Shown in pieces: positions 1 to 64,000 of a DNA stretch of 64,000 bases. The position numbers and the translations under genes are program-made. This DNA comes from Microvirga lupini (lineage in GTDB: Bacteria; Pseudomonadota; Alphaproteobacteria; Rhizobiales; Beijerinckiaceae), in NCBI RefSeq assembly GCF_014191055.1, contig NZ_JACHWB010000005.1, positions 62,001 through 126,000 of the forward strand, in the 5' to 3' direction. Below the pieces are notes generated by a model. That model had not been told where the DNA came from and made no database searches. It saw only the letters and a list, made by a program, of their open reading frames with translations. Within the stretch, counting starts at the first letter, position 1. Each line of letters opens with the position of its first letter.

Positions 1-266
1 CTTCCGCCTGTTATGAGAACCACGGGACGGTGAGAAGTCATATCCAAGTTTCCTAGACTGAGGCCGGCATTGCAGGGACAGCCTACGCAGGGTCGGCAGT
101 CTGCCCTGGTGACATTTCGCACAGACAGAACAGCTTGACCATGCGTGCCCCATCTTTGCGGGATTGGCCCCCTTGATTGAACATTTTGCAACTTTATTTC
201 GCCACTGCTTTCGCAGCCGATACTCTGTTGCAGAAAGTAAGAACCTACATCTTCAAGGAGAGGACC

Positions 267-842
267 ATGTCCTACAAGAAGTTCAGCACCAAAGGTTACG
301 AGCCGTTCGACATCAAGTTCGATGGCGAAGGCTTTTACTTCAAGGCCAACGCTGCCGACGACAGGATCACCGGCACCAAAGACGACGACCACCTGTCCGG
401 AGGTGGCGGACGCGACGTCCTGAACGGAGGCGCCGGCAAGGACCTTCTGAGCGGCGGAGCAGGCGCTGACCTTCTCAGGGGCGGTGCCGGCGTCGACACC
501 TTTGTCTTCAGCAGCGACCTCGATGTTGCCGGCGTTGATCGCATCACCGACTTCAACAGCAGGATCGGCGAGAAGATCATGCTCAATGCGTATGTCTTCG
601 AAGCTCTCGAGGTCGGGTCGAAGCTCCCTGTGGATCCAGGCGCCAAGGATCGCGGCACCCTTGCGTCGTCCAACTTCTGCATCGGCAAGAGCGCCAAGGA
701 CGCTGATGATCATCTCGTCTACGACAAGGCGACGGGTGCCCTGTCTTACGATGCCGATGGCAACGGCGCCGGTGCCGCGATCCAGTTCGCGCAGCTGAAG
801 GCTGGTACCGCTCTGTCGGCGGATTGCTTCATCATCTTCTAA
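267..842 (+). CDS. Small RTX-repeat secreted protein (191 aa)
   Basis: This is a short calcium-binding RTX protein, presumably exported by a type I secretion system. Residues about 34-75 hold tandem glycine/aspartate nonapeptides of the GGAGKDLLS type, which form a calcium-binding beta-roll. The C-terminal third ([18 protein letters not shown] to [18 protein letters not shown]) has the acidic/hydrophobic tail typical of type I substrates. It closely matches the tail of the 719-residue RTX protein at 39804. I chose the ATG at 267 because AAGGAGAGG lies just upstream; an in-frame TTG at 177 lacks a ribosome site. No catalytic domain is visible, so its role is unknown. No transporter adjoins it. 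Family call is firm, function is not. Confidence 0.85.
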
Positions 843-881
843 GAAGAACTCCCACTCCTCGCGTGAGAGGAATGCCGGGCA

Positions 882-913
882 GGCGTGGCCGTTCTGCGGC
901 CGCGCCCTTTTTT
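882..913 (+). terminator. Rho-independent terminator after the small RTX gene
   Basis: A GGCGTGGCCG / CGGCCGCGCC stem of ten pairs (one G-T) with a five-base loop is followed by six T residues. It lies about 40 bases after the stop codon and separates the RTX gene from trmFO. Confidence 0.8.
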
Positions 914-994
914 GTCATAACTTGGCTTATGCGCTTGGTTTTCCCTTGTGAGATAATGGTTGATTGCCCAACCGGCGCTCGCTACTTCAAGCCC

Positions 995-2413
995 ATGAGC
1001 AAACTCGATCCCATCCACGTCATCGGCGGCGGCCTCGCCGGTTCCGAAGCAGCCTGGCAGATCGCCCAAGCCGGTGTGCCTGTCGTGCTTCACGAGATGC
1101 GCCCCGTCCGCGGCACCGACGCGCACAAGACGGAGGGCCTTGCCGAGCTCGTCTGCTCCAACTCCTTCCGCTCGGATGACGCCGAGACCAACGCGGTGGG
1201 CCTGCTGCATCAGGAGATGCGCAGCCTCGGCTCCCTTATCATGGCCAAGGGAGATGCCAATCAGGTGCCTGCCGGCGGCGCCTTGGCGGTTGATCGCGAC
1301 GGGTTTTCCCATGCCGTGACGGCGGCACTCGAGTCCCATCCCCTCATCACCATCGAGCGGGGCGAGATTGCAGGCTTGCCGCCGGAGGAATGGTCCTCGG
1401 TGATCATCGCCACCGGCCCCCTCACCTCGCCGCCCCTGGCGGAGGCCATTCTTGAGCTTACGGGCGAGACGTCGCTGGCCTTCTTCGACGCCATCGCGCC
1501 CATCGTGTACCGCGAGTCCATCAACATGGACGTCGCCTGGTTCCAGTCGCGCTATGACAAGGTCGGACCCGGGGGCACCGGCAAGGACTACATCAACTGC
1601 CCCATGACCCGGGAGCAGTACGATGCTTTCATCGATGCGCTGATCGCCGGCGACAAGACCGAGTTCAAGGAGTGGGAGGCCAACACCCCCTATTTCGACG
1701 GCTGCCTGCCTATCGAGGTCATGGCCGAGCGCGGCCGCGAGACCCTGCGCCATGGCCCGATGAAGCCGGTGGGCCTCACCGATCCGCGCAACCCCGACAA
1801 GAAGCCCTATGCCATCGTGCAGCTGCGCCAGGACAATGCGCTCGGCACCCTGTTCAACATGGTGGGCTTCCAGACCAAGCTGAAATACGGCGCCCAGACA
1901 GCGATCCTGCGCATGATCCCGGGCCTTGAGAACGCGGAGTTCGCCCGCCTCGGCGGCATTCACCGCAACACCTATCTCAACTCGCCGAAGCTCCTGGACC
2001 CGACGCTCCGCCTGAAGGCGATGCCGCGCCTTCGCTTCGCCGGCCAGATCACCGGCTGCGAGGGTTATGTGGAGAGCGCGGCCGTCGGCCTGATGACCGG
2101 CCGCTTCGCGGCTGCCGAGCGACTGGGCTGTCCGATCCAGCCGCTGCCCCACACCACGGCGCTCGGCGCCCTCATCAACCACATCACCGGCGGGCATATC
2201 GAGACCATCGACGAGGGGCCGCGCTCCTTCCAGCCGATGAACGTCAATTTCGGCCTCTTTCCGCCGCTGGCGCAGGCGCCCAAGTCCGAAGACGGCAAGC
2301 GCCTGCGCGGGCCGGCCAAGGCAGTTGCCAGGAAGAAGGCGCTCACGGATCGGGCAAGGGCTGATCTGGCTGCGTGGATGGCTGGTGGCGCACTGCCGGT
2401 GGCCGCAGAGTAA
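995..2413 (+). CDS. trmFO: TrmFO, folate/FAD-dependent tRNA U54 methyltransferase
   Basis: This enzyme makes 5-methyluridine at position 54 of tRNA, using methylenetetrahydrofolate as carbon donor and FADH2 as reductant. The 472-residue product begins [20 protein letters not shown], a Rossmann dinucleotide motif (GGGLAG) placed where the family has it. VCSNSFRS and [12 protein letters not shown] are further family-typical blocks, and the length fits. In-frame codons extend upstream to 824 (ATG at 956), but homology starts at the ATG at 995; no strong ribosome site is present at either. It is a single gene after a terminator and has no operon partner. Confidence 0.95.
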
Positions 2414-2422
2414 TTCACCACT

Positions 2423-2565
2423 GTCATCCCGGACGCGGTAGGGCCGTGAGCCGGGATCGTGGGACGAGAGTGGCACCGTTCCCCTCCCTCCTTGTGGGGA
2501 GAGCGCTGCCGGCGCCCAATTCTGCTTACGATCCCGGATCTTCGCTGCGCTCCGTCCGGGATGAC
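2423..2565. repeat. Intergenic palindromic repeat, family D copy 1
   Basis: The element opens with GTCATCCCGGACG and closes with the complementary CGTCCGGGATGAC, with inner inverted segments (CCGGGATCG / CGATCCCGG). It fills the space between the convergent trmFO and NDUFAF6-like genes. A related, larger copy lies at 49974-50256. Its role is unknown; a folded RNA could end transcription from both sides. Confidence 0.7.
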
Positions 2566-2583
2566 ACCAGGAGAGTGGGCTGT

Positions 2584-3426
2584 TTAAAACGGCCCGCGCC
2601 AGAGCGCCCAGATGCGCCGCCATTGCGGCAGGTCTACAGGCGTGTGGAACGGGTCGTAATCTCCTCGCTCCATAGCCTTGAGATAAGGCTCGACCAGCGC
2701 CATTGGCTGGAACGCCGGCTTCGCGACATCGGGAATGGTCGTACGCAGCTTGCGCACCTGTTCGAGATGGTGGCGGGCGACGGCACGCATATCGGCGAGT
2801 GCGCTCTTGAGCCCCGGACCGCCGCGCCCCGTCACGATGTCCTCGCGCACCACGCCATGCTTCGCCAGAATATCGGCGGGCACATAGACCTGTCCCTGCC
2901 GCGCATGATGCGGAAAGGCGCGCAGCAGTCCTGCGATGGCATAGGCGACGCCCGCATGTCCGGCGGCGTCGGCCGTACCCGGATTCGTGCCGTCCGACAG
3001 GATGAGGCTCGAGAGCTGGATCAGGCTCGACGAGGTCTCGCCGCAATAGCCTTCCAGGTCGTTGAGGCTCGGCATGGGGTCTTCGTAGAGATCGAAGATC
3101 CGGGCATCGATCAGGTCGACCAGCGACTGGCGCGGCAGGCGGAACTGGACGATGGTATCGTCGAGCGCAGCCGCCACGGGATTGGCCCGCACATCGCCCC
3201 GCGCCTCGCCCTGCAGGGCATCGCGCCACCATTGCAGGCGGATCTCGCCGACGAGCGCTTCGCGCACCGCCTCGCGGACTCGGGCAATCTCGAAGTTGAA
3301 GGCGTAGAGCGCGTAGAGATGTGGCCGCTTGTCGGCCGGCGCGAAGAGGCTCGCCCAGTAGCGGTCCGGATCAGCCTCGCGCACGAGGGCTTCGCAATGC
3401 GCGAAGTTGGAAATCGCTTCAGCCAT
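2584..3426 (-). CDS. Squalene/phytoene synthase-family protein, NDUFAF6-like
   Basis: The 280-residue protein has the all-helical trans-isoprenyl synthase fold. Landmarks are DRYWASLF, LYALYAFNFEIARVRE, RLQWWRDAL and DLYEDPMPSLNDLEGYC. The aspartate-rich motifs that bind diphosphate in true squalene or phytoene synthases are not conserved: the first reads FEIARVRE. This matches the NDUFAF6 (C8orf38) branch, which in mitochondria helps assemble respiratory complex I. Its start is one base from the stop of the NDUFAF3-like gene, so the two are translationally coupled at the end of the yajC-secD-secF operon. A role in complex I biogenesis is inferred from the family and this pairing; no carotenoid or hopanoid genes are nearby. 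Confidence 0.85.
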   Translation of the reverse strand: MAEAISNFAHCEALVREADPDRYWASLFAPADKRPHLYALYAFNFEIARVREAVREALVGEIRLQWWRDALQGEARGDVRANPVAAALDDTIVQFRLPRQSLVDLIDARIFDLYEDPMPSLNDLEGYCGETSSSLIQLSSLILSDGTNPGTADAAGHAGVAYAIAGLLRAFPHHARQGQVYVPADILAKHGVVREDIVTGRGGPGLKSALADMRAVARHHLEQVRKLRTTIPDVAKPAFQPMALVEPYLKAMERGDYDPFHTPVDLPQWRRIWALWRGPF

Positions 3427-3427
3427 G

Positions 3428-3814
3428 TTAAGGGACGGCGATCAGGGCGGCACCGACCTTACGGTTCTCGGCGAGCAGGATGTTGTAGGTCCGCGCGGCC
3501 GCACCGGTCTGCATTACATCGAGCCCGATCCCCGCCTCGCGAAATCGCGTCCGGAACGCAACTGGCAGCGCCGCGATGTCGGCTCCCGTGCCGAACAGCA
3601 GGAGTTCGAGAGCATCGCCCTCGGCGAAGACAGGATCGAGCACCTCGTCCGTCAGATCTGCCATGGACGCGACCGGCCAAGCCCTGATTCCCGAAGGCAG
3701 CGCGAGCAGGGAGCCGCGATGGGACATGTCCGCGAAGCGAAAGCCGCCATTGCCGTAGGCATCGAACTGGTAGCGCCCCGGGAGGAACCCGTCATAGAGG
3801 CGGCCGGTGTTCAT
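3428..3814 (-). CDS. Mth938/DUF498 domain protein, NDUFAF3-like
   Basis: This 128-residue protein is a single Mth938-like domain, with the family blocks YGNGGFRF, LLFGTGAD and a C-terminal TGAAARTYNILLAENRKV. Human NDUFAF3 belongs to this family and acts in complex I assembly. The gene sits four bases after secF and one base before the NDUFAF6-like gene. That order, beside secD/secF/yajC, has been noted as conserved in alphaproteobacteria. The start ATG at 3814 gives the usual family length. The biochemical activity of the domain is not known. Confidence 0.9.
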   Translation of the reverse strand: MNTGRLYDGFLPGRYQFDAYGNGGFRFADMSHRGSLLALPSGIRAWPVASMADLTDEVLDPVFAEGDALELLLFGTGADIAALPVAFRTRFREAGIGLDVMQTGAAARTYNILLAENRKVGAALIAVP

Positions 3815-3818
3815 GAGC

Positions 3819-4757
3819 TTACTCCGCGGCTGCGGCCCTGCCCTCCGGAACCTTCGCGGCTTCCGAGCCGCGCAGGCCGATATAGATCAGCATGGGGGTC
3901 GAAATGCAGATGGCCGAATAGGTGCAGATGACAACGCCGAAGAGCATGACCTGGGCAAAGCCCTGGATCGCCTGACCGCCGAACAGCACCAGAGCCAGCA
4001 GCGAAAGCGCGGTCGTGGTCGCCGTCATGATCGTGCGGGACATGGTGTTGTTGATCGACAGGTTCAACAGCTCCTCGGCCGGCATGGTCTTGTAGCGGCG
4101 CATCAGCTCGCGGGTGCGGTCGAACACCACCACGGTCTCGTTGAGCGAATAGCCCACGATGGTGAGGATCGCCGCGATGGAGGTCATGTTGAATTCGTGG
4201 CGGGTGATGACGAAGAAGCCGATGGTGAGCACGATGTCATGGAGCGTGCCGATGATGGACGCCATCGCCAGCTCCCGCTCGAAGCGGAACCAGAGATAGA
4301 ACAGAACGGCGATGACCGAGAGCACCACGCCGATGGTGCCGGACTGCACGAGTTCGCCCGAAACGCGCGGTCCCACGGTCTCGACGCGGCGGAAGTCGTA
4401 CTCGGCGCTGAACGTATCGCGCGCCTTCTGCACCACGGCCGTCTGTCCAGCCTCTCCGCCGGGCTGGATCGGGAAGCGCAGCGATACCTCGCCGGCGGTG
4501 CCGAACTCCTGCACCTCGACATCGCCAAAGCCGAAGCCTTCGGCGGTCTGGCGGATCTGAGCGACGTTCGCCTGGCCGGACTTGGCCTGGATTTCCATGA
4601 GCGTGCCGCCCCGAAAATCGATGCCGAAGTTCAATCCGATGGTCACGAGCATCAGGGCGGTCAGGATAGAGATGACAGCCGACAGCGGGAACGACCAGCG
4701 CCTGAAGCGCATGAAGTCGAAATGGGAGTTTTCGGGCCAGAGGCGAACGAGGCGCAC
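3819..4757 (-). CDS. secF: SecF, protein-export membrane subunit
   Basis: SecF pairs with SecD in the inner membrane and uses the proton gradient to pull exported proteins through SecYEG. The protein has six membrane segments with a periplasmic P1 loop after the first; FGIDFRGGTLMEIQ follows that first helix, and SIIGTLHDIVLTIGFF and NETVVVFDRTRE are the conserved membrane motifs. I start it at the GTG at 4757 (312 aa), because AAGGAG lies eight bases ahead. The GTG at 4766 overlaps that ribosome site. It follows the secD stop by a few bases and precedes the NDUFAF3-like gene by four. Confidence 0.95.
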   Translation of the reverse strand: MRLVRLWPENSHFDFMRFRRWSFPLSAVISILTALMLVTIGLNFGIDFRGGTLMEIQAKSGQANVAQIRQTAEGFGFGDVEVQEFGTAGEVSLRFPIQPGGEAGQTAVVQKARDTFSAEYDFRRVETVGPRVSGELVQSGTIGVVLSVIAVLFYLWFRFERELAMASIIGTLHDIVLTIGFFVITRHEFNMTSIAAILTIVGYSLNETVVVFDRTRELMRRYKTMPAEELLNLSINNTMSRTIMTATTTALSLLALVLFGGQAIQGFAQVMLFGVVICTYSAICISTPMLIYIGLRGSEAAKVPEGRAAAAE

Positions 4758-4769
4758 GATACGCACTCC

Positions 4770-6377
4770 TTAAAACGGAAGAGCTTTGGGACGCATCCAG
4801 TGATACCAGAGCGCGATCATCATGCGCGTCAGGGTCACGGCGGTGAGAACCGTCGTCAGGATGCCGAGAATGAACACGACGGCGAAGCCGCGCACGGGGC
4901 CGGAGCCGAGGAAGAACAGGATCACCGCCGCAATGGCCATGGTGCTGTTGGAGTCGACGATGGTGGCAAACGCCCGGTCGAAGCCTGCCTGAATGCCCGA
5001 CACGATGGACCGGCCCGACCGCACCTCCTCGCGGATGCGCTCGTAGATCAGCACGTTGGAATCGACCGCGGTGCCGATGGTGAGCACGATACCGGCGATG
5101 CCCGGCAGGGTCAGCGTCGCTTCCAGTACCGACATGAGGCCGAAGATGAGACCCACATGGACGAGGAGCGCAATGTTCGCAAACAGTCCGAACAGGCCGT
5201 AGGTGGCGAACATGAAGATGATCACGAAGATGGCCGCCACATAGGTGGCCATCTTGCCGGCCTCGATGGAGTCGCGTCCGAGACCTGGGCCGACGGTGCG
5301 CTCCTCGACGATGGTCAGCTTGGCCGGCAGGGCGCCGGAGCGGAGCAGCACCGCGAGGTTGTTGACCTGCTCGACCGTGAAGCTGCCCGAGATCTGACCA
5401 GAGCCGCCGGTGATGGGCGACTGGATCGTCGGTGCGGAGATCACCCGGTTGTCCAGCACGATGGCGAGCTGGCGCCCGAGGTTTTCCGTTGTCGCCTGAC
5501 CGAAGCGCTGCGCGCCGCGGATGTTGAAGCGGAAATTGACGATGGGCTGGTTGGTCTGGGTGTCGAAGGCGGGCTGGGCGTCCGTCAGATCGCCGCCCTC
5601 GGCGATGACCCGGCGCTCGACCGGAACGCGCTGGCCGCCTTGATCGTCCATGGGAAGCAGGTCGACATCAGTTGCACCCTGCTGAGCAAGGAGGCGAAAC
5701 TCAAGGTTGCCGGTTTCGCCGAGCAGCGCCTTGAGCTGCTGCGGATCCTGAAGGCCTGGAACCTGGACGAGCACGCGGTCGGCGCCCTGGCGCTGGATGC
5801 TGGGCTCCGTGGTGCCGGTCGCGTCGATACGACGCCGAACGACTTCGATGGATTGATCTACGGCGCGGCGGACACGCTCGCTGATGCCGGCTTCCGTGTA
5901 CGTCAGCGTGATCACGCCGTCCGGATTGGTGTTGATCTCGATGGTGTTGCCGCCGGTCTGTCCCAGCATGGCATTGCCCGTCGGCTGAGACAGCTCCCGC
6001 AGGCGCGGCAGCAGTCGGTCGCGGTCGGCGGCATCCGGCACGCGGATCTGCACCCCGCGCTGCACCGTCTGGATGCCGTTCTGCGACGATACACGGGTGT
6101 CGCGCAGAATGCGGCGGACATCGTCACGCAACAGGGTAATCTGACCGCGCAGCAGATCCTGGTTGTCGACCTCGAGGAGAACGTGAGACCCGCCCTGCAG
6201 GTCGAGGCCCAGCACGATGGCGCGGGATGGAACGAGCCAGGAAGGCACCCAGCCCGGAATGGCATTCAGATAAGCCTGACGCTGCTCACGGGACATCATG
6301 CTCGGAACCGCCAGGAGCAGGCCGATCAGGATGATCCCCACCGTGGCGATGATCTTCGATCTTGAGAAGCGCAGCAT
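4770..6377 (-). CDS. secD: SecD, protein-export membrane subunit
   Basis: SecD is the large partner of SecF in the SecYEG accessory complex. The 535-residue protein has an N-terminal membrane anchor, LGLDLQGGSHVLLEV, a long periplasmic P1 region, and then a five-helix RND-like bundle. The bundle carries GTAVDSNVLIYERIREE and FATIVDSNSTMAIAAVILF; its buried aspartates are implicated in proton movement. Length and architecture are normal for alphaproteobacteria. It lies between yajC and secF in one operon. Confidence 0.96.
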   Translation of the reverse strand: MLRFSRSKIIATVGIILIGLLLAVPSMMSREQRQAYLNAIPGWVPSWLVPSRAIVLGLDLQGGSHVLLEVDNQDLLRGQITLLRDDVRRILRDTRVSSQNGIQTVQRGVQIRVPDAADRDRLLPRLRELSQPTGNAMLGQTGGNTIEINTNPDGVITLTYTEAGISERVRRAVDQSIEVVRRRIDATGTTEPSIQRQGADRVLVQVPGLQDPQQLKALLGETGNLEFRLLAQQGATDVDLLPMDDQGGQRVPVERRVIAEGGDLTDAQPAFDTQTNQPIVNFRFNIRGAQRFGQATTENLGRQLAIVLDNRVISAPTIQSPITGGSGQISGSFTVEQVNNLAVLLRSGALPAKLTIVEERTVGPGLGRDSIEAGKMATYVAAIFVIIFMFATYGLFGLFANIALLVHVGLIFGLMSVLEATLTLPGIAGIVLTIGTAVDSNVLIYERIREEVRSGRSIVSGIQAGFDRAFATIVDSNSTMAIAAVILFFLGSGPVRGFAVVFILGILTTVLTAVTLTRMMIALWYHWMRPKALPF

Positions 6378-6462
6378 CGTCAGCTCAACCTTTCACACTC
6401 TCTGCCGCAGCGCGCTGCGGCGAACCGGCCCATCCGCGCTCGGCGGGCCGGCCTCGTCTTCA

Positions 6463-6807
6463 TCAGGCCTTGACCGGCTCGCTCTTGGAGCGGACGTCGG
6501 AGATCATGGCCCGGGCCACCTTCACCTTCACGCCGTCGGCAATCTCGACCTCGATGTCGGCCGAATCCTCGGTTACCTTGGTGACCTTGCCGATGATGCC
6601 GCCCGAGGTGACGATGGTATCGCCGCGGCGCACATTCTTGATCATCTCCTGGTGGGTCTTCACCCGGCGCTGCTGGGGCCGAATGATCAGGAACCACATG
6701 ATGACGAAAATGAGGATGAACGGGACGAATTGAAGGATCATCTCCATTCCGCCCCCCGCGGGGGCCCCTTGTGCGTAGGCAGGTGAAATGAACAAGCGGC
6801 TCTCCAT
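6463..6807 (-). CDS. yajC: YajC, Sec translocase accessory subunit
   Basis: This is a small single-span membrane protein associated with SecDF. The 114 residues comprise a short N-terminus, one hydrophobic helix (about 22-43) ending in LIIRPQQRRVKTH, and a cytoplasmic domain with VRRGDTIVTSGGIIGKV, the family signature. It is the first gene of the yajC-secD-secF operon and diverges from the AAA ATPase at 6997. The shared 189-base space must hold promoters for both. Confidence 0.95.
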   Translation of the reverse strand: MESRLFISPAYAQGAPAGGGMEMILQFVPFILIFVIMWFLIIRPQQRRVKTHQEMIKNVRRGDTIVTSGGIIGKVTKVTEDSADIEVEIADGVKVKVARAMISDVRSKSEPVKA

Positions 6808-6996
6808 GGATAAAGGCGCGTGGCAGGCCCTTTTGGGCCTACCCGCGCCGGACGGGATACAAAGCGTGGCGGACTATACCCATCGACTCGCCGAAATCAA
6901 TGAAGTTGCTGGAGTTTCCAAAGGCCTCTCGGTGGACCCATTGACGCTTTCTGCGCTAAGCAATCCCCTCACCCACCCCGGATGGCCTTGATCATA

Positions 6997-7872
6997 ATGT
7001 CCATAGACCTCAATTCCGCTGAATCCTTGGCGCTTTTGACGCGCATCGCCGACGCTCTGGAGCGGTTTGCGCCCGTCAGCATGGCTCACGCGGATGTGAC
7101 GACTGCCGACGCTTTCGTCTGGCAGGCCGCCGGGCGCAGGCTCTCCCCCGTGCCGAAGGTGAACCGGGTCGAGATGAGCCTCCTGAGAGGCATCGACCGG
7201 GTGCGGGATCAGCTCGCGGAGAATACCGGCCGCTTCGCCAGGGGGCTTCCGGCCAACAATGCCCTGCTCTGGGGCGCCCGGGGCATGGGCAAGTCGTCCC
7301 TGGTCAAGGCCGTTCATGCGGAGATCAACCACACGCGGCCCGCCGATTCCCGCCCCCTGAAGCTGATCGAGATTCATCGCGAGGACATCGAGACCCTGCC
7401 CGACCTCATGGGGCTGCTGCGGGCCGATCCGCACCGCTTCATCGTGTTCTGCGACGACCTGTCCTTCGATGCGGACGACACATCGTACAAGTCGCTCAAG
7501 GCCGTGCTGGAGGGCGGGATCGAAGGACGGCCTGACAACGTGATCTTCTACGCCACGTCCAACCGCCGTCACCTCCTGCCCCGGGACATGATGGAGAACG
7601 AGCGCTCGACGGCCATCAATCCGGGCGAGGCCATCGAGGAGAAGGTGTCGCTCTCCGACCGCTTCGGCCTGTGGCTCGGCTTCCACAAATGCAGCCAGGA
7701 CGAATATCTCGACATGGTCTTCGGCTATGTCGATCATCTTGGCCTGCAGGCTGATCGCGACGCGATCCGCGCGGAAGCCCTTGAGTGGGCAACGACCCGC
7801 GGCGCCCGCTCGGGCCGTACCGCCTGGCAGTTCATTCAGGACTTGGCCGGGCGTCTCGGGAAGGCGATCTGA
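6997..7872 (+). CDS. DUF815 family AAA ATPase
   Basis: The 291-residue protein belongs to a conserved, poorly characterised bacterial ATPase family. It has a Walker A motif in WGARGMGKSSLVKA, a Walker B-like FIVFCDDLSFD, and a sensor-like NVIFYATSNRRHLLP followed by a helical C-terminus. Two in-frame ATGs occur (6982 and 6997); MSIDLNS at 6997 is preferred but neither has a strong ribosome site. No partner gene is present. It diverges from yajC. The substrate is unknown. Confidence 0.9.
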   Translation: MSIDLNSAESLALLTRIADALERFAPVSMAHADVTTADAFVWQAAGRRLSPVPKVNRVEMSLLRGIDRVRDQLAENTGRFARGLPANNALLWGARGMGKSSLVKAVHAEINHTRPADSRPLKLIEIHREDIETLPDLMGLLRADPHRFIVFCDDLSFDADDTSYKSLKAVLEGGIEGRPDNVIFYATSNRRHLLPRDMMENERSTAINPGEAIEEKVSLSDRFGLWLGFHKCSQDEYLDMVFGYVDHLGLQADRDAIRAEALEWATTRGARSGRTAWQFIQDLAGRLGKAI

Positions 7873-7916
7873 AAGTAAACCCGCCTCGCCCAGAGGGGCG
7901 GTCTGGTTACCCCTCG

Positions 7917-8022
7917 CCCTCATCCTGAGGAGCAGCCGTGAGGCTGCGTCTCGAAGGAGGCTCCAGAGCTCTCTGGAACCTCCTTCGAGACGGTCGCTTA
8001 AGCGACCTCCTCAGGATGAGGG
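7917..8022. repeat. Palindromic repeat, family A copy 1
   Basis: About 106 bases open with CCCTCATCCTGAGGAGC and end with the complementary CTCCTCAGGATGAGGG. Inner arms TCTCGAAGGAGG and CCTCCTTCGAGA pair around a centre near CCAGAGCTCTCTGG. Further copies occur at 21244, 25047 and 27660. Confidence 0.85.
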
Positions 8023-8053
8023 ATCATTTATTCTCAAGGGAGTTGAAACGACA

Positions 8054-8083
8054 AAGGGACGGTGGCTGAGCCCACCGTCCCTT
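8054..8083 (-). terminator. Hairpin terminator downstream of the NlpD-like gene
   Basis: A perfect 12-pair stem (AAGGGACGGTGG / CCACCGTCCCTT) with a six-base loop lies about 50 bases past the stop of the minus-strand gene. On that strand it is followed by a weak T-rich stretch. It may also stop plus-strand readthrough from the ATPase gene. Confidence 0.65.
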
Positions 8084-8131
8084 CATTTGATCGGCTTCGA
8101 AGTTAGAAGCCGATGCAAGCTTTGTGCGCGA

Positions 8132-9220
8132 TCAGCCGCCGAGATACTTCATCGGATCGACGGGCTGCGCACCCTTGCGGATCTCGAAGTGCAGCTGCGG
8201 CGAGGTCACGTTGCCGGTCTGGCCGGAGGTCGCGATCACCTGACCGCGCTTCACCTGCTCGCCGCGCTTCACGCTCAGCGAGCCGTTGTGGGCATAAGCC
8301 GAGACGTAGCCGTTCTCGTGCTTGATCAGGACGAGGTTGCCGTAGCCCTTCACCTCGCTGCCCGCGTAGGTCACGGTGCCGGCTTCCGTTGCCTTCACCG
8401 GGGTGCCTTCGGGAACGGCGATGTTGATGCCCTCGTTGCCGCCATTGGCGCCGAACCCGGCGATGACGCGGCCGCGGGCCGGCCAGCGGAAGTCGCCCGA
8501 CACGCTGGCGGTCGCCTCGGGCTCCGGCGCGGGAGCCTTCGCGACCTCCGGCTGCGGAGCCGGAGCCGCCGGCGCAGGAGCAATGGTCTTCACCGGCTCG
8601 GGCTGGCTGAGAGCCGCCACCTTGGGCTGCTCGACGACCGGCTTCGGCGCGGAGACGAGCGGCTTCGGAGCCGAGACGAGAGGCTCATTCGTGGCCGACG
8701 CGACCTGTATCGGGGGCGACTTTGCGGGGGCCGGAGCAGCGGGAGCCGGGGCCTGCGCGGTTGTGGTCGCGGTCATGCCGGGGCGAACACGTCGGGCGGG
8801 CTCAGCGGCAGCGACGGGTGTCGTGGCGGCCGGCACCTTAGACGTGTCGACGAGGCGGAACTTGGGCTGGGACGAGGCTGCCTGAACGGCCGGCGCAGGG
8901 CGCGACTGAACAGGAGCGGGAGCCGAGGCGATGCGGGTGGGCTGCGACAGGGGCTGGGCCTGTACAGGCGGCAGGGCCTGAGCCTGGACCGAAGCGGTCG
9001 GCATCGGAGCGGCCGCGTACGAGGGGGAGGCCTGAGGTTGCGACGGGGCTGAGGCGCCGGTGTCCATGCGCTCGCTGGCGGCGAAGGGGTTCGAGAAGGG
9101 GTTCTCCGCAAACCGCGCACTATCGGTGCTGCATGCGGCCGCCGCACTGCCGATCAAACCCACCAGAGCGATCCGAGACACCGCAGCCCAATGTCCAGAA
9201 CTCACACGCAAACGCATCAC
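8132..9220 (-). CDS. nlpD: NlpD-like lipoprotein with degenerate LytM (M23) domain
   Basis: The 362-residue protein has an N-terminal signal ending in a lipobox-like GSAAAAC. A long Pro/Ala-rich linker follows (about 40-240), then a LytM/M23 fold (242-362). The zinc-binding H-x3-D motif reads N-E-G-I-N and the final H-x-H reads Q-L-H, so peptidase activity is unlikely. This is the pattern of NlpD and EnvC, which activate cell-wall amidases at division. The neighbouring pcm and surE repeat the surE-pcm-nlpD order known from enterobacteria. The LysM peptidoglycan-binding domain of classical NlpD is not recognisable here. The gene symbol is by analogy. Confidence 0.8.
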   Translation of the reverse strand: MMRLRVSSGHWAAVSRIALVGLIGSAAAACSTDSARFAENPFSNPFAASERMDTGASAPSQPQASPSYAAAPMPTASVQAQALPPVQAQPLSQPTRIASAPAPVQSRPAPAVQAASSQPKFRLVDTSKVPAATTPVAAAEPARRVRPGMTATTTAQAPAPAAPAPAKSPPIQVASATNEPLVSAPKPLVSAPKPVVEQPKVAALSQPEPVKTIAPAPAAPAPQPEVAKAPAPEPEATASVSGDFRWPARGRVIAGFGANGGNEGINIAVPEGTPVKATEAGTVTYAGSEVKGYGNLVLIKHENGYVSAYAHNGSLSVKRGEQVKRGQVIATSGQTGNVTSPQLHFEIRKGAQPVDPMKYLGG

Positions 9221-9410
9221 TCAACCCCAACCGAACGCAACTCGATGGGGCTATTAAAAGCCTGTTCAGGTTAAGCAACGGTTGATGGCTCGCACTTAGC
9301 CGTAACCTTGTCGAAAAAAATTTCGATTCGGGCGAGCATCGGACCAAAAGGTGGCCTGCAATTTTTTGAATCCATCCGATGCTCCTCCCTCTATGGCGCA
9401 TCGCTTGACG

Positions 9411-9447
9411 CGGAAAACCGGACTCCACTTTTCCGCACGATGCGCTA
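9411..9447. repeat. Short conserved repeat, family C copy 1
   Basis: The core is CGGAAAACCGGACTCCACTT followed by TTCCGCACGATGCGC. A near-identical core occurs at 56011-56046 and a more diverged relative at 34051-34110. Sequences of this kind are common in Hyphomicrobiales intergenic DNA. This copy lies between nlpD and pcm. Confidence 0.65.
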
Positions 9448-10131
9448 GAGAGTCGCCGCAATGCCGGTGACGAGGGGCGAAATCCGCAGTGGCGTCCCAA
9501 GGCTCTGCGTCAGTTCCCCATCGGCACCGCGCTCGACCTTCACGAGGCGAGGCATGCCCTCGACGGTCAGCGCTCCCACGAGGCGCCCTCCAGGTCCCAG
9601 GAGCGGCATCAGGGCTTCGGGAAGCTCAGGGCGCGCGCCATTCAGCAGAATACGATCGAACCGGTCCCGCACCCGTGTGGCAAGCCCGTCGCCCACCTCC
9701 AGACGAACCTTGCCCGCCTCTACGATCTTGAGGTGCTGGGCGGCCGCCGCCGCCAGGGTGTTGAAGCGCTCGACGCTCGTCACCTCGGCCCCGAGCCGCG
9801 CCAGGAGCGCCGTCACGTAGCCGCTGCCTGTGCCGACCTCCAGCACGCGCTGGCCGGGCTGCACGCCCAGCGCCAGCAGCATGGCGGCCACGGTCGCAGG
9901 GCCGGTCATCGTCTGGCCGCAGGGCAGAGGCAGGGCGACGTCGGTACGAGCGAGATCGGTGAAGCGGCGCGGGGCGAAGACCTCGCGCGGCACCAACTCC
10001 ATGGCCCGCAGGAGGGCCGTGTCGCGGATGCCTTTCGCCCGCAACGATAGGATGAACGACGCGGCCCCGATCGCCGCCTGCTCGCCACGGGCATCATCCA
10101 CCTCTGGCAAGTACGGCAGATCACGATTCAT
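9445..10131 (-). CDS. pcm: Protein-L-isoaspartate O-methyltransferase
   Basis: This enzyme methylates isoaspartyl residues in damaged proteins with S-adenosylmethionine, starting their repair. The 228-residue product carries the SAM-binding motif I VLEVGTGSGY, preceded by the family-specific LPLPCGQTMTGPATVA. VTSVERF (acidic ribose-binding residue) and RILLNGARPELP follow. It is 16 bases downstream of surE. The operon order surE-pcm-nlpD matches that seen in gammaproteobacteria. Confidence 0.93.
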   Translation of the reverse strand: MNRDLPYLPEVDDARGEQAAIGAASFILSLRAKGIRDTALLRAMELVPREVFAPRRFTDLARTDVALPLPCGQTMTGPATVAAMLLALGVQPGQRVLEVGTGSGYVTALLARLGAEVTSVERFNTLAAAAAQHLKIVEAGKVRLEVGDGLATRVRDRFDRILLNGARPELPEALMPLLGPGGRLVGALTVEGMPRLVKVERGADGELTQSLGTPLRISPLVTGIAATL

Positions 10132-10147
10132 CGCGCCAGTACCCTCA

Positions 10148-10909
10148 TCAGCCGAAGGCCTGCGCGTAGCGGGTGAGGGTCGGCTCGTCGGTCATGTCGA
10201 TGCGCAATGGCGTGACGGCGATGCGCCGGTTGGCGATGGCCCAGAGATCGGTGCCGTTGCCGGGCGTGAAGGGACGACGCTCGAAGGCGATCCAGAAGTA
10301 AGGGTTGCCACGCCCGTCCCGGCGCTCGTCGAGCCGCAGAAGCTCCTGCGTGCGCTGGCCCTGATTGACGAGAGCCGTCCCCTCGACGTCCTCCGGCTCG
10401 CAATCCGGGAAGTTCACGTTGACCAAGATGCCCTTGTCCACACCAGCTTCGAGGATCTTACGCACCACCTTGGGGCCGTGATGCTCGGCGCATTGCCAGC
10501 GCGGCGCATCGCGCGTGGTGGGGCCGTAGGCCTGGGAGAGCGCGATGGAGGGAACACCGAGGATCGTGCCCTCGATGGCGCCCGCCACCGTGCCGGAATA
10601 GGTCACGTCCTCGGCCACGTTCTGCCCGCGATTCACGCCGGAGAGCACGAGATCGGGCTTGGCGTCCTGCATGAGGTGGCGCACGCCCATGATCACGCAA
10701 TCCGTCGGCGTGCCCCTGACGGCGAAGTGCCGGCTGGAGATCTCGCGCAGGCGCAGCGGATCGTTGAGCGAGAGCGAGTGGGCGACGCCGCTCTGATCCG
10801 TCTCGGGCGCCACGACCCACACGTCGTCCGACAGCGCGCGGGCGATGGCCTCTAGGGTCTTCAGCCCCGGTGCATGAATGCCGTCGTCGTTGGTGCAGAG
10901 AATGCGCAT
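10148..10909 (-). CDS. surE: SurE, 5'/3'-nucleotidase
   Basis: SurE is a metal-dependent survival phosphatase acting on nucleoside monophosphates and short polyphosphates. The 253-residue protein begins [15 protein letters not shown], with the metal-binding Asp-Asp pair. It continues with [17 protein letters not shown] and [20 protein letters not shown], the remaining active-site blocks. It starts three bases after the serS stop and is followed closely by pcm, so it belongs to the serS-surE-pcm-nlpD run. Confidence 0.95.
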
Positions 10910-10912
10910 GTT

Positions 10913-12274
10913 CTAAGCCTGACGCTCGATACGGGTGAGACCGCCCATATAGGATTGCAGCACAGACGGGATCGTGACGCTGCCGTCCTCGTTCTGGTAG
11001 TTCTCCAGCACCGCCACGAGGGTGCGACCGACCGCAAGCCCTGAGCCGTTGAGCGTGTGCACGAAGCGCGGCTGCTTCTCGCCGGCGGCGCGGTAGCGGG
11101 CGTTCATGCGCCGGGCCTGGAAATCCGAGCAGACCGAGCAGCTCGAAATCTCGCGATAAGCCCCCTGCCCCGGCAGCCAAACCTCGATGTCGTAAGTCTT
11201 GGTCGAGGCGAAGCCCATGTCTCCCGTGCAGAGCGTCATGGTGCGGAACGGCAACTCCAGCTTCTTCAGCACGTTCTCGGCGCTGGTCAGCATGCGCTCG
11301 TGCTCGTCGGCGGAAGTCTCAGGCGTGGTGATCGAGACGAGCTCGCATTTCACGAACTGATGCTGGCGGATCATGCCGCGCGTATCGCGACCGGCGGAGC
11401 CCGCCTCGGCGCGGAAGCTCGGGGTGAGCGCGGTGAAGCGCAGCGGCAGTTCCTCCTCTGAGAGAATCTGCTCGCGCACGAGATTCGTGAGCGTCACCTC
11501 GGCGGTCGGAATCATGCCGTAGCGGGTGTCCTTGATCATCTTGGCGACGGCATCGCGTGGCTGGCCTTCGAGAGCAGCTTGCATGACCTGTTCGAGCGAA
11601 TTGCCCGGGAAGGCCCAGAACTGATCGTCCTCGAACTTCGGCAACTGCGCCGTGCCGAACATGACGTCGTCGCGCACCAGCAGCGGCGGGTTCACTTCCG
11701 TGTAGCCATGCTCGTTGACGTGCAGGTCGATCATGAACTGGCCGAGTGCGCGCTCCAGGCGCGCGAGCCCAGCCTTGAGCACGACAAAGCGCGAACCGGA
11801 GAGTTTCGCGGCCGTCTCGAAATCCATCAGGCCGAGGGCTTCGCCGATCTCGAAATGCTGCTTGGCGCTGTTCGACATGCGCGGCATGCCGACCCGGTGA
11901 CGCTCCACGTTGCCGTGCTCGTCGGCTCCAACGGGCACGTCCGGCTTCGGGATGTTGGGAATGGCGGCAAGCGCATCGAACAGGGCCTTCTCGGCGACGC
12001 GCTCGGCCTCTTCCAGCTCGGGCATCGTCTCCTTGATCCGGCCCACCTCGGCCATCAGCTCACTCGCCCGCGCCTCGTCCTTTTTGGCCTTGGCCTGGCC
12101 GATCTCCTTGGACATGGCATTGCGGCGCTCGGTAGCGGCCTGCAGGGCCGAGATGGCGCTCTTGCGCTGGTCGTCGAGGGCGATCAGCTGCGCGGACAAG
12201 GGCTCCATGCCCCGGTTCCGGAGGCCTTGGTCGAAAGCCGCGGGATTCTCGCGGATGGAACGGATGTCGTGCAT
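10913..12274 (-). CDS. serS: Seryl-tRNA synthetase
   Basis: This class II synthetase charges tRNA-Ser. The 453-residue protein starts [18 protein letters not shown], followed by the two-helix antiparallel coiled-coil arm (about 30-100) that grips tRNA. The catalytic core has motif 2 around [20 protein letters not shown] and motif 3 near [17 protein letters not shown]. The reading frame extends to 12331, but homology begins at the ATG at 12274. It lies between tatC and surE on the same strand. Confidence 0.96.
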
Positions 12275-12373
12275 GGGATGAGGACCTGCTTCGTCAGGCG
12301 GCCCGCCTTTTCGACAAAGCCGCCCCTTCAACTCGTGCCGAGGGTGGCGGCTGGTGTTTAGAGCCCGCAGGCC

Positions 12374-13177
12374 CTACTCCTCTGCCGCGCGCGCGGCCTC
12401 GGCTTCCGCACGCTTCTTCTCGACCATACGGACAGAGAAGATGGATGCCTCGTAAAGAAGCAAGGTGGGGACCGCAAGGGCGAACTGGCTGATCACGTCG
12501 GGCGGGGTGAGAACCGCGGCAATCACGAACACGATGACGATGGCGTAACGGCGTTTGTCCTTCAGAAACTGCGAATCGATGATCCCTGCCCGAGCCAACA
12601 GGGTCAGGATCACCGGGAGCTGGAAGCAGACGCCGAAGGCGAAGATCAAGGTCATGATCAGCGACAGGTACTCGCTGACCTTCGGCAGGAACTCGATGGA
12701 GGGGCTGGAGTCCGTCGCCAGCTGCTGCATGCCCACGGAGAAGCGCATGAGCAGCGGCATGGCAATGAAGTAGACGCAGGCCGCGCCGATCGTGAAGAGA
12801 ACCGGCGTTGCAAACAGGTACGGGACGAAGGCTCGGCGCTCGTTCTTGTAGAGGCCCGGCGCCACGAACTTGTAGATCTGAATGGCGATGACCGGGAAGG
12901 CCAGGAAGCCCGCACCGAAGGCTGCGACCTGGATCTGGGTGAACAGATATTCCAGGCCGTGGGTATAGACGAGATGGGCCTTCTCAGGCGAGCCGACGGC
13001 GAGCACGTAAGGCCAGACCAGGGCGTTGTAGATGTATTTCGCGCCGGCAAAGCAGACGAAGAACAGCACCACGAAGGCGACCAGCGCCTTGATGAGGCGC
13101 GAGCGCAGTTCGGTCAGATGCTCGATCAGAGGCGCGCGCGAAGCCTCGACCTCGTCCTGTTCAACGGCAGTGGTCAT
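12374..13177 (-). CDS. tatC: TatC, twin-arginine translocase core subunit
   Basis: TatC binds twin-arginine signal peptides and, with TatA and TatB, exports folded proteins. The 267-residue protein has six predicted membrane helices. PLIEHLTELRSRLIKAL near the N-terminus is the conserved cytoplasmic entry, and FGVCFQLPVILTLLARAGI with LTPPDVISQ are family signatures. Its start overlaps the tatB stop by four bases. A likely local client is the RR-signal cupin at 52154. Confidence 0.96.
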   Translation of the reverse strand: MTTAVEQDEVEASRAPLIEHLTELRSRLIKALVAFVVLFFVCFAGAKYIYNALVWPYVLAVGSPEKAHLVYTHGLEYLFTQIQVAAFGAGFLAFPVIAIQIYKFVAPGLYKNERRAFVPYLFATPVLFTIGAACVYFIAMPLLMRFSVGMQQLATDSSPSIEFLPKVSEYLSLIMTLIFAFGVCFQLPVILTLLARAGIIDSQFLKDKRRYAIVIVFVIAAVLTPPDVISQFALAVPTLLLYEASIFSVRMVEKKRAEAEAARAAEE

Positions 13178-13734
13178 CCGACTTTCGCGTCCGGTTTTTC
13201 TGACAATTGTGCAGCAAGTGCAGCCTGCTGGGCTTCGTATTCTGCTTCCCGTCGCAGGGACTCGGCGATCTCCGTTGCCGGATCGACGGCTGGCGGAAGC
13301 GGCAGGTCGACGAGCGGATCGGCGGGCGCCGGCTCCCGCCCCTCGACCACGGCCTGCACCGAAGCGTCGGAAGGCGCTTGAGCGATCTCCGGGGCATCCT
13401 CCGAAGTGCTCGCAGGCTCGGGCGCTTTCTCCGGGGTTGCAACAGGCGCCTCGATGGAGGTCTTCAGCTCATCCCGGATCGTCTGGATCGGGTTGAAGCT
13501 CGTGTTGAGCGATGGAACGGACTCGTTCACGCTCTGGAGCTGCTTCTTGACCTCGTCGAGTTCGGCTTCCCGCATGGCCTCGTTGAACTGGCCCTGGAAC
13601 TCCGACGCCATGCGGCGGACCTTGGCGGTCATCTGCCCAACAGTCCGCAGGGCCTTCGGCAGATCCTTCGGGCCGATCACGATCAGCGCGACGGCGCCGA
13701 TCACCATGATCTCACCCCAGCTCATGTCCAACAT
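13174..13734 (-). CDS. tatB: TatB, twin-arginine translocase subunit
   Basis: The 186-residue protein begins MLDMSWGEIMVIGAVALIVI, one short membrane helix, then the glycine-proline hinge GPKDLPKALR and an amphipathic helix. These are the TatB hallmarks. The C-terminal half is a low-complexity Pro/Ala/Glu-rich tail that varies between species. TatB works with TatC as the signal-peptide receptor. The gene lies between tatA and tatC. Confidence 0.94.
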   Translation of the reverse strand: MLDMSWGEIMVIGAVALIVIGPKDLPKALRTVGQMTAKVRRMASEFQGQFNEAMREAELDEVKKQLQSVNESVPSLNTSFNPIQTIRDELKTSIEAPVATPEKAPEPASTSEDAPEIAQAPSDASVQAVVEGREPAPADPLVDLPLPPAVDPATEIAESLRREAEYEAQQAALAAQLSEKPDAKVG

Positions 13735-13808
13735 GACGTGGCCTCGAACCTGCCTTTAGGTACTCACGCGTACTGAATCCACCGCATGAAGCGGCGGCTG
13801 ACGAAAGC

Positions 13809-14051
13809 TTAGCCGACCTTGTGATCCGTCGTGACGGTCGTGGTGGTCGTGCCGTTCTGATGATCGATGGTCCGGACCGGCTCGGAGGGCTGAACCGGCT
13901 TTGCCGGAGTGTCGTCCTCGGACATCCCCTTCTTGAAGGCTTTGATGCCCTTTGCGACATCGCCCATCATGTCGGAGATCTTGCCGCGTCCGAACAGCAG
14001 GACAACGATCAGACCTACAACGATCCAGTGCCAAATACTCGTGCCACCCAT
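13809..14051 (-). CDS. tatA: TatA, twin-arginine translocase pore subunit
   Basis: The 80-residue protein has one short membrane helix ([16 protein letters not shown]), the hinge [21 protein letters not shown] and a polar tail. TatA oligomers form the variable pore through which folded proteins pass. It is the first tat gene on the minus strand, 58 bases after the ABC ATPase gene. Confidence 0.95.
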
Positions 14052-14109
14052 GGCAATCCTCCTGCGCCCCGTAGGGCGCGGCGTTTCAGATTAGGAACTC
14101 GCCGTCAAC

Positions 14110-15230
<1,121 letters not shown>

Positions 15231-15234
<4 letters not shown>

Positions 15235-15950
15235 TCCTCGCCGGCCTCGGTCTGGTGCATGTCCAGAGGCTGCAGGAGATCGTCCTCGAGAGGGTCCTCA
15301 TCCTCGCGCAGGGCATCGGCATCGGACGGGACCGGCACCGAGAAGTCGGACGGAACACGACCCTCGATGAAGCCCGCGCCCTTCAACTCCTCGAGGCCCG
15401 GCAGATCCTCGATGGCGTCGAGGCCGAAATGCTCCAGGAAGGCCGGCGTCGTGCCGTAGGTGACCGGGCGCCCGGGCGCCTTCCTGCGGCCGCGCAGGCG
15501 GATCCAACCCGTCTCCAGGAGCGTGTCGATGGTACCCTTCGAGGTGGCGACACCGCGGATCTCCTCGATCTCGGCCCGGGTCACCGGCTGGTGATAGGCG
15601 ATGATGGCCAGCGTCTCCATGGCGGCGCGGGAGAGCCTGCGCTGCTCGACCACGTCGCGGGCGAGCACGAAGGACAGATCGCTCGCCGTGCGGAACGTCC
15701 ATTTGCCGGCCACCCTGACGAGATTGACGCCCCGCAGGGCATAAAGCTCGGTGAGGTCCTGAAGGATCTTCTCCACATCGGCGCCTTCCGGCAGGCGGCC
15801 GCCCAGTTCCTGGGCGCTCAAAGGCGCAGCGGCAGCGAACAGAAGCGCCTCGGCGATGCGCATGGCCTCGCCATGGTCGGGCACGTGACTGACCTCGGGG
15901 GCAACGTCGTCCATGGTCTCGGGGGCTTCGTCCTGCATGTCGGGCAGCAT
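15231..15950 (-). CDS. scpB: ScpB, chromosome segregation and condensation protein
   Basis: ScpB is a kleisin-associated winged-helix protein that joins ScpA and SMC in the bacterial condensin. The 239-residue product contains AEALLFAAAAPLSAQELG and the signature AAMETLAIIAYHQPVTRAEI with RGVATSKGTIDTLLETGWI. The ATG at 15950 has AGGAG seven bases upstream and lies one base after the scpA stop. The frame's longer extension to 16118 overlaps scpA and is rejected. Confidence 0.94.
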
Positions 15951-15951
15951 C

Positions 15952-16752
15952 CTAAACTCCTGCCTCGGCCGGATCGGCGACGGGTTTGACCCAGACCGGT
16001 GCGAAGGCCTCGTCCTGGCGGACCGTGAGCTTGCCCTCGCGCACCATCTCCAGGGTGGCGGAGAGAGCCGAGGCCAGAACGGTCGGGCGCATGGCGGGCT
16101 CGACCATGTATTCCACAAGATAGGTGTCGAGGGTCACCCAATCGTTCAGGTGACCGACCAGACGCTCCAAGGCCTCGCGGGCCTCGACCAGGGACCAAAC
16201 ATTGCGCTTGTGCAGGGAAACCCTGGCGTTGAACTGGATCTGCCGCTGCTGGGCATAGGCTTTGAGCAGATCGTAGAGGCTCGCCTCGTAGTGAGAATCC
16301 CGGTTGATGATGACCGGCTCCGGGGCGCCGCGGGCAAACACGTCGCGGCCGAGCCAGGCGCGCTCGCCCATCCTCTTCGCCGCCTCACGGATGGCCTCCA
16401 GGCGGCGCAGGCGCAGGGCCAAGGCCGAGGCGAGATCCTCGGCGCTCGGCTCCTCGCCCTTAGGCGGCTCGGGCAGCAGGAGACGGGACTTGAGATAGGC
16501 CAGCCACGCCGCCATCACGAGGTAATCGGCCGCAAGCTCCAGGCGCATGCGTCGCGCCGCCTCGATGAAGGTGATGTACTGCTCGGCCAGAGCCAGGATC
16601 GAGATCCGGTGAAGGTCGACCTTCTGGCGACGAGCCAGTTCGAGCAGAAGATCGAGCGGCCCTTCGAACCCGTCCACGTCGACGAGCAGAGCGGGCTCGC
16701 TTTCAGCCCGCTCGGTGCGCTCAACATCCTCGAAGGGTAAGGGGTTCGCCAT
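15952..16752 (-). CDS. scpA: ScpA, kleisin subunit of condensin
   Basis: ScpA bridges the SMC head domains. The 266-residue protein has the family opening VDGFEGPLDLLLELARRQKV, a central ADYLVMAAWLAYLKSRLLLP and a winged-helix C-terminus that binds SMC. The ATG at 16752 is chosen over a TTG at 16764. The nagZ stop is 39 bases upstream, so nagZ, scpA, scpB and the genes after them may be co-transcribed. smc itself is not in the window. Confidence 0.93.
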   Translation of the reverse strand: MANPLPFEDVERTERAESEPALLVDVDGFEGPLDLLLELARRQKVDLHRISILALAEQYITFIEAARRMRLELAADYLVMAAWLAYLKSRLLLPEPPKGEEPSAEDLASALALRLRRLEAIREAAKRMGERAWLGRDVFARGAPEPVIINRDSHYEASLYDLLKAYAQQRQIQFNARVSLHKRNVWSLVEAREALERLVGHLNDWVTLDTYLVEYMVEPAMRPTVLASALSATLEMVREGKLTVRQDEAFAPVWVKPVADPAEAGV

Positions 16753-16791
16753 GATCGTACTCAACTCACAGAGTTCGAAGCTTCATTAGCT

Positions 16792-17811
16792 TTACGCGAT
16801 CATCGCAAGAGCAGAATCGAGCCGCGCCCGGGCATCCACAGGATCCAGAGGCTCCGGATCGTGGGTGATGCGCGCTAACGCAGCGTTAGCGCGGCGCAGG
16901 GCATCGCCCTCCAGGACGGGAGCGGCCTCGGCCACTGCGCTCATCTCCTCCATTTGACCATTGCAGTGCAGGGCCATGTCGCAGCCGGCCGCGAAGGCGG
17001 CTTCGGTTCGCCCCCGGAACGATCCTGAAAGGGCGTGCATGGAGAGGTCATCGGTCATGACCAGCCCGTCATAGCCGAGATAGTCGCGGATGATCTCCTC
17101 CATGACGATGCGGGAGGTGGTGGCGGGGTTCTCCGGGTCGAGAGCCGTGTAGACCACGTGGGCCGTCATCGCGAGCGGCATGTCGGTGAGCATCCGGAAG
17201 GGCGCGAAATCGTGCCGCTCCAGCTCCTCGCGGGAGGCCTCGACCACGGGGAGCGCCAGATGGCTGTCGGCCCCAGCCCGGCCGTGGCCCGGCATGTGCT
17301 TGACCACCGGCAGCACGCCGCCGGCCAGCAGGCCCTCGGCGGCAGCGCGGCCGAGCACGGCCACCTGAGCGGGCGTCCTGCCATAGGCCCGGTCGCCGAT
17401 CACGTCGTGAGCGCCCGGCGACGGCACGTCGAGAACGGGCAGGCAATCCACGGTCACGCCGACGGATCGCAGATCGTGGGCGATCAGCCGCGCTCCGAGC
17501 CGGGTGATCTCCCGTTGGACGAGAGGATCGTTGGCGTGCAGCTGCCCATAGGTGCGTCCGGACGGGTATTTCGACCAATGCGGCGGTCCCATGCGCTGAA
17601 CCCGGCCGCCCTCCTGATCGATGAGGATCGGGGCATCGGTTCGTCCGATCGTATCCCTCAAGGAAGCGCAGAGCGCCCTCACCTGCTCAGGGCTGCCCAC
17701 ATTGCGGCGGAACAGGATGAAGCCCCAGGGCTGCGCTTCCCGGAAGAAGGCAGCCTCGTCGGGAGTGAGCTCAAGGCCGGAGCATCCAGCAATAAAGGCG
17801 CGGGTGGTCAT
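16792..17811 (-). CDS. nagZ: NagZ, beta-N-acetylhexosaminidase (GH3)
   Basis: NagZ removes N-acetylglucosamine from anhydromuropeptides in the cytoplasm during cell-wall recycling. The 339-residue protein has the GH3 signature KHMPGHGRAGADSHLALP, with the histidine that acts with Asp as acid/base. LIDQEGGRVQRM and the nucleophile region LVMTDDLSMHAL are also present. The length is typical of single-domain NagZ. It lies downstream of a SPOR-domain protein gene, another peptidoglycan-related function. Confidence 0.95.
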   Translation of the reverse strand: MTTRAFIAGCSGLELTPDEAAFFREAQPWGFILFRRNVGSPEQVRALCASLRDTIGRTDAPILIDQEGGRVQRMGPPHWSKYPSGRTYGQLHANDPLVQREITRLGARLIAHDLRSVGVTVDCLPVLDVPSPGAHDVIGDRAYGRTPAQVAVLGRAAAEGLLAGGVLPVVKHMPGHGRAGADSHLALPVVEASREELERHDFAPFRMLTDMPLAMTAHVVYTALDPENPATTSRIVMEEIIRDYLGYDGLVMTDDLSMHALSGSFRGRTEAAFAAGCDMALHCNGQMEEMSAVAEAAPVLEGDALRRANAALARITHDPEPLDPVDARARLDSALAMIA

Positions 17812-17885
17812 ACCCGCGCCTTACGTCCCCTGCTCGGCAGGGTCAAGAAATCTTGGTTGCCAAGCTTGTTCAGTTCCAAACTTCT

Positions 17886-19319
17886 TCAGTTCTTGGCCAC
17901 GAAGCACTGGCCGCCCTGGCCTTGGAGCTTGGAGCAGAGCGACGAGGCCTCCTCCTTGGCCATGGGCCCGACACGGACGCGATAGACCGTGCTGCCGTTC
18001 ACCTCAGCCTTGCGGATCATCCCGGGCACGCCTCCGAGATCGGCATATTTGCGCTGGGCCGAGGCGAGGACCGACTGCGCGGCCGCCTCAGAGCCGGCGG
18101 TGCCGAGCTGCACGGCGAAGCCGCCGGTCGGGGTGGTTTCCGCAGCCGCCGGGGCAACCGGCTGGACTGAGGCGACCTGCTGCGGCGCCGGGGTGCTGGA
18201 AGGCGTCGCTGCGGCCGGAGCGGGCTTGGGGGTCGGGGCTGGCGTGGCGGGAGCCGCCACCGGGGTGCTGGCAACCGGCCGGGGCTGTGCCGCCGGAATT
18301 TGAGCCGAAGCCGTGTGAACCGGAGCAGGCTGGGCCTGCGGCGGCAGGGTCATGGCCGCCGGAGCCATGGGCTGGGGAGCCGGTGCCTCGCCGGCGACGG
18401 TTCCGTCGGGACGGATCGTGACGGTGCGGACCTTCTTCGGCTCGCCGAGGTTCAGGCTGGCGGTATGCTGCGGCTTGCCCGATGCACCGATGGCGCCGCC
18501 GGTGGCGTCCGCCACGGCATTGCCGTTCATGCGCACGGCCTGCTGCACGTCGACGGGCTGCTCCTCGCGATTGACCACCTTGGTGGCGCCGTCCTGGCTG
18601 GCGCGCTCGTAGATCTGCTTGTTCTGGTTCGGGATCTCGACCCCGCCCGGATTCTGCGGCTGCACCTTGGTGGGCTCGTTGTTCGCCTTGATCAACGGCG
18701 GCTCGCCGCCCGTGATCGAGGACGAGCCCGAGGCCAGATAGGCTCCGCCGCCGCCGAGCACCAGAGCGCCGATCACGGCCGCGATGGCAACAGGCCCCTT
18801 CCGCGAGCGGGTCTTCTCCACCGGCGGATACTGGAGGCGGTCGGCGTCGTCATAGCCCTGGTCGGGATACTGGGCAGCCTGATCCGAGTAATAGTCCTGA
18901 GCATAGGCTTCGTTGCCGTACGAGTCCTGCTCGTCATAGGCTTGGCCCTGATGGACAGGCTGATGGGCATAGGGCGGCTCGGAGGCTCGAGCGTGATCAT
19001 ACCCGCCCTGACCATAAGACTGCTGGGCCTGACCTGCGTGAGGCGCACGAACCGGGACCTCGCGGGTCATGGGCGTCACAGTGTCGCGGACGGCAAAAAG
19101 GTCGTCGACCGATGCGGTCTGCTGGCGGGGGCGCGACGAGCCGTCATTGGCTAAAATCGATTGAAAAGGATCGTCCTGCCCCACAATGCGGGCCAATTCC
19201 GCCAGCGGATCGTTCCGCGAGGCAGAGGCCTGATGGCTCTGCGGGGAGCCCGCCTGGGCGAGTTGCCTCTCGATCTCGTTGAGGTCGATGGCAAAACGGG
19301 GCTTCACTGATTCGCTCAT
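17886..19319 (-). CDS. SPOR-domain inner-membrane protein
   Basis: The 477-residue protein has a cytoplasmic region rich in Gln, Tyr and Asp (1-170) and a single membrane helix (about 175-197). A Pro/Ala-rich periplasmic linker follows, ending in a SPOR domain (about 400-477: FAVQLGTAGSEAAAQSVLAS, VYRVRVGPMAKEEASSLC). SPOR domains bind denuded glycan strands at the division septum. It lies between argS and nagZ, an order I recall as common in Hyphomicrobiales. No enzymatic domain is present. Confidence 0.88.
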   Translation of the reverse strand: MSESVKPRFAIDLNEIERQLAQAGSPQSHQASASRNDPLAELARIVGQDDPFQSILANDGSSRPRQQTASVDDLFAVRDTVTPMTREVPVRAPHAGQAQQSYGQGGYDHARASEPPYAHQPVHQGQAYDEQDSYGNEAYAQDYYSDQAAQYPDQGYDDADRLQYPPVEKTRSRKGPVAIAAVIGALVLGGGGAYLASGSSSITGGEPPLIKANNEPTKVQPQNPGGVEIPNQNKQIYERASQDGATKVVNREEQPVDVQQAVRMNGNAVADATGGAIGASGKPQHTASLNLGEPKKVRTVTIRPDGTVAGEAPAPQPMAPAAMTLPPQAQPAPVHTASAQIPAAQPRPVASTPVAAPATPAPTPKPAPAAATPSSTPAPQQVASVQPVAPAAAETTPTGGFAVQLGTAGSEAAAQSVLASAQRKYADLGGVPGMIRKAEVNGSTVYRVRVGPMAKEEASSLCSKLQGQGGQCFVAKN

Positions 19320-19425
19320 GCGCCGGATCTCCAGTTACGCGACAGGAGCACCAACTGCTCCGCAGGCACGACGCGACAGGACCCGACGCGAAACCTCCTA
19401 AGCGCTTGATCCGCCTCAGGAAACA

Positions 19426-21186
19426 CTATCGCATTTCGTCGGGTGCCGTAACGCCCAGGATTGCGAGACCAGATGCGAGCACACCCTTCAGGGCATGCAC
19501 GAGAGCGAGCCTCGCCTGTGTTGAATCTTTATCAGTTAGATTAACAAAGCGTAATTGCGGCAAGTCTTTGCCCTTATTCCATAAGCTATGGAAGGCGCTG
19601 GCGAGATCATAGAGGTAAAAAGCCACCCGATGCGGCTCATGTGCTTCCGCCGCCGCCTCGATAACCCTCGGGAACTGGGCGATGCGGTGGATGATGTCCA
19701 TTTCCGCTTCGTCACCCAGAATCGACAGGTCGGCCCTCTCAAGCTGAGCCGCCGAGAAATCCGCGCCCGGGAACGCCTCGGCCGCCTGCCGGAACACGGA
19801 GGCGCAGCGGGCATGGGCGTATTGGACGTAGAAGACCGGGTTGTCCTTGGACTGCTCGACCACCTTGGCGAGGTCGAAATCCAGGGTCGCGTCGTTCTTG
19901 CGGAAGATCATCATGAAGCGGGTGGCGTCCCGGCCCACCTCGTCGACTACCTCGCGCAGGGTCACGAAGTCGCCCGAGCGCTTCGACATCTTCACCGGCT
20001 CGCCGCCGCGCAGCAGCTTCACCAGCTGGCAGAGCTTCACGTCGAGGTCCGCCTGATTGTCGGAAACGGCCTTCACGGCCGCCTGCATGCGCTTCACGTA
20101 GCCGCCGTGGTCCGCACCCCAGACGTCGATCATGGAGGCGAAGCCGCGCTCGAACTTGGAGCGGTGATAGGCGATGTCGGAGGCGAAATAGGTGTAGGAG
20201 CCGTCGGACTTCAGCAGCGGACGGTCCACCTCGTCGCCGAAGGCGGTGGCGCGGAACAGGAGCTGCTCGCGGTCCTCCCAATCCTCGTCCTTCTGCCCCT
20301 TGGGCGGCGGCAGGCGGCCCATATAGACGAGGTCGCGCGAGCGCAGCCCCTCAATCAGCGCCTTGACCTGATCCTCGGCGCCGAGTTGCAGGGAGCGCTC
20401 GGAGAAGAACACGTCGTGGTGGATGTTGAGCACTGCGAGATCGTTGCGGATCATCTCCATCATGGCGTTGATGGACGCCTCGCGCACGAGCGGCAGCCAC
20501 TCTTCTTCCGGTTTGTCGAGCAGGCTCTGGCCATGCTCCTTGGCGAGCAATTCGCCGACGGGCTTCAGGTAATCCCCCGGATAGAGTCCCTCCGGGATCT
20601 CGCCGATTGCCTCACCCAGGGCCTCCTTGTAGCGGAGATAGGCCGAGCGGGCGAGCACATCGACCTGCGCGCCGGCATCGTTGATGTAGTACTCGCGGGT
20701 GACCTTGTAGCCGGCGAAGTCGAGCAGCCCGGCGAGCGCGTCGCCGAACACGGCGCCACGGCAATGGCCCACATGCATGGGGCCGGTCGGGTTCGCCGAG
20801 ACATATTCCACGTTTACGGGGGTGCCCGCCCCCTGGTCGCTCCGGCCGAAGCCGCTGGCGTCGACCACGGCTGCGCGCAGCACCTCGTGCAGCACGTCGG
20901 CGTTCAGGCGGATGTTGATGAACCCGGGGCCGGCGATCTCGACCTTGGTGACGCGTGGATCGTCCTGGAGATCGGCGACGAGCAGCTCGGCCAGGGCACG
21001 CGGGTTCATGCGCGCTTCCTTGGCCAGCACCATGGCGGCGTTCGTGGCGAGGTCGCCATGGGAGGGATCGCGCGGCGGCTCGACCACGACGCGGCTGAAA
21101 TCCAGCTCCGATGGAATCTTCCCCGCCGCGGCCAACCGGCCAAGCGCATCTGCAACCCGCTTTTCGAACAGCCCGAAAATGTTCAT
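19426..21186 (-). CDS. argS: Arginyl-tRNA synthetase
   Basis: This class I synthetase charges tRNA-Arg. The 586-residue protein starts [18 protein letters not shown]. It has the HIGH-type motif as HVGH in [16 protein letters not shown] and the KMSKS-type motif as [12 protein letters not shown]. An N-terminal Add1-like domain and a C-terminal DALR anticodon-binding domain (from about 460) complete it. The frame continues to 21222 but homology begins at the ATG at 21186. The SPOR protein gene follows about 100 bases downstream. Confidence 0.96.
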
Positions 21187-21243
21187 GGTACTCTTCTCAA
21201 CTGGGCGCAACGGCCCGACCACAGCCGGAAAACGCTTCCTGAG

Positions 21244-21371
21244 CCCTCATCCTGAGGAGGCCGTCAGGCCGTCTCAAGGTCCCGGACATATTGTCCGGGC
21301 GCGAGGGCGTCTCCAGTGCTCGCTGGACCCTCCTTCGAGACGCAGCTTACAGCTGCTCCTCAGGATGAGGG
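21244..21371. repeat. Palindromic repeat, family A copy 2
   Basis: This copy begins CCCTCATCCTGAGGAGG and ends CTCCTCAGGATGAGGG. It carries an extra inner hairpin (CCCGGACA / TGTCCGGG near 21280-21299) that the other copies lack. It fills most of the dgt-argS spacer. Confidence 0.85.
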
Positions 21372-21406
21372 TTGCGTTTCAAGGCTCTAAAATGACTGAG
21401 CCGCGC

Positions 21407-22615
21407 CTAACGCAAGTCCGGCGTCACGTCAAACAGGCGCCGGTGTTCGAGGATCGCATAGCGGTCCGTCATGCCGGCGATGTAGTCCGCAACCCTTCGC
21501 GCCAAGCGGGGCTCGTCCTCCCTCGGCAGGTCGGCTCGCCATTCCTCCGGCATGAGTTCCGGCTCGGCCTTGAAGCGGCGGAACAGGTCCCGGAGCACGT
21601 CGTCGGCCTGGGCCCGGACCCGCATCACGTCCGGGTGGCGATACATGCGGGCATAGAGGAAGCGCTTGATCGAGGCGTCCGCCTCCACCATGGCCTTCGA
21701 GAAGCAGACCATCGTGCTCCCCGCCTGCCGGATGTCGCCCGCGCTCTGCGGCGCCAGGGCCGCGATCCTCTGCTCGCCCTCCCTCACCACATCCTCGACG
21801 AAGCGGGTGATGACACGTCGGGTGAGCTCGTGGATGCGGCGGGACAGGTCGAGATTGGGATAGCGGCTCTCGATCTCGGCCAGGAGCTCGGCGAGGAACG
21901 GCACCTCGCGCAGGTCCTCGATCCGGAACAGCCCGGCCCTCAGGCCATCGTCGATGTCATGGGCATCGTAGGCGATGTCGTCGGCGATGGCCGCGGCTTG
22001 AGCCTCGCCGCCGGCATGGGTGGCGAGTTCCAGGTCCTGCTGGGCGTTGTATTCGAGGATCGCCAGCGGCACGCCTCGGGCGACGTAGCGCAGGGTCGGC
22101 TTTCCTTCGGCATCAAGGAGCGGGCCGTTGTGCTTGACCAAGCCCTCCAGGGTCTCCCAGGTGAGGTTCAGGCCATCGTATTCCGCATAGCGGCGCTCCA
22201 GGCGGGTCACCACCCGCAGGGCCTGGGCATTGTGGTCAAAGCCACCGAAACCCGCCATGCACTCGTCGAGCGTATCCTCGCCCGTATGACCGAAGGGCGT
22301 GTGGCCGAGGTCGTGGGAGAGCGCCAGCGCCTCGGCCAGATCCTCGTCGAGGCCCAGGGAGCGGGCGAGCGCGCGGGCGATCTGGCTCACCTCGATGGTG
22401 TGGGTCAGGCGTGTCCGGAAATGGTCGCCCTCGTGATAGACGAAGACCTGCGTCTTGTGCTTGAGCCGGCGAAAGGCCGAGGAATGGATGATCCGGTCCC
22501 GGTCGCGCTGAAATTCGCTGCGGGTCGGGGACACCGCCTCAGGGAAGAGCCGGCCGCGGCTTCCCCACGGGTTGCAGGCATAAGGGGCTCGCCATCTCTC
22601 GCCAAAGGGCCGCAC
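21407..22615 (-). CDS. dgt: dGTPase-like HD-domain triphosphohydrolase
   Basis: This enzyme hydrolyses deoxynucleoside triphosphates, classically dGTP, to nucleoside and triphosphate. The 402-residue protein has the opening [20 protein letters not shown] and the HD metal site in [13 protein letters not shown] plus [31 protein letters not shown] supplies the last metal ligand. The start is a GTG at 22615; no ATG lies between it and the conserved region. It diverges from erpA across 94 bases. Confidence 0.92.
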
Positions 22616-22709
22616 ACATATCCCCGGGTTGAAGCCTTGTCAGGGCGCACTTACCTTGCTCTTAACACTTAGCGCAAGAATTGCGTCCTTCGATGGACTG
22701 GAAGTGACC

Positions 22710-23036
22710 ATGACCGGTATCACCCTGACTGAGCGCGCGGCCCGCCGCATCAACGAGATCATGGCCTCGGAGCCGGACGGTTCCCACTTGAGAATCAGCG
22801 TCAATGGCGGCGGCTGCTCGGGTTTCCAGTATGCCTTCGACGTGGACCGTACCCGGCAGGACGACGATCTCGTGATCGAAAAGGACGGGGCCAAAGTGGT
22901 CGTGGACGAGGTGTCGATCCAGTACATGGACGGCTCGGTGATCGACTTCGTGGACGACCTGATCGGGCAATCGTTCAAGATCGAGAATCCCCATGCCACC
23001 GCTTCCTGCGGCTGCGGAACCTCGTTCTCGCTGTAA
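22710..23036 (+). CDS. erpA: ErpA/HesB-type iron-sulfur cluster insertion protein
   Basis: The 108-residue A-type carrier delivers iron-sulfur clusters to target enzymes. Its three cluster-binding cysteines are in NGGGCSGFQY and ATASCGCGTSF. The ATG at 22710 starts the homologous region MTGITLTERAARRINEI; a TTG-initiated extension to 22629 would overlap the divergent promoter space. Whether this is ErpA or another A-type protein such as SufA cannot be settled from sequence, as no other isc/suf genes are present. Confidence 0.9.
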   Translation: MTGITLTERAARRINEIMASEPDGSHLRISVNGGGCSGFQYAFDVDRTRQDDDLVIEKDGAKVVVDEVSIQYMDGSVIDFVDDLIGQSFKIENPHATASCGCGTSFSL

Positions 23037-23124
23037 AACCATTACGTAACAGACCGATCTCCCCCAGCGGACATTTATAGGCTAAAGGATGCCGGCTCTG
23101 ATTGGGCCTGCTTTGGGGGATCAC

Positions 23125-25023
23125 ATGCGACTTCGTTACCGCGCGGGCATCTGCGCGCTTGCTCTGATGGCAGGCTCGGCTGCTCTGCAGCTCGAACCGG
23201 CCGTGGTTCGCAACCTGGTCTCCGGTCACGCAGACCGGCACGTCTCCGTCGAGGCGATCCGGGTCCCGCTCTGGAGCGCGGCTTTCGCGCAATCCGCCGA
23301 CAGCTTCAGCCTGGACAATGCGCGCTTCACCTGGGGCGACTTCACCTATGAGGCCAAGCGGATCGACTTTTCGGGTGTGACCGTCTCCCGCAGCGAAATC
23401 GAATCGCTGTTCTCGTCCGCCTCCGAGCCGCTGGCCGACCGCCTGATGCGGGTCGGCGCCAAGCAGGTCACGTCTCCCGAAATCAAGGTGACGCAGAAGA
23501 TCGGCAAGGAGACGCAGACGATCTTCTACAGGAACGTCACCCTGAACGATGTCGTCCAAGGACAGGTCGCAAAGGCCGTTATCGGAACCATGGCGGTCGA
23601 AACGCCCGGCGGGAAGGGCAACCTGCTGTTCAGCTATGGCCGGACCACCATCAGCGATCTTAACACCCCGGCTTTCGTGAGGCTCTACGAGACGAAGGAC
23701 GAGTCCGCCTCCGCGCCGATGACCAGGATCTATAGTGACTTCACGATCGAAAACCTCGACGTGGTCGATAATGCTGAGAACGTTTCGGTGCAGATCGCCC
23801 GGCTGAACGGCCGGGACGTCATGGCCCGGCCGACCAAGGATTCCTGGGGCGGCGCCATGTCGTTCCTGACCGAGATGGGCGGCAAGGAGAACCTGTCGCC
23901 TGAGGAAGAGACCCGCCTCACCACCGCGATGGTCGATATCCTGGGGGCCTTTGACATCGGCTTCATGGAAGCGGCCGACATTCGGATCAAGGCCACGCCT
24001 AAAAAGGCCGCCGCAGCGAAGGACCGGAAATCCAAAGATCAGAATTCACTCGTGGCTGGCCGCATCGACCGGATTGCCTTTACCGGCGGCACGGGAGGCC
24101 AGCCGGCGGAAACCCGCCTGGAAGGGCTGGAGATCGGCGATCAGGACGGTCGCGCGAAAATCGGCACGATCAGCCTGACCGGCTTCTCCTTCACGCCGAT
24201 GCTGAACGGCCTGAAAGCGCTTCAGGGCAAGCGGATCGACGAGCTTGACCAGGAGGCGCTTCGCACGCTCATTCCGACGCTGGGCACCCTGCGCCTGTCG
24301 GGCATCGATGTGGATGTGCCGAACAAGACCGGTGAAAAGAAGACCGACCGGGTGAATTTCTCGCTCAAGGATTTCGAGCTGACGGCGGACAAGCCTCTGA
24401 ACGGCCTTCCCACGAACATCCGGATCGAACAGCGCAACCTCGTCATAACGCTGCCTTCGAACAGCACGGACGATCTTGCCAAGCAACTCACGGCCTTGGG
24501 CTACAAGACGCTCGACTCGTCCTTCCTGGTCGCCGCCACCTGGAACGAGACGGCGAATGAGATTGCCCTCAAGGAGGTGTCCGTTCAGGGGCAGGACATG
24601 GGCAGCCTTTCGCTGACGGGCACCATTGGCAATGTCACCAGGGACCTCTTCAGTGCGGACGAAGCCACAGCCGCTGCCGCGCTGATCGGCGCCAAGGCGA
24701 AATCGGCCGACATCGTGGTCGAGGACAAGGGCCTGCTCGGGCGCTACCTGGCCCAAGCCGCCAAGGATCAGAAGACCACGCCCGAGGCACTGCGGACGAT
24801 CTATGCGAGCGCCGCGCCGTTCGTGGTGTCAGCCATGATGGGCAATTCGGAACAGGCCAGCACCTTGGGCCAGGCCATCGGTCGCTTCATCGCCAAGCCC
24901 GGCAAGCTCACGATCAACGCTCAGCCCAAGAACCCGTCCGGCTTCGGCGTGATGGATGCCATGATGGCGTCCGACCCGAAGGAAGCGCTGGCGAAGCTGA
25001 ACATCTCCGCGAAGGTGGAGTAG
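23125..25023 (+). CDS. Exported protein of unknown function (632 aa)
   Basis: No known family was recognised. The protein starts MRLRYRAGICALALMAGSAA, a clear signal peptide; GGGGA lies four bases before the ATG. The mature part consists of repeating beta-rich stretches such as LSLDN-type, ISDLN-type and LRLSGIDVDVP blocks. It alternates charged and hydrophobic residues and has no membrane helix and no conserved catalytic motif. The long beta-repeat style recalls AsmA-like or DUF945-like periplasmic proteins, but that is only an impression. It follows erpA and ends just before a family A repeat. Confidence 0.75.
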   Translation: MRLRYRAGICALALMAGSAALQLEPAVVRNLVSGHADRHVSVEAIRVPLWSAAFAQSADSFSLDNARFTWGDFTYEAKRIDFSGVTVSRSEIESLFSSASEPLADRLMRVGAKQVTSPEIKVTQKIGKETQTIFYRNVTLNDVVQGQVAKAVIGTMAVETPGGKGNLLFSYGRTTISDLNTPAFVRLYETKDESASAPMTRIYSDFTIENLDVVDNAENVSVQIARLNGRDVMARPTKDSWGGAMSFLTEMGGKENLSPEEETRLTTAMVDILGAFDIGFMEAADIRIKATPKKAAAAKDRKSKDQNSLVAGRIDRIAFTGGTGGQPAETRLEGLEIGDQDGRAKIGTISLTGFSFTPMLNGLKALQGKRIDELDQEALRTLIPTLGTLRLSGIDVDVPNKTGEKKTDRVNFSLKDFELTADKPLNGLPTNIRIEQRNLVITLPSNSTDDLAKQLTALGYKTLDSSFLVAATWNETANEIALKEVSVQGQDMGSLSLTGTIGNVTRDLFSADEATAAAALIGAKAKSADIVVEDKGLLGRYLAQAAKDQKTTPEALRTIYASAAPFVVSAMMGNSEQASTLGQAIGRFIAKPGKLTINAQPKNPSGFGVMDAMMASDPKEALAKLNISAKVE

Positions 25024-25046
25024 GCCGGCTGGCATTCTGACACTCG

Positions 25047-25145
25047 CCTCATCCTGAGGAGCAGCGCAGCTGCGTCAAGGAGGTTCCAGAAAGCACTGGA
25101 TGATCCTTCGAGACGGTCGCTGACGCGACCTCCTCAGGATGAGGG
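25047..25145. repeat. Palindromic repeat, family A copy 3
   Basis: The arms are CCTCATCCTGAGGAGC and CTCCTCAGGATGAGGG. It lies between the convergent ends of the 632-residue exported protein and maeB and could act as a shared terminator. It is the shortest copy. Confidence 0.85.
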
Positions 25146-25166
25146 CTCAGATAACCTTCAACAGTC

Positions 25167-27470
25167 TCAAATCAGCATCGGCTGATCCTGCTCGGCGGCC
25201 TGCGCCTCGACGACCGCGATGGCCGTGAGGTTGACGATGCCGCGGGCCGTCACGGACGGCGTCAGGATATGGGCGGGCTTGGCCGGGCCGATGAGGATCG
25301 GGCCGACGGGCAGCGAATCCGCCAAGATCTTGGTGAACTGGAACGCGATGTTGGCCGCGTCCAGGTTCGGCATGATCAGCACGTTCGCCTCGCCGGTCAG
25401 GCGCGAGTGCGGGTTCACCCGCTCGCGGAGCATCTCGGAGAGGGCCGTGTCCGCCTGCATCTCGCCGTCGACCTCGAGGTCCGGCGCACGCTCGGTGATG
25501 CAGGCCAGCGCCTCGCGCATCTTGAGCGCCGAGCGGCTGTCGGCGGCGCCGAAATCCGAATGCGACAGCAGCGCGATCTTGGGCTCCATGCCGAAGCGGC
25601 GCACATGGCTCGCGCAGGCGATCGTCATGTCGGCGAGCTGCTCGGCGGTCGGGTCGATCTGCACATGCGTGTCGGCCAGAAAGTAGGCGCCCTTCGAGGT
25701 GATGACCAGCGACAGGGCCGCCAGCTCGTTCACGCCGGGAGCGAGCCCGATGATGTCCTTTATGTGCTTGACGCGCGACTGGAAGCGGCCTTCGAGGCCG
25801 CAGATCAGCGCGTCCGCATCCCCTCGCCTCACGGCCAGCGCACCGATCACCGTGGAGTTGGTGCGCACCAGGGTTCGGGCTGCGTCCGGCGTGATGCCCT
25901 TGCGGCCCGCCGCCTCCACGTAGGTGGCGACGTAATCGCGGTAGCGCGGATCGTCCTCCGGGTTCACCAGCTCGAAGTGCCGGCCGATCTCCATGGAGAG
26001 ACCGAAGCGCTTCATGCGGGCTTCGACCACGTTGGGACGGCCGATCAGGATCGGCTTGGCGAGGCCCTCCTCGACGATGACCTGCACGGCCCGCAGCACG
26101 CGCTCGTCCTCGCCCTCGGCGTAGATGACACGCTTCGGGGCAGCCTTCGCCTGCGAGAACAGCGGCTTCATGATGAAGCCGGAGCGGAACACGAAACGGC
26201 CGAGCGACTCGGCATAGGCCTCCAGATCCTCAAGCGGCCGCGTGGCGACGCCGGAATCCATCGCGGCCTTCGCGACGGCGGGCGCGATGCGCAGGATCAG
26301 GCGCGGATCGAACGGGCTCGGGATCAGGGACTTGCGCCCGAAGGGATGCGCCTCGCCGCCATAGGCGCGCGCCACCACTTCGGAAGGCGCCTCGCGGGCA
26401 AGACCCGCGATCGCCTTCACGGCCGCGGCCTTCATCTCCTCGTTGATCGTGGTCGCACCCACATCGAGCGCGCCGCGGAAGATGTAGGGGAAGCACAGGA
26501 CGTTGTTGACCTGGTTCGGATAGTCCGAACGCCCGGTGCAGATCATCGCATCGGGACGGGCAGCCTCGGCCTCTTCCGGCATGATCTCAGGATAGGGATT
26601 GGCGAGCGCCATGATCAGCGGGCGCGGCGCCATCTGGGCCAGCAGCTCGGGCTTGAGAACGCCGCCGGCGGAGAGACCGAGGAACACGTCGGCGTCCGGG
26701 ATCACGTCGGCCAGAGTCCGCGCATCCGTCTTCTGCGCATAGACCGACTTCCAACGGTCCATGAGCTCGTTGCGGCCCTCGTGGACCACGCCCTTGATGT
26801 CCGTGACCCAGATGTTCTCGCGCTTGGCGCCGAGCGACACCAGCAGGTTGAGGCACGCAAGCGCGGCGGCGCCGGCGCCTGAGGTGACAATCTTCACCTC
26901 CTCGATGCGCTTGCCGGCCAATTCCAGCGCGTTCGTCACCGCCGCGCCGACGATGATGGCCGTGCCGTGCTGGTCGTCGTGGAAGACCGGGATGCCCATG
27001 CGGGCCTTCAACCGCTCCTCGACCTCGAAGCATTCCGGCGCCTTGATGTCCTCAAGGTTGATGCCGCCGAACGTGGGCTCGAGGGCTGCGATCACCTCGA
27101 CGAGCTTGTCCACGTTGGTCTCGGCCACCTCGATGTCGAACACGTCGATGCCGGAGAACTTCTTGAACAGGACCGCCTTGCCTTCCATCACGGGCTTGGA
27201 GGCGAGCGGGCCGATATCGCCGAGGCCGAGCACGGCCGTGCCGTTGGAGATCACGGCCACGAGGTTCTGGCGCGACGTGAGATTGGCGGCTTGCGCCGGA
27301 TCGGCCGCGATGGCCTCGCAGGGGGCGGCGACGCCGGGGGAATAGGCCAGCGCCAGGTCGCGCTGGTTGCCGAGGGGCTTGGTCGGCTGGATCTCGAGCT
27401 TACCGGGGCGCGGATGCTGATGGTAGAACATCGCTCCCGATTTCAGATCCTGCGAGATGTTCTCTGCCAT
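25167..27470 (-). CDS. maeB: NADP-dependent malic enzyme with phosphotransacetylase-like domain
   Basis: Malic enzyme decarboxylates malate to pyruvate, yielding NADPH. The 767-residue protein is the large MaeB form. Residues 1 to about 430 form the malic enzyme ([51 protein letters not shown]). About 430-767 is a phosphotransacetylase-like domain ([18 protein letters not shown]), thought to be regulatory. The ATG at 27470 begins [20 protein letters not shown]; an upstream extension is ignored. It is a single gene, with repeats on both sides. Confidence 0.95.
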
Positions 27471-27604
27471 CCCCAACGCTCCTTGCACCAAACGTATGAC
27501 TCAGGACCTTGTGAGCGCCCTGCCCTTCGCCGTCAACGTTCTTCTCTATCGGTTCGGAAAGTCGAGGGGGCGCAAGACAGGATCGCCAATGCTCGTCCCA
27601 CCAC

Positions 27605-27817
27605 GTCATCCCCGGACTTGTTCCGGGAATCCACGCTTTTCCTTTCCGCCTCTTCAGCGTCATCCTGAGGAGCGGACGCAGTCTGCGTCTCGAAGGAGGA
27701 TCCAGAGAGCGCTGGAGCCTCCTTCGAGACGGTCGCTGCGCGACCTCCTCAGGATGAGGGTCGAGGGAGACGAAATGGCCGGAAAACGTGGATGGCCGGC
27801 ACAAGGCCGGCCATGAC
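27605..27817. repeat. Palindromic repeat, family B copy 1, interrupted by family A copy 4
   Basis: The left arm (27605-27635) reads GTCATCCCCGGACTTGTTCC and on to CCACG. The right arm (27786-27817) reads CGTGGATGGCCGGCACAAGG and on to CATGAC. In the other family B copies the arms are about 20 bases apart; here 150 bases separate them, mostly filled by a complete family A element (27660-27760). The 393 bases from 27471 to 27863 contain nothing else I can identify. Confidence 0.75.
27660..27760. repeat. Palindromic repeat, family A copy 4
   Basis: The arms are TCATCCTGAGGAGC and CTCCTCAGGATGAGGG, with inner arms TCTCGAAGGAGGATCC and GGAGCCTCCTTCGAGA. It sits inside a family B element, which implies one was added to the other. 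Confidence 0.85.
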
Positions 27818-27863
27818 GGAAAGGTTCACCCGATGGAGCGACCCGATCGTTTCTGAACGGGTC

Positions 27864-29672
27864 TTACTTCTCCGGCAGGTTCAGCCGGATGTGCAGCTCG
27901 CGCAGCTGCTTGGGCATCACCTCGGAGGGGGCGCCGAGGAGCAGGTCTTCGGCCTTCTGGTTCATGGGGAACAGCGTGATCTCGCGCAGGTTCTGCGCGC
28001 CGCAGAGCAGCATCACGATGCGGTCGACGCCGGCCGCCATGCCGCCGTGGGGCGGTGCGCCGTACTGGAACGCGCGGTACATGCCGCCGAACCGCTCCAT
28101 GACCTCCTTCTCGCCGTAGCCGGCGATCTCGAACGCCTTCACCATCCGGTCGGGACGGTGGTTGCGGATCGAGCCCGAGGCCATCTCGTAGCCGTTGCAG
28201 ACCATGTCGTACTGGAAAGCCGTGATCTTGAGGATCTTGTCCTTGTCGGACGGATCGAGCGCCATGAAGGCGTCGTGGTCGTAATCTGCCATGGAGAACG
28301 GGTTATGCGAGAAGTCGATCTTCTTCTCGTCCTCGTTCCACTCGTATTGCGGGAAGTCGACGATCCAGCAGAACTCGTAGCGGTCCTTGTCGATGAGGCC
28401 GAGCTCGTCGCCGATACGGGTGCGCGCCTTGCCGGCAAGCGACGCAGCCTTGTCCTCAGAGCCTGCCGAGAAGAACACCGCATCGCCCGCCTTGATACCG
28501 GCCTTCTCGCGGATGGCGGCCTGGGCGGCTTCCGGGATGAACTTGGCAATGGGGCCTTTGCCGGTGATCTGGCCGCCCTCTTCCTCGAACACGATGTAGC
28601 CGAGGCCCGGCGCGCCTTCCGTGCGGGCCCAGTCGTTGAGCTTGTCGAAGAAGGAGCGCGGCTGCGAGGCAGCACCCGTCGCGGGAATCGCACGCACGAC
28701 GCCGCCCGACTTGATCACGTTCTTGAACGCGTTGAAGGTCACGTCCTCGCGGGTGAACACCTCGGACACGTCGGCGATGATGAGCGGGTTGCGCAGGTCC
28801 GGCTTGTCGTTGCCGTATTTCAGCATGGACTCGAAATACGGGATGCGCGGGAACGTCTCCGTCACCGGCTTGCCGTCCGCGAATTCCTTGAAGGTGTCGC
28901 GGATCACCGGCTCCATGGTCTGGAACACGTCTTCCTGGGTGACGAAGCTCATCTCCACGTCGAGCTGGTAGAACTCGCCCGGCAGGCGGTCGGCGCGCGG
29001 GTCCTCGTCGCGGAAGCAGGGGGCGAGCTGGAAGTACCGGTCGAAGCCGGAGATCATGATCAGCTGCTTGAACTGCTGCGGGGCCTGCGGCAGCGCATAG
29101 AACTTGCCGGGATGGATGCGCGACGGCACCAGGAAGTCGCGCGCGCCCTCAGGGCTGGAGGCGGTCAGGATCGGCGTCGTGAACTCGAAGAAGCCGCTCT
29201 GCTGCATGCGGGAGCGCAAGCTGTTGATGATCGCGCCGCGCTTCATGATGTTGGCGTGCAGCTTCTCGCGGCGCAGGTCGAGATACCGATAGGTAAGACG
29301 GGTCTCCTCCGGGTAGTCCTGGTCGCCGAAGACCGGCATCGGCAGCTCGGCCGCTGGACCCAGGACCTCGATATCGGTGATGTAGACCTCGATCATGCCG
29401 GTGGGCAGCTCGGCGTTCTCGGTGCCGGCCGGGCGCTTGCGCACCTTGCCGTCCACCCGGATCACCCATTCGGACCGGGCCGTCTCGGCCATCTTGAAGG
29501 CCGGGGAATCGGGATCGATCACGCATTGCGTCATGCCGTAATGATCGCGCAGGTCGATGAACAGCACGCCGCCATGGTCGCGGATGCGGTGGCACCAGCC
29601 GGACAGGCGGGCGACCCCGCCGACATCGGATTCGCGGAGCGCGCCGCAGGTGTGGGAACGGTAACGGTGCAT
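27864..29672 (-). CDS. aspS: Aspartyl-tRNA synthetase
   Basis: This class II synthetase charges tRNA-Asp. The 602-residue protein starts [18 protein letters not shown]. It has the N-terminal OB-fold anticodon-binding domain ([20 protein letters not shown]), motif 2 around [13 protein letters not shown], and the bacterial GAD insertion in the middle. Motif 3 lies in [17 protein letters not shown]. Another in-frame ATG at 29684 adds four residues. Neither start has a clear ribosome site. Confidence 0.95.
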
Positions 29673-30258
29673 GGAGGCGGACATGGACAAAAGCCTGCTG
29701 GTTCGGTTTGAGGCGCAACATCCATGGGAGGCCGGGGAAGTCAAGGCGGAAGGCTGAAATCGAGCCTGTGCGGGAGCGCTCCCTCCCCTGATCGGGGTGG
29801 CGGCTGTGGGCTTTGTCCTGGCTCGTCTCGGGCTGCTTTAAGGGAAGCGCGGGAGGCAAGGCGGCTTCGCTGCACTCCGGTGGAGCGGGCGAAGGATCGG
29901 GTCGGGACGGGAGTTCCGCCCGGACGGGAAGCACCTTGGCCTTCCGCGCACGGCTTTTCGACCCTGAGCCTCGCGCTCCGGCGGGATCAGGGACGGCACC
30001 CTCAGACCCGCTTCACGGCGCCTCTCGTGCGCAGCCCTTGATGAAGATCCTCGGGCTGGCGAGGCTTGGAAGGCGTGCGCATGGCCCTGCCCGAACAGCC
30101 GCCATGAACCTCATCCTCCACTCAGGGCCCTGGCATACGGGACCAGCGTCTTGTCCCGCAGCGGCCAGAACCGCATCCCGCCTCCACAACCGACGCCTCG
30201 GGCGCGTCCCCGTGAGACAGGACACCCAAGATATGGCTCAGCTTAGGAGAATTGTCAA
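29673..30258. other. 586 bases with no recognised gene
   Basis: Both strands have only short, unconvincing frames. On the minus strand, just downstream of the LexA-type box at 30259, two tiny overlapping frames stand out. The first (30111-30176, 21 codons, MRFWPLRDKTLVPYARALSG) has GGAGG upstream. The second (30013-30114, 33 codons) overlaps it by ATGA. Neither resembles a protein I know. A plus-strand frame (29813-30268) has no supporting features. Confidence 0.4.
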
Positions 30259-30273
30259 GAACAAATAGTGAAC
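30234..30273 (-). promoter_or_regulatory. LexA-type SOS box next to a possible -35 element
   Basis: GAAC-N7-GAAC (30259-30273, GAACAAATAGTGAAC), read on the minus strand as GTTC-N7-GTTC, fits the alphaproteobacterial LexA consensus exactly and has the usual AT-rich spacer. Immediately downstream on the minus strand is TTGACA, with a TATCTT after only 14 bases. No annotated gene starts here, so the target, if any, would be a short minus-strand transcript. One or two such matches are expected by chance in 64 kb. Confidence 0.4.
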
Positions 30274-30291
30274 ATTAGATTCTTTAATTTA

Positions 30292-31335
30292 TCATTGAGA
30301 GGAAAGGTCCCGATTGAGAGCAGCCACAATCTTTTCTGAAATCTCGACATGGATTTCCTCTCGTGACCGCTTACCGCCATCTCGGCAGATCACATCCTCA
30401 TCGCCCCCTTCTTCCTTAAGGAGCGCAGGCCCTGCCGATGTACAGAGGCTGAATGCGCTGAAGGCGACGGCGTCTGCCACTGTGTCGTAGCTGGCGCTGG
30501 GGATATTCCTGCCTAAGCCCCGAGCCTCAAGGGCTGGGGGGATCTGACCGGGCTGTCCGAGATTGATGATGTGAACCGGGACCCTGATCCCCGCCAAACT
30601 CTCAGGGGCAAAGCTCTTGCTCAGTTCCGGGTCGACTGCGACAACGGCCTTGACGCGCCGATCCTGATGAGAGCGAGTGAGGTTTGCAGTTTCGATCCTT
30701 TTCAGATCAACGCCGTTCTTGGCAAACCAAGCGCAATCCACTCCTGCATCCGGCAAATCGCATGACTGCTTGTAGCTTGCCGCATCAAGACGGGCTCCTG
30801 TGAGTGCCAGTACGGATGTTCCACCAAGGAAGAATCCGACAGCAGCCACCTTTTCCGGAATGATTCGTGAAGAGAGCGCAGGATCGTTCTCAATGGTAGT
30901 CAGTGCTGCCGAGAGATCGGCGGGGCGCAACCAGATTTCCTGAACAGCCGCCTGTGCATCCCGGGGGCCAAGTTTCGGAGGCCGCGTCACACCCACAATG
31001 TACCCGCGAGCCGCGAGAGATGCGGCGATCCAACCCTCGTGGTTGGGGGCCGCGCGAAAGCCCCCATGAGCCAGCAGGATGACGGGATAGCGGCCTTCGG
31101 CAACAGAAGCATTCCGCAGGCCGGATGTTCCCTTGAAGATCTTGCCCTCTCCAACAGTCTGAGGCGTACCCGCCGATGCGGTGGGATACCAGACCGTCAA
31201 CTCTATTGCTTGTCCGCGAGGGGAAGCCTGAGTGACCATCGAGCGAAAGCCGACTGCATTTTCAGCCGCAACATTGGTCGTGCCGACAATCGCATGAAAC
31301 AGGACTGCGGCAGTCCAAATCCGGCTACGCATCAT
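30292..31335 (-). CDS. Exported alpha/beta-hydrolase-like protein, nucleophile missing
   Basis: The 347-residue protein has a signal peptide (about 1-24) and an alpha/beta hydrolase fold of the dienelactone hydrolase / platelet-activating-factor acetylhydrolase kind. The core has ELTVWYPT, RYPVILLAHGG (oxyanion region) and VHIINLGQP. The nucleophile elbow, normally G-x-S-x-G, reads GFFLGG: a Phe codon (TTC, 30829-30831) stands where Ser is expected. A single C-to-T change in TCC would produce it. The frame is otherwise intact, so it is either a recently inactivated enzyme or a non-catalytic relative. The start ATG-ATG has GGGGAAG upstream. Confidence 0.75.
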   Translation of the reverse strand: MMRSRIWTAAVLFHAIVGTTNVAAENAVGFRSMVTQASPRGQAIELTVWYPTASAGTPQTVGEGKIFKGTSGLRNASVAEGRYPVILLAHGGFRAAPNHEGWIAASLAARGYIVGVTRPPKLGPRDAQAAVQEIWLRPADLSAALTTIENDPALSSRIIPEKVAAVGFFLGGTSVLALTGARLDAASYKQSCDLPDAGVDCAWFAKNGVDLKRIETANLTRSHQDRRVKAVVAVDPELSKSFAPESLAGIRVPVHIINLGQPGQIPPALEARGLGRNIPSASYDTVADAVAFSAFSLCTSAGPALLKEEGGDEDVICRDGGKRSREEIHVEISEKIVAALNRDLSSQ

Positions 31336-31475
31336 GGCTTCCCCTTCAACCCCAATACATACGTGATAACATACACTTTTGTAGCTTCGCAGTCACGTCT
31401 CCAAGAAGCGGTTACAAGCAATGTCATGAGCACTTGGCAAGCCCCGCCGAGCCATTGCGGCGCTATTGGCCAACC

Positions 31476-32261
31476 CTACCCCACCAGCCTCCGATACAGA
31501 TGCCACGTGATATGCCCGAGCACCGGCAGGACCACGACGAGGCCCAAGAAAGCGGGCAGCGCCGCCGTGAACAGCATCAGCACGACGAAAGCCGCCCAGC
31601 CCAGCATGGCGGCCGGGTTGCTCACCACGGCGCGGACGCTGGTGATCATGGCGGAAATGAAATCCACCTCCCGGTCGAGGAGCAGCGGGAAGGACACGAC
31701 CGTGAGCGAGAACGTGACGGTGGCCAGCACCGCCCCGACGATATGGCCGACCGCCAGGAAGGCCAGGCCTTCGGGCGTGGTGAAGAGAACGCCCGGGAAG
31801 CCTCCCGCGGGCATGCCGTGGAGGCCGAAGAACAGGGCGATCAGCAGCCGCACCTGATACATCCAGATGATGAACAGGAAGATGGTCACGAAGGCCATCC
31901 AGGAGATCTCCTTGCCGCCCTGCGCCCAGATCGCCCGGAACACGCCGGACCAGGATGGAACCTGCCCCTGCTCCCGGAGGCGGCTGACCTCGTAGAGCCC
32001 GACCGCCACGAAGGGCCCGACCAGCACGAAGCCGGCGGCAAGCGGATAGACGAGATAGAGCAGGTCCCACAGGAAGGCGCAGGCCAGAATGACGATACCG
32101 CCGAGGGCATAGACGCCCCCAAAAAACAGCCCGAAGGCCGGATAGGCCTGGAAGTCCCTGAGGCCCGCCGACAGGGCATCGACGATGTCGGCGCGCCCGA
32201 TCCGGCGGATCACCGGCTCCTGGCGAGCCAAGGGGACGGTGGTGCGGGTGTCCTCGCTCAT
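31476..32261 (-). CDS. DUF2189 integral membrane protein
   Basis: The 261-residue protein has about six membrane helices and the DUF2189 pattern: an N-terminal cytoplasmic stretch with IRRIGRADIVDALSAGLRDF, then LVGPFVAVGLYEVSRLREQG. The family is widespread in proteobacteria; its function is unknown. The ATG at 32261 is preferred to one at 32294 because the conserved region starts shortly after. It stands alone between the hydrolase-like gene and the acetyltransferase. Confidence 0.85.
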   Translation of the reverse strand: MSEDTRTTVPLARQEPVIRRIGRADIVDALSAGLRDFQAYPAFGLFFGGVYALGGIVILACAFLWDLLYLVYPLAAGFVLVGPFVAVGLYEVSRLREQGQVPSWSGVFRAIWAQGGKEISWMAFVTIFLFIIWMYQVRLLIALFFGLHGMPAGGFPGVLFTTPEGLAFLAVGHIVGAVLATVTFSLTVVSFPLLLDREVDFISAMITSVRAVVSNPAAMLGWAAFVVLMLFTAALPAFLGLVVVLPVLGHITWHLYRRLVG

Positions 32262-32371
32262 GCGACTGTCCCTTCCTGAACCGATCTTCGGCACCCTGAA
32301 ATCATAGTTTCAGCAAGCGGTAGCGGCCATTCAGGAAGAATCCTTAGTCTTTCCCAGGGTGTTCGCCGCCC

Positions 32372-32788
32372 TCACCCCCAGCGCTTGGCCATCCAGATGC
32401 GGTCGTGGCCGGGCGGGCGGTCCTTCAGGCGGCCGATCTCGGCATAACCCTGCTTTTGGTAGAACCCCTCCGCCTGGAAAGTTGACGTGGTCAGGTGCGC
32501 CCCGATGGCGCCATGCATCCGGGCAGCCTCCTCGGCCATGTCGAGCAGGCGTGAGCCGTAGCCCTGCCCGCGCAGGTCCTCGTCGACCCAGAAATGGTCC
32601 ACCTGCAGCCAGCACAGGGCGACGGCACCACGGATGCCGCCGCGCACCCGGCTCTCGTCGTCCCGCAGAAGCAGGGTGAGAGGGATCAGAGGCAGAGGGC
32701 CGGTCTTCTCGATCACGTGAGCCCGCAGGCCGGCCGTGACGTCGTCCGCGCCGGGCGGGCTGGCTTCTTCGAGAACCTCGATCTGCAT
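32372..32788 (-). CDS. GNAT-family acetyltransferase
   Basis: The 138-residue protein has the acetyl-CoA-binding motif A as VDEDLRGQGYGSRLLDMAEE and a GNAT C-terminal GFYQKQGYAEIGRL. I start it at the ATG at 32788, where GAAGG lies about seven bases upstream; ATG 32824 is possible. The substrate is unknown. It lies just downstream of the MerR-type regulator on the same strand (41 bases) and may be co-transcribed with it. Confidence 0.8.
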   Translation of the reverse strand: MQIEVLEEASPPGADDVTAGLRAHVIEKTGPLPLIPLTLLLRDDESRVRGGIRGAVALCWLQVDHFWVDEDLRGQGYGSRLLDMAEEAARMHGAIGAHLTTSTFQAEGFYQKQGYAEIGRLKDRPPGHDRIWMAKRWG

Positions 32789-32829
32789 CCGGTTGCCTTC
32801 GCATTGAGTGCCGTTGGAGGTCATTGCCT

Positions 32830-33267
32830 CTACCCGCAACACCGGCTCCCACGAGGCCCAGTCAGATCTTGCGTGATGGTGCATTGCGAGGCGGGGCCGC
32901 CTGCACAGGCTGCCGTGCAGTTATCGACGAACGCCTCCAGGCTGCTTTCGAGAGCGCGAAGCTCGATCAGTTTCCGCCGAACCTCGGCGAGATGCGCCTG
33001 GGCGAGATCGCGGGTCTCGTTGCAGTCGCGATCCGGATCCTGGGCCAGGGAGACGAGGGTTCGCACTTGCTCGACGGAGAATCCGAAATCGCGGCAGCGG
33101 CGAATGAACGTCAACTGCCGCAGGTCGTCTTCGGAATAAAAACGATGTCCTCCCGGCCGACGACGGGCTGGCGGCAGCAGGCCGATCTCCTCGTAGTACC
33201 GGATAGTCGGGACATTGCATCCCGTCTGCTCGGCCAAGGCACCGATGGTCAGAGCTCGTGAACACAT
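32830..33267 (-). CDS. MerR-family metal-responsive regulator
   Basis: The 145-residue protein has the winged-helix DNA-binding domain (LTIGALAEQTGCNVPTIRYY, then LLPPARRRPGGHRFY) and a long dimerisation helix. Its cysteines fall at 82 (RDCNETRDLA), 117, 121 and 129 (NCTAACAGGPASQC). Mercury-sensing MerR uses Cys82, Cys117 and Cys126, so the layout closely resembles MerR itself. The gene diverges from a MerF-like gene across a MerR-type operator (33293-33323), which it presumably controls. The metal sensed is inferred, not proven. Confidence 0.88.
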   Translation of the reverse strand: MCSRALTIGALAEQTGCNVPTIRYYEEIGLLPPARRRPGGHRFYSEDDLRQLTFIRRCRDFGFSVEQVRTLVSLAQDPDRDCNETRDLAQAHLAEVRRKLIELRALESSLEAFVDNCTAACAGGPASQCTITQDLTGPRGSRCCG

Positions 33268-33292
33268 ATTCGTGTACTCGGAAAGTATGGGC

Positions 33293-33323
33293 TTGAACCT
33301 CAAGTTACTTGAGGTCGCATCCT
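33293..33323 (+). promoter_or_regulatory. MerR-type promoter and operator
   Basis: A perfect inverted repeat ACCTCAAG-TTA-CTTGAGGT (33297-33315) lies inside a promoter whose -35 (TTGAAC, 33293-33298) and -10 (CATCCT, 33318-33323) are separated by 19 bases. This over-long spacer filled by a dyad is the mark of promoters that MerR proteins activate by untwisting DNA. It drives the MerF-like gene and overlaps the upstream region of the regulator. Confidence 0.8.
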
Positions 33324-33359
33324 CCAGCAACTCTGTCACTTGGATGTTGCGAGGATTGC

Positions 33360-33623
33360 GTGAAAACCACCTACAAACTTCTTGGACTCGGTGCTGCCTG
33401 CGTCGCCTGCTGCTCGTTGCCTGCCATCGGAACCCTGATGGTCGGCCTCGGCCTCGGCGGTCTCAGCGCGACATCGCTCGGTTGGGGGATCGGGTTTGCG
33501 TTCCTGGCCGGCACGGGTGTCGCTCTCTTGATGATGAACCGCAAGCGTCGGGCACCCGCATGCGAAACCACCGGAGCCGGGTGCGGCTGCGCCGGAACGA
33601 AGTCTGCCTCATCGCCGTCGTGA
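33360..33623 (+). CDS. MerF-like small cysteine-rich membrane protein
   Basis: The 87-residue protein has two membrane helices (about 14-35 and 41-60). A cysteine cluster lies at the head of the first (C14, C17, C18 in CVACCSLP), and a cytoplasmic tail has C68, C75 and C77 (RKRRAPAC, GCGCAG). The mercury importer MerF has the same plan: a CC pair in helix 1, GLSA between helices, RKR and Cys after helix 2. The GTG at 33360 has GAGG five bases upstream; the longer TTG start would sit inside the promoter. Mercury or another soft metal is the likely ligand, by inference. Confidence 0.7.
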   Translation: MKTTYKLLGLGAACVACCSLPAIGTLMVGLGLGGLSATSLGWGIGFAFLAGTGVALLMMNRKRRAPACETTGAGCGCAGTKSASSPS

Positions 33624-33729
33624 CGGAAGGCGGTTCATGAGCATGCCTGAAGCCAGACCCATCGCCCAACGGGTCGCACGCCTCTGAAGCGGGATGGTGC
33701 AAACGGCCAAGATAGTGGATGGTCGCGCC

Positions 33730-34053
33730 ATGACGACCATTCTTGCCTATTCGTTGGCCGCCCTGGCGGAGATTGCAGGCTGCTTTGCATTCTGGGCTTG
33801 GCTGCGCCTGGACAGATCCCTCCTGTGGCTCATCCCGGGAGGGCTCTCGCTGGCCCTGTTTGCGTATTTGTTGACCCTTGTTGAAGCCGGCGCCGCCGGC
33901 CGAGCCTACGCTGCCTATGGGGGCGTCTACATCGTCGCCTCGCTCCTTTGGCTGTGGACCGTCGAGGGAATACGCCCAGACCGGTGGGATCTCACGGGAG
34001 GTGCCATCTGCCTCATGGGAGCGGCCCTCATTCTGCTTGGACCGCGGGCCTAG
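33730..34053 (+). CDS. YnfA/UPF0060 family small membrane protein
   Basis: The 107-residue protein has four membrane helices and the YnfA signatures [18 protein letters not shown] and [20 protein letters not shown]. The family is related to small multidrug resistance transporters. The ATG at 33730 matches the length of E. coli YnfA. It is 106 bases after the MerF-like gene on the same strand and could be in the same metal-regulated unit. Confidence 0.92.
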
Positions 34054-34113
34054 AGCATCGAACGCAAAAGTGAACACCGGTTTTGCGTGAAAAGATGCGT
34101 CGAACCAAAAACT

Positions 34114-34155
34114 TAAAGCATCGGACGTGAATTCGAACTCACGTCCGATGCTTTA
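34114..34155. terminator. Strong hairpin after the ynfA gene
   Basis: A perfect 17-pair stem (TAAAGCATCGGACGTGA and its complement) closes an eight-base loop ATTCGAAC. It lies about 60 bases after the ynfA stop, preceded by a diverged family C-like sequence (34051-34110). There is no run of T residues, so a terminator role is only likely. Confidence 0.55.
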
Positions 34156-34231
34156 GAATTCGCGTCGTTTTCGCTCCTGAAAAGGCGGCAAAATCCTTGC
34201 GGAACAAAGGGTGAAACCCCATATTCTGCCT

Positions 34232-34612
34232 ATGGTTACCACCCTTGCGACATCCCTGTTGAGGCCGGCCCGGAACGCTCCTGTCGAGGAGCGGATCGAG
34301 GGCAATTGGCACGTCTATCCGCTGGAGGGCGCGCTGGAGCTCGACTATGTGGATCAGGCCGGCAATGCGACCCGGCGCTGGGTGCTGGCGCGCGAGCTGA
34401 AGGTGGGTCCGGGCAAGATGCTTCTGGGCGGAATCGACATCCTCACCGAGGACGGCTATCGCGGCTTCCGGGTCGACCGCATCCAGCGCCTGGAGGATGC
34501 CGAGACCGGCCTCGTGGTCGAGCACAACATTCTCGACTGGCTCATGAAGCTTGCCGAGCGGCAGGCCCGGGCACGCCGGAAACATCTCGCCCGCCTGCAG
34601 CCCGGCGCTTAG
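34232..34612 (+). CDS. Small WYL-like domain protein
   Basis: The 126-residue protein was not recognised as a named family. Its centre, LELDYVDQAGNATRRWVLAR followed by GGIDILTEDGYRGFRVDRIQ, has the strand pattern and the F-R-x-D-R-I ending of WYL ligand-sensing domains, but it lacks a DNA-binding domain. The ATG at 34232 was chosen; a GTG at 34211 next to AAAGG is also possible. It lies upstream of the peptide-export genes on the same strand, 111 bases away, and could be linked to them. Confidence 0.6.
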   Translation: MVTTLATSLLRPARNAPVEERIEGNWHVYPLEGALELDYVDQAGNATRRWVLARELKVGPGKMLLGGIDILTEDGYRGFRVDRIQRLEDAETGLVVEHNILDWLMKLAERQARARRKHLARLQPGA

Positions 34613-34723
34613 CCCTCGTCTGCGGCAGAACAGCCGAACCGGCCCTCTCGACTGTCCCGTCCCTTGTGTCACCCCGGCCTTTCTGCAACATAGTGTCATA
34701 ATAATGTTGCGTTGGGGGTTGGG

Positions 34724-35974
34724 GTGGCCCAGCAATCCTTGTTCCGGCCAAAGGCCGTGGTGGCGGCCACGGGCGAGCACTCGTCCGTGTCGCTGCCGGT
34801 TGCGCCCCTGTCCTGGCGGCTGCTCGGCGGCTTCATTCTCGCCTGTGTGGCCGTCGTGGTCTTCTTCCTCGGCACGGCCGAATATGCCCGCAAGGAAACG
34901 GCCGGCGGCTCTCTCGTGGCAGCGGGCGGCGCGGTGCGGGTCAGTGCGCTCCGCGGTGGCGTGGTGACGGAGCTTAAGGTGAAGGAAGGCGACCGGGTCA
35001 CTGCCGGCCAGCCGCTCTTCACGGTGGCCTCGCGCCAGGGACTCGAGGTCGGCGGCACCCTGGATGCGGCGGTCCTCGCCTCCCTCGATACGCAGATTCA
35101 GGTGCTGAAGGATCAGATCGCGGCCGATCCGGCCCGCATGGACAACGAGATCCGGCGTCTTGACTCCGCCATCGCCTCCGTGACGGCCGAGCGGGACGCC
35201 CTCGCGGCCCAGCGCACGCTCATGATCGAACGCATCCGGGTGACGGAGGAGCGCCGCCACACCATCGCGCGGCTGAACGAGCAGGGCCATACGACACGCG
35301 CCGCCCTGCAGGAGCAGGACGAGGTTCTGCTCGCCCGCCGGCAGAACATGGCCGAGATAGACCGGGAGCTCGCGGAGGCCGAGAAAAACTTGAGCCAGAC
35401 GCAGCTCCAGCGCGAGCAATTGCCGGTGCAGCAGGCCGAGCGACTGGCGGGCTTACGCCTCAACCTCGCCGACCGGGAACGGCAGCGGGCCGAGGTTCAG
35501 GCGCAAGGCGCGCAGGTGATCACCGCGCCTCTCGGCGGGCGCGTCACGGCCCTGCAGGCCGCGACGGGACAGATCGTCGATCCCAACAAGCCCTTGATGA
35601 CCCTCCTGCCCGATGGCGCCAGCCTGCGGGCGGAACTCTTTGTCCCGAGCCGGGCCATCGGCTTCGTCGAGCCCGGTCAGCGGGTGCGCCTGATGGTCGA
35701 TGCCTTTCCCTATCAGCGCTTCGGCACGCTGGGCGGCTCCGTCGAGACCGTGTCGCAGGCCGTTCTCTCGCCCAATGACGTGATCGGGAAAGTCAGCCTC
35801 TCCGAACCCGCCTATCGCGTCACCGTGCGCCTCGACCGGCAGGTCATCGACGCCTTCGGGCGCGAGGTGCCGCTGCAGCCGGACATGAGCCTCAAGGCCG
35901 ATATCGTGCTCGAGGGCCGCTCCCTCGTCGCCTGGCTGTTCGAGCCGCTCATCAGCGTCAGGGGACGGATGTGA
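34724..35974 (+). CDS. HlyD/CvaA-type membrane fusion protein for peptide export
   Basis: This adaptor links an inner-membrane ABC exporter to an outer-membrane channel. The 416-residue protein has one membrane helix (about 30-50), a lipoyl-like half-motif (VSALRGGVVTELKVKEGDRV), a long coiled coil (about 120-250) and the second half (VITAPLGGRVTALQAATGQI). Architecture and neighbour match CvaA of the colicin V exporter. GTG at 34724 is preferred, with GGGGG just upstream; TTG at 34712 is possible. The stop overlaps the transporter start by four bases. Confidence 0.88.
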   Translation: MAQQSLFRPKAVVAATGEHSSVSLPVAPLSWRLLGGFILACVAVVVFFLGTAEYARKETAGGSLVAAGGAVRVSALRGGVVTELKVKEGDRVTAGQPLFTVASRQGLEVGGTLDAAVLASLDTQIQVLKDQIAADPARMDNEIRRLDSAIASVTAERDALAAQRTLMIERIRVTEERRHTIARLNEQGHTTRAALQEQDEVLLARRQNMAEIDRELAEAEKNLSQTQLQREQLPVQQAERLAGLRLNLADRERQRAEVQAQGAQVITAPLGGRVTALQAATGQIVDPNKPLMTLLPDGASLRAELFVPSRAIGFVEPGQRVRLMVDAFPYQRFGTLGGSVETVSQAVLSPNDVIGKVSLSEPAYRVTVRLDRQVIDAFGREVPLQPDMSLKADIVLEGRSLVAWLFEPLISVRGRM

Positions 35975-38130
35975 AGCTTTTCGCTCGTCTCGATTATTTC
36001 GGCGCCCCTCGCCTGCCGGCGATCATGCAGTCGGAAGCGGCCGAATGCGGGCTTGCCTGCCTCGCCATGGTGGCGACCTATCACGGGCGCGACGTCGATC
36101 TCACGGCCCTGCGCCGCCTGTTTTCAATCTCGCTCAAAGGCGTCACGCTCAAGGACGTGCTCCTCATGGGCCAGCGCCTGGGCATGAGCGGCCGGGGCCT
36201 GCGGCTTGAGCCGGAGCAGCTGAGAGACATCAAGCTGCCCTGCATCCTGCATTGGGACATGAACCACTTCGTGGTGCTCAAAGAGGTCGGCGTCCGGAAG
36301 GTGACGATCCACGATCCGGCTGTGGGCGTGCGCACGCTGAGCCTCGACGAGGTCGGGCACCATTTCACCGGCATCGCCCTTGAGCTGACGCCGACGCAAT
36401 CCTTCGAGCGCAAGAAGGAAATCTCGCGGCTCGGCCTCTCGGCCCTCTGGGGTCGGATGCGCGGGATCAAGCGGGCGCTGGCTCAGGCGCTCGTTCTCTC
36501 CACCGTGCTGCAGTTCGCCGTGCTGGCGGCGCCCTTCTACATGCAGCTTGCCGTCGACGAGGCGGTGATGAAGGGCGACAGCGGCTTGCTGACGGCGCTC
36601 GCGCTCGGCTTCGGCCTGCTCATGCTGATCCATATCGGGGCCGATTGGCTGCGGTCGCACGTGCTGCTTTTCTTAAGCGGCGCGCTCAATTTCCAGATGG
36701 GGGCCAATCTCTTCCATCATCTCGTGCGCCTGCCGCTCGCCTGGTTCGAGAAGCGCCATATCGGCGACCTCGTCTCGCGCTTCCGCTCGGCGGAGCCGAT
36801 CCAGCGGCTGATCTCGGAAGGCCTCGTCGCTGCCCTCGTCGATGGGGTGATGGCAACGCTCACCCTCGCGATGATCCTGATCTACAGCCCCAAGCTGTCG
36901 GGCATCGTGTTCGCGGCGCTGGCCCTTTATGCGCTTCTGCGCTTCGCCCTCTACCGATCGCTGCGCCAGCGGCAGGAGGAGATGATCGAGGCGGCAGCCA
37001 AGGAGCAGACCACCTTCATCGAGACCGCACGCGCCATCCAGAGCATCAAGATCTTCGGGCGGGAATCCGACCGGGAGGCCGTGTGGCAGAACCGCTATGC
37101 CGCTTCGATCAGCCGCTCCATCCGCCAGGGCCGCTTCACTATCGGCTTCAAGACGGCGAACGACCTGATCTATGGCCTCGAGAACGTGCTCGTGGTCTGG
37201 CTCGGCGCCAAGGCCATCATGGCGAACGACATGACCATCGGCATGCTCTACGCGTTCATGGCCTACAAAGAGCAGTTCCTGTCCAAGGCCACCAACCTGA
37301 TCGAGACCGGCATCCAATACCGCATGCTCGACCTCCATCTCGATCGCCTCTCCGACATTGCCCTGACCGAGCGTGAGGGAGACCTGCACGGCGACAGCCT
37401 CGTGGCGCGGCCGGTTGCTGGAGCGGTGGAATTGAGGAACGTGAGCTTCCGCTATGCCGATACCGAGCCCGACGTGCTCTCGGGTGCGGATCTCAAGGTC
37501 GAGGCCGGCGAATTCGTGGCCATCACCGGGCCGTCCGGCGGCGGCAAGACCACGCTTCTCAAGATCATGCTCGGGCTGTTCAAGCCGCGCGACGGCGCGG
37601 TGCTCATCGATGGCACGCCCATCGCGCATTTCGGCATCCAGGGTTTCCGCCAGCAGATCGGCGTGGTGATGCAGGACGACCAGCTTCTGTCCGGATCCAT
37701 TGCGGAGAATATCTGCTTCTTCGATGCAAGGATCGATCTCGACTGGATGCGGGAATGTGCACGGATTGCGGGCGTCGACGACGAGATCATGGCCATGCCC
37801 ATGAACTACAACACGCTGATCGGCGACATGGGCACCACCCTGTCGGGCGGGCAGCGCCAGCGGGTGCTCCTCGCCCGCGCCCTCTACCGTCGCCCACGCA
37901 TGCTCTTCATGGACGAGGGCACGTCGAGCCTCGACCTCGACAAGGAGCGGGAGGTGAACCGGGCGCTGGCCGAGTTGAAGATTACCCGCATCGTCATCGC
38001 CCACCGGCCGGAGACGATCCGCGCCGCGGACCGGATCGTGGTGCTGCGCGAGGGCCGGGTCTCCCCGCCCATGGACGGCGACGCGCTCGCCTTCGCCGAG
38101 GCGGCCCGCCAGGGCCTCGGCCGGACCTGA
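35971..38130 (+). CDS. C39-peptidase ABC exporter (bacteriocin-type, PCAT)
   Basis: The 719-residue protein both trims and exports double-glycine peptides. The N-terminal C39 peptidase has its catalytic set intact: Gln20, Cys26 (QSEAAECGLAC), His99 (WDMNHFVVLKE) and Asp115 (IHDPAVG). Six membrane helices follow (about 160-430), then an ATPase with Walker A GPSGGGKTTLLK, signature LSGGQRQRVLLARAL and Walker B MLFMDEGTSSLD. The GTG start overlaps the fusion-protein stop (GTGA). The intact Cys separates it from HlyB-type RTX exporters, which lack it. A matching precursor peptide is encoded 73 bases downstream on the other strand. Confidence 0.93.
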   Translation: MKLFARLDYFGAPRLPAIMQSEAAECGLACLAMVATYHGRDVDLTALRRLFSISLKGVTLKDVLLMGQRLGMSGRGLRLEPEQLRDIKLPCILHWDMNHFVVLKEVGVRKVTIHDPAVGVRTLSLDEVGHHFTGIALELTPTQSFERKKEISRLGLSALWGRMRGIKRALAQALVLSTVLQFAVLAAPFYMQLAVDEAVMKGDSGLLTALALGFGLLMLIHIGADWLRSHVLLFLSGALNFQMGANLFHHLVRLPLAWFEKRHIGDLVSRFRSAEPIQRLISEGLVAALVDGVMATLTLAMILIYSPKLSGIVFAALALYALLRFALYRSLRQRQEEMIEAAAKEQTTFIETARAIQSIKIFGRESDREAVWQNRYAASISRSIRQGRFTIGFKTANDLIYGLENVLVVWLGAKAIMANDMTIGMLYAFMAYKEQFLSKATNLIETGIQYRMLDLHLDRLSDIALTEREGDLHGDSLVARPVAGAVELRNVSFRYADTEPDVLSGADLKVEAGEFVAITGPSGGGKTTLLKIMLGLFKPRDGAVLIDGTPIAHFGIQGFRQQIGVVMQDDQLLSGSIAENICFFDARIDLDWMRECARIAGVDDEIMAMPMNYNTLIGDMGTTLSGGQRQRVLLARALYRRPRMLFMDEGTSSLDLDKEREVNRALAELKITRIVIAHRPETIRAADRIVVLREGRVSPPMDGDALAFAEAARQGLGRT

Positions 38131-38139
38131 CGTAGAAAA

Positions 38140-38163
38140 GGGCGCGACCGTGTGATCGCGCCC
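38140..38163 (-). terminator. Terminator between the exporter and the peptide gene
   Basis: A perfect eight-pair stem GGGCGCGA / TCGCGCCC with an eight-base loop. On the minus strand it is followed by TTTTC, making it a good terminator for the peptide precursor gene. It also lies ten bases past the exporter stop and may work both ways. Confidence 0.75.
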
Positions 38164-38202
38164 TCTTGCCTGACAGTCCGGGCGTGTGAGCGCCCGACGC
38201 GA

Positions 38203-38325
38203 TCAGCAATCGGTTTGATAGACGATGATCCGGCGACCGCCCGCGACGCCGGCGAGTTCCTTCTCGCTCAGCTCGACGACGGCCTTGATGGCCTTCTTAT
38301 CCGTCTTGGTCTGCGTCTTCTTCAT
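38203..38325 (-). CDS. Double-glycine leader peptide precursor (40 aa)
   Basis: The 40-residue product has a 30-residue leader (MKKTQTKTDKKAIKAVVELS and on) with the pattern LSEKELAGVAGG. That is the hydrophobic-heptad, Gly-Gly signature cut by C39 peptidases. The predicted mature peptide is RRIIVYQTDC: ten residues, strongly basic at the start, one cysteine at the very end. The ATG at 38325 has GGGGGAGG five bases upstream. The gene faces the exporter gene and shares a terminator with it. No immunity or modification gene was recognised. It could be a microcin-like bacteriocin or a signal peptide. Confidence 0.82.
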   Translation of the reverse strand: MKKTQTKTDKKAIKAVVELSEKELAGVAGGRRIIVYQTDC

Positions 38326-38391
38326 GAAGACCTCCCCCACCGTTGAGGTGTTGTTAGGCACCAAACCCTGGCTCAGCGGCCAGTGATACAA

Positions 38392-38420
38392 AGTAACAAA
38401 GCTCCGGCTACGTAAGTCAA
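38392..38420 (-). promoter_or_regulatory. Candidate promoter of the peptide precursor gene
   Basis: Read on the minus strand, TTGACT (38415-38420) and GTTACT (38392-38397) are 17 bases apart, and the region around them is AT-rich compared with its surroundings. Transcription would start about 60 bases before the precursor ATG. Confidence 0.45.
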
Positions 38421-38509
38421 TCGGTAATGTTTTACCTTATCTTAGGGCCGTTGGCGGATATCCTGACAGCGGACTCGCGGGCTTTTTCCCAATGGGTTAT
38501 GAACGCTTC

Positions 38510-39670
38510 ATGGACCTGATCACCTCCACCGACGCCCTGGCCGCCGCCTGCGACCGCCTCAGCCAGCACCCGTTCGTCACCGTCGACACGGAATTCCTGC
38601 GCGAGACCACCTATTACCCGAAGCTCTGCCTGATCCAGATGGCGGGTCCTGATCCGGCCGATGCCGTGCTGATCGACCCGCTCGCCGAGGGCATGAGCCT
38701 CGAGCCGTTCATGGCCCTCATGGCGAACCGGAATGTCGTGAAGGTCTTCCATTCCGCCCGGCAGGACCTGGAGATCGTCTGGAATCTCGGGGGCATCGTG
38801 CCCGAGCCCCTGTTCGACACCCAGGTTGCCGCCATGGTCTGCGGCTACGGGGACTCGGTGTCCTACGAGCAGCTGACCAACGATCTCGCCAAGGCGAAGA
38901 TCGACAAGTCCTCCCGCTTCACCGACTGGTCGCGCCGCCCCTTGAGCGACGCCCAGCTCACCTATGCCCTGTCCGACGTTACCCATCTGGTGAAGGTCTA
39001 CGAGGCGCTGGTCAGCCAGCTGCAGGCGAACGGCCGGCTCGAATGGCTCGGCGAGGAGATGGCGATCCTCACCTCGCCCGAGACCTATCAGGCTGATCCC
39101 GACAATGCCTGGCGCCGCCTCGCCGGCCGCCTGCGCAAGCAGCGGGAGATCGCCGTGCTCATGGAGGTTGCCTCCTGGCGCGAGCGCGAGGCGCAGAACC
39201 GCGACGTGCCACGCGGGCGCATCCTCAAGGATGACGCCGTCATCGACATCGCCACCTCGGCGCCGCGCAGCGTGGAGGCGCTTGGACGCCTGCGCACGAT
39301 TCCCAACGGGTTCGAGCGCTCCCGCACCGGCGGCGAAATTCTGGAGGCCGTGGAGCGGGCGCTCGCCCGCGATCCCGCCACGATCCCGATGCCGGAGCGC
39401 AGTCGCGGCCGCAGCAACACCGGTTCCGTGGTCGACCTGCTGAAGGTCCTGCTGAAAGCGGTGGCCGAGCAGGAGGGCGTCGCGCCGAAGATCATCGCCA
39501 CGGTCGAAGAGCTGGAAGCCATCGCCGACAGCGACAATGCCGACGTCCCCTCCCTCCACGGCTGGCGCCGCAAGCTTTTCGGCGAGAAAGCCCTGGCGCT
39601 CAAGAACGGCCAGCTCGGGCTGGTGCTGGAGCGCGGACGGGTGAAGCTCAGGGAGATTGGAGCCGCTTGA
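38510..39670 (+). CDS. rnd: Ribonuclease D
   Basis: RNase D is a 3'-5' exonuclease acting on tRNA precursors and other structured RNA. The 386-residue protein has the DEDD exonuclease motifs in order: [10 protein letters not shown] (ExoI), [14 protein letters not shown] (ExoII) and [17 protein letters not shown] (ExoIII, DEDDy type). An HRDC domain follows (about 205-290). [10 protein letters not shown] at 38510 is the family-like start; an ATG at 38492 adds six residues. Many relatives have rnd beside aspS, as I recall; here an accessory block separates them. Confidence 0.93.
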
Positions 39671-39692
39671 GCTGACGATCGTCAGCTCAAGC
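39665..39692. repeat. Perfect 28-base palindrome over the rnd stop codon
   Basis: GCTTGAGCTGAC-GATC-GTCAGCTCAAGC is fully self-complementary and contains the rnd TGA. It could fold into a 12-pair hairpin in the mRNA or serve as a protein site. There is no T-run after it. Confidence 0.6.
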
Positions 39693-39739
39693 CAAAGCCT
39701 CCTACACGGCCGGCTACGCCGAGCCCCCTGCCACCATGC

Positions 39740-39765
39740 AATAAGGCGGCCCAAGCCGCCTTATT
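39740..39765. terminator. Bidirectional terminator between rnd and the large RTX gene
   Basis: A perfect eleven-pair stem AATAAGGCGGC / GCCGCCTTATT with a CCAA loop lies between the convergent rnd and RTX genes. AT pairs at the base of the stem supply U-rich ends in both directions. Confidence 0.75.
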
Positions 39766-39803
39766 GTTCATCTCATTGCCGCCGAACACGGCAGGTCTGC
39801 GCA

Positions 39804-41963
39804 TCAGATCACGAAGATATCGAGATGGGAGAGGGCCAGGCCCTTTTTGACCTGGGCGAACTCGATCGCCTTGCCTTTGCCCGATCCGTCGGCATCGTAG
39901 GACAGCACACCGGTCTTCTTGTTGTAGACGACGTAGTCGTTCTTATCGCTGGCCTTGGTGCCGGTGGCGAAGAAGTCCTTCTTCAGCGTGCCGGTCTTCT
40001 TCAGCTTCGTGAAGATCTTGTTCTCCAGCCGGATCGTGTCGTCCTTCGCCGAGAAATCGGCAATGGTGTCGAAATTGACCTTCCGATCAGTCGTAGAGGT
40101 CCCAAGCTTCGTGTCGAACACGAAGCTGTCCTTGCCCTTGCTGCCCGAGAGCAGATCGTTGCCGGAGCCGCCATGGAGCTTGTCGTCGCCCGACCCGCCA
40201 TAAAGCTTGTCGTTGCCGTCCAGCCCCTTGAGGGTGTCCTTGCCCACATTGCCCTTCAGGGTGTTGGCGGCGCTGGAACCGGTGAGGCTGTAGGACTTCC
40301 GGCTCGAGACGTTGGCGAACAGAACCTCCTCCACCTCCGCGCCGACATCGAGCTGATAGCTGGTGCCGGTCACGACGACCTTGTCATAGCCGCCGCCTGC
40401 GGTCTCAACCACCTGATCGCGTCCGATGACATGATAAGTGTCATTGCCGCCGGAGCCCTGCAGCACCGCCGAGCCGTTGCCGTAAAAGGTGTCATTGTGG
40501 CGCGAGCCGATCAGGCGCTCGATGGATGAGTACACGTCGCCTGCCGCATCGCCGCCCGTGCCACCCTGCATGCTAGCCACAACTCCCGACGCGGCATGAG
40601 CGAAAGTGACCGTGTCGAAGCCATCGCCGCCTGCGATGCCATCCGCCCCGCCCCCGCCTTCGATCAGGTCGTTTCCTCCACCGGCATCGAAGACATCGCC
40701 AAAACCTGTCCCGATCCAGTCATTGCTGAGCGCCAGCTTTTGTGCAGTGAGCGTCCTGGACGAGAGCTCAATGCCCGCCTCGCGCGGATCGATGATCTTC
40801 ACACGGATCGTCGGCTCGCCGTCATGCCACCAGCTGACCGCCACGCGGCCATCCTCCAGGGTCGTGATGCTCGGCATCCTGCCATTGTTCCATCCGTCAG
40901 GAGCGTGGATGGTGATGGCGCTACCGTCCGCCGTCCCGTCTGCTTTGTAAGCCTGGCTCTTCACCTTGTACCCAGGCGCACCGTTGTCGAGCTGGCCGAA
41001 ATCGGCCCAGGTGACCATAAAGCGACCGTCCTTGAGAGCGGTCACCACCGGGTCAATTTCCACACCGGCCGGAGGGGTGATCTCGAAGGCAGTTGTCCGC
41101 TGCGAACCGTCGCTGTTGAACACACGAGCCCAGATGCCGTACTCATGGACAGGTGTGCTTCCTTCATCCAGTTTCCACGTTACGACGAAACCGCCATCCT
41201 CCAGTTTCGCGATCTGCGGATCGATCTGAACGGTATTCTCGCTGTCTGGGCGTATGTCGCCTATGATGAGATCGACGATCTTGCTTCCATCGGCGTCGAT
41301 GATCCGCCCAGCTAACTTCACGGCATTGGTAACCGTCCCCTCGGTCCAGAGGATCACGGAGGATCCGTCATCCAAACCCTGAATAACGGGCTTTGCTGTC
41401 TGATAGGCCTGGGTCTGCCCGAGAGACGCTACCGGGCCAACACGGACACCATTGCTGTCGTAACGTGCAAGCCACATCTCGACGTAATCTTCATTCTCCG
41501 GAGGCTGATGGTCCCGCCATGTAATAGCGAACCCGCCATCGCTGAGTGTCGTGATCCCCGGCTGAACCAAAGCATGGGCTGACGGAATGCTGATCCCATC
41601 GTTGACCTGGAACTCAGTGCCTATCTTATTGCCATCGACGCTGAAGAGCTGCCCCCAGATATCGGCATTCTCGCTGTTGTCCAAATAGGCTCTTTGATCC
41701 GTCCAGACGGCCACGAACCGGCCGTCGGCCAGAGCTGTGATGTTCGGGAATTGCTGCTCACCTACCGAAGTTGTGTTGAGGGTGAACTGGCTGCCTCGGA
41801 GCGAGCCGTCTGCGTTTAGGATCTGCGCACGGACTTCCTGCGCGTCGTTATCGACCCAGGCCACCACGAAACGGCCGTCGGCCAAAGCCGTGATGTGCGG
41901 TTCATCGTTATCTCCGAGGCCGTTTACGTAGATGTCCGCGCCCCAGAATGCAGAAGTTCCCAT
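39804..41963 (-). CDS. Large RTX-repeat secreted protein (719 aa)
   Basis: The N-terminal 400 residues are about seven degenerate repeats of some 55-60 residues. Each has a core like PHITALADGRFVVAWVD and a partner like VRAQILNADGSLRGSQF, suggesting a beta-propeller. RTX nonapeptides follow (LIEGGGGADGIAGGDG; GNDKLYGGSGDDKLHGGSGN), then a type I secretion tail ending LALSHLDIFVI. The tail shares the YDADG-x2-KGKAIEFAQ block with the small RTX protein at 267. There is no signal peptide and no protease motif. AGGG lies about nine bases before the ATG. A function in adhesion or surface coating is possible but unproven. Confidence 0.85.
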   Translation of the reverse strand: MGTSAFWGADIYVNGLGDNDEPHITALADGRFVVAWVDNDAQEVRAQILNADGSLRGSQFTLNTTSVGEQQFPNITALADGRFVAVWTDQRAYLDNSENADIWGQLFSVDGNKIGTEFQVNDGISIPSAHALVQPGITTLSDGGFAITWRDHQPPENEDYVEMWLARYDSNGVRVGPVASLGQTQAYQTAKPVIQGLDDGSSVILWTEGTVTNAVKLAGRIIDADGSKIVDLIIGDIRPDSENTVQIDPQIAKLEDGGFVVTWKLDEGSTPVHEYGIWARVFNSDGSQRTTAFEITPPAGVEIDPVVTALKDGRFMVTWADFGQLDNGAPGYKVKSQAYKADGTADGSAITIHAPDGWNNGRMPSITTLEDGRVAVSWWHDGEPTIRVKIIDPREAGIELSSRTLTAQKLALSNDWIGTGFGDVFDAGGGNDLIEGGGGADGIAGGDGFDTVTFAHAASGVVASMQGGTGGDAAGDVYSSIERLIGSRHNDTFYGNGSAVLQGSGGNDTYHVIGRDQVVETAGGGYDKVVVTGTSYQLDVGAEVEEVLFANVSSRKSYSLTGSSAANTLKGNVGKDTLKGLDGNDKLYGGSGDDKLHGGSGNDLLSGSKGKDSFVFDTKLGTSTTDRKVNFDTIADFSAKDDTIRLENKIFTKLKKTGTLKKDFFATGTKASDKNDYVVYNKKTGVLSYDADGSGKGKAIEFAQVKKGLALSHLDIFVI

Positions 41964-42246
41964 TATGTTTATCCCTGTTGGTGATTCGATTACTGACTGC
42001 CTATAACAGGACGGCGAAGAAATGCTTTATCGTTTAAGCATACCTTCTTTGGTCAGACATAGTTTCCTTAGGGAATGTTGCATGTGCGCTACGGCACCTT
42101 GGCTGTAACATCAGCGTCTTGAGGGACTGTATTCAGAACGAAAAGGCGTAGCTGGTCAGATCGTCAGCCCAGGAGATGCGGCCAACGACGGATATGCAGC
42201 CCCGAGAAACGCTGCTCACCTCATCTCGAGATGGGTGGGGATGGCG
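41964..42246. other. Spacer upstream of the large RTX gene
   Basis: The 283 bases have lower GC than their surroundings near 41990-42070 and should contain the RTX promoter. A 12-base palindrome CATCTCGAGATG (42222-42233) lies just past the Nudix stop. No RNA gene or reading frame is supported. Confidence 0.4.
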
Positions 42247-42801
42247 CTAAAGCAGTCCCTTCAGCCGCAGCAGGCCCAAGGCTGCGACAGTCGCCGCGTC
42301 CTTGATCACCCCTTCGGCAATCATCGTGAGCACGCTCTCGACCGGAAATGCGCGGCTCACCATGTCCTGCTCGGACGGCTCGCGCTGCGCTTCACCCGCC
42401 TGAAGCCCGTGAGCGAGATAGATGTGGTATCCTTGAGTCGAGTGGCCGTAACACTCGAACAGATGGCCCACATGGGTCATGGTAGTGGCCGTCAGCCCCG
42501 TCTCTTCGCGCAGCTCGGCTCGTGCGAGTTCCAGCGGATCGGTGCCGGGCGCATCCTCCCATGAGCCTTGCGGCAATTCCCAATAGCGACCCTGCACGGG
42601 ATAGCGATACTGCTCCACCAGATGGATCAGGCCATTGTGGAGGGGAACGATAACGGCGAAATCCGTCTTCTCAACCACGCCGTAGATACCGGGCGAGCCG
42701 TCCGGCCGCTCGATGGTATCCTCTCGGACTCGCATCCAACGGTTCTCGTAGACGACACGGCTCGAAAGCGTCTTGATGTCAGGACGGGTGAGCTTCGTCA
42801 T
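42247..42801 (-). CDS. Nudix hydrolase, ADP-ribose pyrophosphatase-like
   Basis: The 184-residue protein has a Nudix box GSWEDAPGTDPLELARAELR ending REETGL, in the usual place after YWELPQG. Upstream, HLVEQYRYPVQGR is typical of ADP-ribose/NDP-sugar pyrophosphatases of the NudF type. It would cleave a nucleoside diphosphate linked to a sugar; the exact substrate is not determined. It is separated from the oxygenase gene by a family B repeat. Confidence 0.85.
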   Translation of the reverse strand: MTKLTRPDIKTLSSRVVYENRWMRVREDTIERPDGSPGIYGVVEKTDFAVIVPLHNGLIHLVEQYRYPVQGRYWELPQGSWEDAPGTDPLELARAELREETGLTATTMTHVGHLFECYGHSTQGYHIYLAHGLQAGEAQREPSEQDMVSRAFPVESVLTMIAEGVIKDAATVAALGLLRLKGLL

Positions 42802-42844
42802 ACCGGCTATGCCTCACAGAAGCCGCGTGGAAGTCCTGTTCCCC

Positions 42845-42923
42845 GTCATGCCCGTACTTGTTCCGGGCATCCACGTCTTGAGGCCGATAAATGTGTGGAT
42901 GGGCGCTACAAGCGTGCCCATGA
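42845..42923. repeat. Palindromic repeat, family B copy 2
   Basis: It begins GTCATGCCCGTACTTGTTCC and ends with a diverged right arm GGGCGCTACAAGCGTGCCCATGA. Pairing is weaker than in the other copies, so this is an older or damaged copy. Confidence 0.65.
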
Positions 42924-42938
42924 GGTGAAAGCAGGCTC

Positions 42939-43652
42939 TTACCGCCCGAAGATGCCTTTGAAGAACTGGGCCAGCTTGTTGTGCTTCTTCTTGCGGTCCA
43001 CGTCGGCCTGGCTCTTCACCCAGGCGATCTGGACCACCCGGCGCTCGCCGGCGAAGGGCAGATGGCCATGCCAGGAATTGTCGGAGCGCAGGAAGGCGAA
43101 CATGGTGCCCATGGTGGGCGGCACTTCGAGCTTGTACTTGTCGTAGTTCTTCTCGTCGTAGAGAACGCGCAGGCGACCGCCTTCGTCCTGCTGCCATTCG
43201 TCATTCATGTAGACCAGCATGGTCATGACCTTGGACGGGCCATCCGTGTGGATCGAGCCGTATTTCGGCTGCGACTTCCTCATGATGGTGGTCAGGCGCG
43301 GATATTGGTGGAGATCCAGGCCGAACTTCCTGGACAGCTCCTCCGTCAGTTCGGGGCCTTCGAGCTCCTCGATGAGCTGCTTGAAGCGGCCATGGAGCTT
43401 GACCTCGTCGACGGTCAGGTAACCCGGCTTGTTGATGTCCGGAAAATCACGACGCAGGTCGTCGATGACGTCCGCCTTCAGGAGATTGGAAGCGAGAAGA
43501 TAATCGTAAGGCTCCGAGGAGCGTTCTGCATTTCTTACGGCCGCGAGATCAATCAGCTGCATGGGCATCCCCAGGTGGTTGGGCACCTCTATGCCTTGAA
43601 AGTAACCGAGCAGAGGCGCCGGATAATTAACATGAATTAGCCCAAGCGGCAT
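42939..43652 (-). CDS. 2-oxoglutarate/Fe(II)-dependent dioxygenase
   Basis: The 237-residue protein has the double-stranded beta-helix iron site of the prolyl-hydroxylase type: H135 and D137 (SIHTDGPSKV), a distal histidine in NSWHGHLPF, and the 2-oxoglutarate-binding arginine in AGERRVVQIAW. The ATG at 43652 has an excellent ribosome site (GGAGAGGAG five bases ahead), so I keep the long form although homology may begin later, near MQLIDL. The C-terminal RKKKHNK stretch is very basic. It lies 32 bases after ppx on the same strand. The substrate is unknown. Confidence 0.82.
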   Translation of the reverse strand: MPLGLIHVNYPAPLLGYFQGIEVPNHLGMPMQLIDLAAVRNAERSSEPYDYLLASNLLKADVIDDLRRDFPDINKPGYLTVDEVKLHGRFKQLIEELEGPELTEELSRKFGLDLHQYPRLTTIMRKSQPKYGSIHTDGPSKVMTMLVYMNDEWQQDEGGRLRVLYDEKNYDKYKLEVPPTMGTMFAFLRSDNSWHGHLPFAGERRVVQIAWVKSQADVDRKKKHNKLAQFFKGIFGR

Positions 43653-43684
43653 AGCTCCTCTCCAACAGCGGCTCAGCGGCTCCG

Positions 43685-45205
43685 TCAGAGGATCTCGATC
43701 ACGGCTTCCATGTTCAGAAGCTTGCCAAGGCCACGCATGCGGCCCGTCAGGCGTTCGTTGGCCAGCGGCTCCAGATGGGCCGGCAACTGCAGCACCACCT
43801 GGCCGCCACGGGCGAGCAGCGGCACCTGGGGCAGCACGCCCTCCATGGCGACCGAGACCGGATAGGCCACGCGCATCAGGGCGGCGAGCAGGCGGGCCCG
43901 CTCCAGGAGGCGCGGGCCGGCAAGCGTCCTGATGCGCGAGCCCACCTTGTCCGGCGAGAGCCCCTCATGCCGGAAGAAGATCGACAGCGCCAGATAGGCA
44001 CGGCCCGGATGGTCGAGCCCGGCGAAGGCCCCGTAGGCAATGAGGTTGAGGCTCTGCTCGCCCCGGTAATCGGGATGAGCGCGCCAGCCGATATCGGCGA
44101 GCAGGCAGGCCGCGCGGCGCAGGCGGACGTCGTACTCCACTTCGGGCAGGCCGAGGCTTCGGATGAAGGCCTCGGTCCATGCGCACAGCTCCTCTCCATG
44201 GCGCGGCGAGCGGGAGCGCAGGAGGTTGAGATCGCTGGCCGCTGCGATCAGCGGGTCGCGCTCGCGGGTCTGCGGGTCGAGCTTGTCGAACAGCACGCCC
44301 TCGCGCACGCCGAAGGCCGAGATCGCGACCTCGATCGGCTGGCCGAGGCGGATGATCTCCTCCAGGACCATGGCCCCGTAGGCGAGCAGCGGGCGGCGGG
44401 CTTCCGAGACGCTCTCGATATCCTTCAGGGTCTTGGCGTCGGCCTCTTCGACGAGGCGCAGGAAGTCGAGGCCGTCGTCAGGATCGATGAGATAGCCGTG
44501 CATCACATGGAGCGGGTAGTCCCGTGCCGCCTGATGCAGCCTGGCGAGGGCGCGCCATGTGCCGCCCACCGCGTAGAAGGTGCGGCCATGCAGGTTTTCG
44601 AGATATTCCGGTGCGCGTTCAAGGGCTTCGCGCACGATCCTCTGGGCCTTTCTCAACGAGCCGCCGCTGACGTCCTGCAGGGCGAGGCCGCCGAGCGGCA
44701 TGGTGATGCCCTGCCCCACCTGCGAGCCGCGCACGTCCACCAGCTCCAGGCTGCCGCCGCCCATATCGCCGACCATGCCATCCGGATCATGAAAGCCGGC
44801 AATGACGCCGAGCGCCGAGGCCCGCGCCTCCTCGGCGCCGGACAATAGGCTGATCGGTTGGCCGCAGGCCTTGGCGGCTGCTTCCAGGAAGGCGGGGCCG
44901 TTGGACGCATCGCGCGCCGCCGCGGTGGCGAGCACGAAGATGTCCGACACGTTCATCGTGTCGCAGAGAACCCGAAAGCGGGCGAGCGCCCGAAGGGCCC
45001 GGTCGACGGCGTCCTCGTCCAGGCGGCCGGTGGTCGCCACATGACGGCCGAGACCGCAGAGAACCTTCTCGTTGTAGATCGGCGTGACGGCGCGGGAGAG
45101 GCCCTCATAGGCCACGAGACGCACGGAGTTGGAGCCGATGTCGATGATCGCAACAGGGCGGCCGAGCTTGAGCCGTCCGGGAGCCTCGAAGCTGAGGGCC
45201 GGCAT
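43685..45205 (-). CDS. ppx: Exopolyphosphatase (Ppx/GppA family)
   Basis: This enzyme removes terminal phosphates from polyphosphate or pppGpp. The 506-residue protein has the ASKHA phosphate-binding motifs AIIDIGSNSVRLVAYEG and MVGDMGGGSLELV, and a C-terminal HD-like helical domain. The ATG at 45205 is one base past the ppk1 stop, giving tight coupling. A GTG at 45265 would add 20 residues and overlap ppk1. Making and breaking of polyphosphate are thus encoded back to back. Confidence 0.93.
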   Translation of the reverse strand: MPALSFEAPGRLKLGRPVAIIDIGSNSVRLVAYEGLSRAVTPIYNEKVLCGLGRHVATTGRLDEDAVDRALRALARFRVLCDTMNVSDIFVLATAAARDASNGPAFLEAAAKACGQPISLLSGAEEARASALGVIAGFHDPDGMVGDMGGGSLELVDVRGSQVGQGITMPLGGLALQDVSGGSLRKAQRIVREALERAPEYLENLHGRTFYAVGGTWRALARLHQAARDYPLHVMHGYLIDPDDGLDFLRLVEEADAKTLKDIESVSEARRPLLAYGAMVLEEIIRLGQPIEVAISAFGVREGVLFDKLDPQTRERDPLIAAASDLNLLRSRSPRHGEELCAWTEAFIRSLGLPEVEYDVRLRRAACLLADIGWRAHPDYRGEQSLNLIAYGAFAGLDHPGRAYLALSIFFRHEGLSPDKVGSRIRTLAGPRLLERARLLAALMRVAYPVSVAMEGVLPQVPLLARGGQVVLQLPAHLEPLANERLTGRMRGLGKLLNMEAVIEIL

Positions 45206-45206
45206 G

Positions 45207-47525
45207 CTAGCGCTGCCCGCGCTTGGCGAGCGCTTTGGGGCTTGAGGTTTTGAGGGATTTGCCACGGCCAGACAGACTTGGGTTCGTCATGAAATACTTG
45301 TGCGCGTTGAATGGTTCCTCGCCCTTGGAGGGCACGACCCGCTGACTGGTTCCGTCGGGCAGGACCGTCCAGCTCTGCTCGTTGTCGAGCAGGTTGGCGA
45401 GCATGATCTGGTCGAGCACCTGTTGGTGCACGGTGGGGTTGACGATCGGCATCAGGGCCTCGACGCGGCGGTCGAGATTGCGGGACATGAGATCCGCGGA
45501 CGAGATGTACACGTGGGCCTTCGTATTGGGCAGGCCCTGCCCGTTGCCGAAGGCGTAGATGCGCGTGTGCTCCAGGAATCGCCCGACGATGGACTTGACC
45601 CGAATATTCTCCGACAGGCCCTTGATGCCGGGCCTGAGGCAGCAGATGCCGCGCACGATGAGGTCGATCTGCACGCCGGCGGCGGAGGCATCGTAGAGCG
45701 CGTCGATGATGACGGGATCGACGAGCGAGTTGCACTTGCCCCAGATCGCGGCGGGCCGTCCGGCCTTGGCGTGGGCGATCTCCTCGTCGATGTGCTGGAG
45801 CAGACGCTTCTTGAGGGTGAGCGGTGAGACCGCCATGCGCTCCAGCTCCGCCGGCTCCGCATAGCCGGTCACGAAGTTGAAGATGCGCGACACGTCGCGA
45901 CCGATGGCCGGATCGGCGGTGAAGTAGGAGAGATCCGTGTAGATGCGCGCCGTGATCGGGTGGTAGTTGCCGGTGCCCACATGGCAATAGGTGATGAGCT
46001 GGCTGCCTTCGCGGCGTACAACCATCGACAGCTTGGCGTGGGTCTTCAGCTCGATGAAGCCGAACACCACTTGCGCGCCCGCACGCTCCAGATCGCGCGC
46101 CCAGCGGATATTGGCTTCCTCGTCGAAGCGGGCTTTCAGCTCCACCAGGGCGGTCACGGACTTGCCCGCCTCGGCGGCCTCGGCCAAAGCCGCCACGATG
46201 GGCGAGTTGGACGAGGTGCGGTAGAGCGTCTGCTTGATGGCGACGACGTTCGGATCTCGGGCCGCCTGATGCAGGAACTGCACCACCGCATCGAAGGACT
46301 CATACGGATGGTGGACGATGATGTCCTTCTCGCGGATGGCCGCGAAGCAATCGCCACTGTGCTCGCGGATGCGCTCCGGAAAGCGCGGATTGTACGGCTT
46401 GAACTTGAGGTCGGGACGCTCCAGCGCCACGAGCTGCGACAGGTCGCGCAGGCCCATCATACCCTCGACCACGAAGACTTCGTCTGCGGATACCTCCGAT
46501 TCCTCGGCCACGAAGAGGCGCAGGTCCTCAGGCATGGCCGCTTCGACCTCGAGACGGATCACGCTGCCGCGGCGGCGCTGCTTGAGCGCCGTCTCGAACA
46601 GGCGCACCAGATCCTCGGCCTCTTCCTCGACTTCGATATCGCTATCGCGGATCACCCGGAACGCGCCCTGCCCCTGCACCTCGTAGCCGGGAAAAAGCCT
46701 GCTCGTGTAGAGCACGATCATCTGCTCCAGGGCGATGAACCGGGTCGCGCCGGTCTCGGCGAAATCCGGCAGGCGGATGAAGCGCTCGCCCCGCGACGGC
46801 AGACGGATCAGGGCGTTCAGCACCTTGCCGTCGCTCTGGCGCACCAGCTTCAGGGCGATAGAGGAGCCGAGGTTCGGAATGAACGGGAACGGATGGGCCG
46901 GATCGATGGCGAGCGGCGTGAGCACCGGGAAGACATGGTTGAGGAAGTAATCCTCGAGCCAGGACGCCTCGGCCTTGGTCAGGCCCGCTCCTTCGACGAG
47001 AACGATGCCCTCCTCCAGGATCATGTCCCGCAGCTCGCGCCAGCGCCTCTGCTGATCGGAGGCGAGGTTCGACACCGCCACGGAAATCTTGGCCAGCTGC
47101 TCCTGCGGCGAGAGCCCGTCCTGGGACATGGTCGCGACGCCGGAGCGGACCTGGCCGCGCAGACCCGCGACGCGGACCATGAAGAACTCGTCCAGGTTCT
47201 CGGCCGAGATCGACAGGAAGCGCAGCTGCTCCAGGAGCGGATGATTGCCGTTGGAGGCCTCCTCCAGCACCCGCCGGTTGAACTGGAGCCAGGAGAGCTC
47301 CCGGTTGATGAATCGCTGCGGGAACTTCCGCAGGGCCGCGCCGTCGAACTCGATATCCGGCGGGGCCTTCGGCAAGGGAGCCTCGCTGACGGTCTCCACC
47401 TCTTTCAGGGCAATCGCGCTGCGCACCTCGTTCTCCGCCGCTTCTGTCTTCGGCGTCCGTTTTGCTCTGGGCTTCGTGACGGTTTCACGACGGTTCGACA
47501 ACAGGGCGTTGTTCTCGGGCTTCAC
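45207..47525 (-). CDS. ppk1: Polyphosphate kinase 1
   Basis: PPK1 reversibly polymerises the gamma-phosphate of ATP into polyphosphate. The 772-residue protein has the N-domain ([19 protein letters not shown]), the head domain, and two C-domains with the autophosphorylated histidine region [15 protein letters not shown] and the second [17 protein letters not shown]. About 55 variable residues precede the conserved N-domain. The GTG start overlaps the hdaA stop (GTGA), with GGAAGAG upstream. The operon continues into ppx. Confidence 0.95.
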
Positions 47526-48229
47526 TCGTTCTCTTCCGTTTCCTGGTCTTCCGCTTCCTGCGCAGCGCCAAGGATCTCGGCCGCGATCGCCCGCGAGACG
47601 CGCCGACCCCGGCTCAAGGCCTCCCGGTCGAGGAGAGCCACGACCTCGGAGGCCTTCGCGAGCGAGCGTTCGATCCGCAGAGCAATATAATCGACAACGG
47701 AGGTATCGACCACGAGTTGCCTGTCGACGAACAGCTTCACCAGCACCGCCTTGAGCAGCGCATCGTCCGGCGCGTCCAGGGCGACGCTGGGCGCCAGCCG
47801 CAGGCGCGACAGGAGATCGGGCGTCTTCAGGGACCAGCGGTCGGGCGGCGTTTCGCAGGTTATGAGCAGCGACGCCCTCTTCTCCCTGGCCAGGTTCAGG
47901 AGATGGAACAGGGCCGCCTCGTCGCGCTCACCCCGGTCCATATCCTCGATGGCGAGCGCCCCATTCGAGACGAGGTGCGGGACCTTGTCATGGGTGATCG
48001 CACTGGCATCCACCGTCCAGGCGTGGGCGTTCGTCGCCCAGATGGAGGCGAGATGGCTCTTGCCGCTGCCGCGGGGTCCCACGAGAAGGAGGATCGTGTC
48101 CGGCCAGTCGGGCCAGCTCTCGATGAGGCCATAGGCCTGCTCGTTGGAGGGGCTGACGAGAAAGTCCTCGGCCCCGAAGCGGGGATCCAGGGGAAGGTCG
48201 AAGGCCAGCTGCTTGGGGGCCTCACGCAT
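47522..48229 (-). CDS. hdaA: HdaA, DnaA-related regulator of replication initiation
   Basis: In alphaproteobacteria HdaA binds the sliding clamp and promotes ATP hydrolysis by DnaA, preventing re-initiation. The 235-residue protein begins with a clamp-binding-like motif KQLAFDLP. It has an AAA module with Walker [13 protein letters not shown] and a Walker B-like [10 protein letters not shown]. There is no DNA-binding domain IV. The ATG at 48229 overlaps the end of the PerM-like gene by eight bases; the longer frame to 48406 is inside that gene. Confidence 0.9.
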
Positions 48230-49340
48230 CGAGGTCGGCCTTGTGATCGATCTCGATGCGGGGCTTGAGGAGCACCGGATCCGCGCCCCGGTAAAGCGGG
48301 CTGGCGAGATACTGGCGCAGGCCAAAGCGGGCAATGACTCCGATGGCCGCCGCGAGCGGCACTGCCAGCAGCAGGCCGACGAAGCCGAACAGGGCGCCGA
48401 AGGCAACGAGCGCGAACATGAGCCAGACAGGGTGCAGGCCGACGGATTCGCCCACCAGCTTCGGTGACAGGATGTTGCCCTCCACGAACTGGCCGAAGAT
48501 GAAGATGCCCAGCGTCGCGGCGATCATGGTCCAGTCCGGCCAGAACTGCACGATGGCGACGCCCACCGACAGGATGAGACCGGTGAGCGAGCCCACATAG
48601 GGGATGAAGCTCAGGATGCCCGCCGTCATGCCGATGAGCGCCCCGAAATTGAGCCCGATCAGCGCGAGGCTGACCGCATAGAAGGTGCCGAGGATGAGAC
48701 AGACCAGAGCCTGCCCGCGCACAAAGCCGGCAATCGCCCGGTCGATGTCGCGGGCAATGGCGCGGATCGTGTCCCGGTGGCGCATGGGCATCCAGGAATC
48801 CACCGTCCTCACCATGCGGTCCCAGTCGACGAGCATGTAAAAGGCCACCACCGGCGTTACCACCAGCAGGGAGAAGATGCCGATCAGGGCCTGGCCGCCG
48901 GACCACAGCCCCTGCAGGAAGGTGGTCATCCAGGCGATGCCCTGGCTGATCAGATTGCCGACGGACGGGGGTGCGGCGGGCAACGCATCCTCGATGCCGA
49001 GGCGCCGGATGAGCGGCCCGAGCTGCTCGGCTCCCAGCTCCTGAAGCCGCGCCACATAGCCGGGCAGCCTCTCCACGAAAGCCCCCACCTGCTGGGCCGC
49101 GAAGGGCACCAGGATCATCAGGGCGGTGATGAAGACCAGCACGAACAGAACGAGGATCAGCAGGCTCGCGCCCAGGCGACCGACGCCCAGCTTCTGCATC
49201 CGGTCTGCCAGGGGGTCGAGCAGGTAAGCCAGCGCGAAGCCCGCCACGAAGGGCAGCAGGATGCCGCGCAGCACGAACAGCAGCAGCACCGCGACGACCA
49301 GCGCCGCAATCCAGAACCCGATCTGCCGTTGGACCGTCAT
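48222..49340 (-). CDS. PerM/AI-2E transporter family membrane protein
   Basis: The 372-residue protein has about eight membrane helices in the AI-2E/PerM arrangement, with the family motifs FALAYLLDPLADRM and GVAIVQFWPDWTMI and a C-terminal GFVGLLLAVPLAAAI. Members act as permeases or sodium/proton antiporters; the substrate here is unknown. The ATG at 49340 is preferred over a GTG at 49346. It lies between the CDP-alcohol phosphatidyltransferase and hdaA in one operon. Confidence 0.88.
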   Translation of the reverse strand: MTVQRQIGFWIAALVVAVLLLFVLRGILLPFVAGFALAYLLDPLADRMQKLGVGRLGASLLILVLFVLVFITALMILVPFAAQQVGAFVERLPGYVARLQELGAEQLGPLIRRLGIEDALPAAPPSVGNLISQGIAWMTTFLQGLWSGGQALIGIFSLLVVTPVVAFYMLVDWDRMVRTVDSWMPMRHRDTIRAIARDIDRAIAGFVRGQALVCLILGTFYAVSLALIGLNFGALIGMTAGILSFIPYVGSLTGLILSVGVAIVQFWPDWTMIAATLGIFIFGQFVEGNILSPKLVGESVGLHPVWLMFALVAFGALFGFVGLLLAVPLAAAIGVIARFGLRQYLASPLYRGADPVLLKPRIEIDHKADLDA

Positions 49341-49369
49341 CGGCACTCCATACCTAGCAATTCTGGCCT

Positions 49370-49900
49370 TCAGGTGGTCATGTGCCTCAGCCAGCCCCCG
49401 AGATAGGCACCCGCCGAGGCTACGGTCAAGGTGGCCACCAGCACCATGGCAACATCCTCAAGCCCCGCGAGTTCGGCCCCGAAAGCATTGGCGGCGAGCG
49501 CGAAGGCCGCAAAGGCGATCTGCGCGCCCGTATTCAGCTTGCTCACCAGGATCGGCTTGATCTCGACCGGGCGGCTCATGACCCAGGACAGGAGCACCGC
49601 CGCCACGATCATCGCGTCCCGGGATACCACGATGATGGCAAGCCAGCCCGGGATGGCGCCCACGATGGCGAGCGTCACGTAGATCGAGACCAGGAGCGCC
49701 TTGTCGGCAATGGGGTCGATATAGGCCCCGAACTCGCTCCGCATGTCGAACCGGCGGGCGATGAACCCGTCGACCGCATCCGAGATCCCCGCCACCACGA
49801 ACAGGACAAAGGCCGCGCCCCACCGCTGCTGCATGATCATGACGATCACGATGGGCACGATGATGAGGCGGCCGATGGTGATGATGTTCGGAATGGTCAT
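49370..49900 (-). CDS. CDP-alcohol phosphatidyltransferase family protein
   Basis: The 176-residue membrane protein has the full CDP-alcohol phosphotransferase motif SDAVDGFIARRFDMRSEFG followed by YIDPIADK, that is DG-x2-AR with the later paired Asp residues. It would transfer an alcohol onto CDP-diacylglycerol, as in phosphatidylglycerophosphate or cardiolipin synthesis. A second, canonical pgsA is usually found elsewhere in such genomes, so the exact product is open. It is the first gene of the hdaA-ppk1-ppx operon. Confidence 0.87.
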   Translation of the reverse strand: MTIPNIITIGRLIIVPIVIVMIMQQRWGAAFVLFVVAGISDAVDGFIARRFDMRSEFGAYIDPIADKALLVSIYVTLAIVGAIPGWLAIIVVSRDAMIVAAVLLSWVMSRPVEIKPILVSKLNTGAQIAFAAFALAANAFGAELAGLEDVAMVLVATLTVASAGAYLGGWLRHMTT

Positions 49901-49973
49901 CGGGCCGATGATGGACGCTCAAAGGGCGGAGTTCAATCGGGCGACGGAGGGTTGGGGATAAGGGGAAAAGGCG

Positions 49974-50256
49974 GTCATCCCGGACGGCTAAGCCGATTCG
50001 GGATCGCTGGACGAGTGAGACTCTGTTCCCTCCCCCCTTGCGGGGAGGGGCAGCCGCGAAGCGGCCGGGTGGGGGTCGAAAAGTCGGAACTCTGCGGATC
50101 ATAGTCATGACTCAAGAGCACTACAGCGTTGAGCTGGTTTGCCCGCTCACCCTGTCGGACCACCCCCACCCCTGCCCCTCCCCGCAAGGGGGAGGGAAAC
50201 ACGCGCTCCATCCTGAACCCGACCCCGGATCTCCGCTGCGCTTCGTCCGGGATGAC
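49974..50256. repeat. Large nested inverted repeat, family D copy 2
   Basis: The outer arms GTCATCCCGGA and TCCGGGATGAC enclose an inner pair of about 25 bases (50028-50053 and 50172-50196: CCCTCCCCCCTTGCGGGG versus CCCCGCAAGGGGGAGGG). The sequence continues into GGGTGGGGGTC / GACCACCCCCACCC, with a small CCGC-GAA-GCGG hairpin between. The 442-base space between the divergent operon and purM contains this and no reading frame I can support. Confidence 0.8.
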
Positions 50257-50342
50257 GAGGTGTGGGCGCTTCGCAAAATGCGAAGTCTCCCCTTGCCTCC
50301 CGGTCCCTCCCGCCTTACTGCCCCCTCAACACGGGGTGAGCC

Positions 50343-51413
50343 ATGACGACCGAGAAGCAGACGAACGGCCTGACCTATGCCCAAGCGGGCGTCGATATCG
50401 ATGCCGGCAACGCCATGGTCGACCAGATCAAGCCCCTGGTGCGCTCCACGCGCCGGCCCGGAGCGGATGCGGAGATCGGCGGCTTCGGCGGATTGTTCGA
50501 CCTCAAGGCCGCGGGTTTCAAGGACCCGATCCTGGTGGCGGCCAATGACGGGGTCGGCACCAAGGTGAAGATCGCCATCGATACGGGCATCCACGACACC
50601 ATCGGCATCGACCTCGTGGCCATGTGCGTCAACGACATCATCGTGCAGGGCGCCGAGCCTCTGTTCTTCCTCGATTATTTCGCCACCGGAAAGCTCTCGC
50701 CCGAAGTCGGCGTCCATATCGTCAAGGGCATCGCCGAGGGCTGCCTCCAGGCGGGCTGCGCGCTGATCGGCGGCGAGACGGCCGAGATGCCGGGGCTCTA
50801 CGCCAAGGGCGACTACGACCTCGCAGGCTTCGCGGTCGGCGCCGCCGAGCGCGGCACGCTGCTGCCGAAGGACGTGAGCGTGGGCGACGTGCTCATCGGC
50901 CTGCCCTCCTCCGGCGTTCATTCCAACGGCTTCTCCCTGGTGCGCCGGATCGTCGAGCATTCGGGCCTCGCGTGGGATGCGCCGGCTCCCTTTGCCTCCG
51001 GCAAGACCCTCGCCCAAGCCCTGCTGGAGCCGACCAGGATCTATGTGAAGACCCTGCTCGAGGTGCTCAAAGGCGGCGTAGGCATCAACGCGCTCTGCCA
51101 CATCACCGGCGGCGGCTTCCCGGACAACATCCCGCGCGTCCTGCCCGACGGCGTCGGCGTGCGCCTCGACCTCGATGCCATCGCGGTCCCGCCCGTGTTC
51201 GGCTGGCTCGCCAAGACCGGCGGCGTGGCCGAAGCCGAAATGCTGCGCACCTTCAACTGCGGCATCGGCATGATCGTGGTCGCCTCGGCCGATCAGGCGG
51301 CGGCCGTCATGGAGCGCCTGCGGCAAGCGGGTGAGAGCCCGGTGCGGATCGGTGAGACGATCGCGCATACAGATGGCGAGCGCGTGCAGAATTCGGGCTC
51401 CTTGAAGCTCTGA
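50343..51413 (+). CDS. purM: Phosphoribosylformylglycinamidine cyclo-ligase
   Basis: PurM (AIR synthetase) closes the imidazole ring in purine synthesis, using ATP. The 356-residue protein has the family blocks [56 protein letters not shown] and [16 protein letters not shown]. The start has GGGGTGAGCC before it. The stop overlaps the purN ATG by one base (TGATG), the usual coupling of this pair. Confidence 0.97.
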
Positions 51414-52057
51414 TGACCTGCCGCGTCGCCATCCTGATCTCGGGCCGCGGCTCGAACATGGCCTCGCTGATCGAGGCCACCCAGGCGGCGGACTTCCCGG
51501 CCGAGATCGCCCTCGTGCTCTCGAACCGCCCCGACGCGGAAGGGCTGGAGCGCGCGAAGGCAGCCGGGATCGCGACGCTTGCCATCGACCACAAGGCCTT
51601 TCCCGACCGGGAGAGCTTCGACCGGGCGCTCGATGCGGCGCTGAACGAGCACGACATCGCCTTCATCTGCCTAGCCGGCTTCATGCGCGTGCTCAGCGAC
51701 TGGTTCGTGGAGCGCTGGGCGGGCCGGATGATCAACATCCACCCGTCCCTCCTGCCCCTCTATCGCGGCACCCAGACCCACCGGCGGGCGCTGGCCGACG
51801 GCGTCCTGGTCCATGGCTGCACCGTGCATTTCGTAGTGCCGGAGCTCGATGCCGGCCCGATCATCGCCCAGGCTGTCGTGCCGGTGGTGCCGGGCGACAC
51901 GGGAGAAAGCCTCGCCGCGCGGGTGATCGTGCAGGAGCACCGGCTCTATCCGCAGGCCCTGCGGATGATCTGCGATGGCACGGCCCGGTTGGAGAATGGG
52001 CGGGTGGTGTTTTCGCGCGGGTGGAATGCGAGCGGCGCGCTGCACTCGCCGGGGTAA
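51413..52057 (+). CDS. purN: Phosphoribosylglycinamide formyltransferase
   Basis: PurN transfers a formyl group from 10-formyltetrahydrofolate to GAR. The 214-residue protein has the ribose-phosphate loop ILISGRGSNMASL, the catalytic region NIHPSLLPLYRG (Asn, His) and the catalytic Asp in VPELDAGPIIAQA. It is translationally coupled to purM. The length is normal. Confidence 0.97.
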   Translation: MTCRVAILISGRGSNMASLIEATQAADFPAEIALVLSNRPDAEGLERAKAAGIATLAIDHKAFPDRESFDRALDAALNEHDIAFICLAGFMRVLSDWFVERWAGRMINIHPSLLPLYRGTQTHRRALADGVLVHGCTVHFVVPELDAGPIIAQAVVPVVPGDTGESLAARVIVQEHRLYPQALRMICDGTARLENGRVVFSRGWNASGALHSPG

Positions 52058-52153
52058 TGCGCCACGCGCTGAAACTACAAAGACGATTGACACATACCCG
52101 GAACGGGCATGGAATCTGACGTGCTGGGGTGGCCTCTTTGACGGGAGGAAGCC

Positions 52154-52564
52154 ATGAAACCGCTTAACCGTCGTCAGACTTTGCTCAATATTGCCGTAGC
52201 GTCTGTTATTCTTCCCATTGCCCCTGCTGCCGCTCAAACCTCCGGCTCAACCGAAGGCCGAGAAATCGCTCCGGGCGTTCGTCGGATAGACTACTCGAAG
52301 CGCGAGACGATGATCCCGAACTATAAAACGGTTTCGATGCGCGACAACATCTATCAACCGGGCGCGAGCACCAGCGGCGCGAGCATGGGCAATGATATGG
52401 TCTGCCACATGCTGGAAGGCGAGCTGACGGTGGATACGGGCTCTGGGGACAATGTCTACAGGAAAGGTGATGTGTGGTCGTGTGCCAAGGGCATGCCGGA
52501 GCGCAGCAAGAATACCGGCACCACGGTCGCCATCATGCGCGTGATCGACCTGCTGCCCGGTTAA
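52154..52564 (+). CDS. Exported cupin-fold protein
   Basis: The 136-residue protein has a signal peptide with a twin-arginine-like start (LNRRQTLLNIAV) and cleavage near PAAAQ, so Tat export is possible. The mature part has a cupin-like core: NDMVCHMLEGELTVDTG and KGDVWSCAKGMPERSKNTG. Only one classical metal-ligand histidine is obvious. GGAGG lies six bases before the ATG. The function is unknown. Confidence 0.72.
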   Translation: MKPLNRRQTLLNIAVASVILPIAPAAAQTSGSTEGREIAPGVRRIDYSKRETMIPNYKTVSMRDNIYQPGASTSGASMGNDMVCHMLEGELTVDTGSGDNVYRKGDVWSCAKGMPERSKNTGTTVAIMRVIDLLPG

Positions 52565-52600
52565 CACCGGATTGAGTTAACCTCATGTGTCAGAGCGAAG

Positions 52601-52625
52601 AAAGGCCGGGTTGAACCCGGCCTTT
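52601..52625. terminator. Bidirectional terminator between the cupin and a small exported protein
   Basis: A ten-pair stem AAAGGCCGGG / CCCGGCCTTT with a five-base loop separates convergent genes. The AAA/TTT base of the stem gives short U-runs on both strands. Confidence 0.75.
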
Positions 52626-52649
52626 CTGCATCACGATTTCGGATATAGC

Positions 52650-53015
52650 TTAAATCTGCGGCCGCGGCAGCTTGCAGGCGTCGAGAGCGGTGAGCGCCTT
52701 CGCGCGAGCGGTGTCGTTGAACACGCCGGTGTCGCGATAGGCCTGGACTTCGTCGGCACTCAAGGAGCGCAGGATGCGCCCGGCATAGCAATCACAGGAA
52801 CGGCTGAGCGAAGCCTCGCTGACGCCGCTCTGAAGCTTCGCCTGCGTAATGGCGCAGGCCTGACTCACGCGGGCGCGCAGCTGGCTGATGCTTTCGGTCT
52901 TCAGCGCCGGATCGGGCTGGTACTGCGTCGGCATGTTGGAGGCGGCGGCAAAGGCGGCTGTCGCGCTTAAAGAGACGGCGGCTGCGACGAGCAGCGCGCG
53001 GGCGGTCGAGATCAT
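52650..53015 (-). CDS. Small exported protein of unknown function
   Basis: The 121-residue protein has a signal peptide (ISTARALLVAAAVSLSATAA) and a mature region with four cysteines (QACAITQAK, RSCDCYAGRI, LDACKLPRP). The paired spacing suggests disulfides in a helical fold. No family was recognised. It is a single gene between a shared terminator and a family B repeat. Confidence 0.72.
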   Translation of the reverse strand: MISTARALLVAAAVSLSATAAFAAASNMPTQYQPDPALKTESISQLRARVSQACAITQAKLQSGVSEASLSRSCDCYAGRILRSLSADEVQAYRDTGVFNDTARAKALTALDACKLPRPQI

Positions 53016-53137
53016 GGATAGCTCCCCAGAGATGAAATCACGTTCGGTTCTAAGAATAGGCTTGGCCGTTCAGGATCAAGGGGAAGCCGGAGATAGGCTT
53101 AAGAAGGTCTGACTATGCGCCTGCCTCCAGGCTCCTC

Positions 53138-53218
53138 GTCATGGCCGGGCTTGTCCCGGTCATCCACGTCTTGAGCCGGGTTGAAGACGTGGATCCCCGG
53201 AACAAGTCCGGGGATGAC
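53138..53218. repeat. Palindromic repeat, family B copy 3
   Basis: The left arm GTCATGGCCGGGCTTGTCCC and on to CCACGTCTTGA pairs imperfectly with TTGAAGACGTGGATCCCCGG and on to GGGGATGAC. It lies just downstream of the molybdopterin oxidoreductase gene. Confidence 0.85.
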
Positions 53219-53243
53219 GTGAAGAGGCTGTAAGCCATCGTTT

Positions 53244-55397
53244 TCAACCGACCAGCGCCTCGGGCCTATGCTGCTTCCTCGCCACCAGCGGCTCTAGCAC
53301 CGGATCGATCTCCGCCCTTTCCAGCGCCACGCGGTTGTCGTGGAAGGCCGCGCCGCCATAAGGCGCCACCTGATCGCCACCCGTCAATGTGTTGATACCA
53401 CGACCGAAGGGGTGCGCCGCGTTGGGCCAGATGCCCTCGGCGATCAGCACGCCGCGCCGCACGCCGTCGAACAGCTTGGCGCGAAGATAAACCTCACCGC
53501 GCTGGTTCTTCAGCTTCACCCAGTCGCCGTCAGTTATGCCCTGCCGTTCGGCATCGACCGGGTGGATCATCACCTCGGGCCGGCGCTCCTTGTCCAGCGA
53601 TGTCGGCGTCTCGGTGAAGCTGGAATTGAGGAAGTTGCGGGCCGGGCTCGTGGCGAGGCGGAACGGGTGTTCCTCGGTCGCCGCTTCGATCACGCCCCAA
53701 TGATCGGGCAAGGCCGGCATGCTGGCCCAGGGGCCCATGGCGCCGTTGTTGTAGGACGGCACTTTGGTCCAATCCGGCTTGAAGCGGAACTTGCCGTCCG
53801 GATAGCCGAAGCCATTCAGGAAATGCGCCTCCTCGAAGGGCGGCTGGGCATCGAAGTGAACCTGCGCCTCCAGATTCTCGAGGCTGCCCCAGCCGGAATT
53901 CTGAAGCGTCCAGTCGATGATCTCGCGCGGTTCCATGGTGAACCCGCGATGCTTGGTGCCGAGGCGCTCGGCCAGTCCGCGGAAGACCTCGTGGTTCGAG
54001 CGGCACTCGCCAGGCGGCTCGATGAGCTTGGGGCCGACCTGGAAGTGCTGGTGCCCGCCGCCGGAATAGAGGTCGTCGTGCTCCATGAACATGGTGGCGG
54101 GCAGCACGATGTCGGCCATGAGCGCCGTCTCGGTCATGAACTGCTCGTGGACGCAGACGAAGAGGTCGTCGCGGGCGAAGCCCTGCTTCACCAGTTCCTG
54201 CTCGGGCGCGACGGAGACCGGGTTGGTGTTCTGGATCAGCATCGCCTTGACGGACGGGCCGTTGTAGAGCGCTTGCGGATCGCCGGTGAGCACGCGGCCG
54301 ATCTGCGATTGGTCGAGCACGCGAATGCTTTTATCGATGGCGTCATGGCCTTCGATCAGGGCCTTGTTCCAGTGGAAGATGCCGCTGTTCGAATGAAGCG
54401 CCCCGCCGCCCTCATATTGCCAGGCGCCGGTGACGGCCGGGATCGACAGGGCCGCATGCATGTTGACCACGCCGTTGCGCTGGCGCGCGAAGCCGAAGCC
54501 GAGGCGGAAATAGGTGCGCTTGGTCGTGCCCACGAGCTTGGCGAAGGCCTCGATCTCCTCCACCGATAGGCCGGTGATGGTCGAGGCCCACGCCGGATCA
54601 CGGGTCTTGAGGTGCTCTTCAAGCTCGCGCGGATGATCGGTGTAGCGCTCCAGGTAGTTCCAGTCTGCATAGCCGTCGCGGAACAGCACATGCATGACCG
54701 CGCAGGCGAGCGCGCCGTCGGTGCCGGGACGCAGGACCAGCGCCATGTCGGCCTGCTTCAGGGTGGCATTGTTGTAGATGTCGATGGCGACGATCTTGGC
54801 CCCGCGCTCCTTGCGGGCCTTCATCGCGTGGGTCATCACGTTGACCTGGGTGTGGACCGCGTTGGTGCCCCAGATCACGATGCAGTCGGAGACCGCCATC
54901 TCGCGCGGGTCGGCGCCGCGCAGATGGCCGGTTCCGGCCACGTAACCGGTCCAGCTCATGGCCGTGCAGATGGTGGAATACTGGCCGGAATACTTCTTCA
55001 CGTGGCGCAGGCGATTGATGCCGTCGCGCATCACGTAGCCCATGGTGCCGGCATAGTAATAGGGCCAGACCGATTCCGAGCCGAATTCCCGCTCGGCCTC
55101 AAGGAATTTTCGGGCCACGATGTCCAGCGCCTCGTCCCAGGAGATGCGCTCGAACTGGCCTGACCCCTTCGGCCCGGTGCGCCGCATGGGATAGAGCAGC
55201 CGGTCCGGGTTGTGGATGCGCTCCGCATAACGCGCCACCTTCGCGCAGATCACGCCCGCCGTGTAGGTGTTGGACTTCGCCCCATGCACGCGGCCGATAC
55301 TGCGCCCGTCGATCACCTCCACCTCGAGGGAGCAGACGGAGGGGCAATCGTGCGGGCAGACGGAGGCGCGGCGTTCGATGCGGGGAGCTTGGTTCAT
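53244..55397 (-). CDS. Molybdopterin-dependent oxidoreductase with 4Fe-4S site
   Basis: The 717-residue protein belongs to the DMSO-reductase superfamily. The N-terminal cluster motif CPHDCPSVCSLEV plus ICAKVARYAERI would bind a 4Fe-4S cluster. Molybdopterin-binding blocks VIWGTNAVHTQVNV and IQNTNPVSVAPEQ follow, and the C-terminal domain has VKLKNQRGEVYLRAKL. There is no Tat signal, so it is probably cytoplasmic. I cannot identify the molybdenum ligand or the substrate with certainty. The ATG at 55397 is where homology begins. No partner subunits lie nearby. Confidence 0.88.
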   Translation of the reverse strand: MNQAPRIERRASVCPHDCPSVCSLEVEVIDGRSIGRVHGAKSNTYTAGVICAKVARYAERIHNPDRLLYPMRRTGPKGSGQFERISWDEALDIVARKFLEAEREFGSESVWPYYYAGTMGYVMRDGINRLRHVKKYSGQYSTICTAMSWTGYVAGTGHLRGADPREMAVSDCIVIWGTNAVHTQVNVMTHAMKARKERGAKIVAIDIYNNATLKQADMALVLRPGTDGALACAVMHVLFRDGYADWNYLERYTDHPRELEEHLKTRDPAWASTITGLSVEEIEAFAKLVGTTKRTYFRLGFGFARQRNGVVNMHAALSIPAVTGAWQYEGGGALHSNSGIFHWNKALIEGHDAIDKSIRVLDQSQIGRVLTGDPQALYNGPSVKAMLIQNTNPVSVAPEQELVKQGFARDDLFVCVHEQFMTETALMADIVLPATMFMEHDDLYSGGGHQHFQVGPKLIEPPGECRSNHEVFRGLAERLGTKHRGFTMEPREIIDWTLQNSGWGSLENLEAQVHFDAQPPFEEAHFLNGFGYPDGKFRFKPDWTKVPSYNNGAMGPWASMPALPDHWGVIEAATEEHPFRLATSPARNFLNSSFTETPTSLDKERRPEVMIHPVDAERQGITDGDWVKLKNQRGEVYLRAKLFDGVRRGVLIAEGIWPNAAHPFGRGINTLTGGDQVAPYGGAAFHDNRVALERAEIDPVLEPLVARKQHRPEALVG

Positions 55398-55434
55398 GGC
55401 GGGCGCATGATGGGGGAACAGGCCGAAAATGAAA

Positions 55435-55454
55435 AGGCCGCCCGGAGGCGGCCT
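55435..55454 (-). terminator. Terminator after ndk
   Basis: An eight-pair stem AGGCCGCC / GGCGGCCT with a CGGA loop. On the minus strand it is followed by TTTCATTTT, 27 bases past the ndk stop. Confidence 0.8.
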
Positions 55455-55480
55455 GAACATGAAGGCTATGCCTTGAAGGC

Positions 55481-55903
55481 TTAGCCGACGATCTCGTTGC
55501 CCGAGAAGAACTGGGCGATCTCGATCTTGGCGTTGTCGAGGCTGTCGGAGCCGTGGACGGAGTTCTCGCCGATGGACTTGGCGTAGAGCTTGCGGATGGT
55601 GCCCTCGGCGGCGCTCTCCGGGTTGGTGGCGCCCATGATCTCGCGGTAGCGGACGACGGCGTTTTCGCCTTCCAGGACCTGCACCACGACCGGAGCCGAG
55701 ATCATGAAGTCCACGAGCTCGCCGAAGAAAGGGCGTTCCTTGTGGACGGCATAGAAGGCCTCGGCCTCGCGGCGGCTCATGAGAATGCGCTTCTGGGCGA
55801 CGATCCGCAGGCCGGCCTTTTCGATGACGGCATTGACGGCGCCCGTGAGGTTACGCTCGGTCGCGTCGGGCTTGATGATGGAGAATGTGCGCTCGATGGC
55901 CAT
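55481..55903 (-). CDS. ndk: Nucleoside diphosphate kinase
   Basis: Ndk equilibrates nucleoside triphosphate pools through a phosphohistidine. The 140-residue protein starts [17 protein letters not shown]. It carries the active-site motif [17 protein letters not shown] with its catalytic histidine, and [14 protein letters not shown]. The length is typical. It has its own terminator, so it is transcribed separately from the oxidoreductase gene. Confidence 0.97.
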
Positions 55904-56010
55904 GACAGCTCGCTTCTATTTGTAAGGGAAATGGTGAAGTGGGGCGCTTATAGCGGCGAGCCCCCCTGGCCTCAAGCGCCTTTTGCCCCGGCCCGCTGGA
56001 AAGCTTAACC

Positions 56011-56046
56011 TGAAAACCGGGTCCACTTTTCCGCACGATGCCCTAG
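56011..56046. repeat. Short conserved repeat, family C copy 2
   Basis: TGAAAACCGGGTCCACTTTT followed by CCGCACGATGCCCTAG repeats the core seen at 9411-9447. It lies in the divergent ndk / DUF2147 spacer. Confidence 0.65.
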
Positions 56047-56094
56047 TCTTGTCCCGGAGCGGTCCGGTGAAGACCGATCCAAAGGGAGACAACA

Positions 56095-56499
56095 ATGAGA
56101 AAAGCTGTCCTTGCCGCCTTCGGGCTTGTCATGCTGGCCCTTCCGGCCCAGGCCCAGTCAGCCGATCCGAGCGGCACCTGGGTGACCCAGAGCGGCGACA
56201 CCCGCGTCCGGATCGCCAAATGCGGGGCCGAGTATTGCGGCACCATCGCCGCCTCCACCTACCAGAAGGACACGAACAACGCCGACCCGAAGCTGCGGGA
56301 GCGCAACATCGTGGGCGTCCGGATGATCTGGGACCTCAAGCCGGAGGGGGACGGCTATACGGGCCAGCTCTACAACCCCCAGGACGGCAAGACCTATACG
56401 GGCAAGCTCAAGGTCACGAGCCCCAAAACACTGCAGCTCTCCGGCTGCGTCTTCGGCGGCCTGATCTGCAAGTCGCAGACCTGGACGAAGGTGAATTAA
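56095..56499 (+). CDS. DUF2147 exported protein
   Basis: The 134-residue protein has a signal peptide ending PAQAQ and a DUF2147 domain (PSGTWVTQSGDTRVRIAKCG, then DGYTGQLYNPQDGKTYTGKL and LSGCVFGGLICKSQTW). The fold is lipocalin-like. The function is not known. GGGAG precedes the ATG. Four cysteines could form two disulfides. Confidence 0.88.
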   Translation: MRKAVLAAFGLVMLALPAQAQSADPSGTWVTQSGDTRVRIAKCGAEYCGTIAASTYQKDTNNADPKLRERNIVGVRMIWDLKPEGDGYTGQLYNPQDGKTYTGKLKVTSPKTLQLSGCVFGGLICKSQTWTKVN

Positions 56500-56525
56500 A
56501 AGATCGAAGAAAAACTCTTCTCACC

Positions 56526-56607
56526 GTCATGGCCGGGCTCGTCCCGGCCATCCACGTCTTTGAGCGGGAGTTAAGACGTGGATCCCCGGAACAAGTCCGG
56601 GGATGAC
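56526..56607. repeat. Palindromic repeat, family B copy 4
   Basis: It reads GTCATGGCCGGGCTCGTCCC to CCACGTCTTTGAG, then TTAAGACGTGGATCCCCGGA to GGGGATGAC. It is very close in sequence to copy 3. It separates convergent DUF2147 and GST genes. Confidence 0.85.
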
Positions 56608-56624
56608 GCCTTGGCAGGGCGATT

Positions 56625-57332
56625 TTACCGCGCCTTCTGGCCGAACAGCACCGCCTGGACGGCCGGGTCCGTCAGGTCGGTTTTGTTGCGGTCCTCGGAG
56701 CTGACCTTGATGCCGCGCAGAACCGCCGGGCGGGCGAGCATCGTCTCGAGCCAGCGCTTCACGTGAGGGAAATCCTCGATGTTCTGGCCCTGGCGCTCCC
56801 AGAGCTTGGCCCAGGGGGCGATGGCCATGTCGGCGATGGAGTAATCGCCGGCCACGAACTCCCGGTCCGCGAGGCGCTTGTTCAGCACGCCGTAGAGACG
56901 GTTCGTCTCGTTGGTGTAGCGGTCGATGGCGTAGGGCACCTTTTCCGGCGCGTAGATGCGGAAATGATGGGCCTGGCCGAGCATGGGCCCGAAGCCGCCC
57001 ATTTGCCAGAACAGCCATTGATCGACCTCGACGCGTCCCCTCTCGTCCTGCGGGTAGAACCGGCCCGTCTTGCGCCCGAGATATTGCAGGATGGCGCCGG
57101 ACTCGAACACGGAGATCGGCTGTCCTCCCGGACCGTCGTGATCGACAATGGCCGGCATCTTGTTGTTGGGGGAGATATCCAGGAATTCCGGCTTGAACTG
57201 GTCGCCCTTGCCGATGTTCACCGGGCGGATCGTGTAAGGCAGCCCGCATTCCTCGAGCATGATGGTGATCTTCCACCCGTTCGGTGTGGGCCAGTAATAA
57301 AGATCGATCGGTTGCTGCGCGGAAGCCGCCAT
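56625..57332 (-). CDS. Glutathione S-transferase, YghU/YfcG-like (Nu class)
   Basis: The 235-residue protein has the thioredoxin-like N-domain with LYYWPTPNGWKITIMLEE, typical of the disulfide-bond reductase GSTs YfcG and YghU. ESGAILQYLGRKTGRFYP supplies the glutathione gamma-glutamyl site. An all-helical C-domain follows (DYSIADMAIAPWAKLW). The ATG at 57332 has AGAGG upstream; the longer frame to 57470 is not supported. Confidence 0.88.
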   Translation of the reverse strand: MAASAQQPIDLYYWPTPNGWKITIMLEECGLPYTIRPVNIGKGDQFKPEFLDISPNNKMPAIVDHDGPGGQPISVFESGAILQYLGRKTGRFYPQDERGRVEVDQWLFWQMGGFGPMLGQAHHFRIYAPEKVPYAIDRYTNETNRLYGVLNKRLADREFVAGDYSIADMAIAPWAKLWERQGQNIEDFPHVKRWLETMLARPAVLRGIKVSSEDRNKTDLTDPAVQAVLFGQKAR

Positions 57333-57520
57333 GAAACGCCTCTCTTCAGGTGACAATACGAATTCGCGTGGGAACGTTAAGACATAAGATCGGGGCTGGC
57401 ACCCTCGCCTGCAATGAAAATCCCCAAAATCGACGCATGGCAGCTCATCGGGGCTTGCATGTTGCCGCACAACGATTCAGAAAGTTTATAACATAAAGCA
57501 ATCGCTGTGGGGGTGATTCG

Positions 57521-57769
57521 ATGGTGAAAAGACTTGTGGGCGCGGCTCTTGCTGCCGTTGTGACCTTTGCCTTGACCGGCCCTGCGGCGGCCGAGACCAA
57601 GCCGAAGAAGGAGCCGAGCGCCGCCCAGGTGGCCGCCCGCGAGCGCATGAGCAAGTGCAGCCTCGAGTGGAAGGAAGCCAAGGCCGGCGGCAAGGTGGGC
57701 AAGGACATGAAGTGGCCGGCCTTCTGGAGCGCGTGCAACAAGCGCCTCAAGGACGGCACGAAGGCCTGA
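57521..57769 (+). CDS. Small exported PsiF-like protein
   Basis: The 82-residue protein has a signal peptide (KRLVGAALAAVVTFALTG to AAAE) and a short, lysine-rich mature part with a C-x-x-x-W pattern and a second Cys (MSKCSLEWKEAK, FWSACNKRLKDG). This resembles the PsiF repeat of phosphate-starvation-induced proteins, but the match is short. The role is unknown. Confidence 0.68.
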   Translation: MVKRLVGAALAAVVTFALTGPAAAETKPKKEPSAAQVAARERMSKCSLEWKEAKAGGKVGKDMKWPAFWSACNKRLKDGTKA

Positions 57770-57805
57770 AGCCGGGCGAACGCCTCGATTGGACAGGAGC
57801 TCTCC

Positions 57806-58168
57806 ATGAACTGGCTTTCCCGCATCATCGGCAAGCAACCCGCTTCCGGCGGCAACTACATTCCGCCCCAGCAGGCGCTTTTCATCCGCCTCGACGGGGA
57901 GTCGCTGCCCCGCGCGATCTACGAGGAATACGATCTCTCGGGTTTTGAGAACCAGCTGGAGATCGCCCTCGGGGAGCTTGGCGAAGTCGACGGCCATGCG
58001 GTCGGCGCGACTGACACGATCATCTATCTCTACGGCCCGGACGCGGAGGCGATGTACCGCGCCGTCGAGCGGGTCCTGAAGACCCATCCGCTGGCGCAGG
58101 ACGCGAGCGTGACGATCCGCAAAGGGCCTCCTGGCGCGGCCCGGCACGAGATCTATACGCTCAATTGA
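57806..58168 (+). CDS. Hypothetical protein (120 aa)
   Basis: No family was recognised. The soluble protein has a possible ferredoxin-like alternation: GFENQLEIALGELGEVDGHA, DTIIYLYGPDAEAMYRAVER, DASVTIRKGPPGAA. AGGAG lies six bases before the ATG. It follows the PsiF-like gene by 36 bases and may share its transcript. Confidence 0.75.
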   Translation: MNWLSRIIGKQPASGGNYIPPQQALFIRLDGESLPRAIYEEYDLSGFENQLEIALGELGEVDGHAVGATDTIIYLYGPDAEAMYRAVERVLKTHPLAQDASVTIRKGPPGAARHEIYTLN

Positions 58169-58183
58169 TCGCTTCGATGAGCC

Positions 58184-58642
58184 TCACAGCTTCTTCTTGA
58201 AGCCCTCGTGGCTGCGGGAGAAGCCGAGGCGCTCGTAGAAGCGATGGGCCTCCTTGCGGGTCTTGTTGGAGGTGAGCTCCATGGCGCGGGCGCCGTGGCT
58301 GCGGGCGTGGTCCTCCGCGAAGGCCATCATCCTGGCGCCGATGCCGCTTGAACGTCGCGCCGCCTTCACCTTCACGCTCTCCACCTTCACGCGCAGGGCG
58401 CCGCGTCCCGTGAGATTGGGAATGAAGGTGAGCTGGAACGTGCCGACGATCTCGTCGCGATCAACCACCACGAACAGCCGGTTCTCGGGGCTCGCCTGGA
58501 TGGCGGCGAAAGCGGTCTCATAGGCCGGCCGGGTTTCAGGCGACCAGACGTCCCCATGCGAGCCCAGCTCGTCCTCTTCGTGCAGGCGGATGATCGCTTC
58601 GAGATCGCCGTCCTGCGCTTCACGGATCAGGAGATCGCTCAT
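58184..58642 (-). CDS. GNAT-family acetyltransferase
   Basis: The 152-residue protein has the acetyl-CoA motif in KAARRSSGIGARMMAFAE and the closing ELTSNKTRKEAHRFYERLGF, typical of small GNAT enzymes. Its start overlaps the GST stop by four bases, so the two are co-translated. The substrate is unknown. Confidence 0.85.
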   Translation of the reverse strand: MSDLLIREAQDGDLEAIIRLHEEDELGSHGDVWSPETRPAYETAFAAIQASPENRLFVVVDRDEIVGTFQLTFIPNLTGRGALRVKVESVKVKAARRSSGIGARMMAFAEDHARSHGARAMELTSNKTRKEAHRFYERLGFSRSHEGFKKKL

Positions 58643-59280
58643 GCGGCTGCGCGGGATTCCATCGGAAGCAGATCCTTGCGCCCTTTGAAACCGGGCAGCG
58701 CCTCGAACCGCTTTACCCAGGCCAGAATGTTGGGATAGGCGCCGAGATCGAAGCCGCCGTCATCCGCGAAGGCGACGACGCCGTAAATGTCGATGTCGGC
58801 GATGGTGGCTCCCTCGCCGACGATCCAGTTGCGGCCGGCAAGATGCTCGTCGAGCACCTTCAGGGCGGCGTTGCCTCCGGCCATGCTGAACTCCAGCACC
58901 TCCGGTCCGGCGGGACGGATGCCGAGCTTGATCGTCCTGGCGCGGTACACATTCGAGGCGAGCCGGTCGAAATCCCAGTACATCCACTCGCGCGCCAGCA
59001 GGCGCTCGTCGAGATTGGCGCCGCCGAACTTGCCCGTCATGTCGGCGAGATATTCCATGATGGCAGCCGACTGGCACAGATGACGGCCGTTGTTGCGGTC
59101 GACGAGCAGGGGCACCTGCCCATAGCGCTGCTTGGACAGATGCGGAGGCTGCTTATGTTCGCCCTGCATCATGTTGACATGGACGTAATCGAACGGTTCG
59201 CCCGCCAGCGAGAGCAACAGGCCGACCTTGTAGGTCGGGCCAGAGAAGGCAATTCCGTGAAGTTCGAACCGTGCCGGCAT
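58639..59280 (-). CDS. Glutathione S-transferase
   Basis: The 213-residue protein has the GST N-domain (FSGPTYKVGLLLSLAGEPFD, YGQVPLLVDRN with cis-Pro, and CQSAAIMEYLADMTGKFG) and a helical C-domain with the N-capping box GATIADIDIYGVVAFAD. It is coupled to the downstream acetyltransferase gene. Class and substrate are not clear from sequence. Confidence 0.87.
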   Translation of the reverse strand: MPARFELHGIAFSGPTYKVGLLLSLAGEPFDYVHVNMMQGEHKQPPHLSKQRYGQVPLLVDRNNGRHLCQSAAIMEYLADMTGKFGGANLDERLLAREWMYWDFDRLASNVYRARTIKLGIRPAGPEVLEFSMAGGNAALKVLDEHLAGRNWIVGEGATIADIDIYGVVAFADDGGFDLGAYPNILAWVKRFEALPGFKGRKDLLPMESRAAA

Positions 59281-59406
59281 GAGAAGCCCCCTGAGGCGAT
59301 GCTGCTGGCCGCACCCTAGACGGCTCTTTTCCAGCAGGAAAGAACCTCACGCCAAAGATCTGTGATCTGGCGCCGGACACCGACAGAATATATGACAGGG
59401 TATTGC

Positions 59407-60639
59407 ATGAGACGGCCGCACCGGGTCGATGGCAGGGGAACCCCAGTGCGCGTCAGGGACATCAGCTTCTTCGTCTCCCTCTTCTTCGCCCGCCTGGCGG
59501 ATCAGATGCTGCTGTTTCTGGTGCCGCTCGTGGTGTTCCAGACAACGCAGAGCGCAGCCCTGTCGGGAATCGCCTTCTTCATCGAGACCCTGCCGCGCTA
59601 CCTGCTGTTCTCGGTCTGCGGAATTCTCTGTGACCGCCGGTCGCCGGTGTCCCTGCTGGTCATCAGCCAGCGCTTCCGCCTACTGACCTGCGCGGTCGGC
59701 ATTGCCGGCCACGAGCTTCTTGGGGGCATCGGCTGGCTGATCGCTCTCTCGGCGGTCTGCGGGATCCTCTCGACGCAAGGGTTTCTGGCCCGGGAGGTGA
59801 TGCTGCCGCAGATCTTCAGGCAGCAGCGGTTCGAGAAGGTGCTGTCCTACTCGCAGCTGGGCGACCAGCTCGGGATGGTGATCGGCCCCATCCTGGCGGC
59901 CGCGCTGCTCGGCCTGTGGCCCTGGCAGATCGTGGTCGGCATCACGGCATTCCTGTTCCTGCTGGCGGATCTCGGGCTCACCCTGTGGCATCGGTCGAGC
60001 CGGATCGAACTCGCTCCGCCGGAGGCGGCCCATAACAGCTGGGTCGATCCTTTCCGCATCGCCCTCAGGCACATCTGGCATCTGCCCGGGCTGCGAAGAG
60101 CCGCCGCGCTGTCGGCCGGGCTGAACTTCGTCTTCGGCGCGACGCTGGCCACATCGGCCGCGATGGTGACCGGCATCCATGGTCAGTCCGAGCAGAGCTA
60201 CGCGCTTCTGCAGACGGCCAGCGCTGTCGCGGCTATCGCGATCCTGGCCTTTCTGGCCCACGTAATCATCCCCTTGAGGGCGATGGGGGCCATCGGCTAC
60301 ACGGCGATCTTCATCGGCGGCCTGTTGACGGCCATCAGCCCTAATTATGGGGTCTATGCCGCAGGCTACATCCTCGTCCTCGGCTTCGACAGGATGTTCA
60401 CCATCTACCTCAGAAGCTTGCGCCAGAAGATCATTCCGCAGAAGGATTTCGGCAAGACCACGGGTGCGATGATCACCGTCAACAACCTGTCGCAGCCGCT
60501 GGCCGGGCTGCTGGTGGGATTGTTCTCGGGCCCGGGAGGTCCGGGCTTGGTGATCGGCGGCATCTCACTGGTGATGGGGGCGATCGGCGTCATCGTCGCC
60601 ATCGGTGCGACGCCTGTTTTCAAGCAGGCCAACAGATAG
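59407..60639 (+). CDS. MFS transporter, probable exporter
   Basis: The 410-residue protein has 10-12 membrane helices. It has the MFS-like loop CDRRSPVSLLVISQRFR between helices 2 and 3 and a family-typical FFIETLPRYLLFSVCGIL. It is nearest to the DHA3-type exporters annotated for drugs or siderophores. Three ATGs are possible (59362, 59392, 59407); 59407 has CAGGG seven bases ahead. DUF4345 follows eight bases later in the same operon. Confidence 0.85.
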   Translation: MRRPHRVDGRGTPVRVRDISFFVSLFFARLADQMLLFLVPLVVFQTTQSAALSGIAFFIETLPRYLLFSVCGILCDRRSPVSLLVISQRFRLLTCAVGIAGHELLGGIGWLIALSAVCGILSTQGFLAREVMLPQIFRQQRFEKVLSYSQLGDQLGMVIGPILAAALLGLWPWQIVVGITAFLFLLADLGLTLWHRSSRIELAPPEAAHNSWVDPFRIALRHIWHLPGLRRAAALSAGLNFVFGATLATSAAMVTGIHGQSEQSYALLQTASAVAAIAILAFLAHVIIPLRAMGAIGYTAIFIGGLLTAISPNYGVYAAGYILVLGFDRMFTIYLRSLRQKIIPQKDFGKTTGAMITVNNLSQPLAGLLVGLFSGPGGPGLVIGGISLVMGAIGVIVAIGATPVFKQANR

Positions 60640-60647
60640 GAGATCCC

Positions 60648-61061
60648 ATGCCCGGTACGGTACGTGAGCGCAAGCTTCTTCAGCAAGCCGTCGCCATCGT
60701 GGCGACCATCCCTGTCGCAACGGGGCTCTACGGCGTTCTGTTCGGGCAGGCGCTCACGGGCGATGCGGTGAGCATCTCGGCGGAGAGCCATTTCCGCTTC
60801 ATGTCCGGTCTCCTCCTGGGCATCGGCCTGTGCTTCTGGAGCACCCTGCCCTCCATCGAGATTCACACGGGCCGCTTCAGGCTTCTGACCCTGCTCGTGG
60901 TGATCGGCGGGTTGGGACGGCTCATCGGCCTCGGGCTGACGGGTCTGCCCTCGCTCTTCATGGTCGGCGGCCTGATCGTCGAGCTGATCGTCGCGCCGGT
61001 TCTCTGCCTCTGGCAGACCCGGGTCGCCAACCGTTATGCGGAGGAATACGGGGTGGCTTGA
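60648..61061 (+). CDS. DUF4345 membrane protein
   Basis: The 137-residue protein has four membrane helices and the DUF4345 pattern (VATGLYGVLFG, ESHFRFMSGLLLGIGLCFWS, VVIGGLGRLIGL). AGGAG lies five bases before the ATG. It follows the MFS gene closely and probably shares its transcript. The function is unknown. Confidence 0.85.
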   Translation: MPGTVRERKLLQQAVAIVATIPVATGLYGVLFGQALTGDAVSISAESHFRFMSGLLLGIGLCFWSTLPSIEIHTGRFRLLTLLVVIGGLGRLIGLGLTGLPSLFMVGGLIVELIVAPVLCLWQTRVANRYAEEYGVA

Positions 61062-61238
61062 GGCGCACGGCCTCCGCCCCCCTGCCCTGACATTGCCGGA
61101 TTGCGGGCGCATCCTGACTCCCTTGAGACATGCAACCGGGGTGTGCCATTGTAAGGCGTGCCAGCGGGCGCTTCGCATTGCCATGATTCATGTTGCCATG
61201 ATGCATGGCCCGGTTCGCACCTCGAAGGAGGTTGCACC

Positions 61239-62645
61239 ATGAACGAACATGAAAAACTCCTCGTCATTCTTCGGCAATCCGCCGATGCCGATATCGTGGC
61301 TGCCATCGATCGCCTGATCCAGGATGCTCCGGATCATGAGCTGAACCGCATCAATGCGCTCGCCTTCGCGGCCAAACATGGCTTCGACGATGATCGTGTG
61401 ATCGCCGCTTTCCTCCACGCGTCAAGGCTCGGACTGTTCGAGATGTCGTGGAATGTCCTGTGCCCGGGATGTGGCGGCGTGCTCGATACGGGCATAAGCT
61501 TGAAATCGGTGAACCGCGAGGAATACACCTGCGCCCTCTGCTCCGCGGGCTACGAGCCGACCCTCGATGAGATGGTGGAGGTGACGTTCACGGTGAACCC
61601 GCGGGTCCGCAAGATTGCCGCTCACGATCCCGATACCCTGCCGCTGCACGAATATGCGCGGCAGATCTTCTGGGGCTCTGGACTCAATCTGCCACAGGAC
61701 TTCGAGCGCATGATGGAGGAAATCGTCCTCGACGCCGTCGAGCTGCCGCCGGGCGAAAGGGCGATCATGTCCCTGCAGCTGCCGGCAGAGTTCGTGATCG
61801 TTTTTGAGCCTGTCACCCACGCGGCTCAGTTCATCGACGTGCAGGGCGAGCCCACCCGCGAGCGGCAGAGCCTTTCACTCGTGATCAACGAGACGCATCC
61901 GCAGAACCAGACCCTCACCCTGCGGCCGGGCCCTTTGCGGATCTCCATCGAGAACCGCACGAACCGGCGCGCCCTGCCCTCGGTCTGGGTCGCAGGCGAC
62001 GCGCTGCATGAGATGCTGAAACAGCGCCGCGCGTTCCTGACGGCAAAGCGCCTGCTCACCAACCAGACATTCCGCGATCTCTACCGGACCGACACGCTCG
62101 ACATCGACCAGCGGCTGAAGATCACGAGCCTTACGTTCCTCTTCACCGACCTGAAAGGCTCGACGCAGCTCTACGAGCGCGTCGGGGACCTCGTGGCCTA
62201 TGATCTCGTGCGGTCGCACTTCCAGGTTCTGAACGAGATCGTCGCGTCCGAATCCGGCGCCGTGGTGAAGACCATCGGCGATGCCGTGATGGCAACCTTC
62301 CCGACGCCGGATCACGCAATCTCGGCCGCTCTGCGGATGCGCGAGGCGATGCGCCAGCTCAACGAGGAGCGCGGGAGCGAGGACCTGCTCCTCAAGATCG
62401 GCATCCATGAGGGACCGTGCCTCGCCGTGACGCTGAACGACCGGCAGGATTATTTCGGCCAGACTGTGAACATCGCATCCCGGGTCCAGGGGCTCGCCAT
62501 GTCGCGCTCGATCTTCGCAACCGGCGCCGTGGTCGAGAATCAGAGAGCCTCACAGATCATTGCGAAACAAGGCCTGCATCCGGCCCTGCAGAAGACGTCT
62601 CTGCGCGGGCTCAACGATGAGTTCTCGGTTTATGAAATTCCGTGA
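61239..62645 (+). CDS. Class III adenylate cyclase with zinc-ribbon-like N-domain
   Basis: The 468-residue protein makes cyclic AMP. Its C-terminal cyclase domain (295-468) keeps the metal aspartates D304 (FLFTDLKGST) and D348 (KTIGDAVMATF), the adenine-selecting Lys344, and the transition-state pair N411/R415 (QTVNIASR). The N-terminal part is the DUF5939-type region, with two CxxC knuckles (C75/C78, C98/C101) likely to bind zinc. A middle beta-rich region (about 110-260) is of unknown role. GAAGGAGG precedes the ATG at 61239. There are no membrane helices, so it is cytoplasmic and may sense a soluble signal. Confidence 0.9.
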   Translation: MNEHEKLLVILRQSADADIVAAIDRLIQDAPDHELNRINALAFAAKHGFDDDRVIAAFLHASRLGLFEMSWNVLCPGCGGVLDTGISLKSVNREEYTCALCSAGYEPTLDEMVEVTFTVNPRVRKIAAHDPDTLPLHEYARQIFWGSGLNLPQDFERMMEEIVLDAVELPPGERAIMSLQLPAEFVIVFEPVTHAAQFIDVQGEPTRERQSLSLVINETHPQNQTLTLRPGPLRISIENRTNRRALPSVWVAGDALHEMLKQRRAFLTAKRLLTNQTFRDLYRTDTLDIDQRLKITSLTFLFTDLKGSTQLYERVGDLVAYDLVRSHFQVLNEIVASESGAVVKTIGDAVMATFPTPDHAISAALRMREAMRQLNEERGSEDLLLKIGIHEGPCLAVTLNDRQDYFGQTVNIASRVQGLAMSRSIFATGAVVENQRASQIIAKQGLHPALQKTSLRGLNDEFSVYEIP

Positions 62646-62659
62646 GAACCCACGCTACC

Positions 62660-62740
62660 GTCATCCCCGGCCTTGTGCCGGGGATCCGCGTCTTTGCAGC
62701 GGTTGAAGACGTGGATGGCCGCAACAAGTGCGGCCATGAC
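62660..62740. repeat. Palindromic repeat, family B copy 5
   Basis: It reads GTCATCCCCGGCCTTGTGCC to CGCGTCTTTGCAG, then TTGAAGACGTGGATGGCCGC to CGGCCATGAC. It lies between the convergent cyclase and acetyltransferase genes. Confidence 0.85.
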
Positions 62741-62761
62741 GAGGAGGTTGAATCGACTGCT

Positions 62762-63265
62762 CTATAGGACCTTCTCGAACCGATACTCCGCCGATTGCGA
62801 AATATCCGCCAGTTGCCGCTGGCCCTCGCTCTGCACATAGCCCAACCGTGTGTAGAGCCGATGGGCCGTGACGAAACGTGTGTCGGACCACAGGACAAGG
62901 CGCGGTGCGCCCTTGCCGCGCGCATGCGCCTCGGCCTGGTGCACGAGGCGGGAGCCCAATCCCATCCCGCGCTGGTCCGGACGCACATAGAGCCGGTGCA
63001 GTTCCGCCGTTCCTGCTTCGGGAAAGTCCACGGCCACGCAGGCGCAGACGCGCCCGCGTTCGTCCTCGACGGCCCAGAAGGCGCCGCCGGTCTCATCATA
63101 CGATGTGCTCGGCGCGCGCAGATCCGGCAGGTCGTCATGCGGATCGACGAAGCAGCCGGGATAATCCGCGTAGCAGATTGCGATCAGCCCATAGAGATCC
63201 TGCGCATCGCTGTCGCGGACAGGTCGGATGATCGGTTGTGTTTCAACTTGCAGCGCCAGGTTCAT
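62762..63265 (-). CDS. GNAT-family acetyltransferase
   Basis: The 167-residue protein has the GNAT acetyl-CoA motif RLYVRPDQRGMGLGSRLVHQ and the C-terminal LWSDTRFVTAHRLYTRLGY. The ATG at 63265 overlaps the stop of the SGNH hydrolase gene by four bases, so the two are coupled. The longer frame to 63721 lies within that gene. The substrate is unknown. Confidence 0.86.
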   Translation of the reverse strand: MNLALQVETQPIIRPVRDSDAQDLYGLIAICYADYPGCFVDPHDDLPDLRAPSTSYDETGGAFWAVEDERGRVCACVAVDFPEAGTAELHRLYVRPDQRGMGLGSRLVHQAEAHARGKGAPRLVLWSDTRFVTAHRLYTRLGYVQSEGQRQLADISQSAEYRFEKVL

Positions 63266-63978
63266 TGTTGCCCCTTCTTCATCATCACCGAGCCGACCGT
63301 CGCTTCGAGCACATCGTGCAGCTGGCGATAGGCCCCCACCGACAGATGAACGCCGTCCGTTGTAATCCCTTCGCGCGCCGCTCCCTCGCCGTCGCCGAAA
63401 GCTCCGTGCAGATCGACGATGGCAGCCGCGCGCCCATCCGCAATCTGCACGATCCGACGCCTCAAGGAAGCCATGGCGTCTGGCGAATAGAAGCTCGTGA
63501 GACGCTTGGCCCGCTCGATCGGCGGCGGGGTCATGACGATCACCGGCACGGCGGCGGCTTCGAAATGGCTGACGATCGTTTCGAAGTGTTCCGCCACGTT
63601 GTCGAGGGAACGCTCGCTGCAATCCTTCTTGGCATCGTTCGTGCCGACGAGCAGCACCGCGAGGCTGGGCTCGGCAGAGTTGAGCAGAAGCGGCACGCGC
63701 GGCTCCAGGGCCTCGGTCCAAATGCCGGAATAGCCGGCATTCAGCACAGGCAGCGAAGCGATGCGGTTCCAGTAGAAACCTTCGACAAGGGAATCGCCCA
63801 CGAACAGCAGTCCACCCGGCCCAACGGCGGAGCGGTGCGAGGCGATCACGATATCGCGGATCAGCCAGTGCGGCGCGAAAGGATTGGGCTGCGAGGTCAC
63901 GGGAGCGGTGCCTGCATGAGCCCCGGCGGGCGCGGGTGCGCTCCGCCGGGATGGCCGAACGGCCTTACTCGATCCCAA
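63262..63978 (-). CDS. SGNH/GDSL-family hydrolase
   Basis: The 238-residue protein has block I FVGDSLVEGF (catalytic Ser), the GTNDAKKD block III (oxyanion Asn) and block V DGVHLSVGAY (Asp and His). It would hydrolyse an ester such as an acylated sugar or lipid. The start is uncertain: the frame opens with a TTG at 63978, and a GTG at 63900 would give 212 residues. The TTG start overlaps the end of the next gene. No signal peptide is evident. Confidence 0.85.
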   Translation of the reverse strand: MGSSKAVRPSRRSAPAPAGAHAGTAPVTSQPNPFAPHWLIRDIVIASHRSAVGPGGLLFVGDSLVEGFYWNRIASLPVLNAGYSGIWTEALEPRVPLLLNSAEPSLAVLLVGTNDAKKDCSERSLDNVAEHFETIVSHFEAAAVPVIVMTPPPIERAKRLTSFYSPDAMASLRRRIVQIADGRAAAIVDLHGAFGDGEGAAREGITTDGVHLSVGAYRQLHDVLEATVGSVMMKKGQQ

Positions 63979-64000
63979 GCTTGCGCTTGAGGATCTCGTT
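63965..64000 (-). CDS. Last 11 codons of a gene continuing beyond the window
   Basis: On the minus strand the window edge reads NEILKRKLGIE followed by TAA. The style is that of a real protein C-terminus and the stop lies near the SGNH gene start, so a co-directional upstream gene is likely. Too little is present to name it. Confidence 0.4.
   Translation of the reverse strand, partial: NEILKRKLGIE

Follow-up and report, generated by a model that had tools for sequence, protein, structure and literature searches.

The closest described systems in which a C39 ABC exporter handles a double-glycine (GG) peptide are the class II microcins, such as colicin V. There, a GG leader is combined with a C39 exporter, an HlyD adaptor and an unlinked TolC-type channel, an export set described in PMC9746304, in which verified class II microcin precursors have 75 to 120 aa. 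RaxX of Xanthomonas is likewise a Gram-negative GG precursor with a short conserved active region; it is cut and exported by the C39 system RaxAB, with the outer-membrane partner unlinked, and acts on a plant receptor (PMC8872720). Other GG peptides of Gram-negative bacteria have roles apart from killing, with EbfG1-4/PteB of Synechococcus acting in biofilm (PMC4997328) and the Nap peptides of Neisseria in autolysis (PMC11798529). In the Gram-positive streptococci, CSP, BIP/BlpC, BriC and rtg are small C39-exported GG peptides, several of which communicate (PMC7018657, PMC7595303), and their regulators are often known.

A locus with this anatomy lies within a window of 64,000 nucleotides of Microvirga lupini (contig NZ_JACHWB010000005.1, positions 62,001 to 126,000). 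Its features, in positions of the window, are as follows.

34211 to 34612, plus strand: flanking 133-aa gene, left edge of the insertion site; outside the system and common in the genus
34712 to 35974, plus strand: HlyD-type periplasmic adaptor (membrane fusion protein), 420 aa from TTG 34712
35971 to 38130, plus strand: peptidase-containing ABC exporter (C39, TMD, NBD), 719 aa, GTG start
38203 to 38325, minus strand: double-glycine precursor gene, 40 aa plus stop, facing the exporter
38206 to 38217, minus strand: tail QTDC, variable and dispensable
38218 to 38235, minus strand: conserved hexapeptide core RRIIVY (CGC CGG ATC ATC GTC TAT)
38236 to 38325, minus strand: leader MKKTQTKTDKKAIKAVVELSEKELAGVAGG
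38331 to 38338, minus strand: Shine-Dalgarno sequence GGGGGAGG, followed by TCTTC before the precursor
38368 to 38383, minus strand: inverted repeat CTGGCCGCTGAGCCAG in the precursor 5′ region
38393 to 38398, minus strand: candidate −10, TGTTAC, register uncertain
38415 to 38420, minus strand: candidate −35, TTGACT, a motif that recurs in relatives
38492 to 39670, plus strand: rnd (RNase D), right edge of the insertion site; outside the system

The export genes are as the original prediction described them. The C39 domain has Q20, C26, H99 and D115 all in place, and the hlyD stop and the exporter GTG start share a four-base GTGA overlap; the HlyD frame itself could start at TTG 34712 or at GTG 34724. 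Pfam matches are clear for the exporter (Peptidase_C39, 3e-35; ABC_membrane, 2e-36; ABC_tran, 6e-30) and for the adaptor (HlyD_3, 1.5e-24), and among solved chains the bacteriocin transporter 4ry2 gives the exporter its highest sequence score (350 bits). Each protein also falls below the cut-off of one TIGR family: 527.8 bits against 853.3 for the exporter in TIGR03796 (NHLP bacteriocin export ABC1), and 158.3 against 208.65 for the adaptor in TIGR01843. This exporter carries the single C39 domain found in the genome, and one TolC/OEP-family protein is encoded on a different contig. The PCAT, MFP and TolC export set by which class II microcins are recognized is present; no immunity protein is recognizable next to the precursor.

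The facing precursor reads MKKTQTKTDKKAIKAVVELSEKELAGVAGG followed by RRIIVYQTDC. Its leader has V at −4, L at −7, L at −12, V at −15 and GG at −2/−1, the hydrophobic positions of GG leaders given in PMC7018657. Counting against the assignment, the precursor scores 14.4 bits with TIGR01847, under the cut-off of 15.7. The gene is found beside the C39 gene elsewhere in the genus, with 16 such precursors in 15 of 48 genomes, this one included; given that recurrence and codon changes that are synonymous, the small frame is not a chance one, and we regard it as a conserved Microvirga family. Absence of the leader frame from relatives that keep the exporter would have spoken against the prediction. 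The frame accompanies close exporters (at least 87% identity) in 15 of 16 genomes, and it is missing with distant ones (0 of 10 at 67 to 83%). The co-occurrence has a Fisher p of about 2e-6, uncorrected for relatedness. The exception, genome G045, has an exporter 87% identical without a precursor; like G033 and G015, it has only stretches resembling the precursor −10 region. Three of the 15 genomes with a precursor are assembled with an interrupted or split exporter: G026 has one TAA, G024 two pieces, and G005 pieces on two contigs plus one TAA. The flanking genes are directly adjacent in all five of the examined genus genomes that lack the exporter. A search of 397 genomes of the family matched 45 at E values up to 0.1. 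Outside the genus, the best of these were in G330 (E 1.6e-4), a GG frame with a different core, and in G209 (E 0.001), a 42-aa frame that ends GGRRIIVYQ, lies antisense to a long frame and is probably spurious.

It is plausible, as had been proposed, that the precursor has its own promoter. Of the 16 genus precursors, 15 are preceded by TTGAC[TA], and 14 of those also by a GTTA-type −10 region, but a simple sigma-70 scan returned no promoter for the precursor and did not pick up the candidate −10. The inverted repeat may be an operator or a 5′ hairpin. Watson-Crick pairing is retained at 4 to 6 of its 6 positions in all 15 precursors compared, a count made without a shuffled control, and in G039 both arms are changed. 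A structured 5′ untranslated region was considered and set aside; the RNAalifold consensus fold is weak over the whole region, which has no Rfam match.

What the exported product might be is best judged from the pattern of conservation after Gly-Gly. Among 54 family proteins, including that of the window, the consensus is RR[IV]I[VL]Y, with R1 in 53, R2 in 54, I4 in 51 and Y6 in 48. The pN/pS ratio is 0.17 over the core, 0.26 over the ELS..GG part of the leader and 1.7 over the first two tail codons (n = 9). Tails differ (QTDC, QCR, SDR, QTTSCI, QTTF, STTS, SGC) and are missing altogether in 16 of the 54 proteins, which stop at the core, among them 7 of the 16 genus precursors; in G026 the tail was lost through an in-frame TAA. 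In 10 of the 54 a spacer (VKRD, KCD, AKKD or KKD) separates GG from an intact core; a G counted after GG 15 times belongs to GGG leaders as their last G and is no spacer. One genus precursor of the 16 deviates, the second one of G007, with RRIIMH and a Cys-rich tail. Since 16 of the 54 proteins end at the core, the minimal predicted product is a hexapeptide. These comparisons strongly suggest that RR[IV]I[VL]Y is the working part and that the tail is dispensable. The expectation of a very short, basic product is borne out, but the conserved unit is not the decapeptide originally put forward, and chemistry at a terminal Cys (dimer, thioether or metal) falls with a tail that shows no conservation.

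Beside the more distant exporters (67 to 83%), 6 of 10 genomes carry a different, near-invariant mini-core, R[KQ]VNEYEGQH. Mean pairwise identity in these six is 0.97 in the 10-residue core and 0.55 over the last 14 leader residues, and their exporters are orthologous to those of the RRIIVY genomes. One or the other mini-precursor occurs in 21 of 26 genomes with an exporter at least 67% identical and in none of the 22 without (Fisher p about 3e-9, relatedness uncorrected). It is as if the exporter had changed its message, although the two mini-cores may be mere markers of two exporter clades. Larger bacteriocin-like GG precursors adjoin some related exporters.

The absence of a recognizable immunity gene, predicted earlier, holds for the window neighbors of the precursor and for the neighborhoods in relatives, though an unlinked or very small one is possible. 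The frame at 34211 to 34612 is rejected as a candidate; of the 48 genomes of the genus 42 have it, including 19 that lack this exporter, and rnd also occurs without the exporter. The frames at 33309 and 33694, small and of membrane type, are unmatched in the neighborhoods of relatives, as is, beside the exporter, a frame at 32830 that by eye resembles a MerR-like regulator. Among the locus proteins scanned or compared with relatives there was no linked receptor or kinase and no regulator kept in relatives, and among the eight locus proteins scanned no tyrosylprotein sulfotransferase. The RTX protein at 39804 is not favored as exporter cargo; it has one relative above 70% identity (in G039) and otherwise partial matches of 34 to 49%.

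Set beside the described systems, the Microvirga locus shares the export anatomy of class II microcins but has a product of 6 to 10 residues instead of a larger core, no immunity gene that we could see, and a core conserved between species. It differs from RaxX in having no sulfotransferase at the locus, an unrelated core and no known host receptor. EbfG/PteB and Nap likewise involve GG peptides of Gram-negative bacteria and offer precedents for a non-killing role; those products are longer (mature Naps have 36, 16 and 31 aa) and unrelated in sequence, and Nap has a candidate immunity gene. No receptor was found at the locus, whereas the streptococcal systems often have known regulators. The string RRIIVY was absent from the open-licence literature searched, and nothing on this cassette came up there for Microvirga bacteriocins, for Microvirga double-glycine or C39 systems, or for rhizobial double-glycine or hexapeptide systems.

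The core recurs outside Microvirga in small proteins of another kind. Of 13 proteins from elsewhere than the genus family (P0055 to P0058 and P0085 to P0093), 12 repeat it two to four times, with small-residue or acidic linkers and in some cases as ADRRIIVY[ST]TTSL. Such multi-repeat proteins come from Caulobacter and Paraflavitalea, and a further Cohnella protein (L119) carries the core. They have the same core as the Microvirga precursors but no GG leader, and often a [QST]TTS tail that is exactly matched in 3 of the 54 Microvirga-type proteins. By eye, some of the multi-repeat proteins look Sec-exported or membrane-anchored, and others have no signal. Eight proteins of this type had no Pfam or NCBIfam family above cut-off, and P0088 had no match among solved structures. 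They do not appear to be common Alphaproteobacterial genes (0 of 337 genomes of the class, in a search without a known positive, where an empty answer is by itself uninformative), and in the family the 1 hit in 397 genomes was the G039 precursor itself. A mobile-element origin was also set aside, with P0001 and P0088 unmatched in plasmids and P0058 in phages. A core-pattern scan of genome contigs gave 32 matches, of which 5 were retained; single copies are not evidence, because by a hand estimate a pattern of this length matches about equally often by chance. Matches in myxobacteria (L116 to L118) lie inside a larger protein that by eye resembles a TolB-type propeller lipoprotein; they may be coincidence and were excluded. 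One can envision RRIIVY[QST]TTS as a peptide "word" used in unrelated bacteria and read by a widely shared partner, a receptor or surface target. In Microvirga the word would make up the whole core of a C39-exported mini-peptide, trimmed there to six residues; in Caulobacter, Bacteroidota and Bacillota it would be a repeat on small proteins. We think this doubtful, if worth keeping in mind.

For the locus itself, we tentatively favor a minimal C39 cassette for an exported, species-conserved, signal-like linear peptide in Alphaproteobacteria, a reading that we hold to be quite possible and short of probable. As sequence and conservation show, the precursor is encoded tail-to-tail with its exporter, which would cut after Gly-Gly, since its C39 site is intact and the leader fits the consensus, and together with the HlyD adaptor and the unlinked TolC-type channel would release RRIIVYQTDC. 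The hexapeptide would then act as a signal or social peptide for the producer and its kin, not as a toxin, through a receptor presumably encoded away from the locus; this last step is the least certain. The preference for a signal over a pore former, already voiced in the original prediction, draws on the conservation of the core between species and the lack of a visible immunity gene. Weighing against it are the lack of a linked receptor or kinase, the interrupted or split exporters, G045 with no precursor, and RRIIMH in G007. The same core conservation could also be that of an antimicrobial whose target is conserved. A class II microcin-like product of very small size, whose cationic RRIIVY would bind a target carried by close relatives, with self-tolerance arising from that target or from efflux, has in its favor the microcin export set, the charge, the varying tails and the larger bacteriocin-like precursors. 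We nonetheless consider it unlikely, with a core that is nearly invariant instead of diversified, no immunity gene, and a product of 6 to 12 residues, far below the verified examples.

Less likely again is a self-assembling or matrix peptide, in which the zipper-prone β-strand IIVY would let the peptide or the multi-repeat proteins form fibres or surface coats. The repeated cores outside the genus would suit this, and according to PMC11798529 C39 peptidases handle amyloid-type peptides too, those of the Fap system; against it, the Microvirga product is single-copy and down to six residues, its two N-terminal Arg would repel, and no assembly partner is linked. Microvirga includes root-associated species, and the peptide might be directed at a host or the surrounding community, in the way that RaxX addresses a plant receptor; the export anatomy with its unlinked outer-membrane partner is the same, and Tyr is kept in 48 of 54 cores. 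The lack of a sulfotransferase among the eight locus proteins scanned and the basic surroundings of that Tyr in RRIIVY speak against this, and we consider it improbable. We would give least credence to a functionless peptide at a decaying locus, with the residues after GG needed for exporter recognition or translation. The interrupted exporters, the TAA in the G026 tail and the −10-like stretches left in G045, G033 and G015 are what such decay might leave. However, the core is under tighter constraint than the leader and stays intact when spacers shift it from GG, and the precursors linked to related exporters have very unlike residues after GG.

A hexapeptide would be unusually short for C39 cargo, which also weighs against the signal-like reading. 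If RR[IV]I[VL]Y is secreted and read by kin, as the signal-like reading would have it, it would be among the smallest known cargoes of C39 exporters and would provide a case of double-glycine peptide signaling in the Alphaproteobacteria. The two near-invariant mini-cores with their orthologous exporters offer a ready comparison for a change of message, and with the motif repeated outside the genus, a common partner can be tested for.

The conserved product of the cassette appears to be shorter than its precursor suggests. As in the original prediction, an HlyD-type adaptor and a C39 exporter stand opposite a small double-glycine (GG) precursor; the adaptor and exporter frames overlap by GTGA, the exporter reads with all of its catalytic-site residues (Q20, C26, H99, and D115), and the leader is present.

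34211 to 34612, plus strand: ORF34211, a 133-aa flanking gene
34712 to 35974, plus strand: HlyD-type adaptor
35971 to 38130, plus strand: C39 ABC exporter
38203 to 38325, minus strand: GG precursor encoding MKKTQTKTDKKAIKAVVELSEKELAGVAGG followed by RRIIVYQTDC, with a Shine-Dalgarno sequence 5′ of the frame
38492 to 39670, plus strand: rnd (RNase D)

The cassette exporter holds the only C39 domain found in the genome, and one TolC/OEP-type protein is encoded on a different contig. Given established C39 biology, the exporter would cleave after GG and the peptide would leave through exporter, adaptor, and TolC. The exporter scored under the cut-off of the NHLP model TIGR03796.

A precursor search of 48 genus genomes hit 20 of them with E no higher than 10, and reading of the matched loci and wider neighborhoods yielded 16 precursors in 15 genomes. 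These are 15 of the 16 genomes with an exporter at least 87% identical and none of the 10 at 67 to 83%, kinship being ignored. Within the genus, pairwise pN/pS over the 16 precursors, left uncorrected, came to 0.17 in the core and 0.26 in the leader, against 1.7 in the opening two codons of the tail (n = 9). In an alignment-based protein search, scoring covered the 7,988 candidates with the most words in common, and 84 proteins had an E of 1 or less; 54 (P0001-P0054) form the family, and 30 were left out as repeat proteins (P0055-P0058) or other GG precursors with E above 0.01 (P0059-P0084). Core residues in the 54 are R 53, R 54, I/V/L 53, I 51, V/L 51, and Y 48, counts that partly reflect selection, because the search profile included the core; no such limit applied to tails and spacers, which do vary. 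Sixteen proteins stop at the core, eight add Q alone, and five add S alone, while in 10 a spacer (VKRD, KCD, AKKD, or KKD) separates GG from RR. Precursors ending at the core, together with the contrast in constraint between core and tail, point to a hexapeptide, RR[IV]I[VL]Y, as the smallest product. The comparison does not support the chemistry first proposed for the terminal Cys, a residue that seems to be incidental to the window's tail.

Some individual precursors deserve comment. Those of six genomes end RR[IV]ILY. In genome G026, TAA directly follows the Tyr codon and the former tail can still be read in the codons beyond it; this tail loss may be decay, since the exporter there also carries a stop. 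The second precursor of genome G007 is an exception, with RRIIMH and a Cys-rich tail. In three genomes (G045, G033, and G015; loci L066, L069, and L072), the C39-rnd gap retains a GATACGVAACAACRATRC stretch similar to the −10 region of the precursor, which may mark where a precursor has been lost. A 42-aa frame in another genus of the family (G209, L101, 1416-1542, plus strand) ends SAGGRRIIVYQ antisense to a long frame and is probably spurious. An unlinked precursor in genome G044 (L100) has GG followed by APIIVYAAPITFDLRETYAMPVVRARPIVLDLRDPTVVRAAPIVIDIRPRKRKGGR, in which the core is repeated.

The exporter is at least 67% identical in 26 of the 48 genomes, our own and two with the exporter in pieces included. 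All 26 have rnd downstream of C39, and 22 have ORF34211 upstream of HlyD; ORF34211 sits between C39 and rnd in G022 and is absent altogether from G003, G004, and G008. In all five genomes opened among the 22 without the cassette exporter (one of which, G013, has a 49% exporter elsewhere), ORF34211 adjoins rnd across 64 to 468 bases. The cassette therefore occupies a site beside resident genes. Just beyond rnd, a 719-aa RTX-type protein ending LDIFVI (39804-41963, minus strand) has a 72% identical relative in G039 and partial matches at 34 to 49% elsewhere. A sub-threshold Rfam match to the Brucella sRNA CI27 (RF02600; 32.3 bits against a gathering score of 59.8, E 3.8e-4) lies at 34043-34175 on the plus strand.

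A different small GG precursor was seen in three genomes with more distant exporters. A family search with these three gave six strong matches, all with an R[KQ]VNEYEGQH core, and 12 weaker ones (E 5e-4 to 0.008), 10 of which were RRIIVY precursors, the other two being a further GG frame in G026 and a frame of 216 aa in G038.

R[KQ]VNEYEGQH precursor loci: L078 (G022), L103 (G008), L074 (G004), L141 (G025), L142 (G015), L143 (G041)

Mean pairwise identity among the six is 0.97 over the 10-residue core and 0.55 over the final 14 residues of the leader. All six genomes belong to the 67 to 83% exporter group, and none has RRIIVY. One or the other precursor is found in 21 of the 26 exporter genomes, both together in none, and either in 0 of the other 22; the split into two mini-cores may reflect no more than two clades. 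Two of the six precursors are on a contig other than the exporter's, and two are 16 to 18 kb from it. Larger bacteriocin-like GG precursors lie upstream of some exporters, beyond hlyD and some 4 kb ahead of where the C39 frame ends (L059 in G039, L067 in G011, L068 in G031, L075 in G003, L078 in G022, and L079 in G017), and thus the exporters may have cargo besides the mini-peptides.

TTGAC[TA] lies upstream of 15 of the 16 RRIIVY-type precursors, with a GTTA-type −10 region in 14 of these; the second G007 precursor, which lacks TTGAC[TA], was excluded from the upstream alignment. All 15 have an inverted repeat, CTGGCC...GGCCAG, with 4 to 6 of 6 Watson-Crick pairs (no shuffled control), and in G039 both arms have changed together. 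A simple sigma-70 scan found no promoter for the precursor and the fold of the longer UTR was weak, so promoter and operator stay candidates. Upstream of rnd, TTTTACCTTATC (38430-38441) probably serves rnd, because it or a one-base variant is present in five of the nine printed C39-rnd gaps without a precursor.

The motif also occurs in other proteins. Of 13 repeat proteins of 65 to 135 aa (P0055-P0058 and P0085-P0093), all retrieved with motif-containing profiles, 12 contain RR[IVL][IV][VL]Y two to four times; five terminate exactly in the motif, and ADRRIIVY[ST]TTSL is found in five (by eye, three types of protein). The carriers with a named source are Caulobacter sp. 17J80-11, a Paraflavitalea (Bacteroidota), and Cohnella luojiensis (L119; one copy and, by eye, a membrane anchor). 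RRIIVY alone means nothing, with about 25,000 chance occurrences expected in the searched database (average residue frequencies, composition bias ignored). For [DG]RR[IL]IVY[QST]TTS and ADRRIIVY[ST]TTSL the expectations are about 0.25 and 0.0002, ignoring composition bias and descent among carriers. Of the 25 Microvirga-type tails with two or more residues, 5 open with QTT or STT, and QTDC in the window is similar to QTDS in P0091. Scans of eight motif proteins gave no Pfam or NCBIfam match above cut-off, neither context opened (L115 and L119; protein starts, by eye) had an exporter or modification gene, and repeat proteins were not found among the Alphaproteobacteria sampled. Since single-copy matches are at about chance level by hand estimate, a cross-phylum reading draws its support from the repeats and from the length of the shared stretch, and is speculative. 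Three myxobacterial lipoprotein-like proteins (L116, L117, and L118; propeller fold by eye) each have two [EDQ]RR[IL]IVY[QS]T[TP][ST]L stretches. At the C terminus, the leaderless repeat proteins P0055-P0058 and P0087-P0089 have [DG]W followed by hydrophobic residues (DGWIL, SGWLV, and DDWMF), a pattern resembling C-terminal type I secretion signals.

Beyond the gene, leader, constrained core, co-occurrence with the exporter, and insertion site, which the sequences establish, we predict with less certainty that the hexapeptide would act as a conserved signal. A signal is favored over a toxin because the core is near-invariant between species, because a second near-invariant mini-core goes with orthologous exporters, and because an immunity gene is missing. 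On this last point the original prediction stands: none was seen, and ORF34211, found in 42 of the 48 genomes, is too widespread to be the peptide's immunity gene. The strongest counterpoint is that a receptor is missing at the locus; neither a linked pheromone receptor nor a RaxX-type sulfotransferase was found among the locus proteins examined. Class II microcins use the same export parts (PMC9746304), but the cassette lacks a recognizable immunity gene and its product is far smaller. Gram-negative GG peptides with no killing role exist, namely, EbfG/PteB (PMC4997328), Nap (PMC11798529), and RaxX (PMC8872720), and HetC of Nostoc is a C39 exporter for which a substrate is still being looked for (PMC10986499). 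We would file the cassette among the C39-exported GG peptides, as a variant.
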